Assembly: GCA_001942185.1 (NCBI GenBank)
Contig: MKJV01000063.1
Coordinates: forward strand, 1 to 64,000
Direction: 5' to 3'
From: Pseudonocardia sp. CNS-004
Lineage (GTDB): Bacteria; Actinomycetota; Actinomycetes; Mycobacteriales; Pseudonocardiaceae
DNA length: 64,000 nt
Shown here piece after piece: positions 1 to 64,000 of this stretch. The position numbers and the translations under genes are program-made. Within the stretch, counting starts at the first letter, position 1. The number at the start of each line of letters is the position of its first letter. The notes beneath the pieces were generated by a model, which saw only the letters and a program-made list of their open reading frames with translations, had not been told where the DNA came from and made no database searches.

Positions 1-364
1 GCCCGCCGAGGCTGGCAGGCCCGCATGGCCGAGCTGCTGCTGGGCGGGCCGCGCACCGGCCGGGACAAGACGGTCAAGGACGCTGATCCGGGAAAAGCGA
101 CTTCGTCGTCGCCCGCTGGCTCGCGCACAACCACCACCTCGCGCCGCGGTCCACCAATGGGCGTTCTGCAGCCTTCTGCGCAGCGGCTGGGCCCGCGAGT
201 TCTACGACGCCAAGATCGCCGCCAAGAAAGGACACCACGCCGCCCTGCGCGCCCTGAGCAACCGCTGGCTGGAGATCCTCTGGCACTGCCTGACCAACGG
301 CGTGCTCTACGACGAGAACGTCCACGTCTCCAACCGCAACCGCGCCCTCGGACGAGCCGCCTGA
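1..364 (+). pseudogene. IS110-family transposase, C-terminal relic
   Basis: The reading frame that ends at the TGA at 362-364 carries a stretch typical of the C-terminal (transposase_20) part of IS110/IS116 transposases: VHQWAFCSLLRSGWAREFYD, then a lysine-rich link, HHAALRALSNRWLEILWHCL and a YDENVH tail. Such transposases catalyse excision and insertion of their element. The N-terminal RuvC-like DEDD part lies outside the window or is lost, and upstream of about position 130 the frame no longer reads sensibly, so internal shifts are likely. No terminal repeat was recognised. It borders a whiB-like gene that is not part of the element. The family call rests on remembered motif resemblance. 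Confidence 0.6.
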
Positions 365-410
365 CCCGGAGGTTGACAGAGGGTGTCTCATCACCGCTCC
401 TCCCCGCGAG

Positions 411-722
411 TCATGGCCTCCAGCAGGAAGCGCCGCCGCCGCGACCACACCGCGTGCAGCGCCCGCCGGCCTCCTCGTTCAGCGCGCCCCACACGCCGAC
501 CGTGTGCTCACCGCCGACGCGAAGCTCCAGCTCCAGGCACTCAGCCCGCACCGGGCACCCGGCACACATCCGCGTGGCCAGCTCCCGGTCCGGGTCGTCC
601 TCGCCGGTCCACTCCGGCGGATCACCGAATGTCAGCTCCCACAGACAGCGGCCCCGAGCGGTCACCCAGTCCGCCAGAACCTCCGTGGGAACTACCGCCA
701 ACTCGTCGAGCTCGTTGGCCAT
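411..722 (-). CDS. WhiB-family iron-sulfur transcriptional regulator
   Basis: WhiB-like proteins bind a [4Fe-4S] cluster and regulate transcription, often through the principal sigma factor; they are restricted to actinobacteria and their phages. With the start at 722 the protein is 103 aa and has the four cluster cysteines C26, C53, C56 and C62 (pattern C-x26-C-x2-C-x5-C), followed by the turn GVWGA, close to the usual GVWGG. A basic cysteine-bearing tail follows. The start at 722 has a GGGAG just upstream; the frame stays open to an ATG at 821, which would add 33 residues with no family resemblance. Its neighbours are an IS relic and a TetR gene, so the target cannot be guessed. Confidence 0.85.
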   Translation of the reverse strand: MANELDELAVVPTEVLADWVTARGRCLWELTFGDPPEWTGEDDPDRELATRMCAGCPVRAECLELELRVGGEHTVGVWGALNEEAGGRCTRCGRGGGASCWRP

Positions 723-1038
723 CTGCTCCCAGTCGCTACGATCAGAAGGAATGTTCGCGCTGTCGCGCTTGTCGTTTGCATGACGACAAGTGAAGTGCGC
801 CACAGGGAACAGGACACGCATTCATGGCGCACCATTCACGCACTTATTGGCACCGATCGTTTCTTTCCGGGACTGAACCGCAGTTCATCACAGAAAGCCC
901 TTGCCCTGCTCGAAAAGCGCCCCGTACTCATCGGCCCGACCGATTCGGACCGAGCGCGCCGCGAGTGGCGGGTCGGCTTTGGCTCCGTCCTCCATGCCCC
1001 GGCCCAGCGTCCGGGAGCGCCTGTGAAAATCGGAGCGC

Positions 1039-1638
1039 TCAGTGGTCGTCGAGCGCGGCGGTGAGAGATGCCGCGATCTGGCAGCCGAGCTCCTCCGGTG
1101 TGGACGGGCCCGTGGGGCGGTACCACTTGTAGCACCAGTTCACGGCGCCGAGGCACATGTTGACGTAGATCTTCGGGGGCATCCCGAGCCGGACCTTCGG
1201 GTGCGCCTCGAGGTGGGCGGCGAGCGCGTCGCCGAAGAAGTCCTCGAACGCGCGCCTGCGCTCCAGCACCTGATCGGCCAGCTCGGCGGGCAGCTCGTGC
1301 TCCTCCTCGAAGCAGACCTTGAGCAGTGCCTGGTTGCGGCAGGTGTACGCCACCCGGGACGCGATCAGGTCGCGGATCGCGTCGAGCGGTGTCGGCGCGG
1401 CGGCCACGGTCTCCCTGGCGGCGTCCAGGCTCTCGTCCAGCACGTCGGAGTAGAGCCGGACGAGGAGCTCCTCCTTGCTGGTGAAGTAGTGGTAGATCGT
1501 GGGCTTCGACATCCCGCCGGCTGCCGCGATCTCCTTCATCGACGTGGCGCGGAACCCCCGCTTGCTGAAGATCTCGGCCGCGGTGGAGAGCAGACGCAGC
1601 CGGCGCGTGTCCGCCCGGCTCAGCGTCGTTCCGGTCAT
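1039..1638 (-). CDS. TetR/AcrR-family transcriptional regulator of the acyl-CoA operon
   Basis: A 199-aa one-component repressor. Residues 14-60 form the TetR helix-turn-helix (AAEIFSKRGFRATSMKEIAA and GMSKPTIYHYFTSKEEL), followed by a helical ligand-binding domain (VNWCYKWYRPTG near the C-terminus, as in FadR/KstR2-like regulators). It is divergent from the acyl-CoA dehydrogenase operon that starts at 1761. A strong inverted repeat sits between the two genes, so it probably represses both itself and the operon and is released by an acyl-CoA intermediate; the ligand is inference. Another ATG at 1672 in a different frame gives no TetR homology. Start chosen because the HTH begins about 13 residues later. 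Confidence 0.9.
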   Translation of the reverse strand: MTGTTLSRADTRRLRLLSTAAEIFSKRGFRATSMKEIAAAGGMSKPTIYHYFTSKEELLVRLYSDVLDESLDAARETVAAAPTPLDAIRDLIASRVAYTCRNQALLKVCFEEEHELPAELADQVLERRRAFEDFFGDALAAHLEAHPKVRLGMPPKIYVNMCLGAVNWCYKWYRPTGPSTPEELGCQIAASLTAALDDH

Positions 1639-1691
1639 GCCGCCCTCCCGCTCCCGTCATCGGCCACCCCACCGTAACGCGAGGCCGAGGG

Positions 1692-1720
1692 TTGACATCC
1701 TGCCCGCCCGCCCGTCAAAG
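1692..1720 (+). promoter_or_regulatory. Probable promoter of the acyl-CoA operon
   Basis: A consensus -35 hexamer TTGACA lies at 1692-1697 and a weak -10 (CAAAGT) at 1715-1720 after 17 bp. The inverted repeat at 1721-1742 follows directly and would cover the start of transcription, a normal arrangement for TetR repression. The -10 match is poor, so only the -35 is persuasive. Confidence 0.45.
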
Positions 1721-1742
1721 TTCGACCGCCCGGTCGGTCGAA
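1721..1742. promoter_or_regulatory. TetR operator between the divergent regulator and operon
   Basis: Perfect 8-bp half-sites TTCGACCG and CGGTCGAA separated by 6 bp (CCCGGT). This size and GACCG/CGGTC content are typical of TetR-family operators in actinobacteria. It lies 83 bp from the regulator start and 19 bp before the dehydrogenase start, adjacent to the candidate promoter, so autoregulation and operon control are the obvious inference. Confidence 0.7.
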
Positions 1743-1760
1743 TTTTCACAGGAGGCGCTG

Positions 1761-2900
1761 GTGGGCTGGGAGCTCGACGACGAGCACGCCGACTTCCGCG
1801 GCACGTGCCGGGCGTTCACCGACCGGACGGTCCGGCCTCTGGTGGCGGAGGCCGAGGCGACGGGCACGTTCCCGACGCGGTTGTGGAAGGAGCTCGGCGC
1901 GGCGGGACTGCTCGGGCTGGTGACGCCCGAGCAGTTCGGCGGCGCTGGCGGCGACGCGCTCGCGGTGGCCCTGCTCGCGGAGGAGCTGACGAGGGCCAGC
2001 GGGGGGATCGCCGTCACCGCGCTGGTGAGCGCCTACATGGCGGGCCCGCACATCGTCCGGTACGGCACGCCCGAGCAGCAGCGGCGCTGGCTCGCCCCGC
2101 TCGCCACGGGCGACGCCGTGGCGGCGATCGCCGTCACCGAACCGGGCACCGGCTCCGACGTCGCCGGCATCACGAGCACCGCCCGCCGCGGCGGCGACGG
2201 CTGGGTGCTCGACGGCCGCAAGATGTTCATCACCAACGCCGGGCTCGCCGACGTCCTGGTCGTCGCCGCGCGGTCGGGCGGCCCCGGCCACGGCGGAATC
2301 ACGCTGTTCCTCGTCGAGCCGGGCACTCCCGGCCTCTCGTTCGGCCGGCCGCTGGCCAAGATGGGCTGGCACTCCTCCGACACGCGCGAAGTCGTGCTCG
2401 ACGCCGTCGAGGTGCCCGCCGACGCCGTGCTCGGCCGGGAGGGCCGCGGCTTCCACCAGATCATGGAGGGCTTCCAGCTCGAGCGGGTCGCGCTCGCTGC
2501 GATGGGCCTCGGACACGCCGCGGAGTGCCTCGACCTCGTGCAGGCCCACGTCCGCGACCGCACGGCGTTCGGTGCCCCGCTCGCGCACCTGCAGACGGTG
2601 CGGCACCGCGTGGCGGCGATGGAGGTGGAGCTGGAGGCCGCCCGGCTCATCACCTACCAGGCCGCCGACCGGCTCGACGCCGGGCACCTCGACGCGCTGC
2701 AGTCGGTGGCCCGCGCCAAGTACGCGGCGGCGCTCGCCGCGAACCGCGTCGTCGACGACGCCGTGCAGCTCTTCGGCGGGGCCGGGTTCGTCGAGGAGTC
2801 GCCCGCGGCCCGGCACTACCGCGACGCCCGGATCCTGCGCATCGGTGGCGGTGCCGACGAGATCCAGCTGGAGATCCTGAGCAAGGGGATGGCCTCATGA
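1761..2900 (+). CDS. Acyl-CoA dehydrogenase (isovaleryl/citronellyl-CoA type)
   Basis: An FAD flavoenzyme that introduces the alpha-beta double bond in an acyl-CoA and passes electrons to ETF. The 379-aa protein has the three ACAD domains; AVTEPGTGSDVAGI and the mid-beta-domain WVLDGRKMFITNAG are clear FAD/substrate motifs. At the C-terminus the usual YEGTNEIQ catalytic-Glu motif reads IGGGADEIQ, so that Glu is missing, but Glu241 in FQLERVALAAMG matches the helix-G base used by isovaleryl-CoA and long-chain dehydrogenases. This points to a branched or bulky substrate. The GTG start at 1761 follows an AGGAGG; a longer frame from 1692 overlaps the promoter. The stop overlaps the next ATG (ATGA). 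Confidence 0.88.
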   Translation: MGWELDDEHADFRGTCRAFTDRTVRPLVAEAEATGTFPTRLWKELGAAGLLGLVTPEQFGGAGGDALAVALLAEELTRASGGIAVTALVSAYMAGPHIVRYGTPEQQRRWLAPLATGDAVAAIAVTEPGTGSDVAGITSTARRGGDGWVLDGRKMFITNAGLADVLVVAARSGGPGHGGITLFLVEPGTPGLSFGRPLAKMGWHSSDTREVVLDAVEVPADAVLGREGRGFHQIMEGFQLERVALAAMGLGHAAECLDLVQAHVRDRTAFGAPLAHLQTVRHRVAAMEVELEAARLITYQAADRLDAGHLDALQSVARAKYAAALAANRVVDDAVQLFGGAGFVEESPAARHYRDARILRIGGGADEIQLEILSKGMAS

Positions 2901-4402
2901 CGGCAACCGACGTCGCCGCGGCCCGGGATCGTGCCCTGCTCGGCGGCGATCCGGCGCGCTGGCCGGGCAAGCTGCCGGTGCGCGACCGGCTCGCGATCCT
3001 GTTCGACCCCGGGACCTTCGTCGAGGACGGGCTGCTCGCCGCCGCCGAGAGCGGCCTGCCCGCAGACGGTGTGGTGACCGGCATCGGGCGGGTCGAGGGC
3101 AGGCCGGTCGCCGTCATCGCCCACGACTTCACGGTCAAGGCGGGCTCGTGGGGCGCGCTCACCTGCGAGAAGCAGATCCGCATCCTGGAGCGGGCCGACC
3201 GCGACCTGCTGCCGGTCGTCTACCTGGTCGACTCGGCCGGCGGGCGGCTCACCGACCAGATGGGGTTCTTCCCGGGGCGCCGCGGCGCCTCGGCGATCTT
3301 CAACCTGCAGATCAAGCTGTCCGGTCGCGTCCCCCAACTGTGCTGCCTGCACGGGCCGTCCGCCGCCGGCGGGGCGTACATGCCGGCGTTCTGCGACTGG
3401 GTCGGCATGGTCAACGGCAACGCGTCGATGTACCTGGCGAGCCCCCGCGTCGCCGAGAAGGTGACGGGGGAACGCACCACCCTGGAGGAGATGGGCGGCG
3501 CGATGATGCACGCCACCGTCTCCGGTTGCGGCGACGAGGTGTTCGACTCCGACTGGGAGGCGGTGGCCGCCGCCCGCCTCCTGCTGTCGTACCTCCCCGA
3601 CGACTTCCGCTCCCCGCCACGGCGCCACGAGCCCGTGCCGCCGGAGCGTCCCGAATGGGACGGGCTCGTGCCCGCCGATCCCAATGTCGGCTACGACGTG
3701 CGCGACGTCGTCGACGGGGTCGTCGACGGCGGTACGTTCTTCGAGATCAAGGCGCGCTGGGCGCAGGAGATGGTGGTGGGCCTCGCCCGGCTCGACGGCC
3801 GGGTCATCGGGATCGTCGCCAACCAGCCGAGCGTGCGCAGCGGCGCGATCTTCGTCGACTCGGCCGACAAGGCCGCGCGGTTCATCTCGCTGTGCGACGC
3901 CTTCAACATCCCGCTCGTCTTCCTGCAGGACGTGCCCGGGTTCATGGTGGGCGTCGAGGTCGAACGCCAGGGGATCATCCGCCACGGCGCGAAGATGATC
4001 GCGGCGATGGCCTCGGCGGAGGTACCGAAGTACTCCGTGGTGTTGCGGAAGGCCTACGCCGCCGGCTACTACGCCATGTGCGCGCCCGGGTTCGAACCGC
4101 GCGCCACGATCGCGGTCCCGACGGCCACGATCGGCCCGATGGCGGCCGACGCGTCCGTCAACGCCGTGTACGCCAACAAGATCGCGGCGATCGCCGACGA
4201 GGAGGAGCGCGCCGCCTTCGTCGCGGCCCGCACCGCCGAGCAGCAGGCCGACATCAACCTGCTGCGCATGGGCAGCGACCTAGTCGTGGACGCGGTGGTC
4301 GAGCCCGACGCGCTCCGGGACGAGCTGGCCGCCCGCTTGGTCGACGCCGACCGGTGGACGCGCACGCCCGGGCGCCGCCACCACCTCGTGAGCCCCGTCT
4401 AG
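2897..4402 (+). CDS. Acyl-CoA carboxylase carboxyltransferase (beta) subunit
   Basis: The 501-aa protein transfers the carboxyl group from carboxybiotin to an acyl-CoA. It has N- and C-terminal crotonase-fold carboxyltransferase halves: the first holds the oxyanion region GPSAAGGAYMPAFCDW and the second the pair FLQDVPGFMVG plus RKAYAAGYYAMCAPGF, as in PccB and methylcrotonyl-CoA carboxylase beta. The biotin carboxylase/carrier partner is probably the last gene of the same operon (12757-14523). In this context a methylcrotonyl- or geranyl-type carboxylase is plausible, but the sequence alone does not separate these from propionyl-CoA carboxylase. It starts four bases inside the dehydrogenase stop, indicating coupled translation. 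Confidence 0.88.
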   Translation: MTATDVAAARDRALLGGDPARWPGKLPVRDRLAILFDPGTFVEDGLLAAAESGLPADGVVTGIGRVEGRPVAVIAHDFTVKAGSWGALTCEKQIRILERADRDLLPVVYLVDSAGGRLTDQMGFFPGRRGASAIFNLQIKLSGRVPQLCCLHGPSAAGGAYMPAFCDWVGMVNGNASMYLASPRVAEKVTGERTTLEEMGGAMMHATVSGCGDEVFDSDWEAVAAARLLLSYLPDDFRSPPRRHEPVPPERPEWDGLVPADPNVGYDVRDVVDGVVDGGTFFEIKARWAQEMVVGLARLDGRVIGIVANQPSVRSGAIFVDSADKAARFISLCDAFNIPLVFLQDVPGFMVGVEVERQGIIRHGAKMIAAMASAEVPKYSVVLRKAYAAGYYAMCAPGFEPRATIAVPTATIGPMAADASVNAVYANKIAAIADEEERAAFVAARTAEQQADINLLRMGSDLVVDAVVEPDALRDELAARLVDADRWTRTPGRRHHLVSPV

Positions 4403-4423
4403 CACCGCAGAGGAAGGACGACG

Positions 4424-6352
4424 ATGTCCGGCCCGACCGACAGCCTCAGCCAGCTGATCGACCGCCCACTGCAGCCGCTGCGCCCCGAGTGGGTCGTCCC
4501 CGAGCGCGCCGAGACGCTGCGCTCCGCGCGGGCGGTCTCCGACCCGGACGCCTACTGGGAGTGGGTCGCGGGACAGCAGCGCTGGTCCACGCCCTGGCAC
4601 ACCGTTCGATCCGGCGGCCTGGAGAGCTTCCGCTACTTCGAGGGCGGCCGGATCAACGTCGCCGACAACTGCGTCGACCGCTGGGCGGAGGACCCGGCCA
4701 CGCGGGATCGCGTGGCCGTCGTGTGGGAGGGCGAGCCGGGTGACGTCCGGACGGTGACCTACGCCGACCTCGCCGACGACGTGTCCCGGCTCGCCGCGGG
4801 GCTGCTGGCGCTGGGCGTGGCCCGGGGCGACGTCGTCGGCATCTACATGCCGAACCTCGTCGAGGCGTTCACCGCGATCCACGCGTGCAACCGGATCGGC
4901 GCGATCTACACGGTGCTGTTCTCCGGGTTCGGCGAGGAGGCCGTCGCCTCCCGGCTGCAGGCCGCGCGCGCCTCGGTCGTGATCGTCGCCGACGCGAGCT
5001 ACCGGCGCGGCCGGCGCATCGAGTTGCTGGACACGCTGCGCGGCGCCCGGAAGCGGGCGCCGTCGGTGCGCGCGACGGTGGTGGTCGACCGCACCGGGGA
5101 CGCGGCGGCGCTCGAAACCGGCGAGCACGCCTGGGCGGACGTGCTGGAGCGCGGCGCCGCGGGTACCCCGGCCGTGCCGCTCGACGCCAACGACCCGTCG
5201 TTCCTCATCTTCACCAGCGGCACCGAGTCGAGGCCCAAGGGTGTGGTGCACAGCGTCGGGGGGTTCCTCCTCGGGACCTGGGCGAACGCGCACTGGCAGG
5301 TCGGGTACGAGCCCGGGGACGTCTACTGGGTGGCGGCCGACGTCGGCTGGCTGACCTTCCCGATCCAGGCCGTCGTCGGCGGTCTCGCCTGCGGGATGAC
5401 GATCGCCTGCTTCGAGGGCGCCCTCGACACCCCGACACCCGCCCGCTTCTACACGCTCTGCGAGCGGCACCGGGTGACCAAGGTGCTCGCCGCCCCGACG
5501 CTCGCCCGGATGCTGCGCAAGTTCGGCGACGAGCTCGCCACCGCGCACCCGCTGCCCGGCCTGAAGCTCATCACGATGCAGGGTGAGCCCCTGGACGCCG
5601 ACACCTTCGAGTGGACGAGCAGCACCTTCGACGTCCCGGTCGTCAACGCGTACGGGCAGACCGAGACCGGGTCGACGTGGACCTACCCGGTGTACGGGGT
5701 GGAGCCGCTGAAGGCGGGCTCGGTGGGCACGCCGGTGCCCGGGCACACGTTCGAGATCGTCGACGACGAGGGCCGGCCCGTCCCGGCGGGGGTGAAGGGC
5801 AACCTCGTGCTCACCGCGCCGTTCCCGACGCTCGCCCGCACGGTGTGGGACGACCACGACCGCTACCTCGCCACCTACTTCTCCCGCTTCCCCGGGCGCT
5901 ACGCCACGCACGACGAGGCCGTGCTCGACGACGACGGGCAGCTGTGGGTGCTCGGCCGCGCCGACGACGTGATCAACGTGGCGGCCCACCGCATGTCGAC
6001 CATGGAGATCGAGGCGGTGGTCACCGCGCACCCCGCGGTGGTCGAAGCCGCCGTCGTCGGCATCCCGCACGACACGAAGGGCACGGTCCCGATCGCGTTC
6101 GTGACGCTGCGCGGGGACGTCGACGCCGGCCCCACGCGGGAGGAGATCGGCCGCCACGTCGTGGCGGAGATGGGCGGCTACGCCCGGCTCGACGCCGTGC
6201 ACGTCACGGCGGCGATGCCCAAGACCAGGACCGGCAAGATCATGCGCAGGCTGCTGCGCGACCTCGTCGTGCACGGCAGGCCCACCGGGGACACGAGCGC
6301 GATGGAGGACCCCGCCGCGCTCGACGTCGTCGCGGCCGCCGTGCGGAGCTGA
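4424..6352 (+). CDS. Acetyl/acetoacetyl-CoA synthetase-like AMP-forming ligase
   Basis: A 642-aa member of the ANL adenylating family that joins a carboxylic acid to CoA through an acyl-AMP. The N-terminal linker seen in acetyl-CoA synthetases (DAYWEWVAGQQRWSTPW) is present. The phosphate-binding loop is near residue 263 (FTSGTESRPKGVVHS), the NAYGQTETG motif follows, and the C-terminal domain ends with the catalytic-lysine motif PKTRTGKIMRR around residue 605. Length and N-terminus resemble acetoacetyl- or propionyl-CoA synthetases. In leucine-type operons an acetoacetyl-CoA synthetase commonly sits beside the carboxylase, which fits, but substrate is inferred. It lies 21 bp after the carboxyltransferase, with an AGAGGAAGGA ribosome site. 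Confidence 0.85.
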   Translation: MSGPTDSLSQLIDRPLQPLRPEWVVPERAETLRSARAVSDPDAYWEWVAGQQRWSTPWHTVRSGGLESFRYFEGGRINVADNCVDRWAEDPATRDRVAVVWEGEPGDVRTVTYADLADDVSRLAAGLLALGVARGDVVGIYMPNLVEAFTAIHACNRIGAIYTVLFSGFGEEAVASRLQAARASVVIVADASYRRGRRIELLDTLRGARKRAPSVRATVVVDRTGDAAALETGEHAWADVLERGAAGTPAVPLDANDPSFLIFTSGTESRPKGVVHSVGGFLLGTWANAHWQVGYEPGDVYWVAADVGWLTFPIQAVVGGLACGMTIACFEGALDTPTPARFYTLCERHRVTKVLAAPTLARMLRKFGDELATAHPLPGLKLITMQGEPLDADTFEWTSSTFDVPVVNAYGQTETGSTWTYPVYGVEPLKAGSVGTPVPGHTFEIVDDEGRPVPAGVKGNLVLTAPFPTLARTVWDDHDRYLATYFSRFPGRYATHDEAVLDDDGQLWVLGRADDVINVAAHRMSTMEIEAVVTAHPAVVEAAVVGIPHDTKGTVPIAFVTLRGDVDAGPTREEIGRHVVAEMGGYARLDAVHVTAAMPKTRTGKIMRRLLRDLVVHGRPTGDTSAMEDPAALDVVAAAVRS

Positions 6353-6365
6353 GGGGGGACGCGCC

Positions 6366-7939
6366 GTGCGGCTCTACGCCCTCGAGGACCGGACGATCGG
6401 CCGGATCCTCGCCGACAAGGCCCGGACGGTCGGGGACCGGACGTTCCTCACCTACCTCGACGAGCGCTGGACCTACGCAGACGTCCACGCCGTCACCAAC
6501 TCCTACGCCGAAGGCTTCCGGCAGGCCGGGATCAAGCGCGGCGATCACGTGGCGCTCATGCTGCCCAACCGCTCGGAGCTGCTGTGGGCGCTCTGGGGGC
6601 TGGGCAAGCTCGGGGCCGTCGCCGTGCCGATCAACACCGCGGCGAAGGGCGACCTGCTCGTCTACTTGCTCGACCAGTCCGACTCGGTGCTGCTCGTGGC
6701 CGAGGACGGCTACCGCGACCGCGTCGACCCGGCCGTGGCGCGGGTGGCGGGCGTCCGCGAGGTGTTCGGGCCGGACCGCCTCGCCGCGTTCGCCGCGCTC
6801 GCGTCGGCGGACCCGCCGGAGATGGCCGACGTCCGCTACGACGACCCGCACCTGATCATGTACACGTCGGGTACGACCGGGCCGTCGAAGGGCGTGGTGA
6901 GCCCGCACTCGCAGGGCCACGGCGTGGGGCTGCGGATGGCGTCGCTGTCGGGCTACGGCCCCGAGACGTGCTCTACACGTGCCTGCCGCTCTTCCACGGC
7001 AACGCGCTCTGGTACACGGTGTACGCCGCGCTGTGGGCGGACGCCGCGGTGGCGCTCTCGCCCGGGTTCTCCGCGCGCCGGTTCTGGGACGAGATCCGCG
7101 AGTCTGGGGCCACCGTCTTCAACGCGCTGGGCGCGATGGCGAACATCATCTGGCAGCAGCCGCCCTCGCCGCGGGACCGCGAGCACCGCGTGCGGACGGC
7201 GATGATGGTGCCGAACTCGCGCGAGCTCGCCGAGACCTGGCGGGAGCGCTACGGCATCGGCGTCACCTCGGTGTACGCGATGACCGAGAACACCGCCGTG
7301 ACGGTGTTCGGGCCGGACGACCCGCCGGAGAAGGCCTCGTCGGCCGGGCGCGTGCGCGACTACATGGACGTCCAGATCGTCGACGACGACCGGTGCCCGC
7401 TGCCGCCGGGCGAGGTCGGCGAGATCTGCATCCGCCCCAACGAGCGCGGCAGCATCATGCTCGGCTACTACGAGATGGCCGAGGCGACCGTCGCGGCCAC
7501 CCGCGACCTGTGGTTCCACACCGGCGACCGCGGCCACCTCGACGAGGACGGCTACCTCTTCTTCGCCGACCGCAAGAAGGAGGCCATCCGCCGCCGCGGC
7601 GAGAACATCTCGGCGTTCGAGGTGGAGACCGTGCTCTGCCGTCACCCCGACGTCGTCGAGGCCGCGGCCGTGCCGGTGCCGTCCGAGCTGGGCGAGGACG
7701 AGGTGATGGCCTACGTCGTCCCGGCGGCGGGTTCGCACGTCGACTACCCCGAGCTCGTCCGGTTCTGCGCCGAGCACATGGCGTACTACATGGTGCCCCG
7801 CTACCTGGAGGCCGTTCCCGAGCTGCCGAAGACGCCGAGCGAGAAGATCGAGAAGTACAAGCTCGCGGTGTCGGCCCGCGAGCGGCTCGGCGAGCTGTGG
7901 GACCGCGAGAAGGCCGGCGTCACGGTGCGGCGACCGTGA
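6366..7939 (+). pseudogene. Second acyl-CoA synthetase (AMP-binding), one frameshift
   Basis: A CaiC/FadD-like acyl-CoA ligase of about 524 aa. The N-terminal half (GTG start at 6366) carries the phosphate loop MYTSGTTGPSKGVVSPH; the C-terminal half in another frame carries YAMTENTAVT, the hinge FHTGDRGHLDEDGYLFF and the motif TPSEKIEKYKL. The frame changes at about 6955-6961, where restoring one G in the G/C run recovers GYGPRDVLYTCLPLFHGN exactly. The rest is perfectly conserved, so a sequencing or assembly error is as likely as a true null. In the operon it may activate a different acid from the first ligase. Its TGA overlaps the next GTG. Confidence 0.85.
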
Positions 7940-8730
7940 GCCCGGTCGTCACGGAGGTCGACGGGGCCGTCGCGCGGGTGCTCATCGACCGGCCGGCGGC
8001 GAAGAACGCGCTGAGCCCGGCCGTGCTCGACGGCCTCGACGCCGCCGTCGACGCCGCGCTGGCGGCCGGCTGCTCGGTGTTCGTCCTGCGCGGGGCCGGC
8101 GGGACGCTCTCGGCGGGGGCGGACCTGCCGCACCTGCAGACCCTGCTCGGCGACGAGGCCGCGCTCACGCGCTACATCGCGTCGATCGGGGCCGTGCTGG
8201 ACCGGATCGAGGCGGCGCCGTTCGTGTCGGTCGCGGTGGTCGCCGAGTACGCGCTCGCGGGCGGCTGCGAGATCCTGCTGGCCTGCGACCTGGCCGTCGT
8301 CGCCGAGGACGCGCGCATCGGCGACCGCCACCTCGAGTACGGGTTGCTGCCCGGAGCCGGGGGCTCGGTCCGCCTCCCGCTCGCCCTGCCCCCGATGCTG
8401 GCCCGTCGGCTGCTCTACACCGCCGAGATGATCGACGGTGCCACCGCGGCCGAGTGGGGGCTCGCGAGCCACGTCGCCCCCGCCGCGGACCTGGACGCCA
8501 CCGTCGACGCGCTGGTCGCCCGGCTCTCCCGGCACGGCCGTGAGGCGCTCGCCGGCATGAAACGGATGTACCGCGCGGCCGCCCCGGTCGCGACGCAAGG
8601 CGCCCTCGCCGCCGAGCGCACCGCGCTCGTCCGGCACCTGCTGACCTCCCCCGATGCGGCGGAAGGACTCGCCGCGTTCTCGGCCGGTCGCGCCCCGCAG
8701 TTCCACCCCCAGCACCTGGAGACCCGATGA
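7936..8730 (+). CDS. Enoyl-CoA hydratase/isomerase (crotonase) family protein
   Basis: A 264-aa crotonase-fold protein that would add water to, or isomerise, the enoyl-CoA made by the dehydrogenase. The oxyanion hole segments are visible ([13 protein letters not shown] and [14 protein letters not shown]), and the Glu of GGCE corresponds to the first catalytic Glu of crotonase. By alignment to the loop ending LLPGAGGS, the position of the second catalytic Glu is His (RHLEYG), with a Glu two residues later; hydration chemistry may therefore differ from classical hydratases. The GTG start overlaps the preceding stop and the stop overlaps the next ATG, so it is translationally coupled. Confidence 0.85.
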
Positions 8731-9218
8731 CGAGCACCCGGCCGGTGACCGGCCGCTGGTTCGAGGAGCTCGAGGCCGGCACCGTGGTCCACCACGCCAC
8801 CCGGCGCACGGTGACCGAGACCGACAACGTGCTCTTCACGACGATGACCATGAACCCGGCGCCGCTGCACCTCGACGCCGACTACGCGGCCGGCACCGAG
8901 TTCGGCAGACCGCTGGTCAACAGCATGTTCACCCTCGCGCTCGTCGTCGGGCTCTCGGTGCCGGAGCTGACGCTCGGCACCATCATCGCGCAGCTCGGCA
9001 TCGACGAGGTGTCGTTCCCGAAGCCGGTGTTCCCCGGCGACACGATCCGCGTGGAGACCGAGGTCGTCTCCGCCCGCCCGTCGCGCTCGCGCGCCGACGC
9101 CGGGCTCGTCGTCTTCGAACACCGCGCCCACAACCAGCGCGACGAGCTCGTCTGCCGGGCCCGGCGCACCGGGCTCATGCACCGCAGGCCGTCCCCCACC
9201 CCCTCGGAGCAGCCATGA
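8727..9218 (+). CDS. MaoC-family hot-dog dehydratase (1)
   Basis: A 163-aa single hot-dog protein of the MaoC/mesaconyl-CoA hydratase group, which hydrates enoyl-CoAs. The region normally holding SGDxNPLH reads [17 protein letters not shown]: the His is kept but the usual Asp is not. This variant is seen in hydratases of branched dicarboxyl-CoAs such as mesaconyl- or itaconyl-CoA, which are often encoded near CitE-like lyases, as here (10974). That substrate proposal is inference. Start and stop overlap the flanking genes by four bases each. Confidence 0.82.
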
Positions 9219-10537
9219 CGACCCCCACCCCCGCACCGATGCGCCGTGTGGCCGCCTCGGTCCTCATCGGCACGACCATCGAGTGGTACGACTTCATCCT
9301 CTACGGCTCGGCGGCCGCCCCGTGCTCGGTCCGCTGTACTTCCCCGGCGCGACCCGGTGGCCTCGACCCTGCTCGCGTTCAGCACGTTCGCGGTCGGTTC
9401 CTCGCGCGCCCGCTCGGCGGGATCGTGCTCGGCCACTTCGGCGACCGCATCGGCCGCAAGCAGATGCTGGTGCTGTCGCTGTCGATGATGGGCGTCGCCA
9501 CGTTCCTCATGGGCCTCCTGCCCACGTACGAGACGATCGGCGTCGCCGCTCCGATCCTGCTCGTGCTGCTGCGCCTCGTGCAGGGCTTCGGCGTCGGCGG
9601 CGAGTGGGGCGGCGCGGTGCTGACGGCAGTCGAGCACGCGAGCCCCGCCCGGCGCGGGTTCTTCGGCAGCCTCCCGCAGGTCGGGGTGCCCGCCGGCCTG
9701 TTCCTCGCCACCACCGCGTTCTTCCTGGTCTCGCAGCTCCCCGAGGATGCCTTCCTGTCCTGGGGCTGGCGCGTGCCGTTCCTCGTCAGCATCGTGCTCG
9801 TCGGGGTCGGGCTCTACGTCCGCTTCACGATCGGCGACACCCCGGTGTTCGAGGAGGTCAAGCGCAACCGGCGGGCCGCGCGGATGCCGCTGGCCGAGGC
9901 CGTGCACCGGTACCCGCGCCAGGTGCTGTTAGCCACCGGTTCGATGATCAGCACCGGCGCCTACTTCTACGGCGTCAACACCTACGCGCTGGCGTACGCG
10001 AAGTCAGCGAAGGTGCAGACCGGCAACGCGATGCTCGTCGCCGTGCTGGTGTCGGCCGTGGTCGCGGTGGTCGCGATGCCCTATTTCGGGGCGATCGCCC
10101 AGCGCCGCGGCAGGCGCACGCTGATCATCGCCGGGCTGGCCGCCATGACGGTCTGGATCTTCCCGACGTTCATGGCCATCGACAGCGGCAACCCGGTGCT
10201 GCTCATGCTCGCCTACGTGGTCGGCGCGACGGTCTTCTCGGTGTCCTACGGGCCGCAGGCCACGTTCATCACGGAGCTGTTCGACGCGACCGTCCGGTTC
10301 AGCGCGTCGACGGTGTCGTTCCAGCTCGGCGTGTTGCTCGGCGGGGCGATCACCCCGATCGTGGCGACGGCGCTCGTCGCATCGTTCGGCACCTCGATGG
10401 CGGTCGCCGTCTACATCGCCGTGCTGTCCGTCCTCTCGCTGGTGTGCGTGGCGGCGGTGTCGCAGCGCGACCTCTCCCGCGGCAGCGCGGACATGGACGA
10501 GCCACGCCGGGTGGACGTGGGCGGGGCGCCCGCATGA
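9215..10537 (+). pseudogene. MFS transporter (MHS/proline-betaine type), three clustered frameshifts
   Basis: About 440 aa of a 12-helix major facilitator carrier of the metabolite:H+ symporter type, which imports carboxylates such as alpha-ketoglutarate, citrate or shikimate. Signature motifs are the first helix IGTTIEWYDFILYGSAAA, GHFGDRIGRKQMLVLS between helices 2 and 3, and the helix-5 segment PARRGFFGSLPQVG. Between about 9315 and 9400 the reading passes through all three frames (PVLGPLYFPGAT, then DPVASTLLAFSTFAVG, then FLARPLGGIVLG); each step is cured by restoring one G or C. The remainder is intact. It presumably imports the acid consumed by this operon. The stop overlaps the next ATG. 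Confidence 0.85.
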
Positions 10538-10977
10538 TCACGCAGCACCTCGACCGCATCGCCGTCGGCGACCGGCACACCAGCCGGGCACGGACGATCA
10601 CCGAGACCGACCTGGTGTCGTTCGCGATGTTCACGGGCGACTGGCACCCGATCCACACCGACGTCGAGTTCGCCACCGCCGACCCCCGGTTCGGGCAGCG
10701 GATCGCCCACGGCGCGCTGGTGATCTCCGTGGCGCTGGGCCTCGTGGAGCTCCGGCCGGAGGCGATGAAGGCCTTCTACGGGATCGACCAGCTGCGGTTC
10801 GTGGCGCCGACCCACATCGGCGACACGCTGCACGTCGAGACCGAGGTCCTCGCGATCACCCCGCGTGGAGCCGACGACGGGGTCGTCACCTCGCGGTTCG
10901 TCGTGCGCAACCAGCACGGGGCCGAGGTGGTCGTCGCCACGCTGAAGTGCCTGGTGATCCGCGAGGGCGCGGCGTGA
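10534..10977 (+). CDS. MaoC-family hot-dog dehydratase (2)
   Basis: A 147-aa hot-dog hydratase of the R-specific enoyl-CoA hydratase type. Unlike the first MaoC protein in the operon, it keeps the complete catalytic motif: SFAMFTGDWHPIHTD contains the Asp and His dyad at the expected spacing. It would convert an enoyl-CoA to an (R)-3-hydroxyacyl-CoA. Two MaoC proteins side by side could act on different intermediates or pair as a heteromer. Four-base overlaps on both sides show it belongs to the operon. Confidence 0.84.
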   Translation: MITQHLDRIAVGDRHTSRARTITETDLVSFAMFTGDWHPIHTDVEFATADPRFGQRIAHGALVISVALGLVELRPEAMKAFYGIDQLRFVAPTHIGDTLHVETEVLAITPRGADDGVVTSRFVVRNQHGAEVVVATLKCLVIREGAA

Positions 10978-11756
10978 CCGCACGGCTGCGCAGCCTCCTG
11001 TTCGTGCCGGGCGGGCGGCCCGACCTGCTCCCGAAGGTCGGTCGTGCCCGCCCGGACGCCGTGGTCGTCGACCTGGAGGACGCCGTCGCGCCGGACGCGA
11101 AGGACACCGCCCGCCGGGCGGCCGTCGACGCCCTCACGGCGGGGCGGCCGGACGCGGGGCTCGTCCTGCTTCGGGTCAACCCGCCCGGCACGCCGTGGCA
11201 CGAGTCCGACCTCGCGGCCGCCGCGGGCGCGAGCGCGTCCGGGGCGGTCGACGGGGTGGTGCTGCCCAAGTACGAGCGGGCGGACCAGCTCGCCGCGGTG
11301 TGGGCGGCGCTGCCCGGTGGCGCGCGTGTCGTGGTCGGCCTGGAGACGGCGCGAGGCGTGGCGGACGCGCGACCGCTCCTCGCCCAGCGCCCGGACGCCG
11401 CCTACTTCGGTGCCGAGGACTACGCCGCCGACATCGGGGGCAGGCGCACGGCGGCGGGCACCGAGGTGCTCTACGCGCGCAGCACCGTGTGCGTCGCCGC
11501 GCACCTCGCGGGCGTGCCCGCACTCGACCAGGCGGTCGTCGCCGTGCGCGACGCGGACGCGTTCCGGGTCGACGCCGACCAGGGTCGCGACATCGGCTAC
11601 CGCGGCAAGATCTGCCTACACCCGGTGCAGGTCGCGATCGCGCACGAGGTGTTCACGCCGTCCACGGCCGAGGTCGAGCACGCGCGCGCGGTGCTGGCGG
11701 CCGCGGCACAGGCGTCGGGGTCGTGGACGGGCAGATGGTCGACGCCGTGCACGTGA
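10974..11756 (+). CDS. HpcH/HpaI aldolase, CitE-like CoA-ester lyase
   Basis: A TIM-barrel lyase of the CitE/malyl-CoA/citramalyl-CoA lyase family that cleaves a 3-hydroxy acyl-CoA. Starting with GTG at 10974 it shows LRSLLFVPGGRPDLLPK, the Mg-binding VVVDLEDAVAP, VVVGLETARGV and AAYFGAEDYAADIGG, all typical. The annotated frame ends at 11756, but after about 11705 another frame reads VVDGQMVDAVHVSMAQRV and runs to 11827, the expected CitE C-terminus; one lost base explains this. It replaces the HMG-CoA lyase expected in a leucine-type pathway and next to MaoC proteins suggests citramalyl-, methylmalyl- or 3-hydroxy-3-methylglutaryl-type substrates; not decided. Confidence 0.82.
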   Translation: MTARLRSLLFVPGGRPDLLPKVGRARPDAVVVDLEDAVAPDAKDTARRAAVDALTAGRPDAGLVLLRVNPPGTPWHESDLAAAAGASASGAVDGVVLPKYERADQLAAVWAALPGGARVVVGLETARGVADARPLLAQRPDAAYFGAEDYAADIGGRRTAAGTEVLYARSTVCVAAHLAGVPALDQAVVAVRDADAFRVDADQGRDIGYRGKICLHPVQVAIAHEVFTPSTAEVEHARAVLAAAAQASGSWTGRWSTPCT

Positions 11757-11811
11757 GCATGGCCCAACGGGTGTTCGCAGCAGTGGATGGCACAGCGGCG
11801 GTGGAGCGCGC

Positions 11812-12732
11812 GTGCGGTTCGGCCTGATGCTCCCGCCGCAGCTCGACCTCGCGCGGGTCGTGCCGCTCGCCCGCCGGGCCGAGGAGCTCGGCTACGACCT
11901 CGTCGCGTGCGGCGAGCACGTGTTCTTCCACGTCCCGACGACCAACGCGTTCGTCGCGCTCGCGGCCGCGGCCGGGGCGACGAGCCGGATCGGGCTGCTC
12001 AGCGCGGCCACCGTGCTGCCGGTGTACCCGGCGCCGCTCGCCGCCAAGATGGCGGCGACGCTCGACGGGGTCAGCGGCGGGCGCTTCGAGCTCGGCGTGG
12101 GTGTCGGCGGCGAGTACCCGCCGGAGCTATTCGCCTGCGGTGTCGACCCGGCCGAGCGCGGCCGGCGTACCGACGAGTCGCTCGCCCTGCTCAGGCGGCT
12201 CTTCGCCGGGGAGCGGGTGCACCACGACGGGGAGTTCTGGCAGCTCGACGGGCTGCGGCTCGACCCGCTCCCGCCACAGCGTTCGCACCTGCCCATCTGG
12301 GTCGGCGGCCGGCGACGGGCGGCGATCCGGCGGGCCGGGCGGTTCGCCGACGTGTGGATGCCCTACATGGTCGACCCGCAGCGGTTCGCGGAGAGCCTGG
12401 AGCAGGTGCGCGCCGAAGCCGTGGCGGCCGGACGGCCTGCGCACACAGTGCAGGGCGCGCTGTTCTGCTGGGCGGGCGTCGGCAAGGACGGGGTTCGCGC
12501 GCGGCGCACCGCGCTCGAGGTCCTCTCGCGGATCTACCGCCAGGACTTCGGCCCGCTCGCCGACCGCTACGTCCCGGCCGGGACGCCGTCGCAGGTCACC
12601 GCGCGCCTCGGCGAGTACGCGGCCGCGGGAGCCGGGACCGTGCTCTTCGCCCCCGCCGTCCCGGACGACGAGCTGGAACGGGCGGCGGAGATGTTCGTGA
12701 AAGAGGTCGCGGCCGCGCTTGTCGCGGCGTGA
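11812..12732 (+). CDS. LLM-class (luciferase-like) flavin oxidoreductase
   Basis: A 306-aa TIM-barrel protein of the luciferase-like family, usually F420- or FMN-dependent in actinobacteria. The N-terminal strand VRFGLMLPPQLDLARVVPLA, the ATVLPVYPAPLAAKMAATLD segment and the glycine-rich GRFELGVGVGGEY loop are characteristic. The GTG start at 11812 lies inside the natural end of the CitE-like gene. Its reaction in this pathway is not evident; such proteins oxidise alcohols or aldehydes or act as monooxygenases, and it could prepare the acid that the ligases activate. Inference only. Confidence 0.8.
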   Translation: MRFGLMLPPQLDLARVVPLARRAEELGYDLVACGEHVFFHVPTTNAFVALAAAAGATSRIGLLSAATVLPVYPAPLAAKMAATLDGVSGGRFELGVGVGGEYPPELFACGVDPAERGRRTDESLALLRRLFAGERVHHDGEFWQLDGLRLDPLPPQRSHLPIWVGGRRRAAIRRAGRFADVWMPYMVDPQRFAESLEQVRAEAVAAGRPAHTVQGALFCWAGVGKDGVRARRTALEVLSRIYRQDFGPLADRYVPAGTPSQVTARLGEYAAAGAGTVLFAPAVPDDELERAAEMFVKEVAAALVAA

Positions 12733-12756
12733 TCATGAACGGGAAAGCAGGCGCAG

Positions 12757-14523
12757 TTGCTGTCCGACGAACCGAGGAACCCGCTGCGGAAGGTGCTGGT
12801 CGCGAACCGGGGCGAGATCGCCGTCCGTGTGATCAGGGCCGCCCGCGACGCCGGGCTGCGCAGTGTGGCCGTGCACGCCGAACCCGACCGCGGGGCAATG
12901 CACACCCGGCTCGCCGACGAGGTGGTCGCGCTCGCCGGCGAGGGTGCCTCGGCCTACCTGGACATCGAGGCAGTCGTCGGGGCGGCGGTTGCCGCACGCG
13001 CCGACGGCGTCCATCCCGGCTACGGGTTCCTGGCCGAGAACGCCGACTTCTCCCAGGCGGTGCTGGACGCCGGCCTCGTCTGGATCGGACCGGCGCCGGG
13101 GACGATCCGCGACCTGGGCGACAAGGTGACCGCCCGGCGGATCGCGATGTCGGTCGGAGCGCCGCTCGCGCCCGGGACCGCCGACCCGGTGCGCGACGTG
13201 GCCGAGATCGAGGAGTTCGCGCGCCGGCACGGTCTGCCGCTGGTGATCAAGGCGGCGTTCGGCGGCGGCGGTCGCGGCCTGAAGGTCGTGCGGGACGAGG
13301 CATCGATCCCGGAGCTGTTCGCCTCGGCGACGCGGGAGGCGACGGCCGCCTTCGGCCGGGGCGAGTGCTTCCTGGAGCGCTTCCTCGATCGCGCCCGCCA
13401 CGTCGAGGCGCAGGTGCTCGCCGATGGCTACGGCACGGTCGTGGTCCTCGGAACGCGTGACTGCTCGCTGCAGCGGCGCAACCAGAAGCTCGTCGAAGAG
13501 GCGCCCGCGCCGTTCCTGACCCCCGAGCAGCGGCGGGTGATCCACGAGTCGGCGAAGGAGATCTGCCGCGCCGTCGGCTACAGCGGGGCGGGCACGGTGG
13601 AGTACCTGGTGGCCGAGGACGGGCTGATCTCGTTCCTCGAGGTCAACACCCGGCTGCAGGTCGAGCACCCGGTCACGGAGGAGACCACGGGGATCGACAT
13701 CGTCGCCGAGCAGTTCCGGATTGCCGCGGGCGCCAAGCTGCTCACGGACGCCGACCCCGAGCCGCGCGGGCACGCCGTCGAGTTCCGGCTCACCAGCGAG
13801 GACGCCGGCCGCGGCTTCGTGCCCGTGCCCGGCACGGTCACCGCCTTCACGATGCCGTCCGGTCCCGGGATCCGGGTCGACTCGGGCGTCGAGGCAGGGG
13901 ACGCGGTCGACGGCCGGTTCGACTCGATGTTCGCCAAGCTCGTGGTGAGCGGGGCCGACCGCGACGAGGCGCTGCACCGGGCCCGCCGGGCGCTCGCCGA
14001 GGTGCGGGTGGACGGCGTACCGACACCGGTGCCGTTCTACCGGCACGTCGTAGAGCACCCGGACTTCGTCGGCGCCGGGCCGCGGTTCGCGGTGCACAAC
14101 AGGTGGATCGAGACGGGGTTCAACGGTGTCGTCGAGCCGTGGACCGATCCGGCCGCGCAGCCGGTCCCCGACGCCCTGACGGTCCGGGTGGGGCGGCAGG
14201 TGCTGGCGCTGCGGGTGCCCGGCCTCGCCGTGCTCGGCGAGAGGGGCGACGCCATCCGGCGGGAGGCGGCCGCGCTGCGCAGCGACGCCACGCCCACCGT
14301 CTCCGGCAACGCCGTCGCCGCGCCGATGCAGGGGACGATCGTGCAGGTGGCGGTGCGGGAGGGGCAGGTGGTGGCAGCGGGCGACCTCGTCGCCGTCCTC
14401 GAGGCGATGAAGATGGAGAACCGCGTACTCGCTCATCGCGCGGGCGTGGTCACCGGGCTCGTCGTGGCCGTCGGGGACGCGGTGGGTCAGCGCACCGTGC
14501 TCTGCGAAGTCACCCCGTCGTGA
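12757..14523 (+). CDS. Acyl-CoA carboxylase alpha chain (biotin carboxylase plus biotin carrier)
   Basis: A 588-aa protein with biotin carboxylase N-domain ([18 protein letters not shown]), ATP-grasp domain with the Gly-rich loop [13 protein letters not shown] near residue 170, catalytic [16 protein letters not shown], biotin carboxylase C-domain, and a C-terminal biotinyl domain whose EAMKMEN carries biotin on about Lys552. It carboxylates its own biotin with bicarbonate and ATP and hands CO2 to the carboxyltransferase at 2897-4402. At 588 aa it is shorter than methylcrotonyl-CoA carboxylase alpha chains of about 650-720 aa. The start is TTG at 12757; the nearby ATG at 12735 is out of frame. 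It is the last gene of the operon and intact. Confidence 0.9.
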
Positions 14524-14525
14524 GA

Positions 14526-14592
14526 CACCCTCGCGGGTGGCGTCGAGGTGGCAGCACAGGGCGAGCAGCACCCATCACCCTTTCATGGGTGC
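14526..14592 (+). terminator. Two hairpins after the acyl-CoA operon
   Basis: Just behind the TGA at 14521-14523, CACCC (14526-14530) pairs with GGGTG (14535-14539) over a TCGC loop. About 30 bp further on, GCACCCAT (14568-14575) pairs perfectly with ATGGGTGC (14585-14592) over a nine-base loop. There is no U-tract, as is common in actinobacteria. Either may end the operon transcript; the second is the better hairpin. Confidence 0.45.
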
Positions 14593-15143
14593 CGGTCCGA
14601 TCGATGCCCTGATCGTGAGCTGGGTCGGAATGCGGGCACCCCGGCGGCGCCGGTCTCGGCGATCATTGCAGCGCGTCGTCGATCGGCGTCGGACCGTTCC
14701 CGCCGCACTCCGCGGCCCGACTCGACAGCGCCGATGCCGAACGGTAGATCTCGGCGGCGCGGGGACGTCAACAGCAGGTCGAGGTGAGCGGCGGCGCGGC
14801 GGTCGCCGAGGCGGTTGCCGCGGTCGCCGCCACGAAGCCCGCGGCCCGGGGCCTACAGGACAGGCCCTAGGCGAGCGCGGCATGCGGATCGCCGGGATGC
14901 GGGAGGTCTGGCAGCACGCCCGGCCGACCCGGCCGGGCGGCGTCGCGGTCGGGTACGACACCCCGGCCGCCCAAGCCTGGTCGGACGCGCTCGACGCCCT
15001 GATCGACGTACTGCGCACCGCCGTATCGGCGCACGGACCCGGTCTGCGCCGACGTGGCTCATCGGCCGTAGACGTGGGTGGAAACGGGCTGCGCCAGCCG
15101 AAACGGGGGCATGAGCTGCCGCACGCCGGGGCGCCGTCAACGC
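14593..15143. other. Gene-poor stretch, no recognised product
   Basis: Several overlapping open frames exist on both strands, as expected from the G+C content, but none has recognisable motifs or a good ribosome site. A short frame around 14880-15050 reads sensibly for about 50 residues (MREVWQHARPTRPGG onward) without a family I know. The stretch lies between the operon terminator and an IS256 relic and is probably decayed insertion debris. Confidence 0.3.
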
Positions 15144-15375
15144 CGTGAGACCGTCAGACGCACCGACGTGGTCGGGATCTTCCCCGATCGCGACGCCCTG
15201 ATCCGGGTTGGCGCGGTGCCGGCCGAGCGACACGCCGAATGGACCGAAGGCCGCCGCTACCTCGCCCTCGACGTCCTCGCCCGCGCCCGCCTCACGACCG
15301 TTCCGGACACCGCGACCAGCTCCGAGGAGGTGACCACCACCGACACAATCCCGGCGCTCAGCGCCTGGCCAACCA
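15144..15375 (+). pseudogene. IS256-family transposase, C-terminal relic
   Basis: A frame from about 15153 reads RTDVVGIFPDRDALIR followed by AERHAEWTEGRRYLALDVLARARL and TATSSEEVTT. This closely matches the conserved C-terminus of IS256-family (mutator-type) DDE transposases, NVVGIFPNRxAVIRLVGAVLxEQxDEW. One residue appears missing in the VGAV segment and the final residues run on into unrelated sequence, so the copy is decayed. The catalytic D, D, E part is absent. It marks an old insertion between the acyl-CoA operon and the P450 cluster. Confidence 0.65.
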
Positions 15376-15555
15376 AGAAGATCACGCATCAACCGTCGAA
15401 CACCACGCGGACTTGCCCCATCCTTCCTCCTCGCAGACGCCATCTCAGGCGAGGTGTCCGTGCTGCGAGGGGAAGCTCAGTGCTGTACGTGGCGCACCCT
15501 GAGACCTCGACGCGATCCCCTACCGGTCGAGACTCTCCGATCCCAGCAATCGACG

Positions 15556-16353
15556 CTAGCTGCCGACGGGAAGCGCCGCCAACGGCTCGACCGGGTGCGT
15601 CGACTTCTCGTCCCACCGACGAAGCCGTGACCACGCCGCGCTCGGGTTCTCGCCGAAATCCCAGAGCAGCTTCGACTCCGCGACGAACATGATCGTCGAC
15701 ACCGGGTCGATCCAACTCTCATGCCCGATCCGATCGCGCAGCTCCTGCTCGGCCTCGAGGAGCTCCGGCAACACGTCCAGACTCTGGATCCAGAACTCGT
15801 CGACGATATCGGCACTCACGCTGTCGGGGAAGGTCGATGTGAAATTATCGATCTTGCGATTCTGCACGTAGGAGACCAGCACACGTCGAAGGCGTTCGTC
15901 CCTCGACACCGCGGACGCGTAGGTCATCTCCCAGAAGAGCCTGGCCCGCCGCGCATCGACGTCGCAGAAATTGGCGAATCGCCACACCTTGAAGGAGGCA
16001 TCTCTCGCCGGACCGAAAACCGGAACCGCGTTGGCGGCGACCAGGACAAGTTCGTCGAAATTTGCGAACCGAACCTCATCTTCGCGCAGCGGGGCGTAGG
16101 CGGGATCCTCGAAGGCGCGCTGGAAGCCTCCACGCTGTAGAATAGTCCTCCGAGAGGCTGCAGTACTCGGTTCGCCAACTACCCGTCGGACCGATCCCCG
16201 TGTCAGCGGATGATTCTGGACGTACTTGGGCATGTACCGATTGAATTCGATAGCTTGGGTAACCACACTGCTGTGGTGCCAGCGGTAGTGGTAGGCGGAC
16301 TCCTCGGTCGTCATTCCGACAGGGGCTTTGACGAGGGGCAGAAACTTCAACAC
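15556..16353 (-). CDS. EthD-domain protein
   Basis: About 265 aa. The N-terminus KFLPLVKAPVGMTTEESAYH followed by YRWHHSSVV is an EthD-type dimeric alpha/beta barrel, the fold named from the ethyl tert-butyl ether degradation protein EthD that accompanies a P450 system. A second barrel-like half follows (the region around EFWIQSLDVLPELLEAEQEL). The GTG at 16353 has GGAGG five bases upstream; a TTG is next to it, while a frame extending to 16461 adds unlikely Arg-rich sequence. It lies 67 bp downstream of the P450 gene on the same strand, so it is probably a P450-associated partner protein. Catalytic role is unknown. Confidence 0.65.
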   Translation of the reverse strand: MLKFLPLVKAPVGMTTEESAYHYRWHHSSVVTQAIEFNRYMPKYVQNHPLTRGSVRRVVGEPSTAASRRTILQRGGFQRAFEDPAYAPLREDEVRFANFDELVLVAANAVPVFGPARDASFKVWRFANFCDVDARRARLFWEMTYASAVSRDERLRRVLVSYVQNRKIDNFTSTFPDSVSADIVDEFWIQSLDVLPELLEAEQELRDRIGHESWIDPVSTIMFVAESKLLWDFGENPSAAWSRLRRWDEKSTHPVEPLAALPVGS

Positions 16354-16420
16354 CTGGGCCTCCGCATTCCACGTCGTGCAGCAAGTTCGGCGACGTGTCG
16401 GCTGATGGGATCGACAACTG

Positions 16421-17717
16421 TCATGCTGGACTCGACGGCGTCCACTCGACCTCGAGCGCACGAAGAATCGGGACGATCATGTTGATCTCGTACTCGAGCT
16501 CACCTTGATCCGGCGCCAGCCGAAGATCCGGCAGCCGCTCGACGAGCGTCTCGATCGCCACACGCGCCTCGAGGCGCGCGAGCGGGGCGCCGAGACAGAA
16601 GCGAGCCCCAGTACCGAGGCTGAGATGTTCGCGCATCTCACTACGCTCGAGATCGAACGCGTCAGGATCAGCGAACACTGATGCGTCGCGGTTGGCCGAC
16701 GAGTGCATGAAGTAGACGTCAGAGCCTGCCGGAACCAGGACCCCACCGAGTTCGACATCGCGGGTGACGAATCGGTGGAGGCCGCGAACCGGGCTGGCCA
16801 GCCGCATACCTTCCTCGATCGCCGCAGGGATGAGTGCGGGATTGTCGACAACCGCCAGCCACCGCTCAGGCACAGCAAGCAGTCGGTAGACCGTCTCTGC
16901 GATCGCGACGGACGACGTATCGCTTCCGGCGAGCAGAACACTCAGTACTTGTTGGAGAATCTCGTCATCGGACAGCGATGGCGATCCGTCGTCGGACTCC
17001 GCCTCGATCATGAACGAGGTGAAGTCGTCACGAGGCCGCTTCCGGTGATCGGCGATCAGGTCACGCGCCCAGCTCTCGCACTCGATGAGACCGTTCCAGT
17101 GCTTGATCGCTTCCTCTTCCGGGAGATCGAGCTGCCCGGTCAGGGTGAAGATGTTCTCCACCCAGCCCCGAAATTTTCTGCCGACTTCTTGGGTGGTGCC
17201 CAGCAGCATCGCGACGACGCCGGTCGGAATCGGACTCGTATAGCGACCGAGCAGGTCGACGGTTCCCCCGTTCACGAAGCCGTCGACGAGCTGGTTGGCC
17301 AGAGCACGTACCTCAGGCTCGCGTTCCCGGACCCGACGTGCCGAGAACACCTTGGTCATGATCTTTCGAACCCGAGTGTGCTCGGGTTCGTCCATCGTGT
17401 TCAGATGCTTGTCCGTGGGGAATCGGTAGTCGGCCCCCACCTTTTCGGCAATCACGCAGGGTATCGGCACACGGGTCGGGTAGATGTCGGCGTTCGAGAA
17501 CGTCTCCAGATCTCGATAGATCTTCAATACGTCCTCATGACGGGTGACGAACCACGCCCCGTGTTCGGGGGTCATAGAAGACGGGCGCCTCTGTTCGCAG
17601 CGCCTTGAGCACCGAATGCGGGTCGGGCATGAGAGGATCGAACTTGCCTGCCAAGTGCGGACACACCACGTCGAGCGTGTGATTGCTCGCCGTAGCCGAG
17701 CCATCAAGCTGCACCAT
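16421..17717 (-). pseudogene. Cytochrome P450, one frameshift near the N-terminus
   Basis: About 430 aa, a soluble class-I bacterial P450 that would hydroxylate an organic substrate using ferredoxin and reductase (not encoded here). Motifs: oxygen-binding I-helix LLAGSDTSSVAIAET, K-helix EEGMRLASPVR (ExxR), and haem loop LGTGARFCLGAPLARLE with the ligand Cys near residue 374. The start ATG at 17717 follows AAGGAGG. The first 50 residues (MVQLDGSATASNHTLDVVCP onward) are in one frame and the rest from PEHGAWFVTRHED in another. The shift lies in a run of five Gs on the + strand at 17567-17571, and removing one base repairs it. An inverted-repeat operator lies 83 bp upstream. Confidence 0.87.
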
Positions 17718-17799
17718 TGCGCGCCTCCTTCGCCCCAACACGAACCGATGAGCATATTGCCGATACAACAACTTGACGCTTCGTCACAGCACGCCACCG

Positions 17800-17816
17800 T
17801 GTCCCGGATCGCCACA
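17800..17816 (-). promoter_or_regulatory. AcoR-type inverted repeat upstream of the P450 gene
   Basis: On the minus strand this reads TGTGGCGATCCGGGACA, matching the TGT-N8-GGGACA layout of four other sites in this region (19883, 30873, 30960, 34062). It sits 83 bp before the P450 start, a normal distance for an activator site. The left half is degenerate compared with the symmetrical copy at 30873, so it is a moderate match taken alone. Confidence 0.45.
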
Positions 17817-17915
17817 CCGAAAGGTGCGCCACAAGGTCCCGCACATCTGCGAGAGGCGCCGCTCGGCGATCGCGACGATCTGTGCGGTGAGTCGCCCCCG
17901 GCCGGTTGTCGGAGG

Positions 17916-18907
17916 CTAGCCTGCGAGCTCGCGGAGCTCGATGAACGTGTGGGTCCCGGCGCCCGCAGGACAACGGCCCGGGAAGCACCATCGAGAGCGA
18001 CAGCTCCGCCAGGGGTGTACACGGTCCCGCCTGCGGCGACGGCATCAGCCATCACGTCGTCGAGAGACGGGGTGCGCAGCGTGATCATCGTGACGTTGGC
18101 ATCCGACAACAGCGCGTTGGCGTAGCCGCGCTCGACATCAAGCGCGTGGTACTCGATGAGTTCGAGGGAGAACATCGCCCCGTCGCCGTCCGCCTCCGGT
18201 AGGCGCGCGTACACGATCGTCCACTCGCCATCCTCCGGAGGTGTCCCCATGACGTTGCCCAGCCACGGGTGCGCAAACGATTCGAAGGGCCCCTCGGGGA
18301 ATTCCACGCCGATCGCCTCGAAAAATTTCTGAGCGCCCGCCATGTTCGGGACGTTGAGGTTCAGGTGGCTGACGCCCGCGCGCTCATCGCCGAGCTCGAC
18401 CCAGTTGGGCGTGGCCGGATGCGCACGCCGGGGCGGTTGTATCTCGATGACGAGCCCGTCCGGGTCCCGAAAGGTCGCGAACGGGCGCTCGACGTGCCGC
18501 TCACCCTCCGCCCGGAACTCGTCCGGCATGGGTATCGGCCCTCCCCCACGCGTCTGGGCACGCAGTTCGCCCGCGTTCGCAAGTGCGTTCCAGGTCTGGT
18601 ACGGGTCCTCGACACAGAGTCCCATGTGGCCGGAGCCTACGCTCCAGGCGTCGAGTGTGTTCCAGACATGGCGCGGCCCGCCCCGGTATTCGCGAAGACG
18701 AAGCGGAAACTGCCGCTCGGAGACGCCACTGGGAAGCGACATCGTGAGGCCGCGCCATTCGCGGTCGCCCGTGTTCCACAGCGCCTGATCGGCGCCACCG
18801 GCGCCCCACGGTCGAGCTTCACCGCGCGCGAAACCCAGCGCTTCGTAGAACGATGCTGCGGCATCGAGGTCCGCCACGTGCCTGCTGACCGATTCGATGG
18901 CGATCAT
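17916..18907 (-). pseudogene. VOC (glyoxalase/extradiol dioxygenase fold) two-domain protein, frameshifted near the C-terminus
   Basis: About 330 aa with two vicinal-oxygen-chelate halves: MIAIESVSRHVADLDAAASF through FATFRDPDGLVIEIQPP, then GVSHLNLNVPNMAGAQKFFE through the end. The ATG at 18907 is preceded by GGGAGAAG. Near 17955 the frame is lost; restoring one G in the run before ACCCACACG gives APGTHTFIELRELAG and a stop at 17916-17918, which is the natural VOC ending. Members include dioxygenases and isomerases acting on aromatics or ketones; the reaction cannot be told from the sequence. It follows the SDR gene by 22 bp and precedes the P450 gene. Confidence 0.75.
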
Positions 18908-18929
18908 GACTTCTCCCGGGGCTCGAGCA

Positions 18930-19811
18930 CTAAACGGCGACATCCGAGATCACGGGCGACCCGTTGAACCCAGGAAGGGCCAAATGCCCGGCGTCGACCG
19001 GCACGATGGCGCCAGTGACGAACCGCGACTCATCCGACGCGAGCCAGAGCACGCCCTCGCTGATGGCGCCAGGGGCCAACATCCCCACATCGGCCAAGGC
19101 GGTCGAGTGGTGTGCTGCGCGCATGTGCTCCTGGCGCGTGCCGTCGGGGCGTCCGGTTGTCATCTCATAACATCCTTGCCAGTCCGTCATCTTCGAATCG
19201 ACGAACCCAGGGCAAACGGCGTTTACCCGAATACCGAACACGCCGTATTCCAGCGCGGCCGACTTCATGAGACCCATGACGCCGTGCTTGGCCGACACGT
19301 AATGCGCATAGCCCGGTCCGCCCCGAACAGCATTGGTTGAACCGGTGACGATGATGGAGCCCTGCCGCCGCTCGATGAGGTGCGGGACCGTCGCCTTGAT
19401 CGTGCGCCAGACACCGGTGAGATTGATGTCGATCATGTCCTGCCACGCGTTCTCGGTGAGTTCGTGCAGCGGCGCACGGCTCCAGATGCCGGCGTTGGCG
19501 CAGACGATGTCCAGCTGGCCGAACGCCGCCAGTCCCTCTGCGACAGCAGCATCCAGCTGAGACTGATCACGCACGTCTGCCTTCACCGCGACGGCACGTC
19601 GGTCGAGCTTTTCGACGAGCGCTGCGGTCTCATCGAGGTCTCCGTCCCTCGCGAGGTCGTAAGGCACCGTCGCAACCTGGTCTTCGAGGTCGACGATCAC
19701 GATATCCGCGCCTTCCTCGGCAAGCCGTAGCGCGTGCGCCCGGCCCTGACCCCGAGCGCCGCCGGTGATGAACGCTACCTTTCCTGCAAGCCTGCCCACA
19801 GTCGTCTCCAT
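18930..19811 (-). CDS. Mycofactocin-coupled SDR family oxidoreductase
   Basis: A 293-aa short-chain dehydrogenase. The cofactor loop reads VAFITGGARGQGRAHALRLA, the wording typical of the mycofactocin-coupled SDR subfamily, which hold NAD tightly and pass electrons to the peptide-derived cofactor mycofactocin rather than exchanging NADH. Other features are NAG (ANAGIWSR), catalytic Ser in VTGSTNAV, the YVSAK pair, and the insertion after FVDSKMTDWQ. The ATG at 19811 is chosen because the Rossmann strand begins 13 residues later. It would oxidise an alcohol produced in this cluster, perhaps by the P450. No mycofactocin biosynthesis genes are in the window. An inverted repeat lies 72 bp upstream. 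Confidence 0.8.
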   Translation of the reverse strand: METTVGRLAGKVAFITGGARGQGRAHALRLAEEGADIVIVDLEDQVATVPYDLARDGDLDETAALVEKLDRRAVAVKADVRDQSQLDAAVAEGLAAFGQLDIVCANAGIWSRAPLHELTENAWQDMIDINLTGVWRTIKATVPHLIERRQGSIIVTGSTNAVRGGPGYAHYVSAKHGVMGLMKSAALEYGVFGIRVNAVCPGFVDSKMTDWQGCYEMTTGRPDGTRQEHMRAAHHSTALADVGMLAPGAISEGVLWLASDESRFVTGAIVPVDAGHLALPGFNGSPVISDVAV

Positions 19812-19882
19812 GCTCGTTGTTCCCGTTCTGCGGATTACCAGAAGAACCGTCTCCACTCTATGGCCGAGCGCCGCCGGGTCGG

Positions 19883-19899
19883 TGTCCCAAAGTCGGTCA
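19883..19899 (-). promoter_or_regulatory. AcoR-type inverted repeat upstream of the SDR gene
   Basis: The minus strand reads TGACCGACTTTGGGACA. It shares CCG, TTGGGACA and spacing with the near-symmetrical copy at 30873. It is 72 bp upstream of the SDR start and about 215 bp beyond the end of the AcoR-like regulator gene, so it would sit at the head of the SDR-VOC transcript. Confidence 0.5.
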
Positions 19900-20112
19900 T
19901 GTGCTCCCCGACCGCACGTGGGCGGCCCTGGCCATCGCGATCCTGGTTGTGGATCTTGCGGTCGGGTCCTGGTCTCGCCGACTCCGACGCCGGGCCCGCC
20001 CGGCCGCCACCCGAAGAGGCCGCCTGCTCATCGCACCGCCGTCGCGTGCGAGGTGGCGCAGGCACCGCCGGCACGAGCGGCTCGTCACGTGAAAGTGGAG
20101 CTCCGATTCACG

Positions 20113-21881
20113 TCATCCACCGAGACCGAAGGCGACGAGCTTGCGGTAGAGGGTCGAGCGCGAAATACCGAGGCTGGCCGCCGCGGCCTTCTTGTTGCCG
20201 CCCTCGGCAGCCAGGGTGGCGATTATCATGTCACGTTCGTGCCGTTGCAGCCGGGTCAGGTTGGTCTTCGAACGTGGGAGGAAGCACAGTTCAGGAAGGT
20301 CCTCTACACGTACGACGCTGCCCGGGCAAGCGCTGCGCGCCGCGCGCACCGCCTGTTCCAACTGACGGACGTTGGCACGCCAATCCACACCCGTGAGGCG
20401 TCGCATTGCTGCTGCGTCTATGCGAACCGCCGCGTCGCCCTTGTCACCACGAGCGATCTTCTCGGCGATCGGAGCGATGTCCTCGACGCGATCGGCAAGT
20501 GGCGGCAACTCGAGCAGGTGCGGAAACTGACCGGTGAGAACGGCCGGCGGACGCCGATCCCCATCAACGGTGAAGGTGGCCAGCAATAGGCCGGCGCCCG
20601 ACGACTGATCGACCCACCGACAGAACCTGTGCAGGGTGACCGTGTCGAGGAGGTCCAGGTGCGTCACGAGCACCACGCTGTCGTCGTCCTTGCTCGCGGA
20701 GCACAGATCTTCCAGCCAGCCCGGCTCGCCGGCGTCAGCGGCGTCGTACTCGTGCACGTTCTTGTCGGGATGGTGCAGGGCGCACGCGGAGAGCGCGAGT
20801 TTGCGCTTGCCCACTCCCGGCGGCCCGGTCAGCAGCAACCGATGCCCGAGGCTGACGATCGACGAGGTGCGCTGCAACACCGACTGCCAACGGCGGCTCG
20901 GGCCCGGCAGCAACGTGCTGAGCGTTGTCGCCCCCCGCGAGTTGCTCGCGGAGCGAGTTCCTCGGCGATCCTGGTGACGACGCAGCTGCAGGATTGCGCG
21001 GCCCGAGCACCTCCCCGGCGTATCTCGGCGACAGACGCTTGGACGGCGGCGGACTCCGCGTCACCACCCAGCACCAACACGCTCTCCTGTGCAGCGAGGG
21101 CACGTTCGACCAGGTCCCAGAGCAAGCCCTGATCGACCGGGCCGAGCACCTCACCGGCATGCGGATTGGCGATCACGAGCCGGGAGTTCACGGCGACGAT
21201 GGCCCGCCGCGGTCCGCGCCGGTCGGCGAGTAGATACGCCTCGAGCAACGCTCGATCCTGAGCTCCGAAGCCGGTGAGCAGGCGGTCCCCGATCTCGCGC
21301 GCCACGTGCGTCACCAGCGCCATCATCATCGGCGAGTACCGGTCCGCCCGACACACGAGGTCGACGACGCCTTCGATCCGACCGGATGCCGGATGGACGA
21401 TCGGCACGCCAACGGCAGAGAGCCCTCGGAGGCAGTCCGCGTAGTGCTCGTGACCGAGCACCAGAACGGGCTCGCCCTCTTCCAAGGGCGTGCCGAGTGC
21501 GCTCGTCCCGGCGCGGGATTCCTCGAAGACGAAGCCGGGAACCGACCCGACCGCGTCGAGATGAGACAGCAAGCCCCGGTCGCCGACCCAGCGCCCGATG
21601 ATTCGCGCGGCGTCGTCCGTGACGAACATCGCCACATCGAGTCCCTGCATATCGCCGGCGAAGAGCCTGTCGGCAACCGGCCGCGCGGCGCGGAGCAGTG
21701 CGCTGTCCTGTTCGACCTCTCCGGCATAGCGAAGGTTCAACGGTCGGTCCGGGGCGAGACCTGCGGCGCGCGACCGCAACCACGATCGTGCGGTCGACGG
21801 TCGGACGATGCCCGAGATCTCTCCCGAGCACAGGAAGTCCTCCCGGGCACGAAGCCCAGCGCGGATGGTCGCTACATCCAT
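20113..21881 (-). pseudogene. AcoR-like GAF/AAA/Fis transcriptional activator, one frameshift
   Basis: About 589 aa. The N-terminal half is a GAF-type sensor as in AcoR/MimR regulators (FVTDDAARIIGRW, GFVFEESRAGTSALG, LGHEHYADCLRGLSAVGVPI). The central AAA-like domain has Walker A (LTGPPGVGKRKLAL) and the WRANVRQLEQAVRAA helix, but no GAFTGA loop, so contact with sigma-54 is not expected. The C-terminus is a Fis HTH (GGNKKAAAASLGISRSTLYRKL). The ATG at 21881 has a strong AAGGAGGAG. The two parts are in different frames, joined at a six-C run (20931-20936) where one base seems lost. Likely activates the P450/SDR cluster in response to substrate. Confidence 0.82.
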
Positions 21882-21985
21882 CTCTCCTCCTTGAGAGCGT
21901 GGTGCCACACGCTAGACGGCGGTCTCCGACGCGGTCAATCTATGGACCACACCATTGGGCAGCCATCCGCATACGCATTCTCCGT

Positions 21986-23044
21986 TCAATGCGGTCGCAC
22001 GACGACTTTGCCGAGCACTGCCCCGTCGTGCAGTGGAATGAGTCCTTCTTCCACGAGCGATTCGAGAGGAATTACGCGATCGATCACCACGTTCTCCGAA
22101 CGCGGGTCGGCGAGCAACTCGAGCGCACGCGGCAGGTCGACGTCGCAGACGTGCGCCACCGTCGTGATGAGATCGATCTCCCGGAGCACCATGTCGCTCA
22201 GGTCGAGCTCCGTCGGCGCCTTCTGGAGCCCGAGCAACACCACGCTCCCTCCTCGTCTGGCGAGCGCCGTCGCCAGTGCAGGTGACGGCCGCGCACCGGA
22301 TGCCTCGACGACGAGGTGCGCACCAGCGCCGTCGGTCAGGTCCCGGACGAGCTCCACGACATCGCCGCCGCGGGCGTTCACCGCATGGGTGGCGCCTTCT
22401 GCCAAGGCCCGCTCGAGCTTGACGTCGTCGACGTCCACCGCAACGAGCACCGACGGCCCGCTCGATGCGAGAGCCCTCAACGCGAAATGGCCTATCCCGC
22501 CGAGGCCGATCAGGACCATCGCCTGGCCGGCCTCGGGATTCCCGCGGCGGACACCGTGAAGGGCTACGGCGAGCGGTTGTGCGATCGCAGCCGTGTCGTC
22601 ATCGAGACCGGCCGGCACGTACCGGCACATCCGGGCCGGGACGGTGACGAATTCGGCCAGCCCACCGTCGGCCTGGAGGCCGTGGGTGTAGTAGCGCGCA
22701 CACAGATTCGTCCGGCCGCCGCGGCACCATTCACATGCGCCGCACCAGACCCCGGCACCCGGGACGACCCGCTGGCCCACCGAGAACCCTTCGACGCCGG
22801 ACCCGACGGCCTCGATCTCACCGACGAACTCATGGCCCAACGTGAGGGGGCCGTGATGTCCACTCCCCGGGTGCGGCCGGTTGATCGGGATCATCGACGG
22901 CCCGTTGACGAACTCCGCGACATCCGTACCGCATATCGCGGCACGCAACACCCGGAGGCGAACCTCGTCATGCCTCGGGGTGGCGGCGTCCTCGATTCGC
23001 TCGATCCGCACGTCCCGGCGACCGTAGTAACGAGCAGCAAGCAT
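21986..23044 (-). CDS. Zinc-dependent medium-chain alcohol dehydrogenase
   Basis: A 352-aa MDR enzyme of the 2,3-butanediol/sorbitol/threonine dehydrogenase type, which oxidises secondary alcohols with NAD(P). Catalytic zinc residues are in AAICGTDVAEF and GHEFVGEIEAVG; the structural-zinc cysteines are in CGACEWCRGGRTNLC; the Rossmann loop is VLIGLGGIGHFALRAL. The ATG at 23044 follows GAGG at a suitable distance; a second ATG three codons upstream is possible. It lies between the AcoR-like gene and the quinone oxidoreductase, all on the minus strand, and probably takes part in the same oxidation sequence. Confidence 0.85.
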   Translation of the reverse strand: MLAARYYGRRDVRIERIEDAATPRHDEVRLRVLRAAICGTDVAEFVNGPSMIPINRPHPGSGHHGPLTLGHEFVGEIEAVGSGVEGFSVGQRVVPGAGVWCGACEWCRGGRTNLCARYYTHGLQADGGLAEFVTVPARMCRYVPAGLDDDTAAIAQPLAVALHGVRRGNPEAGQAMVLIGLGGIGHFALRALASSGPSVLVAVDVDDVKLERALAEGATHAVNARGGDVVELVRDLTDGAGAHLVVEASGARPSPALATALARRGGSVVLLGLQKAPTELDLSDMVLREIDLITTVAHVCDVDLPRALELLADPRSENVVIDRVIPLESLVEEGLIPLHDGAVLGKVVVRPH

Positions 23045-23138
23045 CAGTGACACCTCGTGGCAGACGACAAAGCGGCACAGGCCCGATATGCAGCGGCATC
23101 GGCGTACGTGGCGGTGCCCAACACAACTCCCGACCGGA

Positions 23139-24110
23139 TCAGATCGTCACCACGACCTTGCCTCGGATGCCGCCGCTGTGGAAGGCGACGGCCGCGTCCA
23201 CTGCCGCATCCAGTGAGTACTTGCGGCCGATTCTGGCCCTGAGTTCGCCGGCCGCCGCCGCATCGGCCACCTCCCGCATCGCGACCTGCTTTCCTGCCAT
23301 GTCCAGGAAGAAGAGCAGTTGCACGTCGTCGCGTCCGACCTGCTCCGGAGTCGGGGCGGGCCAGATGATCGAGACGAGGCGGCCTCCGGGCCGGAGGGGC
23401 CGGCCGAGCGCCGGGAGGTTCTCGGCCGGCAGGGCCAGGTTGAACACCAGATCTACGTCGCGAGGATAGTCGTCCTCGGCATAACCGACGGTGTCGGTGA
23501 CGGCGAGGTCCTGCAGCAACCCGACATCCGCAGCGGTGCGGGCTGTGGCGATGACGCGTGCGCCCTTTCCGACCAGCAGCGGGATGAGCGCCGTGCCCAC
23601 CCCGCCGAGCCCGCCGACGACGAGGCAGGTCTCGCCCGGGCGCACCTGCGCGAGCTTCATGAGCCCCAGGGCGGTCCAACCCGCGATGGCCAGCGCCGCC
23701 GCCTCATCTGCCGGCACCGATGGCGGGCGTGTGGCCACCAACGGGGTGTCTGCTTCGAAGACCGCGTACTCGGCCAACGCGCCGGTGCTCAGTGACGGAT
23801 GCTCGGCATCGCTTGCGAACGCCATCTGGCGCGGCAGCGCCTGTCCGAACACCTCGTCCCCCACCTCGAAGCGCTCGACCCCTTCCCCGATCGCGGTCAC
23901 GGTACCCGCGAAGTCGTTGCCGGGTACGTACGGGAATTCGATGTCGACGAAATCCTTGAAACCGCCGGTGATGACGCGCATGTCCGTGGGGTTGATGCTC
24001 GTGGCGGCGATCCGCACCTGGATCTGGCCGGGTCCCGGAGTCGGAACCGGAACCTGCGCCATGGCCAACTGCTCGGGCGGACCATAACCGGCAGCGACAA
24101 GGGCTTTCAT
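23139..24110 (-). CDS. NADP-dependent quinone-oxidoreductase-type MDR enzyme
   Basis: A 323-aa zinc-free medium-chain reductase (MKALVAAGYGPPEQLAMAQV). It has the NPTDMRVITGG segment, the PYVPGNDFAGTVTAIGEGV loop and a cofactor loop LVVGGLGGVGTALIPLLVGK (AxxGxVG-like). No zinc-binding cysteine sets are present, so it belongs to the quinone oxidoreductase/enoyl reductase branch. It probably reduces an activated double bond or a quinone. A palindrome lies just upstream (24129-24144), and the ferredoxin oxidoreductase gene ends 56 bp further up on the same strand. Confidence 0.83.
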   Translation of the reverse strand: MKALVAAGYGPPEQLAMAQVPVPTPGPGQIQVRIAATSINPTDMRVITGGFKDFVDIEFPYVPGNDFAGTVTAIGEGVERFEVGDEVFGQALPRQMAFASDAEHPSLSTGALAEYAVFEADTPLVATRPPSVPADEAAALAIAGWTALGLMKLAQVRPGETCLVVGGLGGVGTALIPLLVGKGARVIATARTAADVGLLQDLAVTDTVGYAEDDYPRDVDLVFNLALPAENLPALGRPLRPGGRLVSIIWPAPTPEQVGRDDVQLLFFLDMAGKQVAMREVADAAAAGELRARIGRKYSLDAAVDAAVAFHSGGIRGKVVVTI

Positions 24111-24128
24111 CTGCTCTCCTCACCTGAG

Positions 24129-24144
24129 ATGACCAGTCGGTCAT
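24129..24144. promoter_or_regulatory. 16-bp palindrome upstream of the quinone oxidoreductase gene
   Basis: ATGACC-AGTC-GGTCAT has perfect 6-bp half-sites. It lies 19 bp before the start of the 23139-24110 gene and resembles TetR-family operators (GACC...GGTC). No TetR gene adjoins it, so its regulator must be elsewhere. A run of six T follows on the plus strand. Confidence 0.5.
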
Positions 24145-24165
24145 TTTTTCCGGACTCTGCTGTGC

Positions 24166-27100
24166 TCACTTCAAGCTGCCCGCCGCGAGCTCGGCCCAGA
24201 GCTGATCGGCGCGGGCGCGGAAGCGGGCCACGTTGTCGAGCTTGATCTGCTCGTACCCGCGTACCAGGTCGGGCAGTTCCAACAACTCGAGCACGCGGTC
24301 GTGGTTGGCCCGGCTCGCCACCTGCAGCGCCGCCCGCACGTGGTTCACGTACTCGCCGACGAGCGCGCGCTCGACGCGGCGCACCTCGCTCGGCCGAAGG
24401 GATCCATGGCGGTTCCGCGCAGCCGCCGCATGCGGCGGAGGGCCCGGAACACCGACACCGCGACGATGCGCCGCATTGCGATCTTGCGGTCCAGCCCGTG
24501 CTCGCGCATCACGGGCGGCTGCAGGTGGAACACGACCCGCGAGCCCACGGGCACGTCGGCGAGCGCATCGAGGTGCAGACGGGCGACCTCGTACTCGTCC
24601 TTGTAGGCCATGAGCTTGTACAGACCCCGGGCCACCGCCTCGGTGAGCGGACGGTCCTCCGCGATCGCGAGCCGGTCCTCGCTCTCGCGCGCATGCCCGA
24701 CAACGTCGACGTAGCGCCGCGCGTAGCCGAGTCCCTGGTAGGCGACCAGGTCGGGGACCCGTACCTCGAGCAGCTGGCGCAGCGGGCCCGGCTCGGCCGC
24801 GACGGCGTCCACGAGCGCGCGCTCGCCGCTGCTGAGTACCGTCGGCGCCGCCGGCGGTGACAGCACCGCCGCGACCGTCTCGGGCGCGGCCACCGCGGCC
24901 CGCCCCCATTCGAGCGCCGCGAGGTTCTGCTCGACCGCGACGCCGTTCATCCGCACCGCCTCCTGCAGCGCCTCGATCGTGACCGGCAACCCGCCCTGCT
25001 GCCAGGCAACGCCAAGCATGATCATGTTTGTCGGCATGTGATCTCCGAACAGCGCCTGCGCGAGCGCACGCGCGTCGCACTCGACGTTGTCGTCCGCACG
25101 AGTGCACACGTCGATCGCCTCGCGGGCGGCGACCACGTCCGGCGTCGGCACGACCTGTGTCGCCATCCGACCGGTCGGGGCCAGGCTGGAGTTGATCGCT
25201 GCGATGGTGCGGTCCGGCCTCGCCGTGGCGAGGTTGCCCGGCGCGGCACCGCCCAGGATGTCGAGCACCAGCAGGAGGTCCACGCCACCGAACGGCGCGG
25301 TGACGGACTCGAGCTCGGGCGCGCACCGATGTGGATGTCCGAGACGACCGGACCGCCCTTCTGGCTCAGCCCCGTCTGGTCCAGCCCGGTCGATCTGCGC
25401 CCGTCGAGCATCGCCGCAACGCTCAGGATCTGCGCGACGGTCACGACGCCCGTGCCACCGATCCCCACCATGCGCACCCGGCCCTGCTCGGGCAGCGGGC
25501 GTGCCGGCTGCGGCAGCGCGACACCGGGTCGCCGCACCTCGCGTGGAGCGGCTTCGGCCGGCGGGATCACGGTCAGGAACGACGGGCAGTCGCCTTCCAG
25601 GCAGGAGAAGTCCTTCGTGCAGGAGGACTGGTGGATGCGCGTCTTGCGCCCGAACTCGGTCTCGACCGGCTCGACCGACAGGCAGTTGGACTTCTCCCCA
25701 CAGTCCCCGCATCCCTCGCAGACCCGCTCGTTGATGACCACCTGCTGCGCGGGGGTGACGAGGTCGCCGCGCTTGCGAGCACGGCGCTTCTCGATGGCAC
25801 AGAGCTGGTCGTGGATCAGCACGGTCACGCCCGCCACCTCAGCGAGCTCCCGTTGCACGGCGGCGAGGTCCTCGCGCGGGCGGACGACGATGCCGCCGGG
25901 CAGCGAGACCCCCTTGTACCTCGTCGGGTCTTCCGCCGTGACGGCCACCCGGCTGACGCCTTCGGCCAGGAGCATGCGGGCGACGTCGGGCACGCTGAGC
26001 TTGCCGACGATCCGCTGGCCACCGGTCATCGCGACCGCGTCGTTGTACAGCAGCTTGTAGGTCATGGTGACCTCGGCAGCCATAGCCGCTCGGATGGCGA
26101 GCGAACCCGAGTGGTGGAACGTGCCGTCCCCCATGTTCTGGACGATGCGGGCCGGGTCCATGAACGGTGTGAGCCCGATCCACTGCGCACCCTCGCCGCC
26201 CATCTGGGTCGTGCCGGTGAGCTCACCACGGTTCTGGGGGTTGATCAGCACGAGCGTGTGACAGCCGATGCCGGCCCCGACCACGGTGCCGTCCGCGGTC
26301 GCGGTCGAGCTGTTGTGCGGCACCCGGAGCAGAAGAACGGCGTCCGCTGCGTGACGATCGGGAGCGGGCGGGCCCTCAGCGTGTCGAGCTGCTCCAGCCG
26401 AGCCCGCATCGGCTCGAGATCGTGGAAGACACCCAGACGCGCGGCGAGGGGACGCACGAGGACGTCGGCGTCGAGGGCGCCGCCCGCCGGCACGAGCCGC
26501 CGGCCGGCGTCATCGAGCTTCCCGGTCACCCGCGGGGCACCGGTGGCGCCGTACAGCGCGTCCTTGACGAGACGCTCGAGGAACGGGCCCTTCTCCTCGA
26601 CGACCAGCACCTCGTCCAGGCCGCGCGCGAAGTCCCGGACGGCGCGCTCGTCGAGTGGGTAGATCATGCCCAGCTTGAGGATGCGCACGGGCGGGTCGGG
26701 CACGCCGAGCTCCGCGAACGCCTGCAGGAGGTCGTAGTAGGCGGGCCCCGCCACCACGATGCCGAGGCGCGCATCCGGCGCGTCGCGCGCGAGTACCGAC
26801 AGCCCGTTGCGGCGCCCGTACTCGCGCGCGCGCTCGAGGCGGACCTCGAGCATCGAGCGTTCGAGCTCGAGCAGCTGGGCACCCAGCAGGTTCGCGTGCG
26901 GCGCGTGCGCCGTGCCACCGCCGGGCCACTCGCCGTCCGGCATGACAGGCCGGACGCGATCGAGCCCGACGGAGGCGACCGCGGTCGAGTCGACGAGGCG
27001 GGTCACGACCTTGAGCGCCGCCCACAACCCGGAGGCCCGTGAGCAGGCGATCGCGTGGCGCCCCAGGTCCAGCGCCTCCTGCACGTTTCCCGGTTGCAGC

Positions 27101-27630
27101 ACGGGCACGGACAGAGCGGCGAAGATCGCCTCGGACGCGCCGGGCATCGTCGACGACTTCGCGGCGGGGTCGTCGCCGGCGAGCGCGAGCACGCCGCCCG
27201 TCGGCGTCGTCCCGACCAGGTTGCCGTGCCGGATCGCGTCGCTGGCGCGATCGACCCCGGGCGACTTGCCGTACCAGACGCCCAGCACGCCGTCGCGCCG
27301 GCGGCCGGGCATCCGGTCCAGCAGCTGCGTCCCCCACACCGACGTCGCAGCGAGCTCCTCGTTCACCCCCGGGCGGTGAACGATCCGGTGCGCCGCGATG
27401 CGCTTCCGGTTGCGCTGCAGCTCCGTGTCGAAGGTCCCGAGCGGCGACCCCTGGTAGCCGGACACGAAGGCCGCGGCGTCGAGCCCCGCCGCGTCGTCCG
27501 CGCGTCGCTGGTCGATGATCACCCGAACGAGCGCCTGGACGCCGGACAGGTACACGGCGCCTTCGTCGAGATCGAGCCGGTCGTCGAGCGAAACGGTCGC
27601 AGACGGCGGAGGTGCCAGCGTGTCGGGCAT
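24166..27630 (-). pseudogene. Indolepyruvate ferredoxin oxidoreductase family protein (fused), three frameshifts
   Basis: A fused 2-oxoacid:ferredoxin oxidoreductase of about 1150 aa that oxidatively decarboxylates aryl pyruvates to acyl-CoA, reducing ferredoxin. The N-terminal pyrimidine-binding part begins MPDTLAPPPSATVSLDDRLD and includes VSGYQGSPLGTFD. The TPP-binding part holds FFCSGCPHNSST. Cysteine clusters CEGCGDCGEKSNCLSVEP and SCTKDFSCLEGDCPSF bind Fe-S. The gamma domain (MVGIGGTGVVTVAQIL) and a long C-terminal extension follow. Frames change near 26320, 25325 and 24400; each joins conserved sequence after a one-base correction. ATG at 27630 chosen; 27699 is an alternative. A divergent Lrp gene suggests amino-acid control, fitting aromatic amino-acid catabolism. 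Confidence 0.85.
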
Positions 27631-27682
27631 GGTGGCCACCTTCGGCGGCAGGAGCGGGAAACACAAGAAGACTGGTCCTGCT

Positions 27683-27735
27683 GCGCAGATATCCTGCATG
27701 GTCCTCGCTCATGGGCAGTATTTCTGCGCTAGCCT
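27683..27735. promoter_or_regulatory. Lrp-type inverted half-sites and leaderless promoter
   Basis: GCGCAGA at 27683-27689 and its inverted copy TCTGCGC at 27723-27729 flank a 33-bp spacer between the divergent ferredoxin oxidoreductase and lrp genes. Each repeat has an A/T-rich outer flank. TAGCCT at 27730-27735 has the TAnnnT form of an actinobacterial -10 and is followed, 7 bases later, by the lrp ATG with no Shine-Dalgarno, so that mRNA is probably leaderless and the inverted site overlaps its promoter. Confidence 0.45.
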
Positions 27736-27742
27736 GGTCGAC

Positions 27743-28225
27743 ATGAGCCCGCGTCACGATCTCGACGACACCGACCGCGAGCTGCTGCGGCTCCTGCAGG
27801 AGGACGGTCGGCGCACCGCCGCAGACATGGCCGGGCTCCTGTCCATGTCCGGCACCGCCGTCAGCCGACGGATCGCCCGCCTCGAGCAGAGCGGGGTCAT
27901 CCGGGGGTACACCGCTCGCGTCGACCCCGCAGCCCTCGATCTCACGATCGAGGCGTTCGTCGAGGTGCGCTTCGTGGGCAACATGCAGCCGGCGGAGGTG
28001 CACCGCACGGTCAGCGCGATCCCCGAGGTGAGCGCCGTCTTCACGACATCCGGCTGCTACGACGCGCTCGTCTGGGTGCGCGTCAGGAGCGTCGAGCACC
28101 TGACGACCGTGATCGGAGCGCTCCGACGCGGACGGAAGATCGTCGACACGCGGACGCACATCGTGCTCGGATCGCACATCGAGCGCCTGTGGGACGCGGA
28201 CACGCGGCCGTCGTCGTCTGCCTGA
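27743..28225 (+). CDS. Lrp/AsnC-family transcriptional regulator
   Basis: A 160-aa feast/famine regulator. Residues 7-55 form the AsnC helix-turn-helix (DDTDRELLRLLQEDGRRTAA then SMSGTAVSRRIARLEQSGVI), followed by the RAM ligand-binding domain (EAFVEVRFVGNMQPAEVHR, CYDALVWVRVRSVEHL). Such proteins form octamers and respond to amino acids. It is divergent from the indolepyruvate-type oxidoreductase and is probably its regulator, with an aromatic amino acid or keto acid as effector (inference). The ATG at 27743 lacks a ribosome site; a TAGCCT hexamer seven bases upstream supports a leaderless message. Confidence 0.9.
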   Translation: MSPRHDLDDTDRELLRLLQEDGRRTAADMAGLLSMSGTAVSRRIARLEQSGVIRGYTARVDPAALDLTIEAFVEVRFVGNMQPAEVHRTVSAIPEVSAVFTTSGCYDALVWVRVRSVEHLTTVIGALRRGRKIVDTRTHIVLGSHIERLWDADTRPSSSA

Positions 28226-28285
28226 GATCGCGCCGGGCTCTGCTCGCAGATGTCGAGGACGGGGACGTCGGCGCCTCGCCTTCGA

Positions 28286-28603
28286 CTACCCGCGGGCGTT
28301 CCCCCGACCTGGCAGCTTCTGCTCCACCACCTCGTACGCGACGATGCGCGGGGGGCAGGCCAGCAGCTCGTCGGCCCGCGCGCTGAACGCCGTCGCGAGC
28401 TCGCCGACCATGTGCGCGTCACTCGCGGCAGCGTCCGGGAACGTGTTGAACGTCAGGAAGTTGGCGGGACCCGATCGCCCCGCCAGCCAGACGTGCATGC
28501 CGTCCTCGCGCTCGGCCATGCCGATCGCCTCGTGGAGGAACGCCTCGACCTCCTCCACCTTGTCCTCACGCGCTTCGATCTCGACCAGGAACCCAGTGGG
28601 CAC
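28286..28603 (-). CDS. Antibiotic biosynthesis monooxygenase (ABM)-domain protein
   Basis: A 105-aa dimeric alpha/beta-barrel protein. It begins PTGFLVEIEAREDKVEEVEA and has the ABM pattern of a strand, long helix and FLTFNTFPDAAASDAHM strand-helix unit. Members are small cofactor-free monooxygenases, quinol oxygenases or simply stress-related proteins; function is not predictable. It lies 36 bp downstream of the old-yellow-enzyme gene with GGAG before its ATG, so the two are probably cotranscribed. Confidence 0.75.
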   Translation of the reverse strand: MPTGFLVEIEAREDKVEEVEAFLHEAIGMAEREDGMHVWLAGRSGPANFLTFNTFPDAAASDAHMVGELATAFSARADELLACPPRIVAYEVVEQKLPGRGNARG

Positions 28604-28639
28604 GGTTTCTCCTCCGGTAGTGAGCTGGGGCGGGGACCG

Positions 28640-30639
28640 CTAGAGGGCGCGGCCGAGCTTCTCGCCCTCGTAGACGGCCTCGTCGACGTGGCGCGGGGAC
28701 AGGCAGTCGCCGATGCGGTGCAACTCGCCGTCGAAGCGGTCGCGCAGGCCGTCGAACAGCTCCCGGCGCGGCGAGCGGCTCATGTTGAGGACGATCGAGT
28801 CGAGCTCGGTCCGGTGTTCTCCCGCGCCCCACATGTTCGCGACAACCGCCTCGCCACCCGAGATGTCCGCGACGATGTGCTGCGCCGTGATCGTGACGCC
28901 CAGCCCGGTGACGCGCGGGTAGATGTGTCCCAGGTCAGCGGTCGTGACGAGGTTCGCCCCCACCGCCAGGTGACGGCTGACGATCTCGACCTTCTTGCCG
29001 GCCTCCGCGAGCATCTCCGCGAGCCCGAGGCCGGTGTACTCCTCGCTCTCGTCGACGATCACGACGCGATCGCCGCAACGCTCGATGTCCGTGATCGCCT
29101 CGATCGGCGTGAGGACGATGGTCGTCTCCAGGCCCGGGATGCCGGGGCGGAACCCGAGCGCCGACGAGAAGCCGTCCGTGTCGAACGTCGAGCCGGTGGC
29201 CACCACGACCGCGTCCGGCGCCTCGCTCAGGACGAGGTCCGGCGTCGCCTCCACTCCCAGGCGCACGTCGACGCCGGCCGCTCGGAGGCTGTGGTCGAAG
29301 CGCTTGGCGACCAACGACCAGCGCAGGCGGCGCGGTAGGCGGGCGGCATAGCGGACGTTGCCGCCGATCTCGTCCTCGCGCTCGAACACGACGACCTGGT
29401 GCCCGCGCTGCGCCGCGACCTCGGCGGCCTTCAGGCCCGCCGGGCCGGCGCCGACCACCACGATCTTGCGCGGAGCGGACGCGTCCTCCAGCGTGCCGTG
29501 GCCCCACTCCGCCTCGCGACCCGACGCGGGGTTGACGGTGCAGGTGATCGCCCGGCCTTTGAAGAGACGGGACAGGCAGCCCTGGTTGGCGTTCACGCAC
29601 TCGCGGATGTCGTCGACGTCGCCGGCCTGCGCCTTCTTCACGAGGAACGGGTCGGCGAGGTGCGCCCGCACCATGCCGACCAGGTCGGCCTGCCCGGTGG
29701 CGATGATCTTCGCGGCCTGGTCCACATCGGTGATCTGGTTGACCGCGAGCACCGGCACGTCCGATCCGACGAGCTCCTTCGCCCGGGTCGCGAACGGCAC
29801 CAGATCCCGGACTCCACACCCATCGGCGAGATCTGGTTGTGGACCGTCAGGAGGTTGCCGCCGCTGATCGAGAAGTAGTCGAAGACACCGGCGGCGTGCA
29901 GCGTGCGGACGATCGCCTCGCCCTCCTCCTCGCTGATGCCGTCCGGCGTGAACTCGGCGAAGCTGATCCGGACGCCGATCGGGAACCCCGCACCAACCTC
30001 GGCCCGTACCGCCTCGGCCGCCTCGATGATGAAGCGGCAGCGGTTCGCGGTGCTCCCGCCGTACCGGTCCGTGCGCTTGTTCGTCGCCGGCGAGAGGAAC
30101 GTGTGCATCAGGAACCCGTGGGCGGCGTGGAGCTCCACACCGTCGAGGCCGCCCGTCTTCGCGTGCCGGGCCGTGAGCGCGAACCCCTCGAGCAGGTCGG
30201 CGAAGTCCTGTTCCTCCATCGCCCGCGGCATCTCGTTCGTGCTGAGCGCCGGGATCCCCGACGGGGAGAGCAGCGCCCGGAAGCTGTCGAGGAAGATGGT
30301 GTTGTCGTCGGGAGGCCCGATGTGGCCCAGCTCGGCGAAGACCTTGGCGCCATGCCGGTGGACCCGTTCCGCGAGCTCGCGGTAGACGGGCACGACCTCG
30401 GGCTTCCATCCCTCCTGCGAGCCGCGCGCCAGGCCGCGACCGGAGCGGTGGACGTTCTGCGCCTCGGTGAGGATGAGCCCGACACCGCCCTTCGCCCGTT
30501 CCTCGTAGTAGTCGAGGCCCTGCGTGCTGATGAGGTTCTCCTCGGTGCTGGCGCCGAGGCCGTGCGCGGTCAGGACGACGCGGTTCCGCAGCGTCACGCC
30601 GGCGATGTCGATCGGCTGCCAGAGAGGATCGAGGGTCAT
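28640..30639 (-). pseudogene. NADH:flavin oxidoreductase / 2,4-dienoyl-CoA reductase-like (OYE plus NAD(P)-binding domain), one frameshift
   Basis: About 666 aa, combining an old-yellow-enzyme FMN barrel (MTLDPLWQPIDIAGVTLRNR, GVELHAAHGFLMHTFLSPAT, RYGGSTANRCRFIIEA) with an Fe-S linker (CVNANQGCLSRLFKGRAITC) and a C-terminal FAD/NAD domain (IVVVGAGPAGLKAAEVAA). This is the FadH/trimethylamine-dehydrogenase architecture, which reduces conjugated enones or dienoyl-CoAs, or demethylates amines. Near 29808 the frame changes; adding one base gives GVESRDLVPFATRAKELVG. The ATG at 30639 has AGGAGCG in front. It is divergent from the SDR gene at 31114 across a region with two strong inverted repeats. 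Confidence 0.86.
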
Positions 30640-30872
30640 GGGTCGCTCCTGTGGATCAACAGACGTTCGTGGTGGGAGGTCCGGCGCGGCTGGGCGGACG
30701 TGGTCGTTGCTCAGCTCCATGGCCTTGCGCCTGGCGCGGGCACGGCCGCTCACGGTGACGAGGCCGACCACCAGGACGACCGGCTCGACCCCAGCAGGAT
30801 CGATTCGCTCACCGCGAGCGTGCGGGTGCTGCGTACACCCGCGTACGTTAGAACCGTCCCCGCCGACCCGAG

Positions 30873-30976
30873 TGTCCGCAATTGGGACACGGCGTTCACG
30901 CCGTTGCCTCAACAGCTGGAAACGATTCTCGGGGAGTCCCGAGCTGACGCATTGCATCATGTCACGAAATGGGACA
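30873..30976. promoter_or_regulatory. Pair of AcoR-type inverted repeats between OYE and SDR genes
   Basis: TGTCCGCAATTGGGACA (30873-30889) is nearly perfectly symmetrical (GTGTCC-N7-GGACAC with one more base each side). TGTCACGAAATGGGACA (30960-30976) is a second copy 87 bp further on, about eight helical turns. They lie 137-240 bp upstream of the SDR start (31114) and beyond the OYE start (30639), so either or both genes could be controlled. These are the best copies of the motif found in the window. Confidence 0.6.
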
Positions 30977-31113
30977 CGAGCGCTTTCTCCAGCCGATCTA
31001 CACTGCTCCCACCAGGCCGCCGATCGACAATGCTCCGCGCGGCCCGGGCTTCGGCGTCGATGCCGGCGCTTTTCGACATGGAGACGCGGCCTCGCCGCGA
31101 AAGGAGAACATTC

Positions 31114-32028
31114 ATGTCTGGTCGTCTGGAGGGGAAGGTCGCGGTCATCACCGGCACTGGCCGAGGGATGGCGCGCCAGGTCGCGCTGCGCTTCGCGGCC
31201 GAGGGCGCTTCAGTCGTCGGCTGCGACATCGACGGCGAGGCCGCCGAGGAGACGTTGCAGGAGGTGCGTGCGGCCGGGGGAAGGATGGAGTCCCTGCACC
31301 CGATCGACCTCACCGACGAGGAATCGGCCCACCGCCTGTTCGAGTTCGCCGCCGAGCAGTACGGCGGGGTCGACATCCTCGACAACAATGCGATGCAACA
31401 CCGGATGGGCGCCATCGAGGATCTGAGTCTGGCCGACTGGCAGCTCACCATGGACCACACGCTGACGCTGCATTTCCTGACGACCAAGCACGCGATCCCG
31501 CACCTGCGCGCCCGCGGCGGCGGCAGCATCATCTTCATGGGGTCCATCTCGGGCTCGGCGGTCGGCTCCGGCTACGCCGGGAACCTCCCGATCAACCAGC
31601 CGTACTCCGTCGCCAAGGCCGGCATCCTGCGCTTGGTCGTCGCTCTGGCGAACGAGCTCGCTCCGGCCAGGATCCGGGTGAACGCGATCTCCCCCGGGTG
31701 CGTCGCCACCCCGCTGGGTCTCGCGTTCTTCGGACCGACCGGCAGCCCCGTGCGGCGCGTCATCGAGGACTCCCTGCTGATCCCCGAGCTCGCGGCTCCC
31801 GAAGACATCGCCAACGCGGCGCTGTTCCTCGCCTCGGACGAGTCGACGTTCGTCACCGGCCTCGACCTGGCCGTCGACGGCGGTTACCTCGCCGCAGGTG
31901 GTGGCGGGCTGACCCGCCCCGAGGACGTCGCCGCGTACGCACCGAAGATGGCCGAGATCACGGTGGTGGATCACTGGAAGACCAGCGGCGTCCGCGCCTC
32001 GCAGCCGACCGGCGGATCCCGCTCGTAA
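31114..32028 (+). CDS. SDR family NAD(P)-dependent oxidoreductase
   Basis: A 304-aa classical short-chain dehydrogenase. The cofactor loop is VAVITGTGRGMARQVALRFA, the NAG-like motif is altered to ILDNNAMQH, the catalytic Ser is in FMGSISGSAVG, and the YxxxK pair is in QPYSVAKAG. C-terminal FVTGLDLAVDGGYL is typical. The tail of about 35 residues beyond the fold (LTRPEDVAAYAPKMAEITVV) is unusual. The start follows AAGGAGAA. Its position opposite the OYE gene and behind two inverted repeats suggests induction with the same pathway. Confidence 0.87.
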   Translation: MSGRLEGKVAVITGTGRGMARQVALRFAAEGASVVGCDIDGEAAEETLQEVRAAGGRMESLHPIDLTDEESAHRLFEFAAEQYGGVDILDNNAMQHRMGAIEDLSLADWQLTMDHTLTLHFLTTKHAIPHLRARGGGSIIFMGSISGSAVGSGYAGNLPINQPYSVAKAGILRLVVALANELAPARIRVNAISPGCVATPLGLAFFGPTGSPVRRVIEDSLLIPELAAPEDIANAALFLASDESTFVTGLDLAVDGGYLAAGGGGLTRPEDVAAYAPKMAEITVVDHWKTSGVRASQPTGGSRS

Positions 32029-32186
32029 CCGACACAGCCGCCGTCGGGCCCGCACCGACGCCACGCGCGATCGGTCGCGTCGGGATCACGGTTCGCGACC
32101 CCGCCGGCTGCGCAGGGGGGCGGGGCTGCGCCCGTCCCCCTGCAGCGGGACGACGTCCACGCGTTCTCCGGGGAGATCGCGGTCGG

Positions 32187-33901
32187 TCATCTCGGCTGAC
32201 GGCGCGGCGGGACGATCGGCACCAGCAGGCTCGACGGATGGTCGACCCCGGAGTGCAGCGTGACCCGTCCGCCGTACACGTCCGCGGGCCGGGTGACCGG
32301 GTCGTCGTGGACGTTGAGGCCGCACCCCCGGAGCTCGGTCCCCAGGTGGGAGACCGGGCCCGGCTCGCCGTGATCCCAGTCCCGCCCGAGGACCGTGAGC
32401 CCGAGGCGGTAGCCCGCGGGCGCCACGACGCATGTCGGCCAGATCTCGACCTCGAGTTCGTACACCACGCCGGGGACCAGCGGCTCGCGCCGGTCGTGCG
32501 GATGGAACGGCCGGTAGGGGTGGCTGCGCTCGGGGTCGAGCGCCCGGTGGGAGGCGCGGAGCCACCCCTGGGAGATCGACTGCTGCGGCTCGGTCGCGCC
32601 GTGGAAGCGGACCTCCTTGCCGTCCGGGTCGAACAGGTGCAGGACGACGAAGACGTCGGTGTCCTCGGTGCTGCTCGAGATCCAGAGCCGCGACGACAGT
32701 GGGCCGGTGATCTCCGTCTGCTGCGCGAACGGAGCGGCCAGCAGCGTCACGCCCGCACCGAGCGCGTCGTACTCGACGCTCGCCGGAGCTCCGGGCTGGT
32801 CGACGAGCGACTGCGACGCCACGTCCAGGAACATCTGTGTCCACTCGGTCCGGGCCAGCGGCCACTCCTGCTCCGCACGGGGCTCGAACCGCTCCCCGGG
32901 GTGGCGGACCTGGAGCAGGACCGGCGGCTGCTCCGTCTCCCAATCGCCCTCCTCCTTCAGGAAGCGGTCGAAGAACCGCCGCTGCAGTTCGGTGGCGTAG
33001 TCCGTGTAGTACAGCGCCCAGTGCGGGTGGCCGTGCAACTCCAGCCACTTCTGCGCCGATCCCGCACGGAGATACCCCTCGACGTTCCCGCGCAGGTGCA
33101 GCGCCTGACCGCCCCAGTTGCCGGCCGACAGGACCGGCACCTCGATGGCGGAGAGGTCCGCCGACCGTTCACGGAAGTACTCGTCCCACAGCATGTGGTC
33201 GAGCAGGTCGGCGTGCATGTCGCGCCGGTTGGCGGCCAGCACCGTGTCGGACAGTTCATCGTCACCGGTGATCAGGCGGCCGTTGCGCTCGTTGCGCGCG
33301 GCGCGGGTGCCGAGCCCGTGCTGCACCGCCTCGACCTGCACGGGATACCAGCGGGCGACGAACGGCGACGGGATCCCGCCGTGGAAGTTGATGTCGCGGT
33401 ACCAGTCGGCGGCGCCTCCCACGGGCAGATCGCCGCGAGGTGGGGCGGCCGACGGGCAGCGACCTGCCACTGGTTGATGGCGTAGTACGAGATGCCGGAC
33501 AGGCCGACGCGGCCGTTCGACCACTCCCGCGTCCCCGCCCACTCGATGCACTCCACGTAGTCGTCGGTCTCCTGTGGACCACAGCAGTCGACGAAGCCCG
33601 GCGACCGGCCGATGCCGCGCGAATCGACGCGCACCACGACGTAGCCGAACGGCACCCAGCGCTCCGGGTCGCACACCTCGAAGACCTGGTGCTCGTTCGT
33701 CGACCCCTCGAGGACCTCCGGGAACTGGGCGACCATCGACGACCACATGCCCGGGAATCCCTGCTGGAACGGGAGGTCCTTGGCGTACGGCCCGTGGCTC
33801 AGGATCACCGGGTGGCGGGCGTCGTCGTCCGGGCGGAACACGTTGGCCCGGAGCACCGTCCCGTCTTGCATCGGGATGGGTACGTCGTACTCGACGAGCA
33901 T
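32187..33901 (-). pseudogene. CocE/NonD family hydrolase (X-Pro dipeptidyl-peptidase type), one frameshift
   Basis: About 571 aa. The alpha/beta-hydrolase domain starts with VPIPMQDGTVLRANVFRPDD, and has the pre-nucleophile strand YVVVRVDSRGIGRSPG and the nucleophile elbow GLSGISYYAINQW (Ser in GISYY). The C-terminal jelly-roll typical of CocE (RLWISSSTEDTDVFVVLHLF, ending LLVPIVPP) is complete. Such enzymes hydrolyse esters (cocaine, cephalosporins) or amides. Near 33413 one base is missing: correction gives ICPWEGAADWYRDINFHGG. The ATG at 33901 precedes the conserved N-terminus; the ribosome site is weak. An inverted repeat lies 160 bp upstream. Confidence 0.85.
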
Positions 33902-34061
33902 CGTGCCGCCGCCGGCGGGCGCCCCAGGCCGCTCGATCGCCTCGACTGGATCAGACAATCTCTCGCTCCGTGTGAGTCGTGGGGTGCTGCAGTCCACCGC
34001 TCGTCGTGCGACGCGGAACCGCACCCCAGCTCGAGGCTAGGAGCAGTGCGACTTCGGCGAG

Positions 34062-34078
34062 TGTCCCGACCTGGTACA
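34062..34078 (-). promoter_or_regulatory. AcoR-type inverted repeat upstream of the CocE hydrolase gene
   Basis: The minus strand reads TGTACCAGGTCGGGACA, same length and right half as the other four copies. It is 160 bp before the assigned hydrolase start. The left half keeps TGT and one C only, so it is the weakest member of the set. Confidence 0.35.
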
Positions 34079-34232
34079 GCCCCGTCGAACGAGCGCGACG
34101 CGCCGGCTCGCGCGCCGCGAACTCGTCGAGGTGCTCGGCGACGTCGAAGATCGCAAACTGCCGAGAACCCGCAGGTCAGAGCGCATTCAGTGCAGTAGAG
34201 GCATGTACACGACCCTCTGACCCCCAGTACGG

Positions 34233-34654
34233 TCAACGGATCGCCTTGACCTGCGGAAACAGAGAATCCGCTGCTTGAGCCGGTGCAGTACGAAGCAGCT
34301 CAGCGCCTTCCGAGCAGGCTTGGCACGATACCGTGCTCCACATTCGCTCCACTCCCACCAGCCAATACGTCACCGACCGGGCGTCCCCCACGAACAGCGA
34401 TCCTGCTAGTTCGCGATCACAATCCGCGCCGGCGGGAGGCGCAAGCTGACCGGCATCAGTGACCACGACCCCGCCATCCTGAGCCGTCCCGCCGCGAGAT
34501 GCAGCCGTGCACGGCTATGGCTGATGCCGGCGACCAGCAGATGGTCGAGAACTGTCGGCGCACCGTCAAGAGCAGCGGAACACTCCCGAACGACCTCGGC
34601 CGTCTCAAAGCCCTCCTCGCTGCTCCGGACCGTCCCCTCGAGCCGTGCACGCAA
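34233..34654 (-). pseudogene. Degenerate small hypothetical protein
   Basis: One frame (34406-34654) reads FETAEVVRECSAALDGAPTV, then LVAGISHSRARLHLAAGRLR, and after a loss of register ends PPARIVIAN at a TAG at 34406-34408. A second frame carries the missing piece (GVVVTDAGQLAPPAG). The combined pattern (helix, SHxRARxHLxAG, DG-VTD, PPARIVI) resembles small actinobacterial proteins of unknown function. It is not certain that it was ever a separate gene. Sequence from 34233 to 34405 shows only a run-on frame. Confidence 0.3.
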
Positions 34655-34736
34655 CTTGTTCGGACGCCGCCACCACCCTGGGACGGTCGACCGTCACCAC
34701 CGGCCGTCGCCTCGGCGTCGGTCGTGTCGACGTGGA

Positions 34737-34835
34737 CGGTCCAGCCTCGCGCGAGGAGTTCCTCGCAGGTCGCCCGGCCTGTCACCCCGTGGCGCCGACG
34801 ACGAGCGCGACCCGGTTGTCGTCCGGGCGGTTCAC
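34737..34835 (-). pseudogene. NAD-dependent epimerase/reductase, N-terminal fragment
   Basis: A GTG at 34835 overlaps the stop of the dioxygenase gene. It opens a frame reading NRVALVVGATG, and after a one-base shift VTGRATCEELLARGWTVHV: together the first beta-alpha-beta unit of an extended SDR (GxxGxxG). After about 34737 the resemblance ends, so the remaining two hundred or more residues are gone. It would have been the last gene of the hydroxyquinol operon. Confidence 0.5.
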
Positions 34836-35714
34836 CGGTGCTCCCCCTGGTCGGGGACCAGCACGAGATCGAACGCCATACTGGTCCACGGGCCGTCGCG
34901 GTGGGAGCCGTCGGGGGCGGGACCGGGTTCGTGCCGGAGCGCGTCCATCACGAGGCTCTCCTTGACGCCGAACACGGCGTCGGAGTCGAGGTAGGGGTCC
35001 CCGGCCACGAAGATGTGGGTGATCAGGGTGCGGTGGCCCGGAGCGGTGACCTTGAAGTGCAGGTGCGCGGGCCGCATCGGGCCCCGACCCGCGGCTGTGA
35101 GCAGTTCGCCGACCGGTCCGTCGTGCGGGATCGGGTACGGCGCGGGCAGGACCGACCAGAAACAGTACTTGCCGCCGGTTCCCGAGCGGAGCCAGCCGCG
35201 GCCCGAGCTGCGGTCGGGTCCGTACTGGACGTCGTAGAAGCCGTCCTCGTCGGCCTCCCACACGTCCAGGCGGGCTCCGGCGAGCGGAGTGCCGTCGGTG
35301 GATCGCACGGTCCCGGACACGTAGCAGGGTGTCCCCGGTGCGCCGCGGGCGATGTCGCCGCCGAGGGGCACCTCCGGGGGCCGTCGACGAAGAAAGGGCC
35401 GAAGACCGTTGCCTCGGTCGCGCCGGGTGCGCCCGGCTCGTTGATCGCGACGGTCAGCATGGAAAGGCCGAGGACGTCGGACAGCAGGATGAACTCCTGC
35501 CGGCGCTCGTCGGTGATGTGCCCGGCGCGGGTGAGGAAGTCGATCGCGGCCTGCCACTCGTGCTCGCCGAGCCGGGCTCCGGCGAGTGCAGGTGCCGGAC
35601 GAGGCTCTGCATGACCTCGCGCAGCCGCGGATCGGTAGTGGCGTCGAAGCTGGCGACGACCTCGTCGGTCACGGCCCGCTCGCGGTCGGTCCCGGGGGGC
35701 GGTTGGGTGGTCAT
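34832..35714 (-). pseudogene. Hydroxyquinol 1,2-dioxygenase (intradiol), two frameshifts
   Basis: About 294 aa. Intradiol ring-cleaving non-haem iron enzyme converting hydroxyquinol (benzene-1,2,4-triol) to maleylacetate. The N-terminal dimerisation domain ([16 protein letters not shown], then [34 protein letters not shown]) precedes the catalytic domain with [39 protein letters not shown] and RPAHLHFKV: the two Tyr and two His ligands of Fe(III). The [11 protein letters not shown] wording favours hydroxyquinol over catechol cleavage. Frames change near 35575 and 35385; one-base corrections give [13 protein letters not shown]. Its ATG overlaps the stop of the maleylacetate reductase gene, whose enzyme uses its product. 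Confidence 0.85.
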
Positions 35715-36780
35715 GCGTGCTCCTTCGCGGGCTCGGTGCCGGCCCAAGCGGCGTGCAGCAGTGCGCACAGGCCGGCCCGGTCGACGGTGCGCGGGTTGTC
35801 GCCGGGCACCAGGGTGAGGATGTCGTCGAGCACGGTGTCGACGTCGGCCTCGCGCAGGCCCAACTCACGCAGACCGGCTGGCACGCCGAGCCTGCGGCCG
35901 AGGTCGTACAGGCTGTGTACCGCGTCGGGCCGGCCGAGGGCGCGGGCGGTCCGGGTGGCCGCGGCGGGGGCGTCCGGCGCGTGAAGGCGAGCACGTGCGG
36001 CAGCACGATCGCGTGGGTCTGGGCATGCGGCAGGTCGAAGGCGCCGCCGAGCACGTGGCAGATCTTGTGGTGCAGGCCAGACCCCGCGACGGCGAAGGCG
36101 GAGCCACCGAGGTAGGCACCGAGCAGCAGGTCGGCACGGGCGGACGGGTCGGCGGGGTCGGCCGCGACCGCGGGGATACCCGCGCCGAGGTGCCGGATCC
36201 CGTCCTCGGCCACTGCGGACGACACCGGGTTGCGACGCGGGGCCCAGAACGCCTCGACGCAGTGCGCCATCGCGTTGAGGCCGCTGGCCACCGAGATCCC
36301 GACCGGGAGCGTCGCAGTCAGGTCGGGGTCGTAGACGACGGTCCGCGGGAGCACGCGCGGGTCGGTGCCGGTCGTCTTTCGGCTCCCCTCGGTCAGGCCC
36401 CAGACCGGGGTGACCTCCGAGCCTGCATAGGTCGTCGGCACGGCGACGATCGGCAGACCCGTGGTGAGGGCGACCGCCTTGGCCGTGCCGGTCGTCGACC
36501 CACCGCCGATGCACAGCACCAGGTCGGCACCCGCCGCCTCCCGCCGGGCGGCCTCCGCCACCTCGACGGGGACGTGCGGGCGGATCCCGGAGAACCAGGA
36601 ACCGATCCGCTCGGCGAAGGGGCGGGTGATCTCGCGGGCCAGGTCGAGCTCCGGCTCCGCGGCGACGACCAGGACCCGGCGCGCGCCGAACACGTCGACC
36701 TCCCTGAGGAGCGCGGTGCGCGCGCCGCCTGCGCCGAAGACCACGCGGCCGGGCGGGGCGTCGTAAGTGAAGGTCGTCAT
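35711..36780 (-). pseudogene. Maleylacetate reductase (iron-containing ADH family), one frameshift
   Basis: About 356 aa. Reduces maleylacetate to 3-oxoadipate with NAD(P)H, the step after hydroxyquinol cleavage. Typical residues: [57 protein letters not shown], and the metal-region [20 protein letters not shown] plus [14 protein letters not shown]. Near 35975 the frame is lost; adding one base yields [20 protein letters not shown] and a natural C-terminus ending at 35711. It is coupled by ATGA overlaps to the SnoaL-like gene upstream and the dioxygenase downstream. Confidence 0.87.
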
Positions 36781-37187
36781 CGACGGGTCTCCGGCAGGAC
36801 CGTCGGCTGGTAGGCGATCAGCCGCCACCGTCCGTCGCCGCGCACCCACACCGCGAGGCAGCGGTTGGCAAGGGTCTTGCGGACGCCACCGGCGGTGATG
36901 TCGGCGTGCATCTCCCCCAGGACGAGCGCGGTGTCCCCAGCCACGATGATCTTGTCGACGGGGTGGTCAATGCGGTGGTAGACGTAGAAGCCGCATTCGA
37001 CCTTCTCGCAGTAGGAGTCGAGGCTGTCGACGTCGCCGAGGGAGTGGCTGTAGGCGAGCTCGGGGTGGGCGAGTGCGGCGAAGCCGTCGAAGTCGCCCTT
37101 GATCACGGCTGCGTACCGCTCGTTCTCGAGGCGACGGATCGTGTCGCGGATCGCCTCGGTGTCGGTGGAGGTCTCGGTGTCGGGCAC
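36777..37187 (-). CDS. SnoaL/NTF2-like nuclear transport factor 2 family protein
   Basis: A 136-aa cone-shaped alpha+beta protein: an N-terminal helix ([20 protein letters not shown]), then [20 protein letters not shown], and a C-terminal sheet ending in [20 protein letters not shown]. This is the DUF4440/SnoaL-like group with roles in aromatic catabolism or as stand-alone isomerases/hydratases. No obvious catalytic pair was identified. It lies 15 bp after the dehydrogenase gene and overlaps the maleylacetate reductase start, so it travels with the hydroxyquinol genes. Confidence 0.82.
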
Positions 37188-37202
37188 GTGTTGCTCCTTC
37201 GG

Positions 37203-38054
37203 TCAGACGGCTCGGAGGTTGTTGCGGAGCCGCAGCGCGGTGAGCACCTGCGCCATGTCCTTCTCGCCCAGCCCCGCTTCAGCGGCCGCGTCGAGCAGGG
37301 CGTAGGCGGCCTCGGAGCCCGGGAGGCTCAGGCAGCGTCGGTGTGCCAGCTCGAGGGCGAGCCCGAGGTCCTTCCGGATCAGCGACACCGGTGCGGCGAC
37401 CCCGGCCGAGTCGGGCGACAGGAACGCCTCCTCCTTGTACCCGACGTACGGCGCGCCCGCCGCGCTGTTGCGCAGCACGTCGTAGAAGACCTTCGGGTCG
37501 AGCTCCCCCGCCTCGGCGACGAGCAGCCCCTCAGCGACGCCCTGGCTCAGCGCGGCGAGCACGGCGTTGACGGCGAGCTTGGCCGCGGACCCGGAGCCGA
37601 CCGGGCCGGTGTGGAACTGGGCCGAGGTCATCGCGGCGAGGACGGGCCGCACCCACTCGAACTGCTCCGCCGTGCCCCCGACCATGGTGGTGATGGCTGC
37701 GCTCTCGGCCATCCCGACGCTGCCGGAGACCGGGGCATCGACGACGCCCACCCCTGCTGCGCTGGCGAGCGCCCGCACGAGTTCCGGCCCGGCCGTCCCC
37801 ATGACGATGTGAAGGTGGTCCGAACCGGCGCCGACGAGATCGTCGAGGACGAGCCGCCTGGTGGTGGCGCCGTCTGGCAGCATGCTGATGGTCAGTGGCG
37901 CCGCCGCCAGCTCGGCGGCCGCACCGACGGCGGTGGCCTCGTCCGGCGCGGCCCCGACCGCGGGATCGTGCGCGAGAACGGTGTGACCCGCCCGCGCCAG
38001 GTTCCGGGCCATCGGACGGCCCATCCGCCCGAGACCGGCAAATCCGATCAGCAC
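37203..38054 (-). CDS. NAD(P)-dependent beta-hydroxyacid dehydrogenase (3-hydroxyisobutyrate dehydrogenase family)
   Basis: A 283-aa enzyme with the family signature IGFAGLGRMGRPMARNLARAG at its Rossmann start, the substrate-binding segment DAPVSGSVGMAESA, and the catalytic Lys in GSGSAAKLAVNAVL. Members oxidise 3-hydroxyisobutyrate, tartronate semialdehyde or gamma-hydroxybutyrate. Within this operon its substrate is unclear. The ATG at 38054 follows AGGAGGAA. It sits 57 bp after the chimeric SDR/alcohol dehydrogenase relic. Confidence 0.86.
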   Translation of the reverse strand: MLIGFAGLGRMGRPMARNLARAGHTVLAHDPAVGAAPDEATAVGAAAELAAAPLTISMLPDGATTRRLVLDDLVGAGSDHLHIVMGTAGPELVRALASAAGVGVVDAPVSGSVGMAESAAITTMVGGTAEQFEWVRPVLAAMTSAQFHTGPVGSGSAAKLAVNAVLAALSQGVAEGLLVAEAGELDPKVFYDVLRNSAAGAPYVGYKEEAFLSPDSAGVAAPVSLIRKDLGLALELAHRRCLSLPGSEAAYALLDAAAEAGLGEKDMAQVLTALRLRNNLRAV

Positions 38055-38111
38055 GTGTTCCTCCTGTGAAGTGCTGTGAGGTGTGGTGAGGTGCTGTACG
38101 AGCGCAGCCGG

Positions 38112-38574
38112 TCAGGTGCGGACGAGGATCTTCTGGACGTCGGTGCCCGGCCGCACGAGCCGCTCGAAACCGAGCTGCACGACGTCGGCGGCGTCGATGA
38201 CGTCGCTGACGACCTTCTCGCTCGGCAGCTGCCCGGTCGCCAGCAGCGCGATGATCCGCGGCCAGTCCTGCACGGGGTAACACCATGTTCCGGTGAGGGT
38301 GATGTCGCGGTTGGACAGGTCCATGGCGTCGATGACGGCCGGGCGGACGTGCAGGCCCACCTGGGCCACGGTGCCGCGGCTGCGCACCGAGGCGAGCGTG
38401 GCCGCGAGACCGGCCTCGGACCCGGAGCACTCGGCCGGACGTCTGCACCGATACCCCCGGTGAGCTCGCGAACGGCCTCGGGGACGTCGGTGGCGGTGGG
38501 GTCCAGGGTGACGGCCACGCCCAGCTCGTCGATCAGCTTGCGCCTGCCGACGTCGGGCTCGGAGACGATCACCC
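38112..38574 (-). pseudogene. Zinc alcohol dehydrogenase, C-terminal fragment
   Basis: From 38574 one frame reads ARVIVSEPDVGRRKLIDELG, the second Rossmann strand of a medium-chain dehydrogenase, and continues to TGGIGADV. After a one-base shift near 38410 the rest follows (ECSGSEAGLAATLASVRSRG, DITLTGTWCYPVQDWPRI), to a stop at 38112. The catalytic-domain N-terminus with the zinc ligands is absent. It is joined directly to the N-terminus of an SDR, so an internal deletion or an assembly join removed the intervening sequence. Confidence 0.75.
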
Positions 38575-38885
38575 GGGCCGTTGTTGACCAGGACGTCCAC
38601 CCGGCCGTAGGCCCGCACCGTCTCCGCGGCCGCCCGCCGGACCGGCTCCGAGCTGGTGACCTCGAGGCCGACTCCGAAGCTCTCGACGCCGTACTTCTCG
38701 CGCAGGGCCGTGCTCGTCGCGTCGGCGCCGGCTTCGTTCAGGTCGCCGACGACGACTGCGGAGCAGTCGCGGGCGAGCCGGGCGCTGATCGCCGCACCGA
38801 TCCCCTGCGCCCCGCCGGTGACGAAGGCGACCCGCCCGGGGCGGGAGTCAGGTCGGCTCGTCGTGGTCTCGCTGTCGTTGGTCAT
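38575..38885 (-). pseudogene. SDR family oxidoreductase, N-terminal fragment
   Basis: A normal SDR start: RVAFVTGGAQGIGAAISARLA (TGxxxGxG) through RAYGRVDVLVNN, where the next residues should be AG. Instead the sequence passes into the middle of an alcohol dehydrogenase at 38575. The catalytic Ser and YxxxK half is missing, so it cannot be active. Its start (ATG 38885 or 38891) overlaps the end of the XRE-cupin gene by about 40 bp. Confidence 0.75.
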
Positions 38886-39660
38886 GATCACTCCGCATCG
38901 TCGCGCGTCGGGGAGAGGGGTCCCGGTGGCCCGGACTGAGCAGGTCGAGCACCTCCACGGCGTTCGAGGGGCGCTCGGGCGAGGAGCCGAGGACGTCGCC
39001 GAGGAGCGAGGCCACCCGTTCCCGCGTGTGGTCGAGCTCGTGGCGACCGGCGACGAACCACAGCCCGCGGGCCGGGACGTCGCCCTGGTTGACGTACATG
39101 TGGGGGCGGGTGGAGTCGAAGCAGAGCGAGTCGCCCGCGGTCATCAGGTGCCGGTCGAAGTCGAGCAGGAGCGTCAGCTCCCCGGCGAGGAGGTAGGCGT
39201 ACTCGACGCCGCTGTGGCGCATCAGCTTCCGGTCGACCGAGCTCGCGGCCCCCGGCTCGTAGGTGACGAGCAGCGCGTCCACCTCGGAACGGCCACCGAC
39301 CGCGAGCTTCTCCCAGCGGACGCCGTTGGCCATCTCGAGAACCGGGTTGTCCGCCGCGCGCTGCACTACGTCCGACGACGGCCCGGCGAGCGGGCGGGCG
39401 GCCACGGCGCCGGCGGGCGGCGGGATCACCGCCGCCTGCTGCCCGGCGCGCCCGGTGATGCCCAAGAGCTCGTCGAGGGAGATGCCGATGTGGTTCACCA
39501 GCGCGTACAGGGTGCTCACCGACGGCTGCGACTTGCCGGTCTCGACCTGCGACAGCAGGCTCGCGGAGATCCCGGCGGCCGACGCCACGCTCCGCAGGCT
39601 CAGCTTCCGTTCCAGTCGCGCCCGCCGCAACGCGGGTCCGATCTCGTCCTGCACCACCAC
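38848..39660 (-). CDS. XRE-family regulator with cupin domain
   Basis: About 270 aa. Residues 7-60 form a Cro/C1-type helix-turn-helix (ALRRARLERKLSLRSVASAA, GISASLLSQVETGKSQPSVS, TLYALVNHIGISLDELLG). A C-terminal cupin follows (SGVEYAYLLAGELTLLLDFD and HMYVNQGDVPARGLWF). Such proteins regulate catabolic operons in response to small acids. Of the possible starts, a GTG near 39660 is favoured; the ATG at 39693 adds MACAGWGRTGA. The last 20 or so residues are Arg/Asp rich and overlap the SDR fragment, so the true end may be earlier. As first gene of the operon it is the likely regulator of the hydroxyquinol genes. Confidence 0.82.
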   Translation of the reverse strand: MVVQDEIGPALRRARLERKLSLRSVASAAGISASLLSQVETGKSQPSVSTLYALVNHIGISLDELLGITGRAGQQAAVIPPPAGAVAARPLAGPSSDVVQRAADNPVLEMANGVRWEKLAVGGRSEVDALLVTYEPGAASSVDRKLMRHSGVEYAYLLAGELTLLLDFDRHLMTAGDSLCFDSTRPHMYVNQGDVPARGLWFVAGRHELDHTRERVASLLGDVLGSSPERPSNAVEVLDLLSPGHRDPSPRRATMRSDHDQRQRDHDEPT

Positions 39661-39871
39661 TGCCCCTGTTCGTCCCCAGCCGGCACAGGCCATGCGCCGC
39701 TGTTCGTTCGCTCTGGCTGAACACTACCGGCCACAGCGGCCGAGGCGTCAACCAGGGATGCGCCGAAATGTAGTGACACTTGACAGACACAGTCCGGTTG
39801 GGGAGTCTCCACCACGATCTGTCCGCTGTAGCTGAACGATCGCGGCCAGACCGCCCAAGGAGGTCGGAGAC

Positions 39872-40009
39872 GTGCTCCCAGCCAGCCATCAGCCCGAGGT
39901 CCGCGGTTTCGCCACCGGCGCGGTCGCGCTGGTGACGGGGGCCGCAGGCGGGATCGGCTCGGCCACCGTTCGCGCGTACGCCGCGGCCGGGCTCGATCTG
40001 GCGATCCCG
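39872..40009 (+). pseudogene. SDR family oxidoreductase, N-terminal fragment
   Basis: An ATG-less but well-formed start (MLPASHQPEVRGFATG if GTG at 39872 is used) followed by AVALVTGAAGGIGSATVRAY and AAAGLDLAI. This is the first beta-alpha-beta unit of a classical SDR. It stops at about 40009, where the sequence becomes the inverted start of another gene. AGGAGGTCGGAGA lies just before the start, so it was once translated. Confidence 0.6.
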
Positions 40010-40122
40010 TCCACCGCCGCGGTCCCGAGCCACAGCTGTGATTCCTCGGCCAGGACATCGAGGGTGTCGGCTTTGCGCCGGGCGCTGTCGCGGCCCTCGC
40101 CGTTCACGGCTGCACCGGTCAT
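40010..40122 (-). pseudogene. PPOX (pyridoxamine-phosphate-oxidase-like) family protein, N-terminal fragment
   Basis: The ATG at 40122 opens MTGAAVNGEGRDSARRKADT followed by LDVLAEESQLWLGTAAVDG, which resembles the first strand of PPOX-type split-barrel proteins (RxADTLxxLxxExxxWLATAxADGxPHLVPL). It ends where the SDR fragment begins at about 40009. Both fragments face each other and both lack everything beyond the join. Confidence 0.45.
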
Positions 40123-40258
40123 CGGGCGCACCCCGCGATGGTGATCAGGTAGTACCCCACGGTGTCTCCGTTCCGTGCCGGCCCGCCGGTCGGGCCTCTC
40201 ACCACCGATGACGAACGGCGCACGCACAGACCCGACATACCGGCGCCTGAGTGGTCAC

Positions 40259-40902
40259 CTACGTGTCGATCCAGCCGAGCTCGACGGCCCGGTCGTGCAT
40301 CACCGGTTCGACCACGGGCAGCGTCAGGAAGGAGAACGCGTACGCGAGGACCAGCAGACCGATCGACACGACCCAGCCACGACGACCGTTGCGGAGCGAG
40401 CGAGCGCCGGCTCCCTGCGTGCTCGAGCCGCCCGCGGTGGCATCGCCCCGATGCCGAAGGAGCTGCGTCACCGGGAGCCGACGGTCGGTCGGCCGCAGTA
40501 CCCAGGAGGCGATGGCACACAGGCAGAACGCCAGCGGCACACCCCACAGACCGGGGCTGCTGTCGCCGGCGAGCAGGTGAGACCACACGGCACCCGTCCA
40601 CAGGAAGAAGGAGCCCGCGTACGCCCATTCCTTGATCAGCGCGAACCCGGGCACGATGATCGCGACGGCGGCAGCGACCTGCCACACCCCGAGGATGTCG
40701 GCGAAGAAGCTCGGGTAGCCAGGTGGCTCAGCTGGGCGGTGGTCCAGTCGATCGGGACCAGGTTCCAGACCGATCCCGACGCCAGCTCGAAGACGATGAC
40801 GAGCGTGGTCGCCCAGTAGGCGACGGCGCGGACCCCGTTCCGATCCCACCCGTTCCGCGCAACGACGGACATCGGGTCGGTCGCGTCCGCCCGAGTGGTC
40901 AT
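40259..40902 (-). pseudogene. DoxX-family membrane protein, one frameshift
   Basis: About 214 aa with four predicted membrane segments: VAYWATTLVIVFELASGSVW, ILGVWQVAAAVAIIVPGFAL, AYAGSFFLWTGAVWSHLLAG plus LAFCLCAIASWVL, and VVSIGLLVLAYAFSFLTLPV. This is the DoxX-like layout, proteins of the membrane whose role is often redox or unknown. The frame changes near 40720; one added base gives LSHLGYPSFFADILG. The ATG at 40902 has GGAGG seven bases before it and overlaps the stop of the oxidoreductase gene by four bases, so the pair is coupled. A quinone-related partnership with that enzyme is plausible. Confidence 0.78.
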
Positions 40903-42089
40903 GAGGAGGCCTCCGCCCGGGCGCCACCGGGGAAGGGCTGCCCGGGGCGGGATCCGCCCTTGGGCCATGGCACCGAGCCCGGCCTGTGGGCCTCGCGACG
41001 GATCTTGAACAGCCCGAGCTTGCAGGTCAGCTCCTTGTGGGCCGCCGCGATCCGACCACCGACATAGACGTTCACGGCGGTGTCGTCCTTGCGAGCGAAC
41101 TGCCGGACGGCGCCGCGCCGGCCGAGGCTGACGCACGCGCCGGTGAAAGCGAAATCGATCACGGCCGGCTCGGTTCCTGCGATGCGGCTCAGCACGGTGT
41201 CGGCGGCCTGTGCGCCGAGCGGCCCCGCGGCCTGGCAGCTCATCCGCAACGGCTGCCCGGACGGCGCGGCCGCGTCCCCGGTCGCGACGATCCGATCGTC
41301 GTCCACGCTCGTCAGCGTCTCGTCGGTGAGTAGCCGGCCGATCTCGTCGACGCGCAGCCCGCTCGCAGCCGCCAGCTCGGGCACCCCGAACCCGGCAGCC
41401 CAGATGGTTACCGCGCACCGGCGCACGTCACCGTCGGCGAGAACCACCGCATCGGATCGAACCTCGGTCACCTCAGCCGCCTCGACCACGGTGACCCCGT
41501 GCCGGGACAGCCAGCGGGACACCGATCGGCGTGTCGACGTGCTCAGCGAAGGCGCCAGCATCCCGCCACAGACCAGGGTGATCCGGAGCCCTCGCTCGGC
41601 CAGCTCGGCGGCCGTCTCGATGCCGGTCAGGCCGCCGCCGACCACGGTGACCGGCGCCTCCGGTGGCAGCTCCGCGAGGGTGTCGCGAAGCCGTCGCGCG
41701 GACTCCCACTCCACCATCGAGACGGCGTTCTCGGCCGCGCCGGGCATCGATGCCGGTACCGCTGCGGTGCTGCCGACCGCGTAGATGAGGTAGTCGTACC
41801 CGAGGTCGCGGCCCGAGGCCAGCCGGACCGTGCGGGCGGCGGTGTCGATACGAGTGGCGCTGTCGACGACCAGCTGGATGCCCGCTGCCAGCAGCGAGCC
41901 GTAGTCGGCGGTGGCCTCGCCGCTGCCGGCCACGAACTGGTGCAGCCGGATGCGGTCGACGAACGTCGGTCGTGGGTTGACCAGGGTGACGTCGACGTCG
42001 TCGCGCATGTGCAACCGGTTCGCCGCGAGCGTGCCCGCGTAACCGCCGCCAACGACGACGACCCGGTGTCTGGTGGCCTGTGCAGGCAT
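40899..42089 (-). CDS. NAD(P)/FAD-dependent oxidoreductase (NDH-2-like)
   Basis: A 396-aa two-dinucleotide-binding flavoprotein. FAD-binding RVVVVGGGYAGTLAANRLHM opens the protein; the second Rossmann is VTVVGGGLTGIETAAELAER; the FAD-terminal motif is DDRIVATGDAAAPSG. This matches type-II NADH dehydrogenase-like enzymes, which pass electrons to quinones at the membrane. The ATG at 42089 is preferred to the upstream ATG at 42167, because the Rossmann strand follows within 12 residues and AAGGGA precedes it. It is coupled to a DoxX-family gene. Confidence 0.87.
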   Translation of the reverse strand: MPAQATRHRVVVVGGGYAGTLAANRLHMRDDVDVTLVNPRPTFVDRIRLHQFVAGSGEATADYGSLLAAGIQLVVDSATRIDTAARTVRLASGRDLGYDYLIYAVGSTAAVPASMPGAAENAVSMVEWESARRLRDTLAELPPEAPVTVVGGGLTGIETAAELAERGLRITLVCGGMLAPSLSTSTRRSVSRWLSRHGVTVVEAAEVTEVRSDAVVLADGDVRRCAVTIWAAGFGVPELAAASGLRVDEIGRLLTDETLTSVDDDRIVATGDAAAPSGQPLRMSCQAAGPLGAQAADTVLSRIAGTEPAVIDFAFTGACVSLGRRGAVRQFARKDDTAVNVYVGGRIAAAHKELTCKLGLFKIRREAHRPGSVPWPKGGSRPGQPFPGGARAEASS

Positions 42090-42289
42090 GGTGGGGTCCC
42101 TTCTCGAACTCGACGACGAGCCACCGATCAACCCGCAACTGCCTCGCTTTGCCGGACGGTGCCTCACTTCTTCCGACTACGCACGACCTCGGAACGTGAG
42201 GCGAGGCGCCCGACAGCCCGGCCGTTGTCGTGCGTGCCATGGGAATGTGGGCGTCGGGGCCCGGTGGCCGTGCTACGTCGAGATGCCCG

Positions 42290-42765
42290 TGGAGGCCTTC
42301 GCCCCCGTCGCCGCCCGTTCCGCATGCCGGCGTCGGCCTCGGCCTGCTCGGCGCGAGCCTGCTGCAGGGCCGCGTCTCCTCGATGGGGTCCGGCTTGAGC
42401 AGTGAGCCGGGGACCGGCGAACCGCCCGATCCGAGCTGGTTCATCCGCGTGGGCACCGGGGCGCCTGGTACTCCAGCGGGATGGCGTGACCGTGGTCGTC
42501 GACGCCGCCCAGCGGCTGGTGCACCTCGATGACCTCGCCGTGCGGCAGCCGCCGGACGACGCCGGTCTCGATGCCGTGCTCGAGCACCGCGCGGTCGCCG
42601 CGCTGCAGCCCGATGCAGATCCGGTAGGTCACCCAGTAGGCGATCGGCGGCACCACCAGCACGCCGATCCGGCCCGCCCACGTCGTGGCGTTCAGCGAGA
42701 CGTCGAAGACGTAGGCGATCAGGTCGTTGCTGCCCGAGAGGACCAGCACCGTGTAGAAGGAGATT
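42290..42765 (-). pseudogene. qcrB: Cytochrome bc1 cytochrome b subunit (QcrB), C-terminal fragment
   Basis: From 42765 the minus strand reads [40 protein letters not shown] and, further on, [20 protein letters not shown] plus [14 protein letters not shown]: the C-terminal membrane helix and tail peculiar to actinobacterial QcrB. After a frame change near 42470 it continues [19 protein letters not shown]. Everything upstream (about three quarters of the protein, including haem-binding helices) is missing; a stop codon sits directly before ISFYT. This is an isolated relic; a functional qcrB must exist elsewhere in the genome. Confidence 0.7.
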
Positions 42766-43308
42766 CAGAGGTGGTCGTAGCGCCAGGTGGGGAGAGGGCA
42801 GCCGTCGCGGTAGGTGCGGCCCGGCAGGACGACGCATCCCTGGATGAGTTGGGCCTGCCTCGGCGGCCGTCTCCGCGGCACGGTGATCGCATGGCGCACC
42901 TCGAGTCGCGGCGCATCGGCGGCACCAGCCCCACCGTCTCCTCGCGCGGGCCCGGCTGCATGGGTCCGTCCGGCGCATACGGCCACTCGGAGGACGACGA
43001 GGGCGTACGTGTCGTACGCGCGTACCTGGAGCGGACGGCATGCCCAGCGGGGCCGAGGCCTGCTCCGCGGCGGTCCACAACTTCTGGCCTGCTCGCTCCA
43101 GCGCCTCGGGATTGCCCCGTCGACATTTGCCGCCCGGCACGGCTCGACCGGTCGGGGGCGATCGCCGGAGCTCGCGGGGATCGACGAGCTGGTCCCGCGC
43201 GGTACGGCCCGCGGTGATCGGTATCCCACGCAGCACATTGCCGACCTCGACAGCGAACGCCGACTCGCGGTAGTCGGACGAAACCCTGCAGGAAATGGAG
43301 TAGAGCTG
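42766..43308. other. No gene recognised
   Basis: Long open frames run on both strands but give only Arg/Pro-rich shadow translations. On the minus strand a frame ends PGRTYRDGCPLPTWRYDHL directly against the qcrB fragment and might be the tail of an unknown gene. Another, read as EALERAGQKLWTAAEQASA, lies near 43060-43110. I cannot name either. The stretch is likely decayed sequence between the qcrB relic and the metallo-hydrolase gene. Confidence 0.3.
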
Positions 43309-44502
43309 TTGTGTCAGATCGTTGAGAAGGCCGTTGCGGAGGGGTTGAGTCGCCGCGGTGTGCTCGCCGGAATCGCTGCGATCGCTGGTGGTGCCGCGCT
43401 GGCGGGTTGCGCCCCGACCACCGCACCGGTGGCCGCGCCGGCAGCGGCTCAGAACCAGCCCCGGGCCGCGGCGGAGGGTTACCGGACGAGACTGGTGCTG
43501 CTCGGCACGGCAGGCGGACCGGCGTGGCACGTGGGTGAGCGGTCGGGGATCTCCTCCGCGCTGGCCGTCGGGGACCGGTACTACCTGATCGACGCCGGCG
43601 CCGGGGTGACCCACCGGCTGCGCGGATCCGGCCTGGGATCGCCGCAGCCGACCCGCGGGCCGCTCGACACGCTGAACGCGGTGTTCCTGACCCACCTGCA
43701 CTCCGACCACATCTGCGATCTGCCCGCCCTCCTGTCCGCCGGGTGGGCGAACGGGCTGTCCCAGAACGCGCGGAGGCCGGTCGCGGTGTGGGGCCCGGGT
43801 AACCGGGGCGCGCTGCCACCGCTGTTCGGCCAGGCGTCGGAGCCGCCGGTGGTCGCCCCGAACAATTCGACACCGGGGACCGAGGAGATGGTCGGCCTGC
43901 TGGTGGGGGCGTTCGCAACCGACTTCAACGACCGCGCGCGCGACACCGGGACACCGGTGCCCGACCAGCTCTTCGCCGGGCACGACCTGCCCCTCCCGGC
44001 GGAGCACCTCCGCGACCCCAACGGCACTCCGCATCCGCGGATGAGCCCGGTGACGTTCTACGAGGACGACCTCGTGCGGGTGTCGGCCACCCTCGTGCAG
44101 CACGCCCCGGTGTTCCCCGCGCTGGCCTACCGGTTCGACACCGACGACGGCTCGATCGTCTTCTCCGGCGACACCGCGCCGTCGGACAACCTGGTCGAAC
44201 TCGCCGCCGGCGCCGACGTCCTGGTGCACGAGGTCATGGACCGGCAGGCGGTCGAGAGCGCCTTCCCGCCGCCCCGCACCGAAGCCGTGGAGGCGCTCAT
44301 CCGGCACACGCTGGACGCGCACACGACCATCGAGGACGTCGGCCCGATTGCTGAGCGCGCCGGCGCCGGGACCCTCGTGCTCAACCACCTCGTTCCAGCC
44401 TTCACCCCCGACGACCGCCGGCTCGCCGCCCAGAACGGCTACTCCGGCCGCCTCGTCGTCGGGCACGACCTCGAGCAGATCGGCATCGGCGCCCCGCGCT
44501 GA
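43309..44502 (+). CDS. Exported MBL-fold metallo-hydrolase (Tat signal, putative lipoprotein)
   Basis: About 397 aa. The N-terminus has a twin-arginine signal (LSRRGVLAGIAAIAGGAALA) ending in the lipobox LAGC, so export by Tat and lipid anchoring are likely. The metallo-beta-lactamase fold follows, with zinc motif FLTHLHSDHICDLPALLSAG (HxHxDH), the second-site Asp in IVFSGDTAPSDNLVELA, and the last His in LVLNHLVPAF. It resembles ribonuclease-Z/arylsulfatase-like hydrolases. The TTG at 43309 has GGAG at a good distance and supplies a short n-region; no in-frame ATG is near. Substrate unknown. Confidence 0.8.
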   Translation: MCQIVEKAVAEGLSRRGVLAGIAAIAGGAALAGCAPTTAPVAAPAAAQNQPRAAAEGYRTRLVLLGTAGGPAWHVGERSGISSALAVGDRYYLIDAGAGVTHRLRGSGLGSPQPTRGPLDTLNAVFLTHLHSDHICDLPALLSAGWANGLSQNARRPVAVWGPGNRGALPPLFGQASEPPVVAPNNSTPGTEEMVGLLVGAFATDFNDRARDTGTPVPDQLFAGHDLPLPAEHLRDPNGTPHPRMSPVTFYEDDLVRVSATLVQHAPVFPALAYRFDTDDGSIVFSGDTAPSDNLVELAAGADVLVHEVMDRQAVESAFPPPRTEAVEALIRHTLDAHTTIEDVGPIAERAGAGTLVLNHLVPAFTPDDRRLAAQNGYSGRLVVGHDLEQIGIGAPR

Positions 44503-44875
44503 GGCTTCGCCGCGAGCTGTGCCGTGGTGATCAGAATGCGCCCGGCACCCAGTAGCTACTTCGACCTGAAGCAGGGCGATCGCTCGAATCAGGCGGCTGA
44601 TGGTCGACCCGGACGAGGGTGTTGATCTCCGTTCAGGGGTTGATCATGCGCGAGGGTCGAGATCGTGACCAAGTTATGGGCCAGGGCCCCGTGTCCGGTC
44701 CCGAACAGAACCCAGTGCAGCCACGTGCCCACCACCGGAATGGTCGCCGCAGTTGCTCCACTCCGGTGCTGCGTCACGGTCACGACCGCTGGTGGACTAC
44801 CGCGCCGGCCCTTGGCGGGACCACCTCTACTTCAACGGCAAGACGGGCTTTGCTGCCGGACGAAGGGGCGCGCGG
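44503..44875. other. Intergenic, no gene recognised
   Basis: About 370 bp between the metallo-hydrolase and the TetR gene, both ending into it. Short frames exist on both strands (for example a 64-codon minus frame at 44589-44783), without motifs or ribosome sites. No convincing terminator hairpin was seen. Confidence 0.3.
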
Positions 44876-45463
44876 TCAGGAACGGCGGAGGCCGTCGAGG
44901 ATGACGGTGACGGCTTGCTGCGCCTGGAGCGGGCCGGCGTGCAGGCCCAGCACGCACACGGCCGACGTCGCACCCTGCGCGAGGAACGGGATGTCGTGCC
45001 AGGCCACGTCATCGCGGAGAACGTGAGCCTGCTGGGCTCGCAGGGTCGCACGGCGTAGGAGCTCCAGGAGCCGGCTCCGCCTTTGCGCGACCTGAGGGCC
45101 GCCGCGTTCGTCGAGCGAGTCCGACAAGCCGGCGTTTTCGCCCGTGCGCAGGGCGAGCAGCGTGAACAGGTTTCGGAAGCCGGCCCAGGCATCGGGGTTG
45201 TCCAGTGCCTGATTGGCCTCGCAGATCAACTCGTCGAGGATGTCGATCAGCACGGCTCCCATGAGCTGGTCACGCTCGGGGAACCGGCGGTAGACGGTAC
45301 CGACGCCGACGCCCGCGAGCCGGGCGATCTCGTGGTAGCTGACCGTGAGTCCGTGCGCGGCGACAGCGCGTCGGGCCGCGGCCAGGACGAGGGCGGTGTT
45401 GCGTTGCGCGTCGGCGCGCGGTGCTTTGGGCGCTTCGTCTCGCGAGGCGCCCACGGGTGGCAT
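44876..45463 (-). CDS. TetR/AcrR-family transcriptional regulator
   Basis: A 195-aa repressor. The helix-turn-helix covers residues 20-65 (ALVLAAARRAVAAHGLTVSY, HEIARLAGVGVGTVYRRFPE). The C-terminal domain (NLFTLLALRTGENAGLSDSL) is of the TetR_C type often found with SDR targets. Two matching palindromes lie between it and the divergent SDR gene, so it almost surely represses both. Start ATG at 45463 lies close to the first operator. Confidence 0.9.
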   Translation of the reverse strand: MPPVGASRDEAPKAPRADAQRNTALVLAAARRAVAAHGLTVSYHEIARLAGVGVGTVYRRFPERDQLMGAVLIDILDELICEANQALDNPDAWAGFRNLFTLLALRTGENAGLSDSLDERGGPQVAQRRSRLLELLRRATLRAQQAHVLRDDVAWHDIPFLAQGATSAVCVLGLHAGPLQAQQAVTVILDGLRRS

Positions 45464-45483
45464 GCAGCCACTCTACCCGAACT

Positions 45484-45535
45484 GGACAGATCTTGTCCGC
45501 ATCCGTAGCGTGAGACAAACGGACAGGATCTGTCC
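45484..45535. promoter_or_regulatory. Twin TetR operators between tetR and SDR
   Basis: GGACAGATCTTGTCC (45484-45498) and GGACAGGATCTGTCC (45521-45535). The second is a perfect 6-3-6 inverted repeat; the first differs by one pair. The centres are 37 bp apart, about 3.5 turns. They occupy the whole 92-bp gap between the TetR and SDR starts, with one copy beside each gene, a layout suited to repression of both promoters. Confidence 0.8.
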
Positions 45536-45555
45536 ACTTGAGAAGGAGTCGCGAC

Positions 45556-46402
45556 ATGTCCTCATCTCGCGTCTGGCTGGTCACGGGCGTGACCGGCGGC
45601 CTCGGCGATACCCTCGCCCGCCGGGTGCTCGCGGCCGGAGAACGGCTCATCGCGCTCGCCCGCGCCTCGGAGCGGTTGGCGTCATTGACCGAAGATCACC
45701 GCGGCCAACTGCTCGCCGCCGCTACGGACATCACCGACCCGGGACAGGTTCGCGCGCCGTCGACGACGCAGTCGCGGTCTTCGGCAGGCTCGATGTGGTC
45801 GTCAACAACGCCGGCTACGCATTGCCCGGCGCGCTGGAGGAACTGGACGACAAGGACTTGCGGGCCCAGTTCGACGTCAATGTCTTCGCTCCGGTCAACG
45901 TGCTGCACGCGGCCCTGCCCCACCTGCGGGCCGCCGGGTGCGGGCACGTTCTGCAGATCAGCTCCATCGCCGGGCAGTGCGGCGCAGCCGGCATGAGCGC
46001 CTACACCGGTAGCAAGCATGCTCTGGAAGGGATCTCCGTCTCACCGGCCGCCGAACTCGCCCCGCTGGGCATCGACCTGACCATCGCGGAGCACGGCGCA
46101 TCCCGTACCGACTTCCGCCGGAGGTGGGCCGGGCGGACAGCAGAACGAGACACCCTCGCCGACTACGCCCACGTCCACCAAGCCCTCTCTCGCATCGACT
46201 CTTCCGGCAACAGCGACCGGGCGACCCGGCACGAATCGCAGAGGCCTTGTACGCCGTGGCCGGGATGGACCGGCCGCCCCTGCGGCTGCCCCTTGGCAGT
46301 GACGCCGTCGCCGCCATCCTGCGCGCCCACGCGATGCAACGCGAAGAGATCGACAGGCACCGGGAACTGAGCCTGTCCACCAACCACCACCTCGGAGACT
46401 GA
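45556..46402 (+). pseudogene. SDR family oxidoreductase under TetR control, two frameshifts
   Basis: About 281 aa: RVWLVTGVTGGLGDTLARRV, then in a second frame FGRLDVVVNNAGYALPGALE, ISSIAGQCGAAGMSAYTGSK (catalytic Ser, YxxxK), and in a third RIAEALYAVAGMDRPPLRLP with a C-terminal tail. Frames change near 45752 and 46210. The long C-terminus with PLGSDAV resembles the SDRs commonly paired with TetR in actinobacteria. The ATG at 45556 follows AAGGAG, 20 bp after the second operator. The next SDR starts two bases after its stop. Confidence 0.83.
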
Positions 46403-46403
46403 G

Positions 46404-47180
46404 ATGCCGATGCCCCAGACCGCCGGACTCGCCGTCATCACCGGTGGCAGCGACGGCCTCGGCCACGCCATCGCCGACGCCCTGGCCGCCCGGGGCGGCG
46501 ATCTGATCCTGGTCGCCCGCAACCCGGACAAGCTCGCAGCGGCAAGGAGCGCCTGCTGCGCCACGCACGAGCGTGCACACCCTCGCTGCCGACCTCTCGG
46601 AACCCGACGCCGCAGCCACCACCGCCCGAAGGATCCTGACCCTGACCGACCGAGTCGAGACCCTGGTCAACAATGCCGGCACGGCCCATTTCGGCTCCTT
46701 GGAGACCACCACCGCCGAATCGTTCGACGCAATGTGGCAACTGAACGTCAAGGCCCCCTTCCTGCTCAGCCAAGCACTGCTGAACCCGCTGATTCTCGCC
46801 GGAGGCAGCATCATCAACATCAGCAGCTACTGGGCCCACAAGATGACCGCCGGCCGCAACTCCGCGGCCTACTCCGCCACCCGCGGCGCCATCAATTCCA
46901 TGACGCGCGCATTGGCCAGCGAGCTGGGCCCATCCGGCGTGCGCGTCAACGCCATCGCACCTGGCGCCGTACACACGCCCACCTACGAACATGCCTACCT
47001 CGGGCCGATGAGCCCCCAGCAGCGAGACGCCCACGACCAACACGTGCGCACCGCCTACCCCCTGGCACGGATAGGCAGCCCCGAGGAGATCGCCGAGCCG
47101 CGGCCTACCTCGCCTCCCCCCGAGCCCGATGGACAACGGGAGCGATCCTGAACATCGACGGCGGACTGACCCTACGTTGA
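46404..47180 (+). pseudogene. SDR family oxidoreductase, two frameshifts
   Basis: About 258 aa: GLAVITGGSDGLGHAIADAL, then in another frame VETLVNNAGTAHFGSLETTT, GGSIINISSYWAHKMTAGRN and AYSATRGAINSMTRAL, and finally, back in the first frame, AYLASPRARWTTGAILNIDG. Frames change near 46560 and 47098. The catalytic pair reads YSATR, so the usual Lys is Arg, which would weaken proton relay. It is the second gene of the TetR-controlled unit. Downstream lies a set of insertion relics. Confidence 0.78.
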
Positions 47181-47204
47181 CGCGAAACCACAGCTCCACA
47201 CACG

Positions 47205-47475
47205 GTGTCGACACGGGACGCGTTGCAGGGAGGGGCACGGCGCGGCAAGACCGCGCAGGCGTTGGCCTGCGCGGAGGGCCTGTCCAACAGTGAGGTCTCC
47301 CGCGAGTTGAAGATCTCGCTGCCCACGGTCGGCAAGTGGCGCAAGCGGTTCGTGGAGCACCGCCTGGATGGCCTGTCCGACGAGCCGCGGCCTGGTGCCC
47401 CGCGGAAGATCACTGATGCCCAGGTCGAAATGGTGATCGCCAAGACACTGGAGGAGCATCCCGCTGACCAAGGTA
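47205..47475 (+). pseudogene. IS630-family transposase, N-terminal fragment
   Basis: ALACAEGLSNSEVSRELKIS then LPTVGKWRKRFVEHRLDGLS, DEPRPGAPRKITDAQVEMVI and AKTLEEHPAD: the helix-turn-helix and linker characteristic of IS630/Tc1-type transposases. The sequence breaks off at about 47475, just before the position where THWSTRSMA and the catalytic DDE domain should follow, and turns into an unrelated gene fragment on the other strand. The extreme N-terminus is also atypical. Confidence 0.75.
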
Positions 47476-47538
47476 GTCGCCCCACCCCGTGCCCCCAGAG
47501 CCGACCAGCCACGGCATCAGCTCGGTGATCTTCATCGG
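47473..47538 (-). pseudogene. Enolase-superfamily (mandelate racemase/dehydratase) N-terminal fragment
   Basis: From an ATG at 47538 the minus strand reads [21 protein letters not shown], the opening strand of galactonate- or mandelate-type enolase-superfamily enzymes. After some 22 residues it collides with the IS630 relic. The remainder is lost. Confidence 0.45.
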
Positions 47539-47670
47539 ATCGTCTCCCGGGCGGAGGTCGTCACGTCGGCGGTCTCCTCGAACCGCGGGTCGAGCGTGAT
47601 GCCCCAGCCGGGGGCCGTCGGGGCCGCGACCGCCCCCTCCACGACCTGCAAGGCTCGGCCGGTGGTCGAC
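47535..47670 (-). pseudogene. Enolase-superfamily protein, C-terminal fragment
   Basis: A minus-strand frame reads [20 protein letters not shown] followed by RFEETADV and ends at a TGA directly before the MKITEL start. The [12 protein letters not shown] piece is the usual C-terminal barrel closure of mandelate-racemase-like dehydratases (xPxxPGLGxxLD). Its 5' part is replaced by the IS5 relic. Two adjacent dehydratase-type genes may thus once have existed here. Confidence 0.4.
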
Positions 47671-47850
47671 CGCCCGCCTTCGACCAGGTCATCTATGCCG
47701 GTCGGAACGTGGTCGAGCGCTGTTTCAACCGGCTCACGCAGTTCCGCGGCCTGGCCACCCGTTCCGCGAAACGCGCCGCCCACCTCCGGGCAAGATGATC
47801 ATCGCCTCGATCGTGTTCTTGCTGCGCACGGCCTTACCGGATACCGCCTA
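47670..47850 (+). pseudogene. IS5-family transposase, C-terminal fragment
   Basis: A frame reads [20 protein letters not shown] followed by [10 protein letters not shown] and, after shifts, AKRAAHLR and [12 protein letters not shown]. The [20 protein letters not shown] block is the hallmark of the C-terminus of IS5/IS1182-like DDE transposases (the last catalytic Glu is in VERCF). Several one-base losses are present. It abuts the MFS gene promoter. Confidence 0.65.
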
Positions 47851-47862
47851 GTTGCCCTAAGC

Positions 47863-47868
47863 TAACGT
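47863..47868 (+). promoter_or_regulatory. -10 element of a probable leaderless MFS transcript
   Basis: TAACGT has the TAnnnT form of actinobacterial -10 boxes and stands seven bases before the GTG at 47876. There is no Shine-Dalgarno sequence. Transcription would begin at or next to the start codon. Confidence 0.4.
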
Positions 47869-47875
47869 TGTCGCA

Positions 47876-49108
47876 GTGACTTCTGCCAACTCGTTCACTT
47901 CCGTGCGGAGGTCGCTCACCGGGCGGCTCGACTCGGCGCCGGTGCTCGCCATCGCGTCCGGCTCGTTCGCGGCCAGCTGCGCGATGAACTTCTGGTTCCC
48001 GTTCCTCCCGCTCTACATGCGCGAGCTCGGCGCGACGAGCGACGCGAACGCCCTGTTCTGGGTCAGCATCGCGATGACGGGACAAGGGATCGCGCGGCTG
48101 GTCGCGGGGCCGGTCTGGGGCGTGCTGTCGGACCGGCACGGCCGGAAGCTCATGTACATCCGAGCCCTGTTCTTCGCGACGGTGACGACGCTGATCATGG
48201 TCGCGGCGACCGAGCCCTGGCACATCGCGATCGCCCTGACCTGCCAGGGCCTGCTCTCCGGGTTCATCCCGGCCGCTGTGGCGCTGACCAGCGTGACGGT
48301 GCCCGAATCGAAGCTGAGCAAGGGCCTCGGGACCGTCACCGCCGCTCAGTACCTGGGGAGCACGGTCGGCCCGTCGATCGGGGCCGTGCTGGCCGTCGGG
48401 TTCGGGATCTGGGGGGCCATCCTGGCCTCGGCGCTGCTGCCCGCGCTCGGGGCCGCGCTGGTGTGGTTCATCGTCCCCCGCGACAGCATCGCGCCCGCAC
48501 CGAAGGCCGCGACGGCGGCCCAGGACCAGCAGGCGAGCTACCGGAGCCTGATCACGGTCCAGTTCGTCGTCGCGATCCTGATCTGCTTCGTCCTCTACGC
48601 CACCGGGTCGATGGTGCGGCTGATGGCACCGCTCTCGCTGGCCGGCTTCACCAGCGAGGCAGCCACCGGCGCCGTCGGGGTGGCGTTCACCGTCGCCGGG
48701 GTGGCCAGCGTCCTGGGTGTGGTCGCGGTCCGGCGGTTGTCCAAGCCCCGCTGGTTCAGGTGGCTGATCGCCGGCGGCATGGCGGTGTCGGCGCTCGTGC
48801 ACGTGCTCCTCGCGGTGTCCCCCGATGTCGCCGCCTACGTGGCGTTCTTCGCGCTGACCGCGCTCCTGCAGGCGGCGTTGCTCCCAGCGAGCAACACGCT
48901 GATCGCCATGAGCGCCTCGCGCGACCAGCGCGGTACGGCGTTCGGCATCGCCGCCAGCGCCCAGGCGATCTCGTTCATGGTCGGCCCGGCGGCCGCAGCC
49001 GCCTTCGCCGCGGTCTCGCTCACCCTCGGCTACCTCATCCTGGCCGCGCTGTTCGTCGTCGTCGCGGTGTTCACCCTGCTGACGCTCCGCGTCAACCGCG
49101 CCGAATAG
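47876..49108 (+). CDS. MFS transporter (drug/sugar efflux type)
   Basis: A 410-aa, 12-helix major facilitator protein. After an N-terminal tail the first helix is VLAIASGSFAASCAMNFWFP; the loop between helices 2 and 3 reads GPVWGVLSDRHGRKLMYIRA (motif A, GxxxDRxGRK); helix 5 has GTVTAAQYLGSTVGPSIGAV (motif C-like, drug-exporter type). Later helices are regular. No substrate can be named. The GTG start is supported by the leaderless promoter pattern. It is intact, in contrast with the decayed sequence on both sides. Confidence 0.87.
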   Translation: MTSANSFTSVRRSLTGRLDSAPVLAIASGSFAASCAMNFWFPFLPLYMRELGATSDANALFWVSIAMTGQGIARLVAGPVWGVLSDRHGRKLMYIRALFFATVTTLIMVAATEPWHIAIALTCQGLLSGFIPAAVALTSVTVPESKLSKGLGTVTAAQYLGSTVGPSIGAVLAVGFGIWGAILASALLPALGAALVWFIVPRDSIAPAPKAATAAQDQQASYRSLITVQFVVAILICFVLYATGSMVRLMAPLSLAGFTSEAATGAVGVAFTVAGVASVLGVVAVRRLSKPRWFRWLIAGGMAVSALVHVLLAVSPDVAAYVAFFALTALLQAALLPASNTLIAMSASRDQRGTAFGIAASAQAISFMVGPAAAAAFAAVSLTLGYLILAALFVVVAVFTLLTLRVNRAE

Positions 49109-49134
49109 CTGCAAGAAACGGCCGGCGCGAGCAG

Positions 49135-49395
49135 CGACCGAGCGCCACCGCGGACGGCGGCCGGCAGCTGCGCCTCGCGCAGGCGCCGACCCGCCAGCTG
49201 CTCGGGCTCACCGTCGGCGCAGACGACGCCGACGACCTCGACCGGATCGCCGCACGACCTCGCCCGCCTCGGCGTGGCCCACACCGCGCCACCGGCCGCG
49301 TCACGCCGAGGAACCTGTCGCCCGGTTCCAGGTCGACGTGTCGATCGCGCCGCGGATCGAACAACCTGTCGTCCCGCCCGCCCCGTACAACGGAC
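49135..49395 (+). pseudogene. VOC-family (extradiol dioxygenase-like) fragment
   Basis: Read with frame corrections, this gives DGGRQLRLAQAPTRQLLGLT, VGADDADDLDRIAARLARLG and EPVARFQVDVSIAPRIEQPV. The sequence resembles part of the first domain of dihydroxybiphenyl-dioxygenase-like VOC proteins (lines such as RQLxLxxAPxRxLxxLxxxADDxDDLxRI). At least three register changes occur in 260 bp, and start and C-terminal domain are absent, so it is a decayed relic. Confidence 0.4.
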
Positions 49396-49466
49396 TGCCG
49401 ACACCCGCGGCTGTTCTGAGCAGCCCGGTTGACACCGGGTGTGGCCGCGCGGAAGCTTCGCCGCTT

Positions 49467-49960
49467 GTGGGATCCCCGTCGGTCCGGCTCAACAGCCTCG
49501 ACCTCAACCTCGTCGTCTCGTTGCGGGAGCTGCTGCGGGAACGCAACGTCACCCGGGCGGCGCTCCGGATCGGCGTTTCCCAGCCGGCCGCGAGCGCGGC
49601 GCTGGCGCGGCTGCGCAAGCACTTCGACGACGAGCTGCTCACCCGGCACTCGGGTGGCTACGTGCTGACCCCGCTGGCCGCGCAGCTCGCCGACCAGGTC
49701 GATGGGGTCTGCGCCGCGCTCGAGCGGCTCTTCGGCACCGGCCAGAGCTCGACCCAGGTGCCTCGCACCGCTCGTTCACGCTGCTGCTGGCCGACTACTC
49801 CGCGGGCGTCGTCGGCCCGGCACTCTCCGCTGCGCCCACCGAGCAGGCGCCAGGCGCCGAGCTGCGATTCCGGCTGGTCCGCGAGTCGTTCTCGACGAGC
49901 ACCCGGTCGCCTGCGCCGGCGCGACGGCCTGGCGTTCTACTTCCCCGGACGGGGGACCGC
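49467..49960 (+). pseudogene. LysR-family transcriptional regulator, truncated
   Basis: The helix-turn-helix is well preserved: RLNSLDLNLVVSLRELLRER, NVTRAALRIGVSQPAASAAL, ARLRKHFDDELLTRHSGGYV. This NodD/PcpR-like wording is typical of regulators of aromatic catabolism. After about 49758 the frame is lost; SFTLLLADYSAGVVGPALSA and FRLVRES continue in another frame, then ALRRRDGLAFYFPG, before the effector domain is cut off near 49960 and replaced by an unrelated ABC-transporter tail. Confidence 0.65.
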
Positions 49961-50044
49961 GGTGCTGAACATGACCCACATCGAGGCACCGCTGGACCCG
50001 TTCGACGCCGCCGAGACCCAGCTCGAGGGCAAGGGCCAGGCCGA

Positions 50045-50280
50045 CCGCGGGTGGGCGACGAGCGCATCGTGCTCGAAGGTGACCTGCCGAGCCCGACGCG
50101 CCGCCGAGCGGCTGCCGGTTCCGCACGCGGTGCCCGATCGGCCCGCTGCACAACCCCGGGCGGACCGTCTGCATCGAACGGGACCCCGCCCTGACCGTCG
50201 ACGACACCGGACACGGCGCGGCCTGTCACTTCCCCGGCGAGACGACCGAAGACGAACCCCGGAGGTCCCACGATGGCTGA
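50045..50280 (+). pseudogene. Oligopeptide ABC transporter ATP-binding protein, C-terminal fragment
   Basis: With one correction the sequence reads [40 protein letters not shown] and [15 protein letters not shown]. This is the oligo_HPY domain at the C-terminus of OppD/OppF-type ATPases (GDxPSPxxPPxGCxFxxRC...ACH). No Walker or signature motifs precede it. The stop at 50278-50280 overlaps the MmgE/PrpD start, the spacing of an operon, so the ATPase gene was once upstream of that gene and lost its front part. Confidence 0.6.
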
Positions 50281-51695
50281 GACCGTCGCCGCCCGACTGG
50301 TGCGGGCGATGCTGGAACGGCCGACCGACAGCTTCGCCGCCGAGGTCCTGCGCGCCGGGACCGACCGCATCCTGGACACCGTCGGGGTCGCGATCGCCGG
50401 CGTCGGGGATCCCGCCGCGGACGCGGTGGCCCGGGCGGCGCTCGCCACCGAGCGAGGCGGCAGCGTGCCGATCTGGGGCCGGGGCGTGCGCGCAGCGCCC
50501 GGACGGCGGTGCTCGTCAACGGGGCCTCGGCGCACGCGCTCGACTTCGACGACAGCCTGTTCGGCTCGATCATGCACGCCGGCGCGGTCGTGGTCCCCAC
50601 GGCGCTGGCCGTCGCCGCCGCGCACCCGGTGTCCGGCCACGACCTGCTCGCGGCGGTCGCCTGCGGCTACCAGGTGGCGGACCTGCTCGGCCGGCAGGCG
50701 CCGGGGGAGTTCCAGGCCCACGGGTTCCAGCCCTCCGCGGTGCTCGGGGTCTTCGCCGGCGCGGTGACCGCCGCCCGGCTGCGCGGGATCGGTCCCGACA
50801 CCACCCTGCACGCCGTCGGGCTGGCCGGGAGCCTCGCATCCGGGCTGATGGAGTTCCTGGAGTCGGGCGGCGACGGCAAGCCGCTGCAGGTCGGGTGGCC
50901 GCCCAGTCCGCGCTGTTCGCGCTCGACCTCGCCCTCGCCGGAGCCACCGGGCCACCGACGGTGCTCGAGGGCCGGTACGGGATCTTCCGGTCCTTCGCCG
51001 GCAGCCCGCTGCCCACGGACCTCGACCCGTGGGAGGACCACGCGATCCTCAACGTCGCCACGAAGCCCTATCCGGTCTGCCACGGCATCCACGACCCCGC
51101 CGACCTCTGGCGCGAGATGGCCGCGGAGCTGCGCGGGCAGGGGATCGACCCGGTCGACCACGTCGAGGAGCTGACCTGCGTGGTCTCCGGGTTCACCGCG
51201 CGGCTGACCCTCGAGCCGATCGAGGCGAAACGGCGCCCGAGGACCTCCCACCAGGCGCGGTTCAGCCTGCCCTACTGCCTGGCCCGGATCGCCCTCGACG
51301 GTGACCTCGACGTGGCCGGCCTCGCCCCGGACGCGGTGCGGGACCCGCGGGCCGCGCGGTTCGCCGACCGGGTCACCTACGAAGTGGACGAGGCCGGAGT
51401 GGCGCCGGAAACCAAGCGGACGAGGCTGCGCCTGCGCACGACCGGCGGAGCCGTCGTCGAACGCGAACTGCAGCGCAGCCGCACGAGCCGGTCCGACCTG
51501 TTCGGCCAGGAGGACCTGCGGTCGAAGTTCGTCGGCAACGTCGCCCCTCGGACGGAGAACGGCACCGCCGAGCGCGGCCTCACCGCCGCCGAGGCCCTCT
51601 ACGGGTCGAACAGTGCGACACCGTTCCTGGACTGGCTGGCACGGGCGCGGCGGGGTAGTCCCCATCACCTTCTTGATCGAGCCCGGTGGGGGTGA
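50274..51695 (+). pseudogene. MmgE/PrpD family protein, two frameshifts
   Basis: About 470 aa of the MmgE/PrpD/immune-responsive-gene-1 family, which includes 2-methylcitrate dehydratase and cis-aconitate decarboxylase. It opens VAARLVRAMLERPTDSFAAE and DRILDTVGVAIAGVGDPAAD; then NGASAHALDFDDSLFGSIMH (the conserved N-A-HALDFDD motif) and SGHDLLAAVACGYQVADLLG; then, in the last frame, NVATKPYPVCHGIHDPADLW (KPYPxCxxxH). Frames change near 50500 and 50905. The C-terminal tail after PFLDWLARARRG may be read-through. An Opp ATPase relic directly upstream suggests loss of an associated importer. Confidence 0.83.
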
Positions 51696-52035
51696 GGACG
51701 ATGCCCACCGGGTCATCCGCGATCTGGTGGTGACGCTCCCCCGGCGTGTGTTCACCCGCTCCGACGGGTCGGAGCCGGCAGGATTCTGACCACGGCCGGA
51801 CGACCCGGTGCCGGACTCGTCGTCGCGCGCCAGCGGCTTGTCCGTCACCGGTCACGGCGGGTGCTGGAGCTGGACATCGCGGTCGGCATCCCCGCCCTGG
51901 GCATGTTGGTCTCGGGTGTTCGACCGACGGCACGACCGCGCATGCCCAGCCTATGGTGGACGAGCACCGGGAGCCGCCGGCCGCGGGGCAGGGGCGCTGA
52001 GCGGGCCCGACCCTCGTGCGCCCACGCGCCCGCGG
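51696..52035. other. Gap with no gene recognised
   Basis: About 340 bp between the MmgE/PrpD stop and the epimerase stop. A plus frame reads IEPGGGEDDAHRVIRDLVVT and LPRRVFTRSDGSEPAGF to a stop at 51789, but I do not recognise it. No repeat or clear terminator is evident. Confidence 0.3.
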
Positions 52036-53094
52036 CTACCGCGCGCTGTCCCCCGCCGGCAGCGGGGCGAGCGAGGCGAAGATCCGGGCGGACTCGTGGT
52101 AGCCCGTCACCAAACGGTCGATGACCGCGTCGACCTCGGGGGCAGGGCGGGTGAAGTCGGGGTGGTCCCGGCGCCAGCGCACGATGTCGTGCACCGCCTG
52201 GTGGAAGGGGATCCGGGGCGCGAACCCCGGCACATAACGGCGGATCTTCGTGTTGTCGAGCAGCACGCTGTGCTGCAGATCCCCGCGGATCAGGTCCGAC
52301 CAGTGCCAGTCGGGGGCGGCGATCGGCAGGAACTCCGTAGGAACGTGCACCAGCCGGGCCCGCACGCCCGCGGCAGCGGCGACCAGTTCGTAGATCTGGT
52401 TCCAGGTGTAGACGTCGTCGGAGGTGATGTGGAAGGTCTCCCCGACCGCCAACGGGTTGCCCAGCAGCCCCACGAGCCCCTGGGCGAAGTCCGCGGCGTG
52501 GGTCAGCGTCCACAACGACGTCCCGTCGCCGGGCACGACGATCTCGTCGCCGCGCACGATGCGGTCCACGACCGTCCAATCCCCGGGGATCGGCGGGCGC
52601 GCCTCGTCGTAGGTGTGCGACGGGCGCACGATCGTGGCCGGGAAGCCCTCGCGACCGTAGGCCTCCGTGAGCACGTCCTCGGCCGCGATCTTGTCGCGCG
52701 AGTACTGCGAGAACGGGTTGTGCCGCGGCGTCGACTCCACGTACGGGACGCGCACGACCGGCTTGTGGTACAGCGATGCCGTGCTGATGTGCACGTACTG
52801 CCCGGTGCGCCCGGCGAAGATCTCGATCGACCGCTTCGTCTGCTCCGCGGTGAAGCAGGTGACGTTCACGACCGAGTCGAACTCGCGGTCCCCGAGAGCC
52901 GCCGTCACCGACGCCGGATCGTGGACGTCGGCGGTCAGCACGGTGACCCCCGGCGGTACGGGGCGGCGCGCCGCGCTGCGCCCCCGGTTGAGCACGTGGA
53001 CGTCCATCCCTGCATCCACCGACGCCTGCACGCACGAGTGGCTGATCGTCCCGGTGCCACCGACGTAGAGGACCCTCGTCCGGTCCGACCCCAT
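52036..53094 (-). CDS. NAD-dependent epimerase/dehydratase family protein
   Basis: A 352-aa extended SDR. VLYVGGTGTISHSCVQASVD is the nucleotide-binding start (GGTGxxS variant), followed by DSVVNVTCFTAEQTKRSIEI, the Ser/Thr region YVHISTASLYHK and SQYSRDKIAAED carrying the YxxxK pair, and the sugar-nucleotide-like C-terminus (FHITSDDVYTWNQIYELVAA). It acts on an unidentified sugar or nucleotide sugar. The ATG at 53094 follows GAAGGAGAA. It is divergent from the dehydrogenase-SDR-lactonase operon across a 400-bp gap. Confidence 0.85.
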   Translation of the reverse strand: MGSDRTRVLYVGGTGTISHSCVQASVDAGMDVHVLNRGRSAARRPVPPGVTVLTADVHDPASVTAALGDREFDSVVNVTCFTAEQTKRSIEIFAGRTGQYVHISTASLYHKPVVRVPYVESTPRHNPFSQYSRDKIAAEDVLTEAYGREGFPATIVRPSHTYDEARPPIPGDWTVVDRIVRGDEIVVPGDGTSLWTLTHAADFAQGLVGLLGNPLAVGETFHITSDDVYTWNQIYELVAAAAGVRARLVHVPTEFLPIAAPDWHWSDLIRGDLQHSVLLDNTKIRRYVPGFAPRIPFHQAVHDIVRWRRDHPDFTRPAPEVDAVIDRLVTGYHESARIFASLAPLPAGDSAR

Positions 53095-53386
53095 CCGTTC
53101 TCCTTCTCCCGATGCCTCAGGCGTCCGCTCGGCGACGCCCTGAGGAGGGCCTCGTCGAGGCATCCGTCGACGTCTCAGCGATGTTTCCGACCATATCGAC
53201 TTGAGTTTCGACTGTCCACCGAAGCGGCCGCCCGGCGGTGCACGAGGCGCGGAGCCCTCATCCATGCCCACTGACTCCCAGCTCACAGCCATATGACAGC
53301 CGTGGATGGCACCGCCGACGGAACGACGCCTGCACTCCCAGCCGCGCCGCACCGCAACCTCGGGATGCCGCCAATCTTCGAAACTA

Positions 53387-53416
53387 TTGACGCACTTCGC
53401 CCGTAACTACTACTGT
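53387..53416 (+). promoter_or_regulatory. Probable promoter of the dehydrogenase/SDR/lactonase operon
   Basis: TTGACG (53387-53392) and TACTGT (53411-53416) are separated by 18 bp, a good housekeeping-type match. It lies about 90 bp upstream of the alcohol dehydrogenase start at 53504. The rest of the 53095-53503 gap showed no clear palindrome. Confidence 0.5.
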
Positions 53417-53503
53417 TTCGGCGGTAGAGTTCAGGTCCGCGCACGGCGTGATGCGGCGATCGACGCGCCCGTCCGTCGGCGGTATCGAGACGGACGGGGT
53501 TGG

Positions 53504-54608
53504 ATGAGAGCCGCGGTTCTGGAACACACCGGCGCGCCGCTTGCGGTGCGCGATCTGTCGCTCGACGAGCCGCGTGGCGGCGAGGTCCTCGTACGGGTCG
53601 AGGCCGCCGGCGTGTGCCACAGCGACCAGCACTACCTCACCGGCGACCTGCAGTGCCCGCTCCCGGTCGTGCCGGGCCACGAGGCGCCGGCGTCGTCGAG
53701 GCGGTAGGGCCGGGCGTCGAGCGGGTCGCGGTCGGCGACCGTGTCTGCCTGATGTGGCGGCCCCGGTGCGGCTCGTGCGTGCACTGCCTGACCGGGCATC
53801 CCGCGCGTTGCCAGGCCGGTCGGGTGCACGCGACCTCCGGTGGCCTGCTCGACGGCACCACGCGCCTGCACGCCGGCGGTGAGCGGGTGCACCATCTGCT
53901 GGGCGTCTCCTGCTTCGCCGAGCACTGCGTGGTCTCCGAGCGCGCGGTGGTGCCGGTGCCGAACGATGTCCCACCCGAGGTCGCCGCCATCGCCGGCTGC
54001 GCCGTCATCACCGGCGTCGGCGCAGTGCTCAACGCCGTGGGCCGCTGCGCGGGTGACGGCATCGTGATCTTCGGAGCCGGCGGTGTCGGGCTCTCGGCCG
54101 TGATGGGCGCCGCTCTGGCCGGCGCAGACCCGATCGTCGTCGTGGACGTCGTCGCCGAGCGCCTCTCCGCGGCGAAGGAGCTGGGCGCCACCCACACCGT
54201 CGACGCCTCCCGGGAGGACGTCGCCACCGCCGTCGAGGCCGTCCGACCGGGCGGGATCGAGTGGGCGATCGAGGCGATCGGCCGCCCCGCGACCTGGAGA
54301 CCGCGATCGAGGTGCTCCGCCCCGGCGGCACCCTCGTCGCGGTCGGGCTCGCCGCGGTCGGGCAGTCCTTCTCGGTGCCGATCAACGTGCTCGTGCAGCG
54401 GGAGAAGCGGGTGGTCGGCAGCTTGTACGGATCGGCCAACCCGCTCGTCGACCTGCCCAAGCTCTTCTCGCTCTACCGCGGCGGACGGCTGCCGCTCGAC
54501 GCGCTCATCGGCACCCGGTACTCCCTCGACGAGATCAACACTGCCTTCACCGACCTCGCCGACGGCGCGATCGGCCGAGGTGTCGTCCTGCCGGCAGGTG
54601 CCCGGTGA
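53504..54608 (+). pseudogene. Zinc-binding alcohol dehydrogenase, two frameshifts
   Basis: About 368 aa of the class-III-like/mycothiol-type MDR group: MRAAVLEHTGAPLAVRDLSL, catalytic AAGVCHSDQHYLTGD and VPGHE, structural-zinc cysteines in CGSCVHCLTGHPARC, the catalytic Cys in AIAGCAVITGVGAVLN, the Rossmann loop GIVIFGAGGVGLSAVMGAAL and C-terminal VVGSLYGSANPLVDLPKLFS. Frames change near 53683 and 54288; one-base additions restore GHEGAGVVEAVG and GRPRDLETAIEVL. It oxidises an alcohol, plausibly of a sugar-like substrate here. The stop overlaps the SDR start. Confidence 0.86.
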
Positions 54609-55399
54609 GCACCACGGTCGGAACCACGCGGGACGCCGGGTACGCCGCCTACCCCAGCCTCCGCGACAGGGTCGCATTCGTCAGCGGCGGGTCCACCGGC
54701 CTCGGCGCGGAGTTCGTGGCCTCGCTCGCGGCCCAGGGCGTCCGGGTCGGGTTCGCCGACATCGACGAGGAAGGCGCGAAGGCACTCGTCGACCGCGTGC
54801 GCGAGCTGGGCGCACCCGAGCCGCTGTTCGTGCCCGCGGACGTCCGGGACGTCGACGCGCTGCAGGCCGCCATCGCGACCGTGGCAGGCACACTCGGTCC
54901 GATCGCCGTGCTCGTCAACAACGCCGCCAACGACCAGCGCCACGACAGCGCGACGGTGGACCGGGCGTACTGGGACGACGCGATCGCGGTGAACCTGCGC
55001 CACCACTTCTTCGCCGCCCAGGCGGTCGCGGCCGGCATGCGCGCCCGCGGTGGTGGTTCGATCATCAATCTCGGGTCCATCAGCGCGCACGCGGACTTCA
55101 CCGGCATGCCCGGCTACATCACCGCCAAGGCCGGCATCGAGGGCCTGACGCGCACGCTCGCCCGCGAGCTGGGCCCCGACCGCATCCGGGTCAACTGCAT
55201 CATCCCCGGCTGGGTGCTCACCGAGCGGCAGCGCGCGCTCTGGCTGTCGCCGGAGGCCTCGCAGAAGGTCCTCGCGTCCCAGTGCCTGAAGGACAACGTG
55301 CTGCCCTCCGACGTCGCGCGGATGCTGCTGTGGCTCGCGGCCGACGACAGCGCCATGTGCACCGCCCAGAAGTGGGTCGTGGACGGCGGGTGGATGTGA
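54605..55399 (+). CDS. SDR family oxidoreductase (sugar dehydrogenase-like)
   Basis: A 264-aa classical SDR: RVAFVSGGSTGLGAEFVASL, VLVNNAANDQRHDSATVDRA, catalytic Ser in NLGSISAHADFTGM, GYITAKAGIEGLTRTL (YxxxK), and a C-terminus MCTAQKWVVDGGWM. The NNAANDxRH wording is common in bacterial L-arabinose, L-fucose or galactose 1-dehydrogenases, which make the lactone that an SMP-30-type lactonase opens; the next gene encodes such a lactonase. The GTG start and the stop both overlap the neighbouring genes. Confidence 0.86.
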   Translation: MSTTVGTTRDAGYAAYPSLRDRVAFVSGGSTGLGAEFVASLAAQGVRVGFADIDEEGAKALVDRVRELGAPEPLFVPADVRDVDALQAAIATVAGTLGPIAVLVNNAANDQRHDSATVDRAYWDDAIAVNLRHHFFAAQAVAAGMRARGGGSIINLGSISAHADFTGMPGYITAKAGIEGLTRTLARELGPDRIRVNCIIPGWVLTERQRALWLSPEASQKVLASQCLKDNVLPSDVARMLLWLAADDSAMCTAQKWVVDGGWM

Positions 55400-56292
55400 C
55401 CGCCGTGCTCGCCGAACGCGTGCTGCCCGACGTGTCGCTGGTGCACGGGGAGGGTGTCGTGTGGCGGCCGGACCGGCAGCGGCTGCTGTTCGTCGACGTG
55501 CCCGAGGGTCGGATCCTCGAGGCGGACCTCGGCACCGGCGAGGTGCGCTCCGTCGCGGTGCCCGGAACCGTCGGCGCGGTGCACCCCACCGTGGACCCGG
55601 ACACGCTCGTCATCGCCGACTCCGACGGGATCGCGCTGCTGCGCGACGGTGAGGTGCAGCGCCTCGCCGCCCCCCTCTCCGGTCGGCCGGACATGCGGAT
55701 GAACGACGCCAATGTGGATCCGGCGGGCCGGTACCTCGCCGGGAGCATGGCGTTCGACCAGACGCCCGGCGCGGGGTGTCTGTACCGCCTCGATCCGGAC
55801 GGCACGCTGCACACGGCGGTCGGCGACACCACGATCAGCAACGGGCTCGACTGGTCGGACGACGGCACCCACTGCTACTACGTGGACAGCCCGCTGCGGC
55901 GCATCGACGTGTTCGACTACGACGTCGCGACCGGCGCGCTCAGCGGCCGGCGCACCTTCGCCGACACGTCCACCGTGGCGGGCATCCCGGACGGTCTCAC
56001 GCTCGATGCCGACGGCGGGGTGTGGGTGGCGTTCTTCGGCGGCGGCCGGGTCTGCCGGTTCACACCGGACGGGGAACTCGACACGACCATCGAGCTCCCG
56101 GTCAGCCAGGTGACCTCCTGCTGCTTCGGCGGTGCCGACCTCACCGAGCTGTTCGTCAGCACCTCCACCGAAGGGTTGAATGAGCAGCGTTTGCGCACCC
56201 AGCCGCTGGCTGGTGCCATTTTTCGGGCCGTTCCGGGCTACCGCGGCCGCCCGTCGAGCGCATTCGCCCTCGGGAAGCCGGTCGCGTCATAG
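55396..56292 (+). CDS. SMP-30/gluconolactonase/LRE family protein
   Basis: A 298-aa six-bladed beta-propeller lactonase. GEGVVWRPDRQRLLFVDVPE carries the first metal-binding Glu, followed by RMNDANVDPAGRYLAGSMAF (N-D), ISNGLDWSDDGTHCYYVDSP (N and D) and GIPDGLTLDADGGVWVAFFG (D): the divalent-metal ligands of the family. It hydrolyses a sugar lactone to the aldonic acid, so it would act directly after the coupled SDR. GTG start at 55396 overlaps the SDR stop. Two direct repeats of GTCATAGTG (56286, 56309) straddle its end and precede the LacI gene. Confidence 0.88.
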   Translation: MTAVLAERVLPDVSLVHGEGVVWRPDRQRLLFVDVPEGRILEADLGTGEVRSVAVPGTVGAVHPTVDPDTLVIADSDGIALLRDGEVQRLAAPLSGRPDMRMNDANVDPAGRYLAGSMAFDQTPGAGCLYRLDPDGTLHTAVGDTTISNGLDWSDDGTHCYYVDSPLRRIDVFDYDVATGALSGRRTFADTSTVAGIPDGLTLDADGGVWVAFFGGGRVCRFTPDGELDTTIELPVSQVTSCCFGGADLTELFVSTSTEGLNEQRLRTQPLAGAIFRAVPGYRGRPSSAFALGKPVAS

Positions 56293-56317
56293 TGAGGCCC
56301 CGGCCCGTGTCATAGTG
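56286..56317 (+). repeat. Direct repeats GTCATAGTG before the LacI gene
   Basis: GTCATAGTG occurs at 56286-56294 and 56309-56317, 23 bp apart. The CATAGT core is -10-like. They lie at the end of the lactonase gene and 30-60 bp before the LacI start and may be a promoter duplication or a regulator site; too short to be sure. Confidence 0.3.
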
Positions 56318-56346
56318 GGTCCGGCGAGAAGGTGGTGGATTCGGTG

Positions 56347-57406
56347 ATGGAGCGAGCATTGGCCACTGATCCGGTCGAGCGGCGCGTCACCGTCGCGGAC
56401 GTCGCCGCGGAGGCCGGGGTGTCCGTCGCGACCGTGTCCAAGGTGCTCAACGGCCGGTCTGACGTGGCTCCGTCCACGCGGTCCCAGATCGAGACGATCC
56501 TCGCCGAACGCGGGTACGTCCCCACCAAGCGGACCAGGAGGCCGCCACTCCCGCAAGCCGTGGCGGCCTGATCGAGATGCTCTTCAACGATTCGAGCACA
56601 CCGTGGGCGTCGGAGATGATCCGGGGCGGCGAGGAAGCCGCACGGACCGCCCGGGTGGGCGTCGTGGTCTCGGTGCTGGAGAGTGGCCCGAAACGCGTAC
56701 AGCAATGGTTGGAGGGGGTCACCGAGCGGCGGTCACGCGGAATCCTGCTCGCCCTCTCGGACTTCTCCGACGCCGACCGGAAGCGAGTGGCCAGGATTGG
56801 CGTGCCGACCGTCCTCGTGGATCCGGTGGGGGATTTCGAATCCGACGTGCCGACGATCGGCGCCGGGAACCTCGGAGGCGGACTGGCCGCCACGAAGCAC
56901 CTGATCGAGCTCGGGCACCGCCGCATCGCGGCGATCTCCGGCCCGATGCGCTACCTGTGCAGCCAGGCCCGGCTCGCCGGCTACCGGGCCGCGCTCGAGC
57001 GCGCGGGGATCGAGTCCGATCCGCGGCTCATCGCCCACGGCGACTTCTTCCACGCCTCGGGGGTGGCGGCCACCCTCGAGCTGCTCGACCAGCCCGATCC
57101 CCCGACCGCCATCGTCGCGGCCAACGACCTGCAGGCGCTGGGCGTCTACGCCGCGATCGGGCAACGCGGCCTGCGGGTCCCGCACGACGTCAGCGTGGTG
57201 GGCTTCGACGACGTCCCGATGTCGCAGTGGATCTCCCCGCCGCTCACCACCGTGCGCCAGCCCATCGCGGAGATGGCCGCGCTGGCCGTCCGCGCGCTGC
57301 TCCCCCGGTCGGCACCGTCGACCTGCATCAGGGCCGGGTCGAGCTGCCCACCACGCTCGTGGTGCGCAGGAGCACCGCTCCCCCGCCGCGCCCCGCCCCG
57401 GTCTGA
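56347..57406 (+). pseudogene. LacI-family transcriptional regulator, two frameshifts
   Basis: About 350 aa. HTH: RVTVADVAAEAGVSVATVSK and VLNGRSDVAPSTRSQIETIL. The periplasmic-binding-like effector domain continues in a second frame (RGGLIEMLFNDSSTPWASEM, HLIELGHRRIAAISGPMRYL, DVSVVGFDDVPMSQWISPPL), and the final strand GTVDLHQGRVELPTTLVVRR in a third. Frames change near 56540 and 57305. Starts at 56332, 56344 and 56347 are possible; the last is ATG. It probably controls the sugar-acid genes and the divergently facing ABC importer, binding a sugar or sugar acid. Confidence 0.86.
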
Positions 57407-57485
57407 AGGCTCGCCCTGCCTCGGGCAACGTATGGACCACCGCGCACGGAGCCGGGGAAGGAGCGTTCCGTGGCCGCGGTGTGGC

Positions 57486-58481
57486 TCATCGGACGCGCGC
57501 CCGCTCGCCGGTCACCTCCGGTGCGAAGTGGCAGTTCGCGCGGTGCAGTCGGTGCGCCGCGCCCGCGGTCGGGTCGGCCGTGACGCAGATCGACCGGTCC
57601 GGGTCCGCGGTCGGGCCGACGGGGCAGCGCAGGTGGTAGTCGCACCCGCCGGGCGGGGCGGGCTCGCCGATCGCGGTCTCCGTGCCGGCGTCGGACAACA
57701 GTCTGCGCTCACCGATCTCGGGGACGGCGGCCAGCAGCGAGCGCGTGTACGGATGCTCCGGCCGGTCGATGACACCCTCGACGGAGCCCAGCTCGACGAT
57801 CCGGCCGTTGAACATCACCGCCAGGTCGTCGCACATGTAGCGCACGACGGCCAGGTTGTGACTGATGAAGATCATCGTCAGCCCGAGCTCGTGCTGCAGC
57901 CGCCGCAGCAGGTTCAGCACCACCGCCTGCACCGAGACGTCGAGCGAGGCCGTGACCTCGTCGGCGATCAGCACCTCGGGCTCGGCGGCGAGCGCACGGG
58001 CGATCGCGACGCGCTGGCGCTGTCCCCCCGACAGGTTGCCCGGCCGCGACCGTCCGACGGAGGGGTCGAGCGAGACCATCTCGAGCAGCTCGGCGACCCG
58101 CGCCGATGCCTCGCGCCGGCTGCGGTACGCCGAGCCGTCGAGGCCCTCCCGGACGCAGTCCTCGACGGTGAAGCGCGGGTCCAGCGAGCTGCGCGAGTCC
58201 TGGAAGATCAGCTGCACCTTGCGCCGCTGCCGGCGGGCCTCGCGCGAGGAGCCGGAGAGATCGACACCGCGCATCCGCATCGTGCCCGTGGAGTGCGCGA
58301 GCCCGACGACGGCCCGCGCGACGGTGCTCTTGCCGGAACCGGACTCCCCCACCAGGCCGAGCACCGACCCGTCGGCGACGTCGAACGAGACGCCGCGAAC
58401 CGCCTTCACCTGGCCGTAGTGGACCTCGAGGTCCTGAACGGTCAGGGCTGTTGTCAGGGCCGATGTCACGGCTGTCGTCAT
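57486..58481 (-). CDS. Opp/Dpp-type ABC transporter ATP-binding protein
   Basis: A 331-aa ATPase of the peptide/nickel family. Walker A is GLVGESGSGKSTVARAVVGL, Q-loop IFQDSRSSLDPR, signature NLSGGQRQRVAIARAL, Walker B EVLIADEVTASLDVS and switch His in ISHNLAVVRYMC; in Walker B the usual DEPTS reads DEVTA. The C-terminal oligo_HPY domain (GGCDYHLRCPVGP) is present. It powers import with the fused permease-ATPase, the second permease and the lipoprotein encoded upstream on the same strand. The start overlaps the previous stop by four bases. Confidence 0.88.
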   Translation of the reverse strand: MTTAVTSALTTALTVQDLEVHYGQVKAVRGVSFDVADGSVLGLVGESGSGKSTVARAVVGLAHSTGTMRMRGVDLSGSSREARRQRRKVQLIFQDSRSSLDPRFTVEDCVREGLDGSAYRSRREASARVAELLEMVSLDPSVGRSRPGNLSGGQRQRVAIARALAAEPEVLIADEVTASLDVSVQAVVLNLLRRLQHELGLTMIFISHNLAVVRYMCDDLAVMFNGRIVELGSVEGVIDRPEHPYTRSLLAAVPEIGERRLLSDAGTETAIGEPAPPGGCDYHLRCPVGPTADPDRSICVTADPTAGAAHRLHRANCHFAPEVTGERARVR

Positions 58482-60390
58482 CGCGTCGCTCCCGAGGTCA
58501 GGGCGTCCCGGCCGGAGGGTTCCGGCTCGATCAGCGGATGCCAGCACGCCGCCCGGTGGCCATCGCCCAGCACGCGCAACGGCGGGCGCTCCTCCCGGCA
58601 GGTGGCGTCCGCGCGGGGGCACCGCGCAGCGAAGTAGCAGCCCGGCAGGTCCACGTCCGGCCCGGGCATCCGGCCGTCGATCGTCCGGAGCGGCTCGGCC
58701 TTGTCGACGCCCATGTCCGGACTCGCCGCGAGCAGCACGTCCGTGTACGGGTGCGCAGGCGCGGCGAGCAGGTCGGCCGTCCGCGCCTCCTCGACGATGA
58801 AGCCCGCGTACATCACGATGATGCGCTCGCACAGCTCGGCGACGACGGCGATGTCGTGGGAGATGAACAGCAGCCCGGCCCCGGTCTCCGTGCCGACCCC
58901 GTGGATCAGCCGCAGGATCTGTCGCTGGACCGTGACGTCCAGCGCGGTCGTCGGCTCGTCGGCGATGAGCAGGCGCGCCTCGCCCATCAGGCCGACGGCG
59001 ATGCACACGCGCTGCTTCATGCCGCCCGAGAGCTCGTGCTGGTGCTGGTCGTAGCGGCGGTCGGGGTTCGCGATGGCGACCGACCGCAGGGCCTCGACGG
59101 CCTTCCGCTTGGCCTCCTCCTTGGGTTGATCCAGGTGGATGACCGCGGGCTCGATGAGATGCGTGCCGATCCGGATGGCGGGGTTGAGCGCCTCGCCGGG
59201 GTCCTGGAAGACCATCGCCATGTTGCGGCCGAGCACCCGCCGCGACGCCGCGTCCGGCGCCGTCAGGTCCACGTCCATGAAGGTGAGTGCCTCGGCCTCG
59301 ACGTGACCGGGCGCGTCGATCAGCTGCGCGACGGCGGATGCGGTCTGGCTCTTGCCCGACCCCGACTCACCGACGATCCCGACCCGCTCGCCCGGGCGCA
59401 TCGAGAAGGACACGTCACGGACCGGGCTGGTGACGCCACCGCCGCTCGCCGCGTAGAGGACCCGGAGGTGACGCACGTCGACCAGCGCGCCGCCGGAGGC
59501 TCGGGCTCGTCCGCGGCCGGCGCCGCGGCGGCCGGGATCCGGTCGCGCCGCAGCGCTCCCGAGGGCGAGTCGCGGCCGGCGACGACGTCGGAGAGCCACT
59601 CGCCCACCAGGTTGAACGTCAGGCCGGCGAGCACGATCGCGATGGCAGGGGCCACGGCCACACCGGGGGTCACGTAGATGCGGGTCAGCCCGTCGGCCAG
59701 CAGCCGGCCCCAGTCGAAGACCGGCGGCTGCACGCCCAGCCCGAGGAAGCTCAGCCCCGACAGTGCGAGGACCGCCGTGCCGATGTGGATCATCGCGTAC
59801 AGGATGACCGGTTCGCCGATGTTGGGCAGGACGTGCCGGAAGGTCACGTACAGGGGCCGCTTGCCCAGCACGCGCGATGCCTCGACGTACTCCTTGGCCA
59901 CCACGGAGGCGGTGAGGGTCTGGGTGATGCGCGCGAACCCGGGTGCGAACGAGGCCCCGACGGCCAGGACGCTGCCGACCGAGCCGATCCCGAAGAGCAC
60001 GGCGAAGAAGATGGCCAGGAGCAGCGCCGGGAACGCCAGCAACACGTTGATCAGCGCACCGGCGGCGCGCCCCAGCCGTCGCGACATCGCCGAGACGAGA
60101 CCGATCGCGACGCCGACGCAGCCGCCCACGAGCGTGGCGAGCACGGCCAGCACGAGGGACTGGCGGGTCGCCACGAGCGTGCGGGCCAGGATGTCGCGCC
60201 CGAGGTCGTCGGTGCCCATCAGATGGGCGGCGCTGATCCCGTCGTTGGCCTCCGCGACGTTGCTCGCCGACGCCGCATCACCCCAGATGGTCGGGGCGAA
60301 GATCGACAGGAACACGAACAGCAGCAGGAGGAGCAGGGGGGCCCCGCCGCCGAGCAGCAGTCGCAGGTGCCGGTTCGTCGAAGCAGACAT
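58478..60390 (-). pseudogene. Fused ABC transporter permease/ATP-binding protein (OppC-OppD), one frameshift
   Basis: About 638 aa. The N-terminal half is an OppC-like permease: first helix LLLLLLFVFLSIFAPTIWGD, HLMGTDDLGRDILARTLVAT, EYVEASRVLGKRPLYVTFRH and the EAA-loop region, six helices in all. A linker (SGALRRDRIPAAAAPAADEP) joins it to an OppD-like ATPase: ERVGIVGESGSGKSQTASAV, MVFQDPGEALNPA, HELSGGMKQRVCIAVGL, ARLLIADEPTTALDVTVQ and FISHDIAVVAE. Only the frame change near 59500 separates the halves; there is no stop, start or ribosome site between them. Such fusions are known in actinobacteria. Confidence 0.8.
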
Positions 60391-60393
60391 GCT

Positions 60394-61422
60394 TTACAGC
60401 TCCCCCATCCGGGACCGCGGGTCGAGCACGCCGAGCACGACGTCGACGATCATGTTGAGGATCAGGACCACCGCGCCGAGGACCAGCAGGATGCCCTGGA
60501 TCAGCGGGTAGTCCTTCTGGATCACCGACTGCGAGATCACGGTGCCGACGCCGGGCCAGCCGAAGACGTTCTCCACGAGCACCGTGCCGGCGATCAGGCC
60601 GGCGAGGATCATCGTGCCGTAGGTCAGCGAGGCGGTGAGCATGTTCGGCAGCACGTGGCGCCAGTACCGCAACGCCGTCGGCAGCCGGCGTGCCTTCGCC
60701 GCACGCACGTACTCGGCGTCGAGGACCTTGAGGGCCTCCACCCGGACGATCCGCGCCAGCGAGGCGGCCGGGGCGGCCACGAGGGCGAGGACCGGCAGCA
60801 CGTACGCGGCCGGCTCCTCGTTGCCGGCCGCGGGGAACGCCGGGATCGTCACCACGAACACGAGCGTGAGCAGCGTGCCGAGCACGTAGTCCGGGATCGA
60901 GTTCAGCACCCCGGTGACGTTCACGAACATCGACCGGGTGACCCGGCCCTGGCCGCCGCGCGTGCGCACCGCGGTGAGCAGCCCGACCGGCATGGCGATC
61001 AGGATGACCAGGACGAACGCCGGAGCGGCGAGCCCCAGCGTGTTCGGGAACCGGGTCGCGAGCAGGTCGGCCACCGGAGCCTCGGTGACGATCGAGCGCC
61101 CGAAGTCGCCGGTGACGACGCCTCCCAGGTAGCGCAGGTACTGCTCGATCAGCGGCAGGTCCAGCCCCAGCTCGTGGCGCCGCAGCGCGACCAGCTCGGC
61201 GGTGGCCTGATCGCCGAGGGCGGCCTGCACGGGGTCGCCCGGGATCAGCTGCACCATCACGAACGTCGCCGTGACGAGCACCAGCAGCGACACCACGAGC
61301 CGCACGAGCCGCCTGCCGATGAACAGCGTCCAGCGGAGCGCGGGACCGCGCTGTCCGCCACCGACCCGAGTCTTCGTGGAGGCGGGGCCGGGGACCGGCT
61401 CCACCCGGGTGTGATCACTCAT
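60394..61422 (-). CDS. Opp/Dpp-type ABC transporter permease (OppB-like)
   Basis: A 342-aa integral membrane protein with six predicted helices (LVVSLLVLVTATFVMVQLIP first), the OppB-type periplasmic loop GDPVQAALGDQATAELVALR, and the EAA coupling loop EYVRAAKARRLPTALRYWRH followed by LPNMLTASLTYGTMILAG. It pairs with the OppC half of the adjacent fusion to form the channel. Start at 61422 chosen; the N-terminal 40 residues are cytosolic and Gly/Arg rich. It lies three bases before the fusion gene. Confidence 0.88.
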   Translation of the reverse strand: MSDHTRVEPVPGPASTKTRVGGGQRGPALRWTLFIGRRLVRLVVSLLVLVTATFVMVQLIPGDPVQAALGDQATAELVALRRHELGLDLPLIEQYLRYLGGVVTGDFGRSIVTEAPVADLLATRFPNTLGLAAPAFVLVILIAMPVGLLTAVRTRGGQGRVTRSMFVNVTGVLNSIPDYVLGTLLTLVFVVTIPAFPAAGNEEPAAYVLPVLALVAAPAASLARIVRVEALKVLDAEYVRAAKARRLPTALRYWRHVLPNMLTASLTYGTMILAGLIAGTVLVENVFGWPGVGTVISQSVIQKDYPLIQGILLVLGAVVLILNMIVDVVLGVLDPRSRMGEL

Positions 61423-61471
61423 GCCGTCCGCCACCGTCTGGTCGTCGTCAAAGGGGATCCCTGTGCTGCGG

Positions 61472-63059
61472 TCACTGGTAGAGCCGGATGCTCGTCGGCA
61501 CCGCGAACAGGCCCACGGTCTCCATCGAGGCCCTCGAGGTGTAGAAGGGCCGGGAGCCGACCGAGATCGGCAGCACGTCCACCCGCTCGAGCAGCGACTT
61601 GTGCGCCCGGTTCCAGAGGCCGCATGCCTCGTCCCCGGACGCGGCCAGTGCCTGCGCGGACAGCGCATCGAAGTCCGGGTTCACGATGCTGCCGGTGTTG
61701 CGGCCGCCCTGGGCGGGCGTGGGCCCGCCGTAGTAGGCGGTCATCATGAACGGGAACTCCAGGTTGATGCCGCTGTAGTAGGCGTCGAAGTCCTGGGTGG
61801 TGTAGAGCGCCTCGAGGAACGCCGCCTGCGTGAGGCCGGTGAGCTCGGTGCCGATCCCGACCGCTCTCAGCTGCTGCCCCGTCAGCTCCATCGCCGACAC
61901 CGTCTGCGGGGCGCCGACCTGGTAGATCAGCTTCGCTGTGAGCTTGCGACCGTCCTTCTCCCGGATCCCGTCAACGCCCATCACGTAGCCGGCGGCGTCG
62001 AGGATGCGGCCCGCCGCCGCGGCGTCGGTCGCCGGCAGTGTCCCCGTGGTCAGGTCACCGGGGCAACTGACCGGCTCCTCGGCCATGAGGCTGGTGGCCA
62101 CCGTGCCGGTCTCGCTGGTGCCGACCTGGGTGAGCTGGCCGCGGTCGAGCGCCGTGGCCATCGCGAGCCGCACCTGGGGGTCGGCGAAGACCCGCCCGGC
62201 CGCCTCGTTCAGGTTCATCTCGCCGACCATCACCGGGATGTCGAACCGTCGCACCGACTTCTGCGCGTCCAGCCGGCTCCGGTCGGGGCCGGTGATCTGC
62301 GCTGCGTTGATCTGGCGGGAGACCAGCTGGTTGGCCGATGTGGACTCGTTCTGGACGAACGCGATCCGCACCTTCTGCGGGCTGCCCTCGGCCGAGTTCG
62401 TGGCGCCGTCGGGACCCCAGCCGTACCCGGGCCGGGCCTCGAGCGTGTAGTGGTCACCGGGCACGTACTCGGTCACCGTGTACGGGCCGGTCCCCTGGGA
62501 GTCGTGCTCGATCGAGCCGGCGTCGGCGAGCCCGGCCGGGCAGACGATGGGCAGCGAGCCCGCGCCCTCCAGGAGCATTCCGAAGGGGGTCTCGGTGCTG
62601 ATGGTGACGGTGCCCGCGGCGTCGTCCGCGGTCGCGGTGTAGGGCACCGGGACCGACAGGTTGACCCACGGCGAGAGCGTCGCGGGGTCCTTGATGTAGT
62701 CGAGTCCGCGGCCACGGCACTCGCCGTGAGCGGGGTGCCGTCCTCGCAGGTCACATCCTTGCGCAGGGTGTAGGTGACCGAGGTCGGCGTGACCTGCCAG
62801 TCGGTGGCCAGCTGCGGGACGACCGTGCCGTCCGGGGTCCGCCCGACGAGCGTGTCGTAGCTGAACGCGAAGATCTGCCGGTTGGTGCCGCCCGTGGTCT
62901 TGTACGGGTTGATCGTCCCGGGATCGGTGCCGAGGTTCATCATGAACGTGCCGCCGCGCAGCAGGCGCCACTGGGACCCGCGTCCGCGCCGCCGCCGCAG
63001 GCGGCGAGCAGGACCGAGATCGCTGCGACCGCGATCGCGATCGGGTACTTCCGCTTCAT
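61472..63059 (-). pseudogene. ABC transporter substrate-binding lipoprotein (family 5), two frameshifts
   Basis: About 529 aa. The ATG at 63059 begins a lipoprotein signal, MKRKYPIAIAVAAISVLLAA followed by CGGG (lipobox LAAC). The SBP-family-5 domain follows in a second frame (FMMNLGTDPGTINPYKTTGG, FSYDTLVGRTPDGTVVPQLA, TYTLRKDVTCEDGTPLTASA) and a third (GLDYIKDPATLSPWVNLSVP to the stop). Frames change near 62965 and 62705. It binds the solute outside the membrane; relatives bind oligopeptides but also sugars and opines, and the local sugar-acid genes make a carbohydrate ligand reasonable. Confidence 0.86.
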
Positions 63060-63512
63060 TGCGATCCACCTTCAGGACGCCTGAAGCGTCGTCTGTGTGT
63101 TCAGGAGTCCGGGCGCGCGTACGCAGGCCACGGCGGTGGCAGCGGGTCGCGCTCCCACCGGTCCCGCCGAGTCACCGGTCAAGTTTCGACCGACAGGGAT
63201 TGAATTTCGCTCTCGGTCGGGCTAAGTTACGACGGCGGGAACACGTCGTCAAGAGGCACAGGACAGACCGATTCAGGGGATCCGACCTCTCGGCGGGCGC
63301 TCGATCACATTCAGGCCGCAGCTCGGGGCGAACACCCCTTCTTCCTGGGCATGGACGATGAGACCCACGTCGATCCGGCCGAGCCGACGACAATGGAGCG
63401 ATGGGGCCCGCCCTCGAAACTAGACCGAAACTTCATCGAGAGTGCGACGGGCGACATCGACATCGGGAGGTCCGCACTCTCCCTCAGAGGACACTGGAAG
63501 AAGGACACCGGC
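63060..63512. promoter_or_regulatory. Divergent control region of the ABC importer and RraA-like gene
   Basis: A 450-bp gap between two divergent genes, with an A/T-richer centre. ACGACG (63229-63234) and CGTCGT (63244-63249) form an inverted repeat with a 9-bp spacer, and CGACCGA near 63187 is inverted as TCGGTCG near 63213. The nearby LacI protein is a candidate, although typical LacI sites have a central CG and this one does not. No -35/-10 pair stood out. Confidence 0.4.
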
Positions 63513-64000
63513 GTGGTTGAGACTCACGACATCGTTCGTCCGCCCGCGGAGCTCGTCAGCGGCCTGGCCGCGATCGGGAGCGCCACCGCCAGCAGCGAGC
63601 TCAACAAGCTGGGCGTCCGGAGCGCGGCCATCCGCGGTCCGGTCTCGTTCACGCCGGGGATCTCCGTGGCCGGCCCGGCGCTCACCCTGCAGTTCATGCC
63701 CAAGCGCGAGGACCTCTACCAGGTCGACGAGTACGCCGAGCCGGAGAAGCAGCTGCACCGGCACGTGATGTACCACACGCAGCCCGGCGACATGATCGTC
63801 GTGGACGCGCGCGGCGACATGGCCAGCGGTGTGTTCGGCGACATGATGCTGACCTATTTCACGGGGCGCGGTGGTGCCGGAGTGATCGTGGACGGGTGCA
63901 TCCGCGACCTCGGCAAGGTGCGCGACCTCGGCGTCGGTCTGTGGCTGCGCGGGGCCACCCCCAACTTCCACTCCCAGACCGAGATCTTCCCGACGGCGGT
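63513..64000 (+). CDS. RraA-like family protein (partial, runs off the window)
   Basis: At least 162 aa in the window. The frame VETHDIVRPPAELVSGLAAI through QPGDMIVVDARGDMASGVFG and GGAGVIVDGCIRDLGKVRDL is the RraA/4-hydroxy-4-methyl-2-oxoglutarate aldolase fold; the GxxVDGxxRD segment holds the Arg and Asp that bind substrate and metal. Most catabolic members are class-II pyruvate aldolases or dehydratase-like enzymes, others inhibit RNase E. Beside sugar-acid genes an aldolase is likelier. The GTG at 63513 has GAAGGA upstream. The C-terminus is beyond position 64000. Confidence 0.85.
   Translation, partial: MVETHDIVRPPAELVSGLAAIGSATASSELNKLGVRSAAIRGPVSFTPGISVAGPALTLQFMPKREDLYQVDEYAEPEKQLHRHVMYHTQPGDMIVVDARGDMASGVFGDMMLTYFTGRGGAGVIVDGCIRDLGKVRDLGVGLWLRGATPNFHSQTEIFPTA

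Follow-up and report, generated by a model that had tools for sequence, protein, structure and literature searches.

The open reading frame (ORF) at 38112-38891 on the minus strand of the window, the 64,000-nucleotide stretch of Pseudonocardia sp. CNS-004 contig MKJV01000063.1 analysed here, appears from its sequence to be a non-functional join of two gene remnants, the N-terminal part of an SDR and the latter half of a zinc-dependent alcohol dehydrogenase (ADH). Neither SDR nor ADH activity is expected of it, because it lacks the catalytic half of the SDR and the zinc domain of the ADH, parts that members of the two families need. The join may have arisen when a deletion beside a hydroxyquinol-type catabolic cluster removed some 1.08 kb or more, in which the 3' half of the SDR gene, anything that lay between and the 5' half of the ADH gene would have been lost. 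We consider it slightly likelier that the sequenced DNA really carries this deletion than that the assembly is at fault (probability about 0.55). The finding is either a broken-gene scar of an ordinary kind or a fault of the assembly, and in neither case a new enzyme. The parts of the ORF are the following.

38112-38891, minus strand: joined ORF of 259 aa, open throughout from the start codon to the ADH stop
38577-38891, minus strand: SDR N-terminal remnant, about 105 codons, stopping at LVNN of the nucleotide-binding half
38572-38580, minus strand: SDR/ADH join, with at most about 2 nt common to the join and the flanks inferred from relatives, as judged by eye from the window and the relatives
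38442-38578, minus strand: first part of the ADH remnant (ARVIVSEP...GGIGADV), out of frame with the SDR
38435-38445, minus strand: second frame change, one base, net -1, inside the ADH remnant
38112-38435, minus strand: second part of the ADH remnant (ECSGSEAG...KILVRT, then the stop), back in the SDR frame

The SDR part, which ends in RVDVLVNN, abuts ARVIVSEPDVGRRKL at about 38577. Pfam places PF00106 at residues 21-106 of the ORF (profile positions 2-86 of 195, E 4.7e-15), and the translation carries TGGAQGIG, the glycine-rich nucleotide-binding motif of an SDR N-terminus. In classical SDRs the catalytic half contributes a Ser and a Tyr-x-x-x-Lys motif; PF00106 positions 87-195 find no Pfam match in the ORF, where ADH sequence stands instead. 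The NAD-binding domain of the ADH, PF00107 (129 positions), is present in part only, as two pieces in two frames: profile positions 19-61 in a shifted frame (ORF 38048-38572; E 3.5e-4, 20.9 bits, below the Pfam cut-off of 31.8) and positions 64-128 in the SDR frame (E 8.3e-9, above the cut-off). The GroES-like zinc domain PF08240, present in the intact ADH of genome G266, was not found in the ORFs of the window at E 0.001. An earlier note had described an SDR N-terminus joined to the second half of a zinc ADH, and the ORF, the two Pfam domains and the ADH identities given below bear this out beyond chance. Its description as an out-of-frame chimera holds at the join, but the ORF has two frame changes, and the one-base shift near 38435-38445 is additional to that account.

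Could this be a real SDR-ADH fusion, expressed as one protein, in which both frame changes are base errors? The 259 codons are open from the start codon to the ADH stop, and frame breaks are common in the assembly. Yet an open frame of this length is weak evidence of anything in high-G+C DNA, because such DNA leaves few chance stops. The SDR match breaks off at profile position 86 of 195, that of the ADH starts only at position 19 of the 129 in its NAD domain, and PF08240 is absent; no fusion was seen when each half was searched against 390 family genomes, a weak argument with 12 candidates scored per genome and an SDR search that missed the G266 SDR. An expressed fusion is thus very improbable, and a working fusion enzyme was rejected, as both catalytic parts are missing.

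What has been lost can be gauged from intact relatives. At the thresholds used, the ADH part is matched in one of the 61 other genus genomes (G016), in five genomes when the 389 others of the family are searched (G016 among them, with 12 candidates scored per genome), and also in two named Rhodococcus-type genomes. The two ADH pieces are 76% and 64% identical to an intact same-genus ADH and both 72% identical to that of G266; more broadly, the first part is 61-76% identical to the intact ADHs of loci L029, L035, L036 and L051-L054, and the second 64-72% identical to those of L029, L035, L036 and L051. In Rhodococcoides trifolii (L035) and Rhodococcus sp. AW25M09 (L036) the ADH is directly followed by HIBADH, as in the window, and an SDR stands directly before it, all three genes being intact; measured between the NNAG codons of the SDR and the VIVSEP codons of the ADH, the gap is about 1.14 kb. 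The SDR at these loci looks like a member of another subfamily, and the window SDR part has no match at its position; unlike in the window, dioxygenase, maleylacetate reductase and SnoaL genes are without match in the 16.3-kb loci.

G266 presents a different spacing. Its intact SDR, 52% identical to the window SDR part over 86 residues, adjoins a regulator related to the XRE-cupin regulator of the window (63% identity), but lies 6.4 kb from the ADH, join point to join point, the interval holding what look by eye like an epimerase gene and genes for sugar transport. On G266 coordinates the lost halves alone measure 492 nt and 591 nt, about 1.08 kb together; this is only a minimum for the loss, because G266 has the 6.4 kb between its SDR and ADH, and more may be gone. 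The 1.0-1.2 kb proposed earlier as missing therefore agrees with the R. trifolii and AW25M09 loci and disagrees with G266, and with such a relative at hand a 'precise' removal is not borne out. In the comparison with orthologous operons, the ADH is intact in relatives, and an SDR stands directly before it in only two of 11 neighbourhoods. Eight of these 11 were passed through a motif filter, which showed no SDR immediately upstream of the ADH, and no SDR-ADH pair precedes the HIBADH-SnoaL pair in the two other same-genus genomes that have it (G016 and G022). The window SDR and ADH may nevertheless once have been direct neighbours in the lineage of Pseudonocardia sp. CNS-004.

The genes around the join are listed here.

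38848-39693, minus strand: XRE-cupin regulator, intact, directly upstream, with HTH_3 and Cupin_2 (Pfam)
37203-38054, minus strand: HIBADH-like dehydrogenase, intact, directly downstream, with PF03446 and PF14833
34838-37187, minus strand: rest of the cluster, namely a SnoaL-like protein, maleylacetate reductase and intradiol dioxygenase
39872 or 39908 to 40006, plus strand: truncated SDR, matching PF00106 profile positions 2-35 only, below the cut-off
34842-34700, minus strand: truncated epimerase-like N-terminus with a frame break inside

The 3' end of the regulator overlaps the SDR start. Within the cluster the SnoaL-like protein gene is intact; the maleylacetate reductase has one frame break near 35983, and the intradiol dioxygenase has two, near 35571 and 35380 (all minus strand). 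Homologues of the dioxygenase, the maleylacetate reductase and the NTF2-like protein are found on R. opacus pRop44186_a (L037), at 49%, 52% and 57% identity, and by this homology the cluster has both the dioxygenase and the reductase of a hydroxyquinol-type pathway. The substrate hydroxyquinol is putative, and the dioxygenase ORF, cut by its frame breaks, scores far below every NCBIfam cut-off. On pRop44186_a a cupin regulator, SDRs, intradiol dioxygenase, maleylacetate reductase and an NTF2/SnoaL-like protein likewise occur together; unlike in the window, a zinc ADH and HIBADH do not appear among the genes listed there, in a table that is incomplete. The placement of the join beside a hydroxyquinol-type cluster, as first described, is upheld, and the intact relatives support a deletion join there.

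Of interest are the two further truncated genes, both within 4 kb of the join. The SDR fragment at 39908-40006 is 70% identical over 33 residues to a full G266 gene (L094 12427-13341), which is divergent from a related regulator, as the fragment is here. After the epimerase-like N-terminus at 34842-34700 comes a stretch of about 0.75 kb in which no coding sequence is clear. An ORF fragment at about 40010-40140, facing the truncated SDR, was considered as a pyridoxamine-oxidase-type N-terminus and dropped; Pfam and NCBIfam were empty, and plasmids gave one chance-level match.

Is the missing kilobase placed elsewhere in the assembly? With the intact G266 ADH as query, the two window pieces come up at 62% and 70% identity; the other matches are paralogues of lower similarity. 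Elsewhere, the missing ADH N-terminal half is matched at no more than 48% identity with all 148 candidates scored (at most 45%, except for one piece over residues 6-147 at 48%). For the missing SDR C-terminal half, the matches listed are at most 45% identical, and the G266 SDR as query matches 149 places, the best at 43% over its full length, in both cases with 150 of 270 candidates scored. Since only less similar ADH and SDR paralogues were found among the candidates scored (150 of 270 for the SDR), this idea was rejected. Nor does the same join appear in a second genome among the matches listed, whether in a DNA search of 60 genomes including its own, with the ADH part in 62 genus, 390 family and 397 order genomes (overlapping sets that include its own genome, 11-12 candidates per genome being scored for family and order), with the SDR part in 62 genus and 390 family genomes including its own (up to 78 and 12 candidates scored, respectively), or in other genomes' contigs (2 loci) and plasmids.

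The alternative to be weighed most carefully is an assembly artefact: the SDR and ADH genes would be whole in the organism, and at least 1 kb would have been lost by the assembler or in the consensus step, perhaps through low coverage, a chimeric read or a strain mixture. We hold this to be a substantial possibility, short of even odds. The assembly is poor, with 156 contigs and 83% completeness, and is rich in indel errors, essential genes included. Its rpoB appears as four matches in different frames, none above the family cut-off, whereas in four of four relatives rpoB lies in one frame and above the cut-off, which is passed in 10 of 14 control genomes. On the 109.6-kb contig C75, 110 non-overlapping G022 ORFs were tried, of which 19 had no match, 5 fell below the identity/score filter and 86 were kept; 32 of these 86 genes are split, and the 85.9 kb of coding DNA that aligned contains 43 frame breaks (34 of 97 ORFs and 45 breaks in 91.5 kb when some overlapping ORFs are included). 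Among the split conserved genes are ones that, from their size and order, we take to be tuf, fusA, rpoC and rplL. Control counts against G022, with overlaps kept and one gene per control having an unmatched end of more than 40 residues, gave no breaks in 3 G016 genes (9.2 kb) or in 10 G266 genes (14.3 kb). A codon-frame model, its codon frequencies trained on the same control stretches, counted, over 204 kb of the CNS-004 genome, 41 same-strand frame changes that it left unexplained, versus 2 in 167 kb of relatives; it left out the changes at the join, where the middle piece of 116 nt is under the 120-nt minimum.

Nucleotide alignment to G022 shows 58 one-base deletions and 22 one-base insertions, some of them real species differences outside genes and many, by eye, in short homopolymers. 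The shift near 38435-38445 has the size and sign of the commonest of these classes. Because the assembly is so indel-ridden, this shift can most likely be put down to an error in the consensus and calls for no biological explanation. The genes of the cluster are broken too, with 4 shifts in about 4.8 kb against about 2.4 expected at 5.0 per 10 kb, which is not clearly above background. Gene-fragmenting indel errors are known in long-read assemblies, according to one published account (PMC12007338), and the CNS-004 assembly was probably made from long reads. The errors treated there are mostly deletions, are tied to homopolymers and split conserved genes over frames, as here; they cover the shift near 38440 but not a loss of at least 1 kb.

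The large gap, indeed, is not of the assembly's usual one-base kind. The genome-wide excess of frame breaks, essential genes included, is what assembly error would give, but large losses inside conserved genes are absent from all 86 genes assessed on C75, 24 of the 110 reference genes having no usable match. One candidate, a 326-aa gene that had seemed half missing (143-326 aligned, E 1e-10), was rejected when it aligned over 2-326 on recount. The join, moreover, seems to share too little with the inferred flanks to provide a repeat for collapse, and a repeat-driven collapse was rejected, no long shared word being seen at the join by eye; as noted, no other contig was found to carry the missing halves (for the SDR, with 150 of 270 candidates scored). 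A low-power truncation test of accessory stretches against 375 proteins from relatives gave 29 places in the CNS-004 genome (17 at least 75% covered, 10 less than 60%) and 19 in controls (5 and 10, respectively); its two own-genome partial matches at 65-70% identity are those already known at the locus.

The slight lean to a real deletion rests on the absence of large losses in the 86 genes together with the two more truncated genes within 4 kb of the join. The same observations have another side. Zero in 86 remains compatible with about one large assembly loss in every 30 kb, and C75, a conserved region, may be better covered than the join locus. The two nearby truncated genes can be read as a locus that is losing genes or as a badly assembled stretch, and three truncations so close together could mean that the assembly is locally bad. 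The poor assembly, the lack of a second genome with the join and the rarity of an SDR directly before the ADH also count against a real deletion.

If real, the deletion would be an ordinary gene-loss scar beside a catabolic cluster. We infer that its two ends were probably joined illegitimately, sharing little or no sequence, and that it would be recent, since codon structure in the remnants and their identity to relatives are both still normal. It then resembles a deletion-formed pseudogene, in which two truncated genes lie head to tail with their inner halves lost and the coding pattern of the remnants kept; the halves missing here are intact in relatives. It differs in lying in an error-rich assembly, with one base error probably inside the remnant. 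Might the cluster be losing its dehydrogenase genes in this lineage through one genuine deletion after another? Three scars within 5.3 kb would then be the SDR-ADH join, the SDR fragment at 39908-40006 and the cut-down epimerase-like gene at 34842-34700, with the regulator, HIBADH and SnoaL genes kept, but this we regard as unlikely.

Apparent fusions, frameshifts and broken genes of the CNS-004 assembly are not safely taken as biology without reads, and the other 'split' or 'broken' genes of the window are likewise to be doubted. Further frame breaks lie at positions 6965, 25325, 29803, 46551, 50492, 50894, 54285, 59497 and 62704 of the window, and also in locus L091 (G000 C75:52001-72000).
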